Below, one piece after another: positions 1-24,614 of a stretch of 24,614 nt of DNA. Position 1 is the first letter of the stretch; every line of letters starts with the position of its first letter. The notes under the pieces are model-generated. The model made no database searches. It was not told where the DNA came from and saw only the letters and a list, made by a program, of their open reading frames with translations. This DNA is from a virus, in the IMG/VR virus record IMGVR_UViG_3300030389_001403, positions 1-24,614 of that record, one strand, 5' to 3'. The position numbers were made by a program, and so were the translations under genes.

Positions 1-143
1 CAGATTAATCTGCGACCCCTCTTGCTGCTCATGAGCCATTTAATATCCGACTCTTCATTTTGGCGGTCAATTCTTTCCGCAGACTTTTTATTGTCTTTAG
101 ATTTTTGTTGACCTTTGAGATCGAGAGGATTGTATTCGCTCAT
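1..143 (-). CDS. Bbp19-like small phage protein, N-terminal part (runs off left edge)
   Basis: The reading frame starts at an ATG at 143 and stays open to the window edge, giving about 47 residues. It opens with MSEYNPLDLKGQQ, continues with a charged stretch, and ends with DIKWLMSSKRGRRLI. The pattern of a charged N-terminus followed by (D/S)xKWLMxxxRGRR matches what I know of the Bbp19-like family, small proteins encoded near the head genes of BPP-1-like podoviruses. Their exact role is not established to my knowledge. There is no good Shine-Dalgarno sequence, and a 39-nt gap separates it from the previous gene. It is the last visible gene of the leftward head block; the C-terminal half lies outside the window, so the family call is provisional. 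Confidence 0.7.
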   Translation of the reverse strand, partial: MSEYNPLDLKGQQKSKDNKKSAERIDRQNEESDIKWLMSSKRGRRLI

Positions 144-182
144 AAACCAATATATCTAGTGATACCAAAGATACGGTTACAC

Positions 183-338
183 CTAGTTCTGCTTTGGATA
201 CATTTTCTTTGCAGTTTTTGCAGCATCCTTAAAATCTTTTGCAGTAGGTCTACCTTTTTCACCCGGTTTTTTCATCCGTTCACCAGATCCTCGTGCAATT
301 CTTCTACGCTTTTTGTGAATGTTTTCGTAAAGACTCAT
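183..338 (-). CDS. Small conserved basic phage protein (51 aa)
   Basis: This 51-residue protein is very basic. It starts MSLYENIHKKRRRIARGSGE, continues with a KPGxKGRPTAKDFKDAAKTAKK stretch and ends in PKQN. The ATG at 338 overlaps the TGA of the upstream gene (ATGA), a translational-coupling arrangement. Proteins starting M-x-L-Y-x-N-I-x-x-K-R-x-R-I-x-x-G-S-G-E are familiar to me from many marine and podovirus genomes near portal and capsid genes. None has an assigned function that I know of; the charge suggests nucleic-acid or virion contact. Its position between the Bbp19-like gene and other small head genes fits a minor structural role, which is inference. It lies antisense to a longer chance open frame on the plus strand. 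Confidence 0.8.
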   Translation of the reverse strand: MSLYENIHKKRRRIARGSGERMKKPGEKGRPTAKDFKDAAKTAKKMYPKQN

Positions 339-505
339 TTGTTTGTAGCTCCGTATAGTTTGTTGGCAAATTCTTCTTGTTTAGTTTTATTTTTTTTCTT
401 TTCTTTTTCTTTTTTATTATGTTCTTCTATCATTTTTTTATATCGCATTCTAAAATCGGCTGGCATATTGCCATAACCAAAGTTGTCTGCTGATTTTTCA
501 GCCAT
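335..505 (-). CDS. Small lysine-rich phage protein (56 aa), unknown function
   Basis: The frame starts at an ATG at 505, preceded at ideal distance by a strong AGGAGGT ribosome binding site, and encodes 56 residues. The N-terminus is MAEKSADNFGYGNMPADFRM. The middle is almost entirely K/E/N (residues about 28-45) and probably forms a single charged helix. The C-terminus is EEFANKLYGATNK. The stop overlaps the start of the next leftward gene. I do not recognise a family. The strong ribosome site and the tight fit between its neighbours make it a real gene, probably co-expressed with the head genes. Confidence 0.8.
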   Translation of the reverse strand: MAEKSADNFGYGNMPADFRMRYKKMIEEHNKKEKEKKKNKTKQEEFANKLYGATNK

Positions 506-514
506 AATTACCTC

Positions 515-880
515 CTATGCTAAGTATGTAGCTTGTTTAGCAGCAGGTTCTGCCTTTGGTGGTGCTGTCGCTGCCTTTTCTCCATACAATCCTTCTGCCT
601 GATCACCACTTTTATCAAATGGTTCTATACCCATTGCAGTTATTTGTAGCTCTACATTCTGTTCTACACCATCTTTCTCTTTACTTTCTCTAACAGTTTT
701 GACATATGCCAAACCTTTAATCATCATTTCGCTACCAGCTTCTGGTAATTTTTCTATACCTAGTTTTTCTAGTTCTTCTCTACCTAAAGATATACATAAA
801 CCGTAGCTATACATCGGTTCATCGTACATTTCCTCGCTATCTATAGGTTGTGCATCTTTTTTTAGATCAATTAAATCCAT
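515..880 (-). CDS. Small head-region protein (121 aa), possible capsid-associated protein
   Basis: A 121-residue acidic protein starting MDLIDLKKDAQPIDSEEMYD. The ordered core spans residues about 25-85 (YGLCISLGREELEKLGIEKL, then a beta-rich part ending VELQITAMGI), followed by an Ala/Pro/Lys-rich low-complexity tail. A good GGAGGT site precedes the ATG at 880, and only two bases separate it from the portal stop. The layout 'MDLI + short YG(L)xxxLxxEELEKLGI + VELQIT' resembles small proteins beside portal and capsid genes in several podoviruses that are sometimes called capsid staple or stabilising proteins. I hold that assignment loosely because it rests on memory of sequence pattern and gene position. 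It is very probably a virion component. Confidence 0.75.
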   Translation of the reverse strand: MDLIDLKKDAQPIDSEEMYDEPMYSYGLCISLGREELEKLGIEKLPEAGSEMMIKGLAYVKTVRESKEKDGVEQNVELQITAMGIEPFDKSGDQAEGLYGEKAATAPPKAEPAAKQATYLA

Positions 881-882
881 TT

Positions 883-2556
883 TTATACCTCCAATGGTGA
901 TGGTGAGTTGTAACCGCTAAATTGGTTCATCATGTCCATAGCATTACCTGCATCTACTTTACCTAACTTTGCCATATTTTCAGCAGCCTGATTCTGTGCT
1001 TCCTGTTGTGCCATTGCCTGTTGTTGTTCTGCTCTTGCCTGACGTATTTTTGCAACTTGTGGCCCTGCAACTATTAACGATGGGTCAACTCCTAACATAT
1101 CAGCATATCCATCAGCCCATGCATCAGAATCAAACTTATCTAATACATCAGGTTTCATCTGTGCAACCATGCCCATACTGTTTACATACCTATCTACACT
1201 GTTTGTACCAATAGCACGTTGCGCTTGTGCCAACATAGATACAAATTCTACGTTTAATTCCATGCCCTGCAACTCTTCTGGGGCTGGTGGTACTAGTCCA
1301 GCTTCTACCATCCTGTCAAAAGTTATATCAATCAATGGATCTAACAACTCATTGTGTAATCTTTCTAATACTGGCCCTAACATAAGCAGTTTTTCTTCGT
1401 GACGCTCTGCTACTTCTGTTGCTGTCATGCGTGTGTCAGTAGCATTTGCCAACATAAGAAACAAATCAGCATAAAAACTACCGTTAATACGGCTACGAAC
1501 ATCCTGTATGTCCATTAACAAATGCTGTAAATTAAGATTTACGTTAAATGCTGTTTCAATTTTGCCTTGCGCTCCATCAATAAACGTAACCCCACCCGGC
1601 AAACTGTCCACATCTCTGTTTTTCATGTAGCTTGGCACTTGTAATGGTGGCTTTGTTTGGTAATCAATGCCCTGTGCCTTGCGTAACTGCTCATGCTGTA
1701 GCTGTTTTATGTCACCTAATGACTCCATACCGGGTGAATTGCCGTAAATATCGCCACCTGCCACGCCCCATCTAGGTATAACAGCCGGAAATTCTTTAAA
1801 TCCGCTTTCTCGTAGCACCTGATCGCCATCACTACCTGTTTCAAAATAACAAGACTTGTATGGCATATTCATATTGTCCTTTTTTTTGTAGTCACGATCC
1901 CTATCATCTCTTGGTTCTATGGCGTGTACCAATGTAATCCAATTATCTAATGAACCTCTGTCGTACAAGTTTTTAACAGACGTTGAACATTTGTTATATC
2001 CAAACTCTCTTACTACTTCTCCTACTGTTTTTTGAAATTCTCTGTATAAAGTGTTTACTCTACCCTGATAATCTGTAGCTATTGCATATTCTCCAATGGT
2101 TACAGGGTAATGATGTATAGCGTTTTTGCTATCGGGGAGGATAATAGAACCAGCCGTACCAAATGCTCCAAGTTCTTCGTATATTCCATGTAATGTTCGG
2201 TATGTATTGGACTTTTGAAACACTAATTGCATACGTTCTGTGACATCTGCCAACCATAATTTGACAGGTGCATACTTATTTAACTCAGGATCAGCAGTAC
2301 CTAACCTAAACCACGGTCTTGCAGGGGATGTAGCACCTGCCATCATGCCAGCACCTAGTGTTCTTAATGCTCTTGTACCAGTATTGTCATATATCGAGTT
2401 ATGCCTTCTATGTCCTTTGTTTCTATCTTGCTGAAAATAACGTCCGTTTCTTGGTAATAAATATGTTGTTACTTCTTGCCAATGCGACCACCACGTTGCC
2501 CTTTCAGATCTAAGATGACCCCACCTTGTTATTAGCTTTTCTTTTTTTGTTTTCAT
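883..2556 (-). CDS. Portal protein (head-to-tail connector)
   Basis: A 557-residue protein whose N-terminus has the hallmark of phage head-to-tail connecting proteins: an early RAtWWsHWQEVtTYLLPRNGR-like stretch (residues about 19-38), then a YDNTGTRALRTLGAGMMAG segment and an SPARPWFRL segment. This is the Head-tail_con family of T7-like and BPP-1-like podoviruses. The portal forms the dodecameric ring at the packaging vertex, through which DNA enters and to which the tail attaches. The length is normal for the family. The C-terminal 60 residues are Gln/Ala-rich (QAEQQQAMAQQEAQNQAAEN) and end GYNSPSPLEV. A GGAAG site lies upstream of the ATG at 2556. TerL is upstream and small head genes are downstream, as expected. 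Assignment is confident. Confidence 0.93.
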   Translation of the reverse strand: MKTKKEKLITRWGHLRSERATWWSHWQEVTTYLLPRNGRYFQQDRNKGHRRHNSIYDNTGTRALRTLGAGMMAGATSPARPWFRLGTADPELNKYAPVKLWLADVTERMQLVFQKSNTYRTLHGIYEELGAFGTAGSIILPDSKNAIHHYPVTIGEYAIATDYQGRVNTLYREFQKTVGEVVREFGYNKCSTSVKNLYDRGSLDNWITLVHAIEPRDDRDRDYKKKDNMNMPYKSCYFETGSDGDQVLRESGFKEFPAVIPRWGVAGGDIYGNSPGMESLGDIKQLQHEQLRKAQGIDYQTKPPLQVPSYMKNRDVDSLPGGVTFIDGAQGKIETAFNVNLNLQHLLMDIQDVRSRINGSFYADLFLMLANATDTRMTATEVAERHEEKLLMLGPVLERLHNELLDPLIDITFDRMVEAGLVPPAPEELQGMELNVEFVSMLAQAQRAIGTNSVDRYVNSMGMVAQMKPDVLDKFDSDAWADGYADMLGVDPSLIVAGPQVAKIRQARAEQQQAMAQQEAQNQAAENMAKLGKVDAGNAMDMMNQFSGYNSPSPLEV

Positions 2557-2559
2557 AGG

Positions 2560-2961
2560 TTAACTTCCTAATAAAGTATTGCCACCTAAATTCAATACTG
2601 ATGGATCTACTCCATAACCACCTGTTAATAAACTACCACCACCCATTCCTCTTGTTTGTTGTCCTCTACTGCCTGCATCTGCTTTCCTATTGTTAGTTAA
2701 CACTGTTGCAGCAGGGCCAGCTTTTGCAGCCTGTTCACTTCTACTTACAATTGCTTCTACTTCTGGCTGTTTCTGTACTGCTCTGTTGTATTCAATGTCA
2801 GCACGTTCAGCTTCTGCCTGTGCTTGTTCCCTAGCTTGTGCGTTAGCTGCTTTTTGTTCTTGTAATGCTCTGTCTTGCGCTCGTTTTTGGTCGTTAGCAC
2901 TTTTGGCTGCTACATAAACACCTGCTGCGCCTACCGCACCTATTACTGCTGCTACTCCCAT
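2560..2961 (-). CDS. Ala-rich protein with N-terminal hydrophobic helix, probable virion/ejection component
   Basis: I chose the ATG at 2961, which has an AAGGAG site seven bases upstream and starts one base after the GNAT stop. An in-frame extension to 2997 would overlap the GNAT and has no ribosome site. The product is 133 residues. It has an N-terminal glycine/alanine-rich hydrophobic helix (MGVAAVIGAVGAAGVYVAAK), then a long Ala/Gln/Glu/Arg helix likely to be a coiled coil (about 22-75), and a Gly/Ser-rich tail ending GGNTLLGS. Small proteins of this shape, located between packaging and portal genes, are often internal virion or ejection proteins that insert in the host membrane. That role is inferred from shape and position; I recognise no named family. 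Confidence 0.8.
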   Translation of the reverse strand: MGVAAVIGAVGAAGVYVAAKSANDQKRAQDRALQEQKAANAQAREQAQAEAERADIEYNRAVQKQPEVEAIVSRSEQAAKAGPAATVLTNNRKADAGSRGQQTRGMGGGSLLTGGYGVDPSVLNLGGNTLLGS

Positions 2962-2962
2962 G

Positions 2963-3412
2963 TCATAACTCCTTGGAATAAATAATGTCTTGTACACCGT
3001 ATTTTAATCTCGGCAAGATAGCAGCTAAAGTGGTGTTTTCTTTTGCGTGCCATAGCATTAATTTGCATCCGAGTGATGTTGCATGGATTTCTGTTTCTTT
3101 AATCAAACGTAAACCTGCTCTGCTACCTCTATATTCTTTCTTGATAAACAAGAGATCGTTTTGAGCTAACTTAAGATCAGCATAATGTGGATGATTAAGA
3201 ACAAAATTAACAGAATAGCCAATCAATTCATCATCTTGCCTAGCTGAAAAGATAAAAATTTGACGCATCTCTTCCATGTTTCGATACGCTTTTTCATCTG
3301 GCTTAAGTTTCATAACTTGTTTGTTTAGAGCAATCTCTTCGTAATGCTCTTCAAACAAAATATTTGCTTGAGCCAACATCTCGTCAACTGTGGCTAGTTT
3401 GATGTCAATCAT
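2963..3412 (-). CDS. GNAT-family N-acetyltransferase-like protein
   Basis: This 149-residue protein has the GNAT layout. The N-terminal strand-helix is MIDIKLATVDEMLAQANILF, a middle part carries DDELIGYSVNFVLNHPHY (strands 3-4), and motif A follows as LLFIKKEYRGSRAGLRLIKE. Its R-G-S-R-A-G is the Q/R-x-x-G-x-G/A pyrophosphate-binding loop for acetyl-CoA. A C-terminal strand (KLMLWHAKENTT) and tail complete the fold. The length is typical. It overlaps the upstream oxygenase gene by eight bases. GNATs near portal and terminase genes occur in other podoviruses; the substrate is unknown and could be a virion protein, a host protein or a small molecule. The fold is well supported, the role is not. 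Confidence 0.85.
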   Translation of the reverse strand: MIDIKLATVDEMLAQANILFEEHYEEIALNKQVMKLKPDEKAYRNMEEMRQIFIFSARQDDELIGYSVNFVLNHPHYADLKLAQNDLLFIKKEYRGSRAGLRLIKETEIHATSLGCKLMLWHAKENTTLAAILPRLKYGVQDIIYSKEL

Positions 3413-4037
3413 TAACTACTCCACATTCGTCAAATGTAACTGCATTTTTGTCAGTTACGGTCACGCCTTCCATAGAAAAGTATTTAGTTACACAATCAAA
3501 TATTATATGTACTCTGTCTGTCATGCCAACATTGTCCGCAGTGTGTAGCTTTTTATGGTTAAACCACCAGACGTCACCTACCTCAAACTTTTGCTTCTGA
3601 TTACCGCAAGTTTGGCTACACCATTGGTTTGTTTTTAGTACAAGATGAAACCTAGAATAGTGATCTGCATAGAATCCTTGGTCATTATGTTTAGTTACAT
3701 GGCCACTAGGTTTTAAATTAACAATCATCAATCTACCCATATCTGTAACTTCTAATTTTTTTAACACTGGTCGCATTAATGGCACTAATGCAGGTGCTAA
3801 ATAATCCATACATGGGTAGTCGTATGACCCTTTATCCCATATGACGTAGTAATAACTCATTTTGTATGGCCCTCTGACGTATATGCACTCGGTATCTTTG
3901 TGTGCTGAACCTGTTGCCTTTTGCCTTGCTGTTATTTCTTTCCATAACTCAGGTTTGGCATCTAATAATTTAAGCAATGGCTTTACATCTAAACCATGTG
4001 CTACACGGACAAAGTTAGATTCTTGTGTATGGGTCAT
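3405..4037 (-). CDS. Aspartyl/asparaginyl beta-hydroxylase-like 2-oxoglutarate/Fe(II) oxygenase
   Basis: A 210-residue protein. The core matches the Asp/Asn beta-hydroxylase family: KHND at 116-119 supplies a likely iron-binding His117/Asp119 (HxD), YSRFHLVL at 127-134 has the conserved Arg/His strand, GDVWWFNHKKLHTADN at 154-169 has the second iron ligand His165, and DRVHIIFDC at 174-182 has the Arg175 expected to bind 2-oxoglutarate. These residues suggest an active enzyme hydroxylating a protein side chain or a small substrate. The start at 4037 overlaps the TerL end by 23 bases, so it is co-translated with packaging genes. Oxygenases of this fold are frequent in marine phages, but the target is unknown. 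A cysteine pair (WCSQTC) sits in the core. Confidence 0.85.
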   Translation of the reverse strand: MTHTQESNFVRVAHGLDVKPLLKLLDAKPELWKEITARQKATGSAHKDTECIYVRGPYKMSYYYVIWDKGSYDYPCMDYLAPALVPLMRPVLKKLEVTDMGRLMIVNLKPSGHVTKHNDQGFYADHYSRFHLVLKTNQWCSQTCGNQKQKFEVGDVWWFNHKKLHTADNVGMTDRVHIIFDCVTKYFSMEGVTVTDKNAVTFDECGVVND

Positions 4038-5349
4038 AATCAGCTTTCTGTGTGGCTTCTTTACGTCTTTTAATGTATATGTCCTCTGCTACCTTTTTGG
4101 CTACTGGTAACGCAAATGTTAATGCTAGTGCATCAGCTAAATCTGGTGACCCTGCACCCTGCAATCTTTTCTTTATTTGATCCTTACCTTCCAATACACG
4201 CCTACCTACATTGTCGTACCAATATATCGGTGTAGCTAGTTCTTGTTTGAGGGCTACATCGTTTGGTATTGCACCTCCTTCTTCTATCCATTGCTTCATT
4301 AACCACCACATCTCTGTTCTACGGTTAATGTATTGGTCTGGTTTCATTGCTTTGCCACCAAACGGTATTTCAATTACGTCATATGACAATTGCCTTAGTC
4401 TGTCGATTACGCCACTACCTGCACCTGCATCACAAAACACTGCATCTGGTTTATGTTGCTCTATCAAATTGGCGACTCTGGACGCTAATTCCATATTGTC
4501 TATACCTCGATATACAACTGGTCTAAATGCTTGTTTGCCCTGCCGTCTGAACACTACAGATCGGTCATCACCAAACCTTGCTGGGTCGATGCCAAGGATT
4601 ATGGGAAACAATCGAACATGGTCTGGTTGATATATGCGCTTGGCTGCATCTTCAGTATCTGCCAATGCAATTAACTGGTCATCACCCTGTGCAGAAAAGT
4701 CACATAAATATTCTCTGGCAAACGATGTCTCACTCATGTCTCGTTTAAGACGAGTTACCTCATCAGGATGCAAGCTATCTGTGTCAAACACTGTGTATCT
4801 GGCTGCCGTCCAATCGCTTTCGTCTATGGCCTTGTAGTACAACTCAGAAAACAAGTTAATACCTTGAGGTGTACCAATAAACAATGACCATCCAAGACGG
4901 TCTGATAGGGCTGGCTGGACGATGTCTGACCATAGCTCGTTCTTTATCTGGGCAACCTCATCTATCACGCAGCCATCCAACCTCATACCTCGTAATGCAT
5001 CAGGATTGTCACCACCAAACAATCTAATGATCGCACCATTATGTTTAAACCTGACCGACAGTTCACCCTCGTTAATGTCGATTACAGACGTTCTACGCAA
5101 TGGTTCTATCTTCTGTTTTAGTCTTGCCCATGCAATCGCTTTTGCCTGTCTCAGGAACGGTGCAATGTACACAAACATGGCTAGTTCTTTGTCTGTCTTC
5201 ATGGCCTTGTCTATTAACTCCATGATTGCCAGTTCTGTCTTGCCTGATCGCCTGTGCAATGCGTAAACGCTAAACCTTTGTTTTTTTATATGGCATTCTC
5301 TCTGCCAAGTACGAGGTGTGTAATCTAGCTTGATCAACGGTTGTCTCAC
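4015..5349 (-). CDS. terL: Terminase large subunit (ATPase/nuclease)
   Basis: A 444-residue packaging motor. The ATPase domain has a Walker A-like HRRSGKTE at 32-39, Walker B GCVIDE with Asp130/Glu131, and a GTP coupling motif at 159-161. The nuclease domain is RNase H-like with acidic residues in GIDPARFGDD (Asp255), FCDAGAGSG (Asp307) and SPDLADALAL (Asp403/Asp406). Length and domain order are normal. The protein docks on the portal, pumps DNA into the prohead using ATP, and cuts the concatemer. The start overlaps the TerS stop by four bases (ATGA). The packaging strategy (headful or site-specific) cannot be read from sequence alone. Confidence 0.95.
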   Translation of the reverse strand: MRQPLIKLDYTPRTWQRECHIKKQRFSVYALHRRSGKTELAIMELIDKAMKTDKELAMFVYIAPFLRQAKAIAWARLKQKIEPLRRTSVIDINEGELSVRFKHNGAIIRLFGGDNPDALRGMRLDGCVIDEVAQIKNELWSDIVQPALSDRLGWSLFIGTPQGINLFSELYYKAIDESDWTAARYTVFDTDSLHPDEVTRLKRDMSETSFAREYLCDFSAQGDDQLIALADTEDAAKRIYQPDHVRLFPIILGIDPARFGDDRSVVFRRQGKQAFRPVVYRGIDNMELASRVANLIEQHKPDAVFCDAGAGSGVIDRLRQLSYDVIEIPFGGKAMKPDQYINRRTEMWWLMKQWIEEGGAIPNDVALKQELATPIYWYDNVGRRVLEGKDQIKKRLQGAGSPDLADALALTFALPVAKKVAEDIYIKRRKEATQKADYDPYTRI

Positions 5350-5804
5350 ACCTGTGGAACGCCTGTTGAAATAGTCAGACTAATATCTCCCTTTGCTTCT
5401 ACTCCTACCCTTTCTCCATACTTTTTAGGATTCCATTTAGCTAACAACTTAAGTCTTGCTTCTACTCTGTTCTTTTGCATTTGAACTGCTGCTGGATCTA
5501 GCCTTGTATTGCCCTCAGAACCGCACAAAGGAGGAGGTGAATCTATTATCTCCAAACATTCTTCTGCAATAGCATCAGCACCCATGTCTCGTGCGTGTGC
5601 GAAGCGTGCGATAAAGTCTCCATCATCTTTCTCCAACCAATTATAAATAGTTCTCCAATTAGGTTTATTTTTCTGACGGCAGTAAGACCTCAAAGTATTA
5701 CCATGAGCAATCCATTCAATTATTTCATCAACAATTTTAGGATCAGGTTTAGTAGAAGGTCTACCTAACTTGGATTGTTTTGTAGCGAGTTGCATAGGAA
5801 ACAC
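5346..5804 (-). CDS. terS: Terminase small subunit (Sf6-type)
   Basis: A protein of 152 residues from a GTG at 5804, or 149 from an ATG at 5795. It carries the typical Sf6-like small-terminase pattern: a basic N-terminus, TLRSYCRQKNKPNWRTIYNWL (DNA-binding helix-turn-helix, about 37-57), FIARFAHARDMGADAIAEE, then DPAAVQMQKNRVEARLKLLA and KWNPKKYGERVGVEAKGD. The protein forms a ring that recognises viral DNA and loads TerL. The GTG start has a weak GAG-type ribosome site, while the ATG has none visible, so the exact start is uncertain. The gene overlaps the end of the upstream HTH gene by 44 bases and is followed directly by terL. Confidence 0.92.
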   Translation of the reverse strand: MFPMQLATKQSKLGRPSTKPDPKIVDEIIEWIAHGNTLRSYCRQKNKPNWRTIYNWLEKDDGDFIARFAHARDMGADAIAEECLEIIDSPPPLCGSEGNTRLDPAAVQMQKNRVEARLKLLAKWNPKKYGERVGVEAKGDISLTISTGVPQV

Positions 5805-6027
5805 GTTTCTCGTAACGACAGATCTGGGCTATATAACCACGAGAGATACCGAACATTATGGAAAGACAGCCATAACCAATACCATAATCTTCGTGCAATT
5901 CTCGCAATGCATCAACAATCACCTGAGTTATTTGAGGATTATGGTTTGGATGATCCTCTGCGACTCGATGACCAGTATCAGAAACACCAACAACTTTAGT
6001 CTTGGTTCTAAATGCTGTTAGTGTCAT
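5761..6027 (-). CDS. Small helix-turn-helix DNA-binding protein (88 aa)
   Basis: From the ATG at 6027 this encodes 88 residues. A stretch of the type GHRVAEDHPNHNPQITQ (19-35) is followed by VDALRELHEDYGIGYGCLSIMFGISRGYIAQICRYEKR-type sequence (38-74). It includes a helix-turn-helix at about 52-70 where an aromatic-rich helix, a short turn and an SRGYIAQI recognition helix line up. Proteins with a '(G)xxxGEDHPN..LT..EV...RELHE' core then an HTH are familiar from phages as small DNA-binding proteins. I reject an in-frame upstream TTG at 6081 because it would only add a hydrophobic tract read from AT-rich spacer. It is the first leftward gene, so it may regulate or take part in packaging; there is no direct evidence for either. 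Confidence 0.75.
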   Translation of the reverse strand: MTLTAFRTKTKVVGVSDTGHRVAEDHPNHNPQITQVIVDALRELHEDYGIGYGCLSIMFGISRGYIAQICRYEKRVSYATRYKTIQVR

Positions 6028-6157
6028 CAAAAAAATAAATAAAATTAAACATAATATAGAGAAATGTAGAGTAAATCGCAATATCTAAAATTAATTTGTT
6101 GACATCTGTTGGATTATATGCAACACTATAAAAGTACATTACTATTTTCTAATAACA
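6028..6157. promoter_or_regulatory. Divergent control region between leftward late genes and rightward early genes
   Basis: These 130 bases separate the leftward HTH/terminase block from the first rightward operon. They hold a rightward promoter with a palindromic operator (annotated separately) and a long AT-rich part (6028-6095). On the minus strand a perfect TATAAT falls inside the operator (complement of 6113-6118), but I see no matching -35 for it at usual spacing. A leftward promoter here is therefore only a possibility, perhaps needing an activator. If real, repressor binding at one site could control both directions. Confidence 0.6.
6099..6127 (+). promoter_or_regulatory. Rightward promoter 1 with embedded 19-bp palindromic operator
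   Basis: A consensus -35 TTGACA at 6099-6104 is followed by a 17-bp spacer and a weaker -10 AACACT at 6122-6127. The spacer and -10 contain the palindrome TGTTGGATTATATGCAACA at 6107-6125, in which seven of nine base pairs match across the centre. The predicted transcript start is near 6134, giving a leader of about 24 bases before the ATG at 6158. Sister copies lie at 8136 and 8555 in the same arrangement. A bound repressor would block RNA polymerase directly. Confidence 0.75.
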
Positions 6158-7156
6158 ATGACACACTTCACATTCCCAACCAACCTTGCAGATCACCTAG
6201 AGCAAGAGATCTACAACAAACTAGTTGCTTCAGTACAACAAGACGTAGATTGCTGTAACAAGTTTTGGGCAAAACGTGAGCAAGAGGGCAGAACTTACGA
6301 CATGGCAAAAGTCTACAAGTCAAGATCTGGCAAAGTGGTAGAAGAAAAAGTTTATTACTACCAAGACAGCAAAGGTTTAAAAGACATTACTTTCCATCAG
6401 GAAGAAACTTCTTACTTTGACCCAAGCGTGACAATGCGTAATGACTATCACAGACCATTAAGTTGCAAAGTTCATTACAAGCGTTGTGCAGAAAATGCAA
6501 AGGCACAAAGAGATCATGCAGTTGCTTTATGTACAGAAAGAGTTAACAGCCATCTAACAGTTTCTGACAATGTCTATGACATCAACTTAGATCTAGGCAA
6601 AGGTAATCTTATTGAAGGTAACGTAACTGGTCACACAGTTAACAACCAAGATTTCCAGATACACCTTCAGATGATGTGGAACTACCGCTACGGTGAGAAC
6701 TCAGCTAATGGCTACCTTACACAGTATGTCCAGTACAGAAGTGACAGGCGTGGTGCTAGGCAAGAGGGCAAGTCAGTACAGCAAGCTATTACAGATGCTG
6801 AGAGACAGGCCAAGCGTGATGCCAAGCAAGCAATTGTTGACCAGAAAAATTTAGCCAAGTGGGAGAAATTTCAGAAGCTACCAGTTGTAATGGAGAAATG
6901 GGTAGACAAAGAAATTAAAACACTAGCTGCCGTGATCAGCGATGAAGGTTTAGCCAAGAGTCAATCAGATGCTGACAGAATGGGTTGGACATTTGACAAA
7001 GATTGGCAGATTAAATGCATTACAGGTGACATTGACAAACACAATACTTTGAGAAATGACCTCAGACATTGGCAAAATGACGAGACAGGACTTAAGGCAT
7101 TGTTTGACAAAGGTGTAGACACACGCAACAAACTTAAGGAGATGTACGGAGTTTAA
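6158..7156 (+). CDS. First early gene, 332 aa protein of unknown function
   Basis: This is the largest gene of the first rightward operon, directly behind promoter 1. The soluble 332-residue product has a charged, Gln- and Lys-rich N-terminus, two Cys in DVDCCNKFW, a YKxxxGKxVEEKVYYYQDSKG beta-like part, and a central aromatic segment (QMMWNYRYGENSANGYLTQY). An Arg/Ala/Lys helix at about 200-235 (SDRRGARQEGKSVQQAITDA onward) and a C-terminal alpha-helical part ending KLKEMYGV follow. I recognise no family. There is no Shine-Dalgarno sequence; the ATG follows an AT-rich leader shared in part with the 8633 gene. Its place as the first operator-controlled gene suggests an early, possibly host-directed role, but that is inference. 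Confidence 0.85.
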   Translation: MTHFTFPTNLADHLEQEIYNKLVASVQQDVDCCNKFWAKREQEGRTYDMAKVYKSRSGKVVEEKVYYYQDSKGLKDITFHQEETSYFDPSVTMRNDYHRPLSCKVHYKRCAENAKAQRDHAVALCTERVNSHLTVSDNVYDINLDLGKGNLIEGNVTGHTVNNQDFQIHLQMMWNYRYGENSANGYLTQYVQYRSDRRGARQEGKSVQQAITDAERQAKRDAKQAIVDQKNLAKWEKFQKLPVVMEKWVDKEIKTLAAVISDEGLAKSQSDADRMGWTFDKDWQIKCITGDIDKHNTLRNDLRHWQNDETGLKALFDKGVDTRNKLKEMYGV

Positions 7157-7196
7157 TTACTCCTACATCTTTTTTTATTTACAGGAGATTTTAAAA

Positions 7197-7400
7197 ATGA
7201 ACACTATTAAAAAATTCACTTCAAAAGTTGACGGTTGCGAGTTCGATTATTTTATTGATCAAAGCACTAGCAGCAATCAAAAAATCCTTAGTTACAGAAT
7301 TGATGGAACTGATTGGCAAGACTTCATACCAAATGACAAGAGAGCCTACAGCCCCGAACAATACCAAGAGATGATAAATCTACTGGAGAGCAATTCATGA
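7197..7400 (+). CDS. Small early protein (67 aa), unknown
   Basis: A 67-residue protein starting MNTIKKFTSKVDGCEFDYFI, preceded by a good AGGAG ribosome site (7183-7187). It reads as a small alpha/beta domain: a beta-hairpin with FDYFID and SYRIDGTDWQDFIPNDK, then a helix SPEQYQEMINLLESNS. I recognise no family. It lies 40 bases after the 332-residue gene. The intergenic stretch holds a weak 5-bp GGAGT/ACTCC stem at the upstream stop and a T-run a few bases later, possibly a partial attenuator. Its stop overlaps the start of the 16-codon frame that follows. Confidence 0.75.
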   Translation: MNTIKKFTSKVDGCEFDYFIDQSTSSNQKILSYRIDGTDWQDFIPNDKRAYSPEQYQEMINLLESNS

Positions 7401-7447
7401 CCTTTGTACTATTTCCTTATTTACTTTTATTCCTAATCCTTATTTGA
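7397..7447 (+). CDS. 16-residue hydrophobic leader-type peptide
   Basis: An ATG at 7397 overlaps the preceding stop (ATGA) and opens a 16-codon frame, MTFVLFPYLLLFLILI, ending in TGA at 7445-7447. A GGAG sequence at 7384-7387 lies at suitable distance. The next gene starts at 7449, one base after this stop, and has no ribosome site of its own. The frame exactly bridges what would otherwise be an unexplained 48-base gap. The peptide is wholly hydrophobic and could be a mini membrane peptide, or its translation may matter only to deliver ribosomes to the next start. It is very short, so certainty is limited. Confidence 0.45.
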   Translation: MTFVLFPYLLLFLILI

Positions 7448-7448
7448 C

Positions 7449-7934
7449 ATGGACAAACATCAAATCAACTTACCAGAATCAGAATTTAAAATGCTAATCA
7501 AAGCATACGAAGACAGATTATGGAAACACATAAAACCAATACAAAGGTTTGAAACTGGCGTTGAGATACAACGTTATCGCACCAGTAACGCATTATTGGA
7601 ATGTGAACAAATGAATTTTAAAGTTATGATGGGTGACCACAACTACAGAGTTAGTCTTGGCACACCTGATTGTTTAACTAACATTTCTTACACCAGAAAA
7701 TTTAAAAATCCTACTGTGTATCGTGAATGGTATCTAACAGAGATCAGACACAGCTACAACGAAATCTATGCAAGGATTACGCAATTAGCACAAACCATTG
7801 GATATGATTACAGCCATCTAGTTGGGCAGCTTAACTTTACAGAGTTAGAGCAAGCCAGTATTGATTATTGGTTAGAAAAAAATGCCAGACCACCAGTTAG
7901 CAAAATGTTTTTACCAACTCATCAGGAGGTGTAA
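7449..7934 (+). CDS. Early protein of unknown function (161 aa)
   Basis: A 161-residue soluble protein starting MDKHQINLPESEFKMLIKAY. It is mostly helical with many Tyr, Arg and Glu residues. The centre (RTSNALLECEQMNFKVMMGD to RVSLGTPDCLTN) looks beta-rich, and a helical segment follows (WYLTEIRHSYNEIYARITQL). I recognise no family. The start is chosen because it lies one base after the stop of the 16-codon frame; no Shine-Dalgarno sequence precedes it, so translation probably depends on coupling. The next gene follows three bases after its stop with an AGGAGGT site inside this gene's last codons. Confidence 0.8.
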   Translation: MDKHQINLPESEFKMLIKAYEDRLWKHIKPIQRFETGVEIQRYRTSNALLECEQMNFKVMMGDHNYRVSLGTPDCLTNISYTRKFKNPTVYREWYLTEIRHSYNEIYARITQLAQTIGYDYSHLVGQLNFTELEQASIDYWLEKNARPPVSKMFLPTHQEV

Positions 7935-7937
7935 ACA

Positions 7938-8090
7938 ATGGACAATCCAAAACTAAACGATGAGCAAATTGAAAATTTAACTTATTCTCTTTACTCAAAT
8001 TTAATGGACTTCAAACAACTTAATACAGGTTTTATGCCAAACAGAGAGGACATTATTAAATGTCTTGACAACGCATTACAAAATTTATAG
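7938..8090 (+). CDS. Small early protein (50 aa), unknown
   Basis: A 50-residue acidic protein, MDNPKLNDEQIENLTYSLYS at the start and DIIKCLDNALQNL at the end, probably two helices. An excellent AGGAGGT at 7924-7930 precedes the ATG at 7938. It is the last gene of the first rightward operon: its TAG stop (8088-8090) is already part of the 5' arm of the intrinsic terminator. No family recognised. The ribosome site and position make a real gene likely. Confidence 0.75.
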   Translation: MDNPKLNDEQIENLTYSLYSNLMDFKQLNTGFMPNREDIIKCLDNALQNL

Positions 8091-8116
8091 AGGGTGTAAC
8101 AACCCTCTTTTTTTTT
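8089..8116 (+). terminator. Intrinsic terminator of the first early operon
   Basis: AGAGGGT (8089-8095) pairs perfectly with ACCCTCT (8102-8108) across a six-base loop, giving a 7-bp GC-rich stem. A run of nine T (8108-8116) follows. This is a standard rho-independent terminator that isolates the first early operon from the repressor promoter immediately downstream. The 5' arm overlaps the stop codon of the 50-residue gene. Confidence 0.88.
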
Positions 8117-8126
8117 GCCTAATTAC

Positions 8127-8156
8127 TTGTATTAATGTTGCATTTATGGCAATATA
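8127..8156 (+). promoter_or_regulatory. Repressor promoter with second operator copy
   Basis: The second copy of the palindrome, TGTTGCATTTATGGCAATA, lies at 8136-8154 (six of nine pairs match across the centre). A TTGTAT at 8127-8132 and CAATAT/AATATA at 8150-8156 are plausible -35 and -10 elements at about 17-18 bp spacing. Both are poorer matches than in the other two units. The predicted transcript start falls near the ATG at 8162, so the repressor mRNA may be almost leaderless. Binding of the gene's own product here would give negative autoregulation. Confidence 0.6.
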
Positions 8157-8161
8157 GAGGT

Positions 8162-8380
8162 ATGGAATCAACTATTAAAACACCAGTACAATTAGCCATT
8201 GCTTCCTTCGGTGGTGTGCGTGCGTTGGCACGAGCTATCCACAGAGATCCAGCATCAGTATCTAAATGGCAAAAGGGAGATGGCACTATACCAACATCTA
8301 TTCAACGCAAGCTGCTTGAGACAGCATGGGATAGAGGTATAGATCTATCAGCCCATGAACTAATTTTTGGTAGAGAATGA
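8162..8380 (+). CDS. Cro/YdaS-like helix-turn-helix repressor
   Basis: From the ATG at 8162 this encodes 72 residues, consisting of a single DNA-binding domain. The pattern FGGVRALARAIHRDPASVSKWQ (about 16-37) is a typical Cro/YdaS-like helix-turn-helix, followed by GTIPTSIQRKLLETAWDRGI. There is no C-terminal cleavage or dimerisation domain of the LexA/CI kind, so it is more Cro-like than CI-like. I prefer 8162 over an in-frame ATG at 8135 because the earlier one lies inside the operator and would add only a short odd extension. It sits between the three operator-bearing promoters and is the obvious candidate to bind them. Related small proteins also act as antitoxins, but no toxin partner is seen. 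Confidence 0.85.
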   Translation: MESTIKTPVQLAIASFGGVRALARAIHRDPASVSKWQKGDGTIPTSIQRKLLETAWDRGIDLSAHELIFGRE

Positions 8381-8538
8381 AGTGCTGGTGGTGTGACAGC
8401 GATCTTATCTGGGGATCAGATGTAGATATAGAAGAGGGCATGGGAGGTTATCCTGAGTTTTCGGTAATGACTAATTTATCTTGCCCCAGATGTGAATCTC
8501 AGGTGGAAGTACTAAAGAAAAGCGATGCCTTCGATTAA
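8377..8538 (+). CDS. Small CxxC/CxxC zinc-ribbon-like phage protein (53 aa)
   Basis: The ATG at 8377 overlaps the repressor stop (ATGA), and the frame runs to TAA at 8536-8538, giving 53 residues. Two cysteine pairs, Cys3/Cys6 (MKCWWC) and Cys36/Cys39 (SCPRC), frame an acidic middle (DVDIEEGMGGYPEF) and should bind one zinc ion. Small phage proteins with 'MKCWxC...DLIWGxD.DIEE...MVTNLSCPxC' are common, with unknown function. It is probably co-transcribed with the repressor and ends just before the third promoter. Confidence 0.8.
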   Translation: MKCWWCDSDLIWGSDVDIEEGMGGYPEFSVMTNLSCPRCESQVEVLKKSDAFD

Positions 8539-8546
8539 TTAATTAT

Positions 8547-8575
8547 TTGACAGGTGTTGCAGTATGTGCTACACT
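8547..8575 (+). promoter_or_regulatory. Promoter of the recombination/replication operon with third operator copy
   Basis: TTGACA at 8547-8552, a 17-bp spacer and TACACT at 8570-8575 form the best sigma-70-type promoter of the window. The palindrome TGTTGCAGTATGTGCTACA at 8555-8573 lies in exactly the same register to the -35 and -10 as the copy at 6107 (two bases after the -35). Six of nine pairs match across the centre. It should drive the operon from 8633 to 14083, with a start near 8582. Confidence 0.8.
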
Positions 8576-8581
8576 AGTTTA

Positions 8582-8632
8582 CGAAGGTGTTATACCTTCA
8601 ATTGTTGTTTACTAATTTCTATTAACAAACAC
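8582..8632 (+). promoter_or_regulatory. 5' leader with end hairpin and shared AT-rich motif
   Basis: The predicted leader begins with a hairpin, GAAGGT (8583-8588) with ACCTTC (8594-8599) around a five-base loop, placed nearly at the 5' end of the transcript. Near the ATG is ACTAATTTCTATTAACA (8611-8627), identical at 15 of 17 positions to 6141-6157 in front of the first early gene. There is no Shine-Dalgarno sequence. The hairpin may protect the mRNA and the motif may help ribosome binding; both are inference. Confidence 0.45.
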
Positions 8633-9151
8633 ATGGCAATTCAATTACCAAAAAGTTCACATCCAACGGGATTACACTTTTTTAAACGCAACCCACATCC
8701 TAAAAAGGAAGACCATGGTGATTGCGGAGTTAGAGCTATTACTTTAGCTACTGGCACTGATTACTCACGAGTAAAATTTTATGCCGACAGATGGATTCAA
8801 GAGAATGATTATGAATACTCTGAACCATGCTGGGGCTACAGAACCAGATACAAAACTTCCTACGGTGGTATGACCGCAGGGGATATGACTTCTATCCTTC
8901 ATGACATAGGAAGAAGTTATAACACAGACCTAAGACGTTGGAGTCGACATGGTCTTACTACTAAATTTCATGTCGATCAATTACCAACTGTTTGCATTGT
9001 TGAGCAATGTCAACATTTTGTAGCTGTGAAAGATGGTGCTATCTATGACAGTTGGGATAGCAGAGGTAAGACTAAAAAATTAAAAGAAGTGCATGGCATA
9101 TGGTGTCATGACGATGTCTGGGATAACTTTGTTAGCAAGAGGTACAGATGA
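8633..9151 (+). CDS. Papain-like-fold cysteine peptidase-like phage protein
   Basis: Starting at the ATG at 8633 it encodes 172 residues. HGDCGVRAITLATGTDYSRV (28-47) carries Cys31 in the position of a catalytic Cys at the start of a helix, QHFVAVKDG (127-135) carries His128, and YDSWDSRGK (138-146) carries Asp139 or Asp142. The 'DCxxRAxxxATG ... (S/G)DMxxxL ... LP... HFVAVKDGxIYDSWDSRG' layout is a recurrent phage family, usually left as hypothetical, with C39/papain-like spacing of the Cys-His-Asp triad. Its substrate is unknown. An in-frame ATG at 8564 is rejected because it lies inside the promoter. It is the first gene of the recombination operon and so is expressed early. Confidence 0.8.
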   Translation: MAIQLPKSSHPTGLHFFKRNPHPKKEDHGDCGVRAITLATGTDYSRVKFYADRWIQENDYEYSEPCWGYRTRYKTSYGGMTAGDMTSILHDIGRSYNTDLRRWSRHGLTTKFHVDQLPTVCIVEQCQHFVAVKDGAIYDSWDSRGKTKKLKEVHGIWCHDDVWDNFVSKRYR

Positions 9152-9294
9152 CAGATACCCAGAAACTACAAAGGTTGGCCTACTTGGCCGACCTTCCTTA
9201 TTGCAAGCACACATCAGAGGATTGGGAAGAAGAACTCAGACTCGAATGTGAATTACAAGACCACCCTCAGTACAAATCTTTTTTAGACCAATGA
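9148..9294 (+). CDS. Small protein (48 aa), unknown
   Basis: The ATG at 9148 overlaps the upstream stop (ATGA) and the TGA at 9292-9294 overlaps the next start, so this 48-codon frame tiles perfectly between its neighbours. The product starts MTDTQKLQRLAYLADLPYCK, continues with a very acidic helix (SEDWEEELRLECELQDHPQY), and ends in a short tail. No family recognised. Tiling with four-base overlaps on both sides is the main evidence that it is translated. Confidence 0.65.
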   Translation: MTDTQKLQRLAYLADLPYCKHTSEDWEEELRLECELQDHPQYKSFLDQ

Positions 9295-9512
9295 TCCCAA
9301 AAACAATTCAAGACCATAACGGTAAAAACGCATGGCAATTTTCAGTTGACACTACCAGACAAGCATTTTGGAAGATGGTAGAGAAAGGCGAAGAAGCAGA
9401 CATTTTTGATCTTGTCTTTAGCGAGTTAACTATTGACCAATGTAAAAACATCAATAAATTAATTGATGCAGAAATTTGGAAAGAACTACATTTACAGGAG
9501 AAAAATCAATGA
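9291..9512 (+). CDS. Small protein (73 aa), unknown
   Basis: A 73-residue protein starting MIPKTIQDHNGKNAWQFSVD and ending with a helix (IDQCKNINKLIDAEIWKELH). It overlaps both neighbouring genes by four bases. Composition is acidic and helical; no family recognised. It lies between the peptidase-like gene and the recombination genes, in the part of the operon that probably collects small host-interaction or accessory genes. Confidence 0.7.
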   Translation: MIPKTIQDHNGKNAWQFSVDTTRQAFWKMVEKGEEADIFDLVFSELTIDQCKNINKLIDAEIWKELHLQEKNQ

Positions 9513-9814
9513 GAAAAATTACTATCGAACTATATGCCAACAGCGAGTACTCACTTGATGACAGGTTAAAAGAAATTAGATGGGCTATTACAAGAACTGT
9601 ATGGCCTTCATCTTGTTTTTCAGAAGGCAGCCGTAAACGTTTAGAATCTGGCTGCGTTGAAGAAGAAACAGAATACAAGCTAACTGATTATGAATACGAC
9701 AAAGAAAATCCCAATTGGGGATATGGTCGCAGACAAGATTGCGTTGGCAAATGGAAAATGCAAATTGTTCCAGACCAAGACTATGTAAACTTTCAAAAAT
9801 CAGAAGAGCTATGA
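9509..9814 (+). CDS. Small protein (101 aa), unknown
   Basis: The ATG at 9509 has an AGGAG at 9497-9501 and overlaps the upstream stop (ATGA); a longer in-frame start at 9476 is therefore rejected. The 101-residue product starts MRKITIELYANSEYSLDDRL and contains a Cys/Gly/Arg-rich middle (SSCFSEGSRKRLESGCVEEE). It closes with an aromatic part (NWGYGRRQDCVGKWKMQIVP) and QKSEEL. It looks like a small alpha/beta protein. No family recognised. The stop overlaps the exonuclease start by four bases, suggesting coupled expression with recombination functions. Confidence 0.75.
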   Translation: MRKITIELYANSEYSLDDRLKEIRWAITRTVWPSSCFSEGSRKRLESGCVEEETEYKLTDYEYDKENPNWGYGRRQDCVGKWKMQIVPDQDYVNFQKSEEL

Positions 9815-10758
9815 CTTTAAAAGAAATTCCAATAACCAACAAACAAGATTGGTTAGAAAACAGATTGCTTGATGTAACTTCTACAGAAGTATCAGCATTG
9901 TTTAACGTCAACCCATACCAATCAGAGTTTGAGTTGTACAACCAGAAAAAAGATAAGGTTGTTGTCAACTTGGAAGACTCAGAACGTATGGCATGGGGTC
10001 GCAGACTTGAGGATTCTATAGCTCAAGGTTGTGCGGAATCTCAGGGATGGCAAGTTCAACCATTTGATGTATACATGAGCGATACAGACACAAGAATGGG
10101 TAGCTCGTTTGACTACAAAATTACTAGCACTGACGAGCTAGGAATTATGGAAGTAAAAAATGTAGACGCAATGGTTTATCGCACGAAGTGGATTGACGAT
10201 GGCAATGGGCATATTGAAGCACCACCACATATTGAAATGCAATTGCAGCATCAACTTCATGTAGCCAACATTAGTTGGGGATGCATAGTTGCCTTGGTAG
10301 GTGGCAATACACAAAAGCTTATTGTCAGAGCAAGAAACAAGGAAGTTGGAGAAATGCTTGAAACAAAAGTAAAAGAATTTTGGGATAAGGTTAAAGCAGG
10401 TACACCACCTGACATTGATTATCTCAGAGATTCTAGTTACATCATTAAAAGTTTATGCAATCAGGCAGACGCAGGTGTAATCCTTGCAGCAGATGAAGAC
10501 ATGGACAAACTTGTTGATGATTACTACGCAATCAACAAAGAATACATTTCACTTGGCAAAACAAAAGATTCTATAAAAGCACAAATTTTAGAAAAAAGTC
10601 AGAATGCATCCAAGATTGTTTCCAAGTACGGCACAATCAATTGCGGAATGACAAAAGGTAGTCAAGGTAAATACATTACCCAAGACATGGTTGGCACATA
10701 CATCAACCCACGCAAAGGCTTTCGCCAATTTAAATTTAATCAACCAAAAGGAGTTTAA
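9811..10758 (+). CDS. YqaJ-type recombination exonuclease
   Basis: A 315-residue protein from the ATG at 9811, chosen over an in-frame 9715 start because of the ATGA overlap. It matches the YqaJ/lambda-exonuclease fold: TEVSALFNVNPYQSEFELY (25-43), an Arg/Glu helix MAWGRRLEDSIAQ with Glu67, catalytic Asp101 in SFDYK, the E-x-K pair Glu114/Lys116 in IMEVKN, and Gln144/Gln148 in EMQLQHQLHV. The C-terminal 100 residues include a charged helix and a basic tail. The enzyme resects a DNA strand 5' to 3', producing tails for the single-strand annealing protein encoded just downstream. Length and pairing with RecT fit a Red-like system. Confidence 0.9.
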   Translation: MTLKEIPITNKQDWLENRLLDVTSTEVSALFNVNPYQSEFELYNQKKDKVVVNLEDSERMAWGRRLEDSIAQGCAESQGWQVQPFDVYMSDTDTRMGSSFDYKITSTDELGIMEVKNVDAMVYRTKWIDDGNGHIEAPPHIEMQLQHQLHVANISWGCIVALVGGNTQKLIVRARNKEVGEMLETKVKEFWDKVKAGTPPDIDYLRDSSYIIKSLCNQADAGVILAADEDMDKLVDDYYAINKEYISLGKTKDSIKAQILEKSQNASKIVSKYGTINCGMTKGSQGKYITQDMVGTYINPRKGFRQFKFNQPKGV

Positions 10759-10760
10759 AA

Positions 10761-11561
10761 ATGACCTCATCAATCACACCACTTGTAGCCATGCAGGGAA
10801 CACTAGAAAAAATGGCAGACAAATTTACTGAAGCTTTGCCAAGGCAAATGGATGTAAACAAATTTATTAGTGTTGCTAAGTTAACGCTAAATAAAAATCC
10901 AAAGTTATTACAAGCAGACAAAACTAGTTTGATGCAGACTTTTATGAAGGCAGCACAAGATGGTTTGTATTTAGATGGCAGAGAAGCAGCAGCAGTTCAG
11001 TATGGCAATCAAGTTAATTATTTACCTATGGTCGAAGGTGTTATTAAGTTAATGCATAACAGCGGATTAATAAAAACAATTTCTGCTGAAGTTGTATATG
11101 AAAATGATTGTTTTGAATATGAGTTAGGAAGTAATCCTCATGTAAAGCATATTCCATTGTTAGTTGGTAACAGAGGTAATCGTATATGCGTTTACTGTTA
11201 TGTACAAACTGCAAATGATGGAGAGTACATTGAGATTATGAATATGGATGATTTAGATAAATGCAAACAACAAGCAAAAGGTGCATCATCACCACATTCA
11301 CCTTGGGTTAAATGGTTTGACCAGATGGCCAAGAAAACTGTTATCCATCGCATAGCAAAACGACTACCAAAAAACGATGCAATTAGTTCTGTTGTCAGAA
11401 TAGAAGAGGATACTGATTTTAAACAGCCAGTAAATGTAACTCCTACACCTGATAAACAAGACCAGCCATTGTCCAGACTCAAAGAAGCTATGGGCATGGA
11501 CGATGCAGGTGTCGAGCAAGCTAGGCAAGATGTATTAAAAAAATACAAAGGGGAGGAGTAA
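10761..11561 (+). CDS. recT: RecT-family single-strand DNA annealing protein
   Basis: A 266-residue protein with an AAAGGAG site upstream. The N-terminus (MTSSITPLVAMQGTLEKMAD...FISVAKLTLNKNPKLLQADK), the LMQTFMKAAQDGLYLDGREA segment and the YLPMVEGVIKLMHNSG strand-helix are typical of the RecT/Bet-like family. A C-terminal part has WVKWFDQMAKKTVIHRIAKR. It anneals complementary single strands in homologous recombination together with the preceding exonuclease. The end (about 225-266) is a charged linker and tail that could contact partners such as the SSB-like protein of the same operon. The stop TAA shares its last A with the next ATG. Confidence 0.92.
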   Translation: MTSSITPLVAMQGTLEKMADKFTEALPRQMDVNKFISVAKLTLNKNPKLLQADKTSLMQTFMKAAQDGLYLDGREAAAVQYGNQVNYLPMVEGVIKLMHNSGLIKTISAEVVYENDCFEYELGSNPHVKHIPLLVGNRGNRICVYCYVQTANDGEYIEIMNMDDLDKCKQQAKGASSPHSPWVKWFDQMAKKTVIHRIAKRLPKNDAISSVVRIEEDTDFKQPVNVTPTPDKQDQPLSRLKEAMGMDDAGVEQARQDVLKKYKGEE

Positions 11562-12205
11562 TGCATTTTTACTCCTTCAACATTGGCGATTACATAAGCC
11601 ATACTAAACACTTGTCAAACATGGAGGATCTAGCATACAGAAGATTGCTAGACCTCTACTACCTACATGAACGGACGTTGAACGAGGATGTGGCAACTGT
11701 TGCACGCAAAATCAACATGAGAGATAACGTGCCAGAAGTAGAAGTAGTTTTAAAAGAATTTTTTATTCTAGAAGTTGGCAAAGGATGGATTAATCCAAGG
11801 GCTGACGAAGAAATAGAAAAGTATCAAAGCAAGGTACAATCAGCAATTAGAGCAGGTAAAGCATCTGCTCTTGCTAGGTCTAACGCACGTTCAACAACGG
11901 TTCAACCAAACAAGAAACAAGAAACATTAAACAAGAAACAAGAAACAAATATAAAGCGACCACGCAATGTAAGTAAAAAAACATGGGATGATTTTTTAAC
12001 TCATAGAAAAAACAAGAAAGCACCATTAACAGAAACTGCTTTGATTGGTATAAAGAATGAAGTTAAGAAAACTACTATTAGTTTGGAGGATGCATTGGTT
12101 ATGTGCCAAGCAAGAGGATGGCAGAGTTTTAAATCCGATTGGATTAACAAAGAACAAAAGTCATTTGCTACTACTAACTACGGTGAGGGGGTACAAAAGA
12201 TATGA
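11561..12205 (+). CDS. DUF1376 protein, probable replication initiator
   Basis: A 214-residue protein whose first 95 residues match DUF1376 (MHFYSFNIGDYISHTKHLSN, then EDLAYRRLLDLYYLHE, INMRDNVPEVEVVLKEFF and GWINPRADEEIEKYQSK). This winged-helix-like domain is typical of phage replication proteins found directly before a DnaC-type loader. A Lys/Gln/Asn-rich linker (about 115-130) is encoded by the direct repeats at 11908-11947. A C-terminal part has KTWDDFLTHRKNKKAPLTET and SFKSDWIN. The presumed job is to bind the origin and recruit the loader; that is inferred from organisation. The start overlaps the recT stop by one base, with a GGGGAGGAG site. Confidence 0.85.
   Translation: MHFYSFNIGDYISHTKHLSNMEDLAYRRLLDLYYLHERTLNEDVATVARKINMRDNVPEVEVVLKEFFILEVGKGWINPRADEEIEKYQSKVQSAIRAGKASALARSNARSTTVQPNKKQETLNKKQETNIKRPRNVSKKTWDDFLTHRKNKKAPLTETALIGIKNEVKKTTISLEDALVMCQARGWQSFKSDWINKEQKSFATTNYGEGVQKI
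11889..11947 (+). repeat. Direct repeats inside the initiator gene; candidate replication origin
   Basis: A perfect 19-bp direct repeat, AAACAAGAAACAAGAAACA, occurs at 11908-11926 and 11929-11947, spaced 21 bp (about two helical turns). Each copy is itself built from tandem ACAAGAA units. Just upstream GTTCAAC is repeated at 11889-11895 and 11900-11906. AT-rich sequence follows. Lambda-type phages carry iterons in the middle of their initiator gene, so an origin here is plausible. The repeats also encode a simple KKQET-type linker, so they may be only low-complexity coding sequence. Confidence 0.45.
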
Positions 12206-12981
12206 GTTTAGAAAACCTTATCAACAAGGATAGGCCAACAGAAAAACGCACTTGTTCTATACACAATGTTGCCTATACTTCAACAAACTTTATTGGCGAG
12301 CATTGGACAGAGTGTCCAAAGTGTATGATGTTACGCAAAGAGAAGGAAGCTTTAGAGCAAATTAAAGCTGATAAGCAACGTGAACAGGAGCGTGAGCAGC
12401 GTAGATGGACAGCCAAGGTAGGAAGTGCAGCTATACCAGAACGATTTAAGGATCGGACATTGGATAGTTATGTAGCAAAGACAAGTGGTCAACAGAAGGC
12501 ATTAGCTTTTGCAAAAGAGTATGCAGAAAACTTTGACCAAGTAATAAAAACAGGACGTTCTGCAATCTTTGTTGGCAAACCGGGAACTGGCAAAACCCAT
12601 TTGGCAATAGGCATTGCGTTAAGCATTATGCAACAACAACGGTCACCAGTATTTGTCACCGTACAACGTCTAATTAGAAGAGTTAAGGATAGTTGGAGAA
12701 CAAAAGAAGAAACAGAGAGCGAAGTCATAGATGCATTTGCATCACCTGATCTGCTCATACTTGATGAAGTTGGTGTACAGTTTGGGTCAGAGTTTGAAAA
12801 ACAATTGTTGTTTGATGTACTCAATGAACGTTATGAAAAACTTAAGCCATCTATTTTATTATCAAATATTCCTAGCGAGCAATTGTCAGACTACCTTGGT
12901 GAACGTGTAACTGATAGGTTGCGTGAGAACGGAGGTGCATTAATTGGTTTTAACTGGGATTCTTACAGAAAAAATTTATGA
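12202..12981 (+). CDS. DnaC-like helicase loader (AAA+ ATPase)
   Basis: A 259-residue AAA+ protein. The N-terminus has a probable zinc site (Cys18, His21, Cys38, Cys41 in RTCSIHN and ECPKCMM) and a long charged helix (42-70). The ATPase part has Walker A GKPGTGKT at 125-132, Walker B LLILDEVG at 184-191, a sensor-1 SN at 221-222 and an arginine-finger region ERVTDRLRENGG at 234-245. DnaC-family loaders place the replicative helicase on origin DNA. There is no helicase gene in the window, so it probably recruits the host DnaB. It overlaps the DUF1376 gene by four bases. Confidence 0.93.
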   Translation: MSLENLINKDRPTEKRTCSIHNVAYTSTNFIGEHWTECPKCMMLRKEKEALEQIKADKQREQEREQRRWTAKVGSAAIPERFKDRTLDSYVAKTSGQQKALAFAKEYAENFDQVIKTGRSAIFVGKPGTGKTHLAIGIALSIMQQQRSPVFVTVQRLIRRVKDSWRTKEETESEVIDAFASPDLLILDEVGVQFGSEFEKQLLFDVLNERYEKLKPSILLSNIPSEQLSDYLGERVTDRLRENGGALIGFNWDSYRKNL

Positions 12982-13061
12982 CAACAGAACAAAAAGTTGC
13001 AGCAGCCAAGGCACGCATCAAAGAATTAGAATTATTAATTAAACTATGGAGCAAATCTTAA
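12978..13061 (+). CDS. 27-residue small phage protein
   Basis: The ATG at 12978 overlaps the loader stop (ATGA) and the TAA at 13059-13061 shares its last base with the next ATG. The 27-residue product starts MTTEQKVAAAKARIKELELL and ends IKLWSKS, a single amphipathic helix with heptad-like spacing of Ile/Leu. Peptides of the 'A.KRIKELE.LIKLW' type are familiar from phages. Overlaps at both ends support translation; function is unknown. Confidence 0.6.
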   Translation: MTTEQKVAAAKARIKELELLIKLWSKS

Positions 13062-13381
13062 TGACAAAAAACAAACTAAACACAGGTGACTTGTGGTTTA
13101 ATCCAAACGAACCAGAAAAATTAGCAGTATTTAAAAAAAATAAATGGGAAAAATTTATACCCGAATTGTCAGAAAAACAAAAAGACATTATGCAAATTGC
13201 AAATTACAGGCAGCAATTAGCAGAACTGGAAACACAGTTTTGGTTTAATGATTTAAAAGCACAGGATTATATGGTTAGATTTGATGCAATAAAAAAACGC
13301 ATACATGAATTAGAAAATAAACATAAAACTTTATGGGAAAAATTTATTTATTTTATAAAAAAATTATTTAAAAAAATATGA
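13061..13381 (+). CDS. Small coiled-coil protein (106 aa), unknown
   Basis: From the ATG at 13061 (TAATG overlap) it has 106 residues. It starts MTKNKLNTGDLWFNPNEPEK, a WxF/W-rich N-terminal motif with KLAVFKKNKWEKFIPE. A long helix follows with coiled-coil character (QIANYRQQLAELETQFWFND to RFDAIKKRIHELENK), and the C-terminus is very basic and hydrophobic (WEKFIYFIKKLFKKI), possibly an amphipathic membrane-surface or DNA-contact helix. A longer start at 13046 would overlap the previous gene more. No family recognised. The next gene (RusA) overlaps its stop by four bases. Confidence 0.75.
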   Translation: MTKNKLNTGDLWFNPNEPEKLAVFKKNKWEKFIPELSEKQKDIMQIANYRQQLAELETQFWFNDLKAQDYMVRFDAIKKRIHELENKHKTLWEKFIYFIKKLFKKI

Positions 13382-13800
13382 TTGAAATAGTATTAGGTTG
13401 GCCACCATCAGATCTATCTCCAAACAAAAGATTGCATTGGGCAAAACTGGCAGCAGCAAAAAAACAATACAGAAAAGATTGTTTTAGTGTATCTAAAGAA
13501 CAGTTAAAAAAATATCGAGGGGTATATGAAAACATACCAGAAAAATTAGTTTTAGAAATGACGTTTATACCGCCAGACAAACGAAGTTATGACCGTGATA
13601 ACTTAGTTGCTAGAATGAAGGCAGGTATTGACGGATTAGCTGACGCATTACGCATCAACGACAAACGTTTTAATACTGTCATATCAACCATGGACTCAGA
13701 CTATCTCGGTGGTTTTGTCCGCATACGCATACTACAGGAAATTCCTTATGGCACGAAAGATCAAGAACCTATCCGTCAAGACACGAGAGTACAAAGATAA
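13378..13800 (+). CDS. rusA: RusA-like Holliday junction resolvase
   Basis: A 140-residue protein with a RusA signature: N-terminal strand EIVLGWPPSDLSPNKRLHW, then strand VLEMTFIPPDKRSYDRDN and helix NLVARMKAGIDGLADALRIN. Asp72, Asp74 and Asp95, with Lys81, sit in the 'D-x-D-N ... K ... DGL ... D' arrangement of the metal-dependent active site. RusA cuts four-way DNA junctions made by recombination, consistent with the exonuclease/RecT pair upstream. Length is near the family norm. The start overlaps the previous stop (ATGA) and the last 53 bases overlap the SSB-like gene in another frame. Confidence 0.9.
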   Translation: MIEIVLGWPPSDLSPNKRLHWAKLAAAKKQYRKDCFSVSKEQLKKYRGVYENIPEKLVLEMTFIPPDKRSYDRDNLVARMKAGIDGLADALRINDKRFNTVISTMDSDYLGGFVRIRILQEIPYGTKDQEPIRQDTRVQR

Positions 13801-14083
13801 AGACGGCAATTCTAAGGCCAACTGGGTCAACATTGGAGTCATCATGGAGAATGACCAAGGCAAACAATTTATGCTTATTGATAGATGGGTAAATTTAGCA
13901 GGGTTGCCTGACTTTAGTGACAAACCAAATCCATCAGCAGTAATGGTATCTATTTTTGATGCAGATAATAATTACCAACCCGGAAAACCTGCACCAAGTA
14001 CACCAACATATAAAGGCAATGATAATTCAGACAGTTGGAATAGCTCACCTAAAGTACCAGAAGTAGACGAGATTCCATTTTAA
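13748..14083 (+). CDS. SSB-like protein with acidic DEIPF tip
   Basis: From the ATG at 13748, with an AGGA at suitable distance, it has 111 residues. The N-terminal part (MARKIKNLSVKTREYKDKDG to WVNIGVIMENDQGKQFMLID) reads as a small beta domain, possibly an OB-like fold. A Pro/Ser/Asn-rich linker leads to a C-terminal tip ending PEVDEIPF. Bacterial SSB proteins end in acidic D-D-I-P-F, which binds many repair proteins, so this tip strongly suggests a single-strand-binding protein. The core fold is not clearly a standard SSB and should be checked. It is the last gene of the operon. Confidence 0.7.
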   Translation: MARKIKNLSVKTREYKDKDGNSKANWVNIGVIMENDQGKQFMLIDRWVNLAGLPDFSDKPNPSAVMVSIFDADNNYQPGKPAPSTPTYKGNDNSDSWNSSPKVPEVDEIPF

Positions 14084-14085
14084 AG

Positions 14086-14197
14086 TAGCCCCAGAATGAC
14101 ACAGACCATTTATCACTCTGGGGCTAGGCTCTAGAGTTGGGGAAGAGAACTAGAGCCTATCTGGCCACCACCACTGCTTATTTTTTCTTTGGTGGCC
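14086..14197. other. Three adjacent hairpins at the convergent junction
   Basis: TAGCCCCAGA (14086-14095) pairs with TCTGGGGCTA (14117-14126), a perfect 10-bp stem with three more inner pairs. TAGGCTCTAG (14125-14134) pairs with CTAGAGCCTA (14150-14159), another perfect 10-bp stem sharing two bases with the first. GGCCACCA (14163-14170) pairs with TGGTGGCC (14190-14197), around the stop codon of the 20-residue minus gene. None has a T-run after it, so they are not standard intrinsic terminators. They may end or stabilise both converging transcripts. Confidence 0.6.
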
Positions 14198-14240
14198 TAC
14201 CAACTTTAGTTCCGTATGTGCCTTTGCCTTTGGGTGACAT
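14178..14240 (-). CDS. 20-residue phage peptide with AT-hook-like tail
   Basis: An ATG at 14240, seven bases after a GGAG site, opens a 20-codon frame: MSPKGKGTYGTKVG then RPPKKK. The G-R-P-P-K-K-K end looks like an AT-hook core (GRP flanked by basic residues) that could bind the minor groove of AT-rich DNA. I recall near-identical peptides of the '(M)P.KGKGTYG.KVGRP.KK' type in marine phage genomes, which argues for a real gene despite its size. It is the last gene of a short leftward group. Function unknown. Confidence 0.65.
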   Translation of the reverse strand: MSPKGKGTYGTKVGRPPKKK

Positions 14241-14258
14241 AATAATCTCCGTGTTTTT

Positions 14259-14534
14259 TTAATTATGAAAGAATTTTTTTATTCTGTCCATAGTTTTACG
14301 TTCTTCTCTTAATTGTTTTTTGGTCAATAAACATTCTAGCTCTACTACTCTTCCTAATAAACTTGCTAAAAAAACATCTTGTTTCATTTGATGCCGTATT
14401 AAATGTGTACAATACCTTTTAACTCCATCGTAATCATCGCTTTTTAAAACTTCTCTAACACGCATCTCTACAGATAACTGCAACTCTACAGGTGGTTCTT
14501 CTAATTCAATATTAAGAAATTTATCTTTAGCCAT
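14259..14534 (-). CDS. Small phage protein (91 aa), unknown
   Basis: A 91-residue, probably all-helical protein: MAKDKFLNIELEEPPVELQL, then SVEMRVREVLKSDDYDGVKR, YCTHLIRHQMKQDVFLASLL, GRVVELECLLTKKQLREERK and a basic end. The start overlaps the upstream TGA by one base and no Shine-Dalgarno sequence is visible. The residue pattern seems familiar from marine phages but I cannot assign a function. It is one of four small leftward genes between the replication operon and the membrane/secreted block. Confidence 0.75.
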   Translation of the reverse strand: MAKDKFLNIELEEPPVELQLSVEMRVREVLKSDDYDGVKRYCTHLIRHQMKQDVFLASLLGRVVELECLLTKKQLREERKTMDRIKKFFHN

Positions 14535-14728
14535 CAGTTTAATTTGGGAAACAATTGTTGCTCAAGCAGATCTACTGCACGGTCATCTAACGTGTTCGAG
14601 GTCTGCTTACAAATTGTCCGTAATAAATCTACAATTAACCTTTTACATCCTGTCGTAGAAAGAAAGCGTAATAATATAGGCTTTAGTATTTTGTACATAG
14701 TTTGTTTGTTTTTCCAAACATAGCACAC
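14534..14728 (-). CDS. Small protein with hydrophobic N-terminus (64 or 54 aa)
   Basis: The frame can start at a GTG at 14728, one base after the stop of the upstream gene (64 residues), or at an ATG at 14698 (54 residues, starting MYKILKPILLRFLSTTGCKR). Neither has a strong ribosome site; closeness to the upstream stop favours the GTG through coupling. The product has an N-terminal basic/hydrophobic helix, then LIVDLLRTICKQTSNTLDDR and AVDLLEQQLFPKLN. It may be a small membrane-associated protein. Function not recognised. Confidence 0.65.
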   Translation of the reverse strand: MCYVWKNKQTMYKILKPILLRFLSTTGCKRLIVDLLRTICKQTSNTLDDRAVDLLEQQLFPKLN

Positions 14729-14729
14729 G

Positions 14730-14891
14730 TTATTGGATCTTGCCTTCTATTCTGCTAACCGCTTCTGATAACTTGTTTAGTCTAAAGTATATGTCTCGTA
14801 TGTCTCGCTCTCTACGACTACTCATGTTTGATATCACCATAACTAAAGCAGTAGCTGCTGCTCCCACCAATGCACCATATATCTCAGGCAT
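14730..14891 (-). CDS. Small membrane-anchored coiled-coil protein (53 aa)
   Basis: A 53-residue frame from the ATG at 14891: MPEIYGALVGAAATALVMVI forms a single transmembrane helix, then SNMSSRRERD and a heptad-type helix (IYFRLNKLSEAVSRIEGKIQ). One anchor plus a short coiled coil resembles small phage membrane proteins such as XhlA-like or holin-accessory proteins, so a lysis role is possible but unproven. It is divergent to the membrane-protein gene starting at 14939, with 47 bases between the starts. Confidence 0.65.
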   Translation of the reverse strand: MPEIYGALVGAAATALVMVISNMSSRRERDIRDIYFRLNKLSEAVSRIEGKIQ

Positions 14892-14920
14892 TTGCGTAAA
14901 TAGGTAATTATGTATAGTAT
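14892..14920 (+). promoter_or_regulatory. Possible promoter for the membrane/secreted block
   Basis: TTGCGT (14892-14897) and TAGTAT (14915-14920) are separated by 17 bp and could be a weak sigma-70-type promoter starting near 14927, about 12 bases before the ATG at 14939. The 19-bp operator is absent here, so this block may be expressed independently of the small repressor. The match is modest. Confidence 0.35.
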
Positions 14921-14938
14921 GACTAATAAATGTAAACT

Positions 14939-15343
14939 ATGACAGAAGAAATTAAAAAAGGCCCATTAAAAAAATTAAAAGAAACTATTGAAGACAAAGA
15001 AGAACAACTAGCTTTTATTTCAGTAGTAGTCAGATTAGTTGTTGTTGGGTGGAGTGGTTTTATAGTATCCCTTAATTACATAACAATTCCCGGCTACAGT
15101 AATGAGCCAAAAGATATAACTTTTCCAGCAAGTTTGCTGACAGGAGCGTTAGCCAGTTTTGGTTTGGAAGGTGCTAAGAAAAGAGGTGATGGTACATATA
15201 AACCTGATGAAAAACCATTAAACAAAAAAGAAGTAGAACAGTTATTAGCTACACAATCAGGTGGCTATCAGACTATTAGAATAGAAACACCTATAAAGAT
15301 CTTAGGTGCTGAAGTTGTCAACAAAAAGGAGGACAAAAAATGA
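14939..15343 (+). CDS. Membrane protein (134 aa), possible holin-like
   Basis: A 134-residue protein with a charged N-terminus (MTEEIKKGPLKKLKETIEDK), a first hydrophobic segment at about 24-47 (AFISVVVRLVVVGWSGFIVS), a loop (PGYSNEPKDI), and a weaker second one (FPASLLTGALASFGLEG). A charged C-terminal tail has KPLNKKEVEQLLATQSGGYQ and ends KKEDKK. The layout would fit a small inner-membrane protein; a holin is one option because it sits beside other small membrane proteins, but there is no endolysin in the window. No Shine-Dalgarno sequence precedes the start. The stop overlaps the next start by four bases. Confidence 0.75.
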   Translation: MTEEIKKGPLKKLKETIEDKEEQLAFISVVVRLVVVGWSGFIVSLNYITIPGYSNEPKDITFPASLLTGALASFGLEGAKKRGDGTYKPDEKPLNKKEVEQLLATQSGGYQTIRIETPIKILGAEVVNKKEDKK

Positions 15344-15861
15344 AAAAGCTATTAGCACTATTATTACTGTTTAGTCCTTCTGTAGCACTAGCAGACATCA
15401 CGCAAAAATTTACGACATCTGCTCAGATTACGGTAGATATGCCGTATTCTGTTACCAATAAGTTAGGCACGACATATTCAATATCTGGTAATAACATAAC
15501 TCCATCTGTAACTGTAGGAGACACAACAACATCAGGAAAGATTGGTGGTATTAATCTTGGCAGTTTAAATAGTGGCGTACCTGCCATGATACAAACTGAT
15601 AAATCAATTACCACAGCAGGGAGTGCATTTTCGCTGACAGAAGCTGTAACAATGGGCGATTCTCAACCTAGTGCAATCACTCCATCGTCAGGCATAGCAG
15701 CATTACCACACCTTGGTGGGCAAACAACTATAGGATCTGGTGGTACTTTGGGATCAGGTTCTATGACCTCTTTATCATCAGGTGTTCATACCTGTAGTGG
15801 TGCATTTGGATCTGGTTCTAGCTGCGTAGGATCAACAACAGTAACCATAACCATAGATTGA
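15340..15861 (+). CDS. Exported protein with signal peptide (173 aa)
   Basis: A 173-residue protein with a clear signal peptide, MKKLLALLLLFSPSVALA, probably cleaved after ALA. The mature part is Ser/Thr/Gly-rich and beta-like, with repeated T/S-G motifs (TTSGKIGGINLGSLNSG, GQTTIGSGGTLGSGSMTSL). It has only two Cys, both close to the end (HTCSGAFGSGSSC), which may form a small disulfide loop. An AGGAGG site precedes the ATG. It would be exported to the periplasm or cell surface. I know no function; it may alter the host surface or be an accessory structural protein. It is first of three exported-type genes. Confidence 0.8.
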   Translation: MKKLLALLLLFSPSVALADITQKFTTSAQITVDMPYSVTNKLGTTYSISGNNITPSVTVGDTTTSGKIGGINLGSLNSGVPAMIQTDKSITTAGSAFSLTEAVTMGDSQPSAITPSSGIAALPHLGGQTTIGSGGTLGSGSMTSLSSGVHTCSGAFGSGSSCVGSTTVTITID

Positions 15862-16295
15862 AAAAACTTTGGCCGTTATTAATAATATTATTTCCTGTCA
15901 AAACCTTTGCAAACCCAGTTGTGCCTACCTTCCGAACCGGAAGTTCCAGTACAAATTCCCAAACCCAAAGTGTAATAACAGAATCGGTGGTATCTCATCA
16001 GTTCCGTACAGGGTATTCTCTGAGCGTATCAGGCACGAACATAGAAAGTGCAGATGTTAATGGCTATATTAACTCTATACCTACGGCAGAAGCTGAACAA
16101 ACAGTTAATGGAATTAACTTTTCATATACAAGTCCTACGTTGGAAGGTGTGCCTAGATGGAAAATAGTAAACGAAGGTCAGCCTTTCAGTTTAGTCGAAT
16201 CAATAATTTCTCCCGGACTAGATACAATAACCACTATAAATCGGGTAATAAATACAACAACTACAACCACCGTAGAAACAACGTTTGGGCAATAA
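15858..16295 (+). CDS. Second exported protein (145 aa), TTG start
   Basis: The frame starts at a TTG (15858-15860) that overlaps the upstream TGA and reads MKKLWPLLIILFPVKTFA, a good signal peptide, followed by a mature part beginning NPVVPTFRTGSSSTNSQTQS. The rest is Thr/Ser/Asn-rich and ends in a Thr-rich stretch, INTTTTTTVETTFGQ. No cysteine occurs in the mature part. It contains VVSHQFRTGYSLSVSGTNIE and GVPRWKIVNEGQPFSLVESI, and the latter is similar in style to AGSAFSLTEAV of the previous gene, hinting that the two share ancestry. Function unknown; probably periplasmic or surface. Confidence 0.75.
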   Translation: MKKLWPLLIILFPVKTFANPVVPTFRTGSSSTNSQTQSVITESVVSHQFRTGYSLSVSGTNIESADVNGYINSIPTAEAEQTVNGINFSYTSPTLEGVPRWKIVNEGQPFSLVESIISPGLDTITTINRVINTTTTTTVETTFGQ

Positions 16296-16870
16296 TTTTA
16301 CTTTGCCTATGTCCAACAAAGGTTTTAGCTAATACAACCGTTGCAAGCCCTTCTAGCAACGCACAGGGAACGGTAAATAACAATGCCACCATGATAGCTC
16401 CGCAATCTAATCCGCAGTTTAGGATGTCTCAGGGTATTGTTTGTAGTTCACCTAGCCTTACCATCACACCCTTCCTTACTGACTCATGGTCATTTAATCG
16501 ACCTATAGAAACTGTGACTAAACAAAATATTTATGACGAAGATACAGGTGCAATAAAATATGTACAAGAAACACCAAGGTTTGAAAAAGATAACTACAAT
16601 TTAAACTACGGAATATCAGCACAGTTTAGTATTCCGCTAGGCAAAGCACCTGCACTATGCCATCAGGCAACAGAGGTAAATATAAAAAACCAAAAGTTAT
16701 TATATGAGAAGGGAAAATTAGAACTTGCACTTTTCAGACTTAAGGTGTGCGGTGAGCAAGCAAAACTTGGCGTAACCTTTACAGGAAAATATGCATCTAT
16801 ATGCGAGGGCATTGCAGTTACTGTTCCTCCCGGTCAGGTAATCCCTCACTCTCATTCTTTGAAACCTTAG
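16157..16870 (+). CDS. Third exported-type protein; true start uncertain
   Basis: A 237-residue frame opens with an ATG at 16157 after a GGAAGG site, inside the previous gene. Residues 1-42 are extremely Asn/Arg/Lys/Tyr-rich, then WAIILLCLCPTKVLANTT (44-61) forms a signal-peptide-like segment. This hydrophobic part begins exactly at the stop of the previous gene, where only ATA or ATT codons exist as possible starts. The mature part has SNPQFRMSQGIVCSSPSLTI, a beta-rich stretch with DSWSFNRPIETVTKQ, GISAQFSIPLGKAPALCHQA, and a helix with two further Cys. Its last 53 bases overlap the end of the convergent minus-strand gene. Confidence 0.7.
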   Translation: MENSKRRSAFQFSRINNFSRTRYNNHYKSGNKYNNYNHRRNNVWAIILLCLCPTKVLANTTVASPSSNAQGTVNNNATMIAPQSNPQFRMSQGIVCSSPSLTITPFLTDSWSFNRPIETVTKQNIYDEDTGAIKYVQETPRFEKDNYNLNYGISAQFSIPLGKAPALCHQATEVNIKNQKLLYEKGKLELALFRLKVCGEQAKLGVTFTGKYASICEGIAVTVPPGQVIPHSHSLKP

Positions 16871-17456
16871 ATTTAGTTAAACGTTTTATAAGCTGCTTCG
16901 TTAGGGGTTTTATAGCGTTTAAAATAAGAGGAGTACTCGCAGCGATACTAGCGACAAAAAAAGTAGAGACAGCCACACTAGGCGTAGGTAAGTACTGGTC
17001 GATGAACTGTACGTCTTCATAAACAGTAGTGCAATCACCGTTGCTTTCTCTAACATAATTCTTAATCCGCTCCAATCGCTTATCGTTAACAAAACTTCCT
17101 ATTCTGGGGGCTTTGTCTGGAGGACAGGGTTTGTATTCATCTTCTTTTTTTTCGTTTTTTGGTATTTCTGTTTTAGGTGGCTCACTAGTTGGCATCTCAC
17201 TATCGTTAGCAAGATTAGGCATCTCTTCTGTAATTGTTAATTGATCTGGTACATAGTTTAATGGGTTAAAACTAGGGTACGGACAATTACTAATTACACC
17301 ATTAGGATCTTCTATTATTAAATTTCTATTGCCTGTATTTTTTGTATCTCTGTGGTAATAAGTGCAACCAATTACTTGTACATTTGAGTGGCTATAGTCA
17401 GGTACATAGGTATATGGTATATGAACATCAGGTATATGTATCTCAGGTATTTCCAA
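16818..17456 (-). CDS. Conserved cyanophage-type protein with IP-x-x-H repeats (212 aa)
   Basis: The N-terminus is a pentad repeat of the form (E/H/Y)-(I/V)-P-x-x (EIPEIHIPDVHIPYTYVPDY). Then come IGCTYYHRDTKNTGNRNLII, DPNGVISNCPYPSFNPLNY, an acidic Pro-rich linker, CPPDKAPRIGSFVNDKRLER, and a possible transmembrane segment (PSVAVSTFFVASIAASTPLI) near a basic C-terminus. I recall similar 'PEIHIPxIHIP...HRDTRNTGNRNLL' proteins from marine cyanophages, always of unknown function; this is memory, not a search. It is the last gene of the fibre block and overlaps the end of the convergent plus-strand gene. Confidence 0.75.
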   Translation of the reverse strand: MEIPEIHIPDVHIPYTYVPDYSHSNVQVIGCTYYHRDTKNTGNRNLIIEDPNGVISNCPYPSFNPLNYVPDQLTITEEMPNLANDSEMPTSEPPKTEIPKNEKKEDEYKPCPPDKAPRIGSFVNDKRLERIKNYVRESNGDCTTVYEDVQFIDQYLPTPSVAVSTFFVASIAASTPLILNAIKPLTKQLIKRLTKSKVSKNESEGLPDREEQ

Positions 17457-17684
17457 TTATTTTTTTGGAGGTGTTGGCAAAGCAAAAGATGGGCCAGTTG
17501 TTTTTGGCAATGCGTTATCCATGACGTTAGGCAATAGCCCCTTTACCTCGCCAAGTATAGAGTTCATGATTTTAGCTTTAAACTGCTCAGATGAAACATA
17601 CTTGAATGTAAAGAAACCGCCGCCTAATATTCCTAAAACGAGGATCGTAGTTACGATAGTTAAAGCGTCTAATACTTTTCTCAT
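17457..17684 (-). CDS. Small membrane protein (75 aa), cyanophage-type
   Basis: A 75-residue protein: a transmembrane helix close to the start (MRKVLDALTIVTTILVLGIL, GGGFFTFKYV), an amphipathic part (SEQFKAKIMNSILGEVKGLL), and a Pro-rich tail (PNVMDNALPKTTGPSFALPT). It directly precedes the IP-repeat gene, with its stop adjacent to that gene's ATG. The 'M(K/R)KVL(D/N)A...LG..G.G.FF...' plus 'LP' tail pattern resembles small membrane proteins I remember from cyanophages, usually next to an IP-repeat protein. Function unknown. Confidence 0.75.
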   Translation of the reverse strand: MRKVLDALTIVTTILVLGILGGGFFTFKYVSSEQFKAKIMNSILGEVKGLLPNVMDNALPKTTGPSFALPTPPKK

Positions 17685-17814
17685 GGTTAAATCTGCAATT
17701 ATTAGAGCTATGTCAGTTATGACATTCGCTACATTACTGCTAATTATAGGTCTATCTCCTCTTTACGTCACTTTAGGACTGTTACAACGTCAAATAATAG
17801 AAAAGAAAAGTTAA
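17683..17814 (+). CDS. Opposite-strand small membrane protein (43 aa)
   Basis: A plus-strand frame from ATG at 17683 to TAA at 17812-17814 fills the gap between two minus-strand genes, with its ends overlapping both neighbours by only two or three bases. It encodes 43 residues: MVKSAIIRAMSVMTFATLLL and IIGLSPLYVTLGLLQRQIIE, ending KKS, with one hydrophobic transmembrane helix and positive N-terminus. No Shine-Dalgarno sequence or convincing promoter is seen. The gap has no minus-strand frame and the protein looks like a plausible membrane peptide, so I annotate it with caution. Confidence 0.5.
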   Translation: MVKSAIIRAMSVMTFATLLLIIGLSPLYVTLGLLQRQIIEKKS

Positions 17815-18035
17815 GTTTTAGCTTGTTTTGCATCTGAAGGTTTTATTTCTTCCTCTTGATTTTTTGTAGATAATAATTGTGCCTGTGCATCTTTTACACC
17901 TAAGATTGCACCTTGATACCTGTCTTCATTTTTACAGGCAATATCATAAGCACGTTTAGCTTCTTCTTTTTGAGTTTGGATGCTAACAAGCTGTTGTTCG
18001 TATCGCTTGATTAGTTCATCTAGTGGATTGGTCAT
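17811..18035 (-). CDS. Small coiled-coil protein (74 aa)
   Basis: A 74-residue, almost entirely helical protein: MTNPLDELIKRYEQQLVSIQ, then TQKEEAKRAYDIACKNEDRY, QGAILGVKDAQAQLLSTKNQ and a charged tail. Heptad-like spacing of Leu/Ile suggests a coiled coil. The ATG overlaps the stop of the upstream 56-residue gene (TAATG), and an AGGAGG site lies in that gene's end. It is encoded in the fibre block and may be a chaperone-like or tail-associated factor; that is inference from location. Confidence 0.75.
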   Translation of the reverse strand: MTNPLDELIKRYEQQLVSIQTQKEEAKRAYDIACKNEDRYQGAILGVKDAQAQLLSTKNQEEEIKPSDAKQAKT

Positions 18036-18205
18036 TAGTCTGCCTCCTCTGGGGTGTTACCTTTTGATACCCATTCTAGGTACTCTTGATAATGCCTATT
18101 ACCTTCACTTTTTGGGATGTAAAGCATATCTTCTTTTCTTAAAATCATTTTTGTATTAATCTCGTTAGTTAATTGATTTTTTAATTTTTTATAAGTGTAA
18201 TTCAT
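18035..18205 (-). CDS. Small fibre-companion protein, copy B (56 aa)
   Basis: A 56-residue frame from the ATG at 18205: MNYTYKKLKNQLTNEINTKM, then ILRKEDMLYIPKSEGNRHYQ, then EYLEWVSKGNTPEEAD. The C-terminal 'N-x-x-YQEYLEW-x-x-x-(G)NTxEEAD' is shared with the 56-residue gene at 19332-19502, so the two are paralogues. Each follows a fibre gene immediately. Small proteins ending like this are frequent after tail fibre genes in marine phages; a role in fibre folding or assembly is likely but unproven. Confidence 0.75.
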   Translation of the reverse strand: MNYTYKKLKNQLTNEINTKMILRKEDMLYIPKSEGNRHYQEYLEWVSKGNTPEEAD

Positions 18206-18207
18206 AA

Positions 18208-19332
18208 TTAAAGCTCCGCATCAAATTTACAAAATGCACTACCGCTATCATCTAAGTATAATATCCCATTAGCTGCGACTGCATTTGTTGAATTAATTGC
18301 AATTCCACGTGTGTCTGCATTAGTAAAATTAGGATCGCCAGCATAACCACTAGCATCAGTGAAAGTACCAGAAAATGAACTTGTAGGTACGTCTCTTTTT
18401 TCTACTTCAAAAGTATGCCAATTATATGCTCCTCCAGACCCAGCACTATATCTTGCTAATACATATAAAGTTGGATTAAAAACCTCGTAATAACGCTTAC
18501 AAAGCTGTAGCTCCTGTGCGAATGACCTATGCTCAAAATCTGTTGCCACGCTGCCTACTTCTAATTGAAGCCCTGTAATTTCAAATGTCGCATCATTTGT
18601 TGTCCACCATGTTGAAGTTTGATCTGGTGTTTGTTCATTTCCATTATAATTCACCCATTGATTATTAGTAACACTAGATGCTGTATATGTTGTACCAAGA
18701 TATTGATAAATATGAAGTATCATTCCTAGTCCATTATCATTATCAAAAGTTAAATTACTATCTCCAGAAATTGTTTTAGTTACTTTTGTCCAAGTATCCG
18801 CAGATAATGTGCCAGTTTCAGTGGGGAAAAGTCTAGCAGTTCCATCTGAAGAATGTATTAAGTAGTTAAAATTTTTTGAAACGCTTGATTTAACCCAAAA
18901 GGAAAGAGTTATATTACTTGAACTAGAAGTATAATTCCAACCACTATTTGCAATATCTTGTGCCTCTATTCTATATTCTGTTCTAACAAAATCTGAAGCA
19001 CCAGCACCACTTGTCTGATTACCGTTTGTAAGACGAAATGCTTTTCTAAATCCTAAAGTGTAGGGTGTAGTTCCAGCAGCTACATCAACTTGTGATTGAG
19101 TAATTACTTCGTCTGTACCACCAAAATTACACGCAATCCTGTCAACTGTATGAATACCATAAGAAGTAGATGACGTACCACGTTGAGCCACGTTCATAGC
19201 TCCGTTGATTATTAAATTACGATTAGGTTTATTTGTAATATTGGCAGTACACGTTCCATCAGTATTATTTATACTGATTGCAGGTACGCTAGCACCAACT
19301 CCTTTAATACTGTTGACTTTTACTTCAGACAT
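18208..19332 (-). CDS. Tail fibre / receptor-binding protein, copy B (374 aa)
   Basis: A 374-residue protein. An N-terminal connector (MSEVKVNSIKGVGASVPAIS) leads to the module NRNLIINGAMNVAQRGTS (38-54), a beta-sandwich stretch with ITLSFWVKSS (141-150), and then FEITGLQLEVGSVATDFEHR (250-269) and SFAQELQLCKRYYEVF (270-285). These 'NGAMNVAQRG...ITGLQLEVG...FEHRSFxQELxLCxRYY' parts are a recurrent carbohydrate-binding-like fibre module of marine phages. A last domain ends CKFDAEL. It is homologous to 19505-20749 in both the module and its end. It probably binds the host surface. The C-terminal domain differs, as expected for host-range variation. Confidence 0.85.
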   Translation of the reverse strand: MSEVKVNSIKGVGASVPAISINNTDGTCTANITNKPNRNLIINGAMNVAQRGTSSTSYGIHTVDRIACNFGGTDEVITQSQVDVAAGTTPYTLGFRKAFRLTNGNQTSGAGASDFVRTEYRIEAQDIANSGWNYTSSSSNITLSFWVKSSVSKNFNYLIHSSDGTARLFPTETGTLSADTWTKVTKTISGDSNLTFDNDNGLGMILHIYQYLGTTYTASSVTNNQWVNYNGNEQTPDQTSTWWTTNDATFEITGLQLEVGSVATDFEHRSFAQELQLCKRYYEVFNPTLYVLARYSAGSGGAYNWHTFEVEKRDVPTSSFSGTFTDASGYAGDPNFTNADTRGIAINSTNAVAANGILYLDDSGSAFCKFDAEL

Positions 19333-19502
19333 TAGTCAGCTTCCTCCGCAGTGTTAGTTTTAGCCCACTCCAAATACTCTTGGTAATCGGTGTTTGCTTC
19401 ATCGAACGGAACTGACCATATAGTTCCGTCTTCTTTTGTTACTTGGATAGCTGGAACCACACCATCTTTATCTTTTTTAAGTAGTTTGTATTTAATAGTC
19501 AT
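19332..19502 (-). CDS. Small fibre-companion protein, copy A (56 aa)
   Basis: A 56-residue frame from the ATG at 19502: MTIKYKLLKKDKDGVVPAIQ, then VTKEDGTIWSVPFDEANTDY and QEYLEWAKTNTAEEAD. It ends with the same YQEYLEW...EEAD pattern as copy B at 18035-18205 and shares its length of 56 residues. 'IPF/VPF-D-xANTDYQEYLxW' is a familiar ending for small genes following marine phage fibres. Its TAA overlaps the ATG of the next fibre gene (TAATG). Likely fibre assembly factor; inference. Confidence 0.78.
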   Translation of the reverse strand: MTIKYKLLKKDKDGVVPAIQVTKEDGTIWSVPFDEANTDYQEYLEWAKTNTAEEAD

Positions 19503-19504
19503 AA

Positions 19505-20749
19505 TTAAAGTTCTGCAGAGAAAGAAAAAGTAGCATTATTACTTCCATTATCACCCCATTCGCCTATTTGTCCCGTAGTCATACCCGAAGCAGTAGCACG
19601 AATATAAAGAGAACGTGGATGTGATCTAGTAATTTGAATACTACTTAAGGTAGATACACTTTGACCTGAAGAATTATAGGCTACAAGTCTAAAAGTATTA
19701 GTTGTTGATAAACTTGGACTCGCTCTCATAATTACTGGTAATTGAAATATAGTCTCTACGTTTGTTGCAGATGTAGCGTAACCAATACTAAAATTAGAAT
19801 AAGCTACGCTTGAAACCCATTTATAAAAGTATCTTTGGCAGAAAGCAAGCTCTTGACCGAATGACCTGTGTTCAAATTCAGTGACTTCTGTGCCAGCTTC
19901 CACTTGTAAGCCTGTAATTTGCCAAGTTGCACCATTAGTAGCACCTAATTGTGTTTGGCCAATAGTTCCTTGTGGAGCATTTGATGATGACCAACTTCCT
20001 GTTCCAGCTATTCCTTGATCTGCGCCCGCTCTATTAGACCCATTATATAATCCAAATTTTAATTCAAGTCCTGATGAAGTTCCTGCTTGATAAGTTCCAG
20101 AAGTATCGCCCGGAACTTTTAAAACTACTCTCGACCAACTCGTTGTCGCTGCATAAAGCATACAATAAGATCTACTACCACTATTATTAATAACAGCAAG
20201 ACCATAATTACCAGCTATTGATGCCTTAACATAAAAACTTATAACAAAATCTTTTGCACCTGATGTTCCTAAAGATAATCTGTTTATGTTTCGACCTTCA
20301 ATTCTGTGTTGCATCGAAAATCTGTCGTCAGCAGCAGGAGTTCCACCTGATGACTCAGGAGTAGTGATTGTAACTTTATTTGAATTATAAAAACCAGCAG
20401 GAGCATCTGCTACACGTTGTAGAGTAGCAGTTAATTCGCCACAATTATAGTTATAAACATGATACCTATCTGCTGCAAAATTTAAAGTATTGCCGGGAGA
20501 AGATGTGACCGCAGAGCCTCCATTTCTTTGATCAACCTCCATGCCTCCATTAATTACTATGTTTCTATTACTAAGTTGTCCACCATTTACACCAGTTACG
20601 TTTTGCAAACTATTTGCAGAATCTTTTGTCGCAAATACTCCAGATTCCGTACTAGGTAATTTTATTGTTTTGTCAGATGCAGGGTTAGTATCAGGCGCAG
20701 ATATTATTACACCATTACCACCGCTATGTTTTAGTTTAATAGAACTCAT
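19505..20749 (-). CDS. Tail fibre / receptor-binding protein, copy A (414 aa)
   Basis: A 414-residue protein. The N-terminus MSSIKLKHSGGNGVIISAPD followed by TNPASDKTIKLPSTESGVFA is the widespread phage fibre adaptor of the 'KLKHSGGNxVIIxAPxxNPASD' type. A module follows with NRNIVINGGMEVDQRNGGS (61-79), FVISFYVKAS (168-177), WQITGLQVEAGTEVTEFEHR (276-295) and SFGQELAFCQRYFYKW (296-311), matching the carbohydrate-binding-like module of copy B. A C-terminal domain ends ATFSFSAEL, resembling the CKFDAEL end of copy B. It likely recognises a host surface glycan or protein. The gene starts two bases after the chaperone-like gene. Confidence 0.87.
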   Translation of the reverse strand: MSSIKLKHSGGNGVIISAPDTNPASDKTIKLPSTESGVFATKDSANSLQNVTGVNGGQLSNRNIVINGGMEVDQRNGGSAVTSSPGNTLNFAADRYHVYNYNCGELTATLQRVADAPAGFYNSNKVTITTPESSGGTPAADDRFSMQHRIEGRNINRLSLGTSGAKDFVISFYVKASIAGNYGLAVINNSGSRSYCMLYAATTSWSRVVLKVPGDTSGTYQAGTSSGLELKFGLYNGSNRAGADQGIAGTGSWSSSNAPQGTIGQTQLGATNGATWQITGLQVEAGTEVTEFEHRSFGQELAFCQRYFYKWVSSVAYSNFSIGYATSATNVETIFQLPVIMRASPSLSTTNTFRLVAYNSSGQSVSTLSSIQITRSHPRSLYIRATASGMTTGQIGEWGDNGSNNATFSFSAEL

Positions 20750-20751
20750 AA

Positions 20752-21030
20752 TTAACTAGGCTCCGTAGGCCATGTAGGATTTGCGGGATCTGTAGTATTA
20801 GCTGGTAAATCCCTTAATTGTTGTCTGTAAGTTTTCCAAGCATCTGACATGGTAACGTCAGAGTTAGCCATCCAGTCAGATTGATTTAATAATGAATTTC
20901 TTTGAATACGTAATTCAGCCCATTGATTAGTAATTACTCTTGCTGCATCAACAGCATACAAAGCCTTTTCTTCATCAGTATCTTCTCTGGTTACAGTTGT
21001 GCCATCTGGATAGAAAGTTATATTAGTCAT
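20752..21030 (-). CDS. Phage tail assembly chaperone-like protein (92 aa)
   Basis: A 92-residue protein. The pattern RVITNQWAELRIQRNSLLNQ, then SDWMANSDVTMSDAWKTYRQ and QLRDLPANTTDPANPTWPTE, matches the tail assembly chaperone family defined by 'R..LL..sDWt...D......W..YRQ.LRDlP'. Such proteins help fibre or tail components fold. It sits between two fibre genes; its stop lies two bases before the next ATG and its start overlaps the previous stop by one base. The missing P and L in the usual 'TQLPDxPL' segment is a minor divergence. Confidence 0.85.
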   Translation of the reverse strand: MTNITFYPDGTTVTREDTDEEKALYAVDAARVITNQWAELRIQRNSLLNQSDWMANSDVTMSDAWKTYRQQLRDLPANTTDPANPTWPTEPS

Positions 21031-21731
21031 TATTCATAATCTCCTGTCTGATAACAACACACTACTCTTGCAGATTCATCATATTCATAACCACCGTTAA
21101 AAATTTGAATTTGATTTATAACACCTGTATTTCTCCATCTTCCTGTATGACTATACTGTCTCCTCTCTTGTTCACTACCATTTCTAAGATCAGTAAATCG
21201 TGCTCTGGTAAACCATCCTCCTTCATCTGCACCACCAGAATCGGTTGCTCTTTCAATAGTTACAACTCCATTAAATATATGCACATGACCTGTTGAGGCA
21301 GGTTCTATAATACTCATAAAATTACTGTCACCAGCATTACCATCACCTGCATTTAAAGCAACTGCTTGATCAGTATCAGCTGTAGAGTTAGTTCTAAAAG
21401 TACCCCAAGAATAATTACCACCAGAATCTATAGAGCCTGCACCAAATCTTAATCTCAATACACTGCTTGTGTTATTACCATCTATGCTATATCTCTGAAA
21501 AAAAAGTTTGATAATAACAGCGTTATTTGGAATTCCTGTAATTGTTGCACTTGTTAAAGAACCTGTATCTAAGTTTACTTGTATATGTTTTTTGTAAGTA
21601 TGTCGGCCACTAGCTTTAGCTGCTGTTACCGCATTAGCAGCAATCATATCTGTATCTACTATTCCATCAGGCAAACCTCCTACTGCTAAACCGCCTATTG
21701 TATTGTTGCTGCCGTTAAGTGTTAGTGCCAT
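21030..21731 (-). CDS. Fibre-associated protein (233 aa)
   Basis: A 233-residue protein with an N-terminal adaptor (MALTLNGSNNTIGGLAVGGL, then PDGIVDTDMIAANAVTAAKA) of a kind common in marine phage fibres. A beta-rich C-terminal domain follows, with HIQVNLDTGSLTSATITGIP, LRLRFGAGSIDSGGNYSWGT and WFTRARFTDLRNGSEQERRQ, ending CCYQTGDYE. It probably forms a trimeric tip or an extra attachment protein docking on the main fibre. The gene starts two bases after the long T7-type fibre gene. Confidence 0.82.
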   Translation of the reverse strand: MALTLNGSNNTIGGLAVGGLPDGIVDTDMIAANAVTAAKASGRHTYKKHIQVNLDTGSLTSATITGIPNNAVIIKLFFQRYSIDGNNTSSVLRLRFGAGSIDSGGNYSWGTFRTNSTADTDQAVALNAGDGNAGDSNFMSIIEPASTGHVHIFNGVVTIERATDSGGADEGGWFTRARFTDLRNGSEQERRQYSHTGRWRNTGVINQIQIFNGGYEYDESARVVCCYQTGDYE

Positions 21732-21733
21732 AG

Positions 21734-23497
21734 TTATACAAAAGTAACAACAGAAGGACTATTAATAGTCAGTGTAGCATTGATTGTAAATGGTGTCGGA
21801 ACAACTGCATTATGATTTGTACTTATTGTGTAATCCTGATCCATAGTATTTTCCGATTCGTGAAAAATTTTCTCACCGTTACCACCAGCAGCACCGCCAC
21901 CAATAGTTCCCCATGCACCATTGTTATAACCTTCAAATTGATTTAGTTGACTATTATGACGTATCATCCCAACTACAGGACTACCATCTCTAGCTGCTGT
22001 ATTACCAGATGGTAATTTTGCAGAACCACTAGTACTTGTTCTTGGTACTTTTTCTGTATCTAATTCTTGTATTGCAGCTTGCACATTAGTTGCAGCTACA
22101 TCTCCTGTAGCAGCAGAAACTATATTTGCAGCATCACCGGGAACATATGCAGCAACCCAAGCAGAGCCTGTGTATACTTTCATAATGTTTGATGTTGTGT
22201 TGTAATACAAATCACCACCAGTTAATGGGTCACCGTCATTATCTACAGTAGGATCACTAGATTTTGGCCCAAGATAAGTATCATCAAAATTATCAAAAGC
22301 AGCTAATGCAGATGCAGCAGAAGACGCTGCGGATGTTGCACTAGAAGCAGCATTTGTTGCGCTTGTAGCAGCTTCACCTGCTTTTGTTGTTGCAGTAGTT
22401 GCACTACCAGCAGCACCTGTAGCAGAATTTGCAGCATTACTTGCTTGTGTTGATGCAGTAGATGCAGATCCTGATGCAGCCGTTGCTGAAGATGCAGCAG
22501 CCGTTGCACTATTGGCAGCATTAGTAGCAGATGTACTTGCACCACTAGCTTGAGTTGTTGCTGTTGTCGCAGAACTAGCAGCGTTAGTTGCACTTGACGC
22601 TGCTGCTGTTGCAGAATTACTTGCGTTTGTTGCACTAGTTGCTGCATTAGTTGCAGACGTTGCTGCTTGTGTCGCTTTAGTTGTAGCTGTAGTAGCTTGA
22701 GTTGTAGCAGTATTGGCTTGTGTGGTAGCTGTAGTAGCACTATTTGCTGCTGCTGTAGCTGATGCTGCTGCTGCGTTTGCTGATGTTGTAGCTGCTGCTG
22801 CGTCTACTATTAAATTCCAAGCAGCAGAATTTGTATTAGTTGTTAAAGGTTGTGATCCACTAGACGTATGCGCTGAGACACATATAAAAATATTATTTGT
22901 TGATGTATCTTTTACAAAATCTCTTACATTATATGAACGACCTGCTGCCCAATCACCTCTATATACACCTAATTCTTGTACAACGTTAAATTCACCACTA
23001 TCGTCAAAACCTAATACTTTATTTGCTCTGGCTGCTGCGTTTTCTGTAATTTCTAAACTACCAATAGTATTAGTTAATGAAAATCTTATACCTCTATCTA
23101 ATTCTGTTTGTTGTTGTTGATGTAAGATTATTGCTTTATCTAATGCATCATTAATAACTTCTGGAAAAAACCCACCTTGGTTTGTTAAATCTGTACCTTG
23201 TAATGGTTCTACAGCAGAAGTAATAACAATACTAAATCCACTAGCTAAATTTTGATTATTACCGCCTGATTTTAATGTTATGCTTCCACCGGGATTGCTG
23301 TTTTGGTCTGCATTTAAAGTAACTATATAATCGTTATTTAATCCTAAAGTTAATGTTGTCTCGTTACTTGTGCTAGCCTCTAATTTTTTTACAACAATAT
23401 CTGCGTCTGTAAAAACTTTAAAAGCAAAAGGAAAAGTATGTGCAGAACCGTTACCTACAAAAGGATTTGTCTTTCTTGTAGTCGAATTTATCGTCAT
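21734..23497 (-). CDS. T7-type tail fibre protein with Ala/Ser/Thr repeat shaft (587 aa)
   Basis: Residues 1-150 match the T7 tail fibre N-terminal domain that attaches the fibre to the tail (TRKTNPFVGNGSAHTFPFAF, FFPEVINDALDKAIILHQQQ, TELDRGIRFS). Residues 178-230 (YRGDWAAGRSYNVRDFVKDT then NNIFICVSAHTSS) look like a small CBM5/12-type module. Residues 232-400 are a long Ala/Ser/Thr heptad-like repeat, likely a trimeric shaft. Residues 405-450 (DTYLGPKSSDPTVDN then DPLTGGDLYYNTTSNIMKVY) are a recurring fibre domain, and the C-terminus is beta-rich. It is the main fibre, first of the downstream fibre series. A 62-base gap (23498-23559) without a clear promoter separates it from the internal virion protein. 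Confidence 0.9.
   Translation of the reverse strand: MTINSTTRKTNPFVGNGSAHTFPFAFKVFTDADIVVKKLEASTSNETTLTLGLNNDYIVTLNADQNSNPGGSITLKSGGNNQNLASGFSIVITSAVEPLQGTDLTNQGGFFPEVINDALDKAIILHQQQQTELDRGIRFSLTNTIGSLEITENAAARANKVLGFDDSGEFNVVQELGVYRGDWAAGRSYNVRDFVKDTSTNNIFICVSAHTSSGSQPLTTNTNSAAWNLIVDAAAATTSANAAAASATAAANSATTATTQANTATTQATTATTKATQAATSATNAATSATNASNSATAAASSATNAASSATTATTQASGASTSATNAANSATAAASSATAASGSASTASTQASNAANSATGAAGSATTATTKAGEAATSATNAASSATSAASSAASALAAFDNFDDTYLGPKSSDPTVDNDGDPLTGGDLYYNTTSNIMKVYTGSAWVAAYVPGDAANIVSAATGDVAATNVQAAIQELDTEKVPRTSTSGSAKLPSGNTAARDGSPVVGMIRHNSQLNQFEGYNNGAWGTIGGGAAGGNGEKIFHESENTMDQDYTISTNHNAVVPTPFTINATLTINSPSVVTFV
22298..22804 (-). repeat. Ala/Ser/Thr heptad repeat region of the main fibre
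   Basis: About 170 residues of the fibre gene are nearly all Ala, Ser, Thr, Asn and Gln, in units such as SATNAAS, TATTQAS and SATAAAS with roughly seven-residue period. The DNA is a degenerate array of GCA/GTT/ACT-rich units that produces long chance open frames in other frames. Such repeats form extended trimeric coiled shafts in fibres and can vary in copy number by recombination. Confidence 0.85.
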
Positions 23498-23559
23498 TAA
23501 CTAGACTTATTCACTATCTTATTAAGGTTACTACTAGATCTTTTTATTACGGTCACGCC

Positions 23560-24614
23560 TTATTCTCTACTTCTGCGACTAGCTTTACCTGTAAACAACG
23601 CTCTTATATGATCTGGTGCATTTTCTGGTTCTATAAGACCTTTATTAATATCGTATTGAATACTAATAGGACGGCCTAATAATGTAAAAGGTATTCCTGT
23701 AGCTAACGTTAATGCTGATAATACATCTCTTATGTTTTTACCTGTAAGTTCTTTATCAGGATCAATCAAATTAAGTACAGTTCTTATAGTACCAACACTT
23801 GCTGCTTCTAAAGTAGACATAGATGGACTAGTTGTCATGCGATCATCATATGGCAAATCGTTTAATGAATTAAATGGCACAATAGCTATATTGCCAAAAG
23901 GCACTAATGCAGCAGCAGCCCTAAATTGTGAACCAAAAAACCAACTTGCAATATCATCTAAATAACCATCCTCGTCTTCATCATTTAAATCACCGCCTGT
24001 TGCTCTTACTATTAAATCTGCAATTATAGCTGGCAAACCAAAACCTAATAAATATGACATAAATAATTGACCAGTACCTTTACCTCCAACTTTAAATCCT
24101 AAATCATTAAATAATTTTTTATATTGTGTTGCATTTAAATTTGCAATCATATTGAAATAACCACCAAATTGCACCATAGTTTTATAAAAAGGAGAACCAA
24201 CTTGAAATGCTGCTAAGTCTTCTGCTTGTAAACTATCCTGTGTTAAACGTACATTTGCATCTGCTTGCTGTATCGCTTCTTTTTGTACCTCTATTTCTGA
24301 CATAGTTTTTGGACTTTCAGTTAAAACTTTGTTGTAAGTAGCAGACCAAACTACAGTATCGACTTGATTTTGAAATGCTTGTTGCATAAAATATCCATGC
24401 CTTTCTGCCCATTTTTGTATTTTTTGATATGCATTTGGATTTATTAGCAATTGGTTTAATGTATCTTGCACATCAAATATTTGGTTAAATTGACGTTCTT
24501 TCATAAAAGGTGATAATTCTGCTATTTCTTCTTGAAATTGCATTGGATTGCGTACATATTGTGCTAATGCACTTTTTAAATAACTAGGCCCTACCTTAAT
24601 CATTGCAGGGAAAT
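23560..24614 (-). CDS. C-terminal part of a large internal virion protein (partial)
   Basis: The frame is open to the right edge: the ATG at 24603 is preceded by in-frame FPA codons, so it is probably internal. The visible part, about 350 residues, has a helical stretch (EEIAELSPFMKERQFNQIFD, then QKIQKWAERHGYFMQQAF), and two hydrophobic segments (LFMSYLLGFGLPAIIADLIV and AALVPFGNIAIVPFNSL). Between them lies an acidic segment (GGDLNDEDEDGYLDDIASWF), and a basic end (KASRRSRE) closes the chain. Position just upstream of the T7-type fibre, helix content and membrane segments suggest the C-terminus of a large ejected core protein analogous to T7 gp16. I cannot confirm the family; the rest is outside the window. 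Confidence 0.65.
   Translation of the reverse strand, partial: FPAMIKVGPSYLKSALAQYVRNPMQFQEEIAELSPFMKERQFNQIFDVQDTLNQLLINPNAYQKIQKWAERHGYFMQQAFQNQVDTVVWSATYNKVLTESPKTMSEIEVQKEAIQQADANVRLTQDSLQAEDLAAFQVGSPFYKTMVQFGGYFNMIANLNATQYKKLFNDLGFKVGGKGTGQLFMSYLLGFGLPAIIADLIVRATGGDLNDEDEDGYLDDIASWFFGSQFRAAAALVPFGNIAIVPFNSLNDLPYDDRMTTSPSMSTLEAASVGTIRTVLNLIDPDKELTGKNIRDVLSALTLATGIPFTLLGRPISIQYDINKGLIEPENAPDHIRALFTGKASRRSRE

Follow-up and report, generated by a model that had tools for sequence, protein, structure and literature searches.

The Cro proteins of phages P22 and N15 repress phage promoters through short palindromes that overlap the promoter. YdaS, the Cro equivalent of the Rac and CP-933P prophages (PMC9986795), acts in prophages that carry RacR/PaaR2 and YdaT partners, and PY54 Cro, the lytic repressor of a temperate phage with CI, acts on only one operator in its region (PMC4488713). 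Literature searches returned nothing on point for a Cro circuit without CI in lytic phages, and they found nothing on the carph-isopro family or on Cobetia phage Carin1. The locus described here resembles those of P22, N15, and prophage Xfaso 1 in its small five-helix HTH protein; however, the sequence of this protein scores below the Pfam cut-off for the P22_Cro family, no CI partner was found, and the operators stand singly at separate promoters over 2.5 kb rather than clustered like OR1-OR3. The likeness to YdaS consists of weak sequence similarity (Pfam YdaS_toxin, below cut-off) and a Cro role that is predicted here, and neither RacR/PaaR2 nor YdaT partners are seen. In contrast to PY54, there is one site at each of three promoters. 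The Manatee Spring podoviruses ctEw122 and ctQRb9 and Limnohabitans phage DC33 have a homologous HTH protein and the same type of site before its gene, but these sites share a single divergent intergenic region, with the HTH gene on one side and the recombination operon on the other, whereas the lineage studied here has them split over three co-directional promoters.

The Window and Its Relatives

The window is the whole stretch of DNA that was analyzed, 24,614 nucleotides without end repeats (IMG/VR record IMGVR_UViG_3300030389_001403, positions 1 to 24,614). It encodes podovirus hallmark proteins (PF12236 portal, Sf6-like TerS, and TerL) and proteins of recombination and replication (a RecE-like nuclease, RecT, and a DnaC-like loader). 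Given that no capsid gene was recognized within the 24,614-base window, it is probably a genome fragment, and several of the relatives considered below are likewise incomplete records. The TerL protein is 72% identical to those of ctEw122 and ctQRb9, and the product of the first early gene is 46% identical to that of a gene of cyanophage MED4-117. This gene, of the phrog_36669 type, is common to Prochlorococcus phages MED4-117 and MED4-184 and thereby bridges unrelated virion types.

Table 1. Coordinates of the early region and of the adjoining leftward operon in the window.
Feature	Positions	Strand	Remarks
HTH2, second small HTH-like protein	5764-6027	-	Heads the packaging operon
Divergent leftward promoter	6053-6081	-	TTGCGA-17-TATATT, without operator; kept in most relatives
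Promoter P1	6099-6127	+	TTGACA (6099-6104), 17-bp spacer, extended -10 TGC-AACACT (6119-6127)
Operator 1 (putative)	6107-6125	+	TGTTGGATTATATGCAACA
Leader element	6139-6158	+	TTACTATTTTCTAATAACAA; immediately 5' of the first start codon, without Shine-Dalgarno
Early operon 1	6158-8090	+	phrog_36669-type gene (6158-7156) and small genes annotated without function
Intrinsic terminator	8089-8116	+	AGAGGGTGTAACAACCCTCT and T run; closes operon 1 before the HTH promoter
Promoter P2	8127-8155	+	Weak -35 TTGTAT, 17-bp spacer, TGG-CAATAT
Operator 2 (putative)	8136-8154	+	TGTTGCATTTATGGCAATA; 26 bases 5' of the HTH start codon
Cro-like HTH repressor (predicted), 72 residues	8162-8380	+	NCBIfam carph-isopro NF046037
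Small CxxC-CxxC protein, zinc-ribbon-like (weak)	8377-8538	+	Directly after the HTH gene here and in relative L044
Promoter P3	8547-8575	+	TTGACA (8547-8552), 17-bp spacer, extended -10 TGC-TACACT (8567-8575)
Operator 3 (putative)	8555-8573	+	TGTTGCAGTATGTGCTACA
Operon 3 leader	8583-8628	+	Hairpin GAAGGTGTTATACCTTC (8583-8599), leader element TTACTAATTTCTATTAACAA (8609-8628)
Early operon 3	8633-14083	+	RecE-like nuclease, RecT, DnaC-like loader, and others; transcript extent inferred

Operator-Like Palindromes in the Early Promoters

Three imperfect 19-bp palindromes each lie within a sigma70-type promoter (3/3 sites; table 1). They are identical at 11 of 19 positions, and seven, six, and six of their nine pairs are symmetric in sites 1, 2, and 3, respectively. 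An earlier note on this DNA, made from the sequence, had described these three copies with 11 shared positions and six to seven symmetric pairs, the first and third copies starting exactly two bases after a TTGACA, and our recount agrees on each point. The same note had them cover the 17-bp spacer and the -10; the overlap is seen, and for operator 1 its extent is 15 bases of the spacer and four of the six bases of the -10. Site 2 is also inside a promoter (TTGTAT-17-CAATAT), the -35 of which is weaker than those of P1 and P3, and in all three sites the right arm forms the TGN of the extended -10 and most of the -10 hexamer.

The three sites are far from chance. The pattern TGTTGNNNTATNTGCNACA occurs in the window twice exactly and three times with at most one mismatch, and it occurs in none of 60 second-order Markov shuffles of the window. 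With three mismatches allowed, TGTTGCANTATNTGCAACA has nine matches in the window versus 0.22 expected. All six surplus matches are coding: the dnaC-like gene has one (12267-12285), and tail-fibre repeats have the other five (22334-22646). The dnaC match was rejected as a fourth operator, as its codons vary synonymously across 23 distinct relatives in ways that break the site, and the tail-fibre matches are repeats of a coding motif. The earlier note had found no fourth copy by eye, and in the window the coding matches of the looser motif are confined to this gene and these repeats.

The terminator that parts operon 1 from P2 is kept in most marine relatives. Given that the predicted start of P2 falls on or beside the ATG of the HTH gene, the repressor mRNA is probably leaderless. 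The element TTACTAATTTCTATTAACAA is found in the window only at 6139 (two mismatches) and 8609, where a Shine-Dalgarno sequence would be expected in the P1 and P3 transcripts, and it often stands behind a hairpin, also in relatives; unlike the first genes of operons 1 and 3, several internal genes carry AGGAG-like sequences. This shared leader element is a possible translation enhancer. The first gene of operon 3 (8633-9151) encodes a protein of 172 residues that has a cysteine-protease-like look (DCGVRA, HFVAV) and no match in Pfam or NCBIfam.

A Cro-Like Protein of 72 Residues

The HTH protein models as an all-alpha Cro-like protein. Its structure model (pLDDT 90.5) has five helices in an all-alpha Cro fold and best matches Xfaso 1 Cro (Z 8.7 over 60 residues, rmsd 1.8); N15 Cro (Z 6.9) and P22 Cro (Z 6.8) follow, and we regard only the Xfaso 1 match as strong given that a Z below 8 can reflect a common helix arrangement. 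Foldseek E-values are weak (best 0.014), as we consider usual for an HTH protein of 72 residues, and a phmmer search of the PDB found no credible relative except a weak XPH1. In sequence, the protein passes the curated cut-off of carph-isopro NF046037 (42.2 bits vs. 38) and falls below the gathering cut-offs of P22_Cro PF14549 (27.4 vs. 30.2) and YdaS_toxin PF15943 (22.5 vs. 30). The Cro/YdaS-like identity proposed earlier is supported by the all-alpha Cro model, with the Pfam and carph-isopro scores as a correction to it. The predicted recognition helix spans residues 30-36 (PASVSKW), with serine and lysine at residues 32 and 35. Position 8162 is likely the start codon, because relatives (the CGTTGC variants and the freshwater phages) lack the in-frame ATG at 8135. 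The protein had been called the only small HTH repressor on the plus strand, to which we add the second small HTH-like gene on the minus strand, HTH2. The product of HTH2 has no Pfam match above cut-off and is a candidate late regulator.

Conservation of the Sites in Related Viruses

A first scan for the HTH protein returned 53 viral loci. About 50 related marine virus contigs have a site at the upstream early operon, at -26 from the HTH start, and at the downstream early operon, and this three-place layout is found, wherever the locus is long enough, in nearly all loci with a 79-97% identical HTH protein as well as in the 68-69% group; three loci (L023, L031, and L042) have a fourth site. Across the marine relatives, the outer sites stand at -353 to -2332 and at +360 to +1158 from the HTH gene, and because these distances vary with gene cargo, it is the sites themselves that are being kept. 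The conserved unit consists of TTGACA or TTGCCA, two bases, the operator, and usually CT, with the right arm serving as extended -10, and its P1-type form was found in 26 distinct loci. The left arm, which lies in the spacer, is nearly invariant, with the caveat that class 1 and 3 sites were picked by similarity, which inflates column conservation.

The site before the HTH gene was examined in 128 distinct HTH promoters, including those of the freshwater Limnohabitans and Manatee Spring podoviruses, by taking the best site in the 90 bases upstream only. In 111 of the 128, the best TGTTG-N9-CAACA-like site falls at -25 to -29 from the start (0.1 in shuffles); most of the other 17 have a weaker copy at that place and a better copy farther upstream. 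The earlier placement of copy 2 in the repressor's own promoter is accordingly borne out, the -26 site being kept in nearly all 128 distinct homologues. Across seven long relatives, the early-region sites are mostly among the best genome-wide matches; in the divergent relatives G006, G009, and G010, some coding matches equal the early-region sites when scored with the window's matrix.

The surroundings of the sites differ among lineages. In the window's lineage, the HTH gene lies among co-directional early genes with one operator per promoter. In the freshwater phages, whose HTH protein is about 63% identical, one site precedes the HTH gene and another sits in the divergent region that faces the recombination operon, and in ctEw122 and DC33 the sites are back to back. 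In L044 and L149, the HTH gene stands opposite a divergent early operon (that of L044 includes the RecE-like nuclease) and points to HTH2, TerS, and TerL, and the sites of these loci are at -26 and -82/-88. DC33 (L057, PQ492659.1) is filed in its record under Inoviridae despite being a tailed phage with 39 kb of dsDNA.

Operator sequence and recognition helix differ together in one group of relatives. In the clade with an A32/R35 helix, 33 of 47 promoters have adenine at operator position 6, as against 0 of 37 others, and cytosine at this position is likewise common inside the clade. The co-variation of motif and HTH that the earlier note had proposed looking for is seen as a half-site change that accompanies A32/R35; however, this group forms a single clade on the tree and hence represents one event, and we rejected independent, repeated covariation.

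A Proposed Self-Limiting Shut-Off of Early Transcription

Based on the sites, their embedding in promoters, their conservation, and the Cro-like model, we infer that the palindromes are very probably operators of the 72-residue protein, which would bind them and repress both early operons and its own gene. The operator-like site inside its own promoter is part of what is expected of an autorepressor. Early in infection, host sigma70 RNA polymerase would start from P1, P2, and P3, and P2 would give rise to a leaderless mRNA for the repressor. Repressor dimers would accumulate and bind the operators over the spacer and extended -10 of each promoter, turning off both presumably early operons and, by negative feedback, the repressor gene itself. 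Occlusion of three host-type promoters by a Cro-like dimer is the simplest reading, and given that no CI partner was found, we posit an early shut-off that is one-way and self-limiting rather than a switch between lysis and lysogeny.

Binding of the sites by another regulator, either HTH2 or a host repressor, is very improbable. In its favor, marine and several freshwater relatives keep HTH2 next to TerS, and the HTH2 gene begins some 80 bp away from operator 1; however, in marine and freshwater phages alike the site that varies least is the one fixed at -26 from the start of the Cro-like gene, Cobetia phage Carin1 carries two such sites close to its Cro homologue and no detected HTH2, and the site stays alike across hosts as different as Limnohabitans, Cobetia, and those of the marine phages. 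We consider it most improbable of all that the sites are strong promoter sequences with an incidental dyad, kept for RNA polymerase. The right arm coincides with the extended -10 and the -35 stands at a fixed distance, as such promoters would have it, but sigma70 reads no bases in the spacer, and the left arm TGTTG is kept there; moreover, the motif is missing from this phage's own leftward promoter, and freshwater relatives keep the dyad with different -10 sequences.

A lysogeny switch, with a CI-like repressor encoded in the missing part of the genome or on another element of a temperate phage, is very improbable. Cro is normally paired with CI, and the 24.6-kb window is a fragment in which no capsid gene was recognized, yet models of integrase, resolvase, and S24 had no match in 16 relatives, and HTH_3 had a single below-cutoff match among them, in MED4-117, a distantly related siphovirus; none of the four was found in ten long marine relatives or in five podovirus genomes. 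The podovirus relatives of the window, itself incomplete, show no gene of the CI type (HTH_3 or S24), nor a CI competing for the same operators as in lambda, in keeping with the earlier note, which had not seen CI. Two scans of 84,980 species genomes found no homologue of the HTH protein, so no prophage home is seen. Neither integrase nor prophage state, the marks of a temperate phage that do not extend to plasmid-like lysogeny, was found. The plaques of the freshwater relative DC33 are clear (PMC12195039). A lytic life is likely, as judged from relatives that include fragments. The compact autoregulated switch on both early operons that had been proposed is retained insofar as sites 1 and 3 travel with their promoters and the -26 site is kept, but, with a single repressor present, it is not bistable in the way of lambda.

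The proposed shut-off may have a further consequence at the divergent leftward promoter, which is predicted to drive the HTH2-TerS-TerL operon and whose -35 lies 17 bp from that of P1. Clearing P1 of RNA polymerase could free the adjacent DNA and help this packaging promoter, so that the lone Cro would act as an early-to-late timer. We offer this reading, drawn from promoter geometry only, as doubtful; if it is true, a single repressor ends early transcription and also sets off late transcription.

Implications for Marine Podoviruses

For uncultured marine podoviruses of a widespread group, the locus provides a predicted transcription programme, and it would be an example from nature of Cro-type regulation that does without CI. 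The related architectures suggest that one operator/repressor pair is re-used while the surrounding genes move, and given that DC33 has a cultured host, the prediction is open to experiment.
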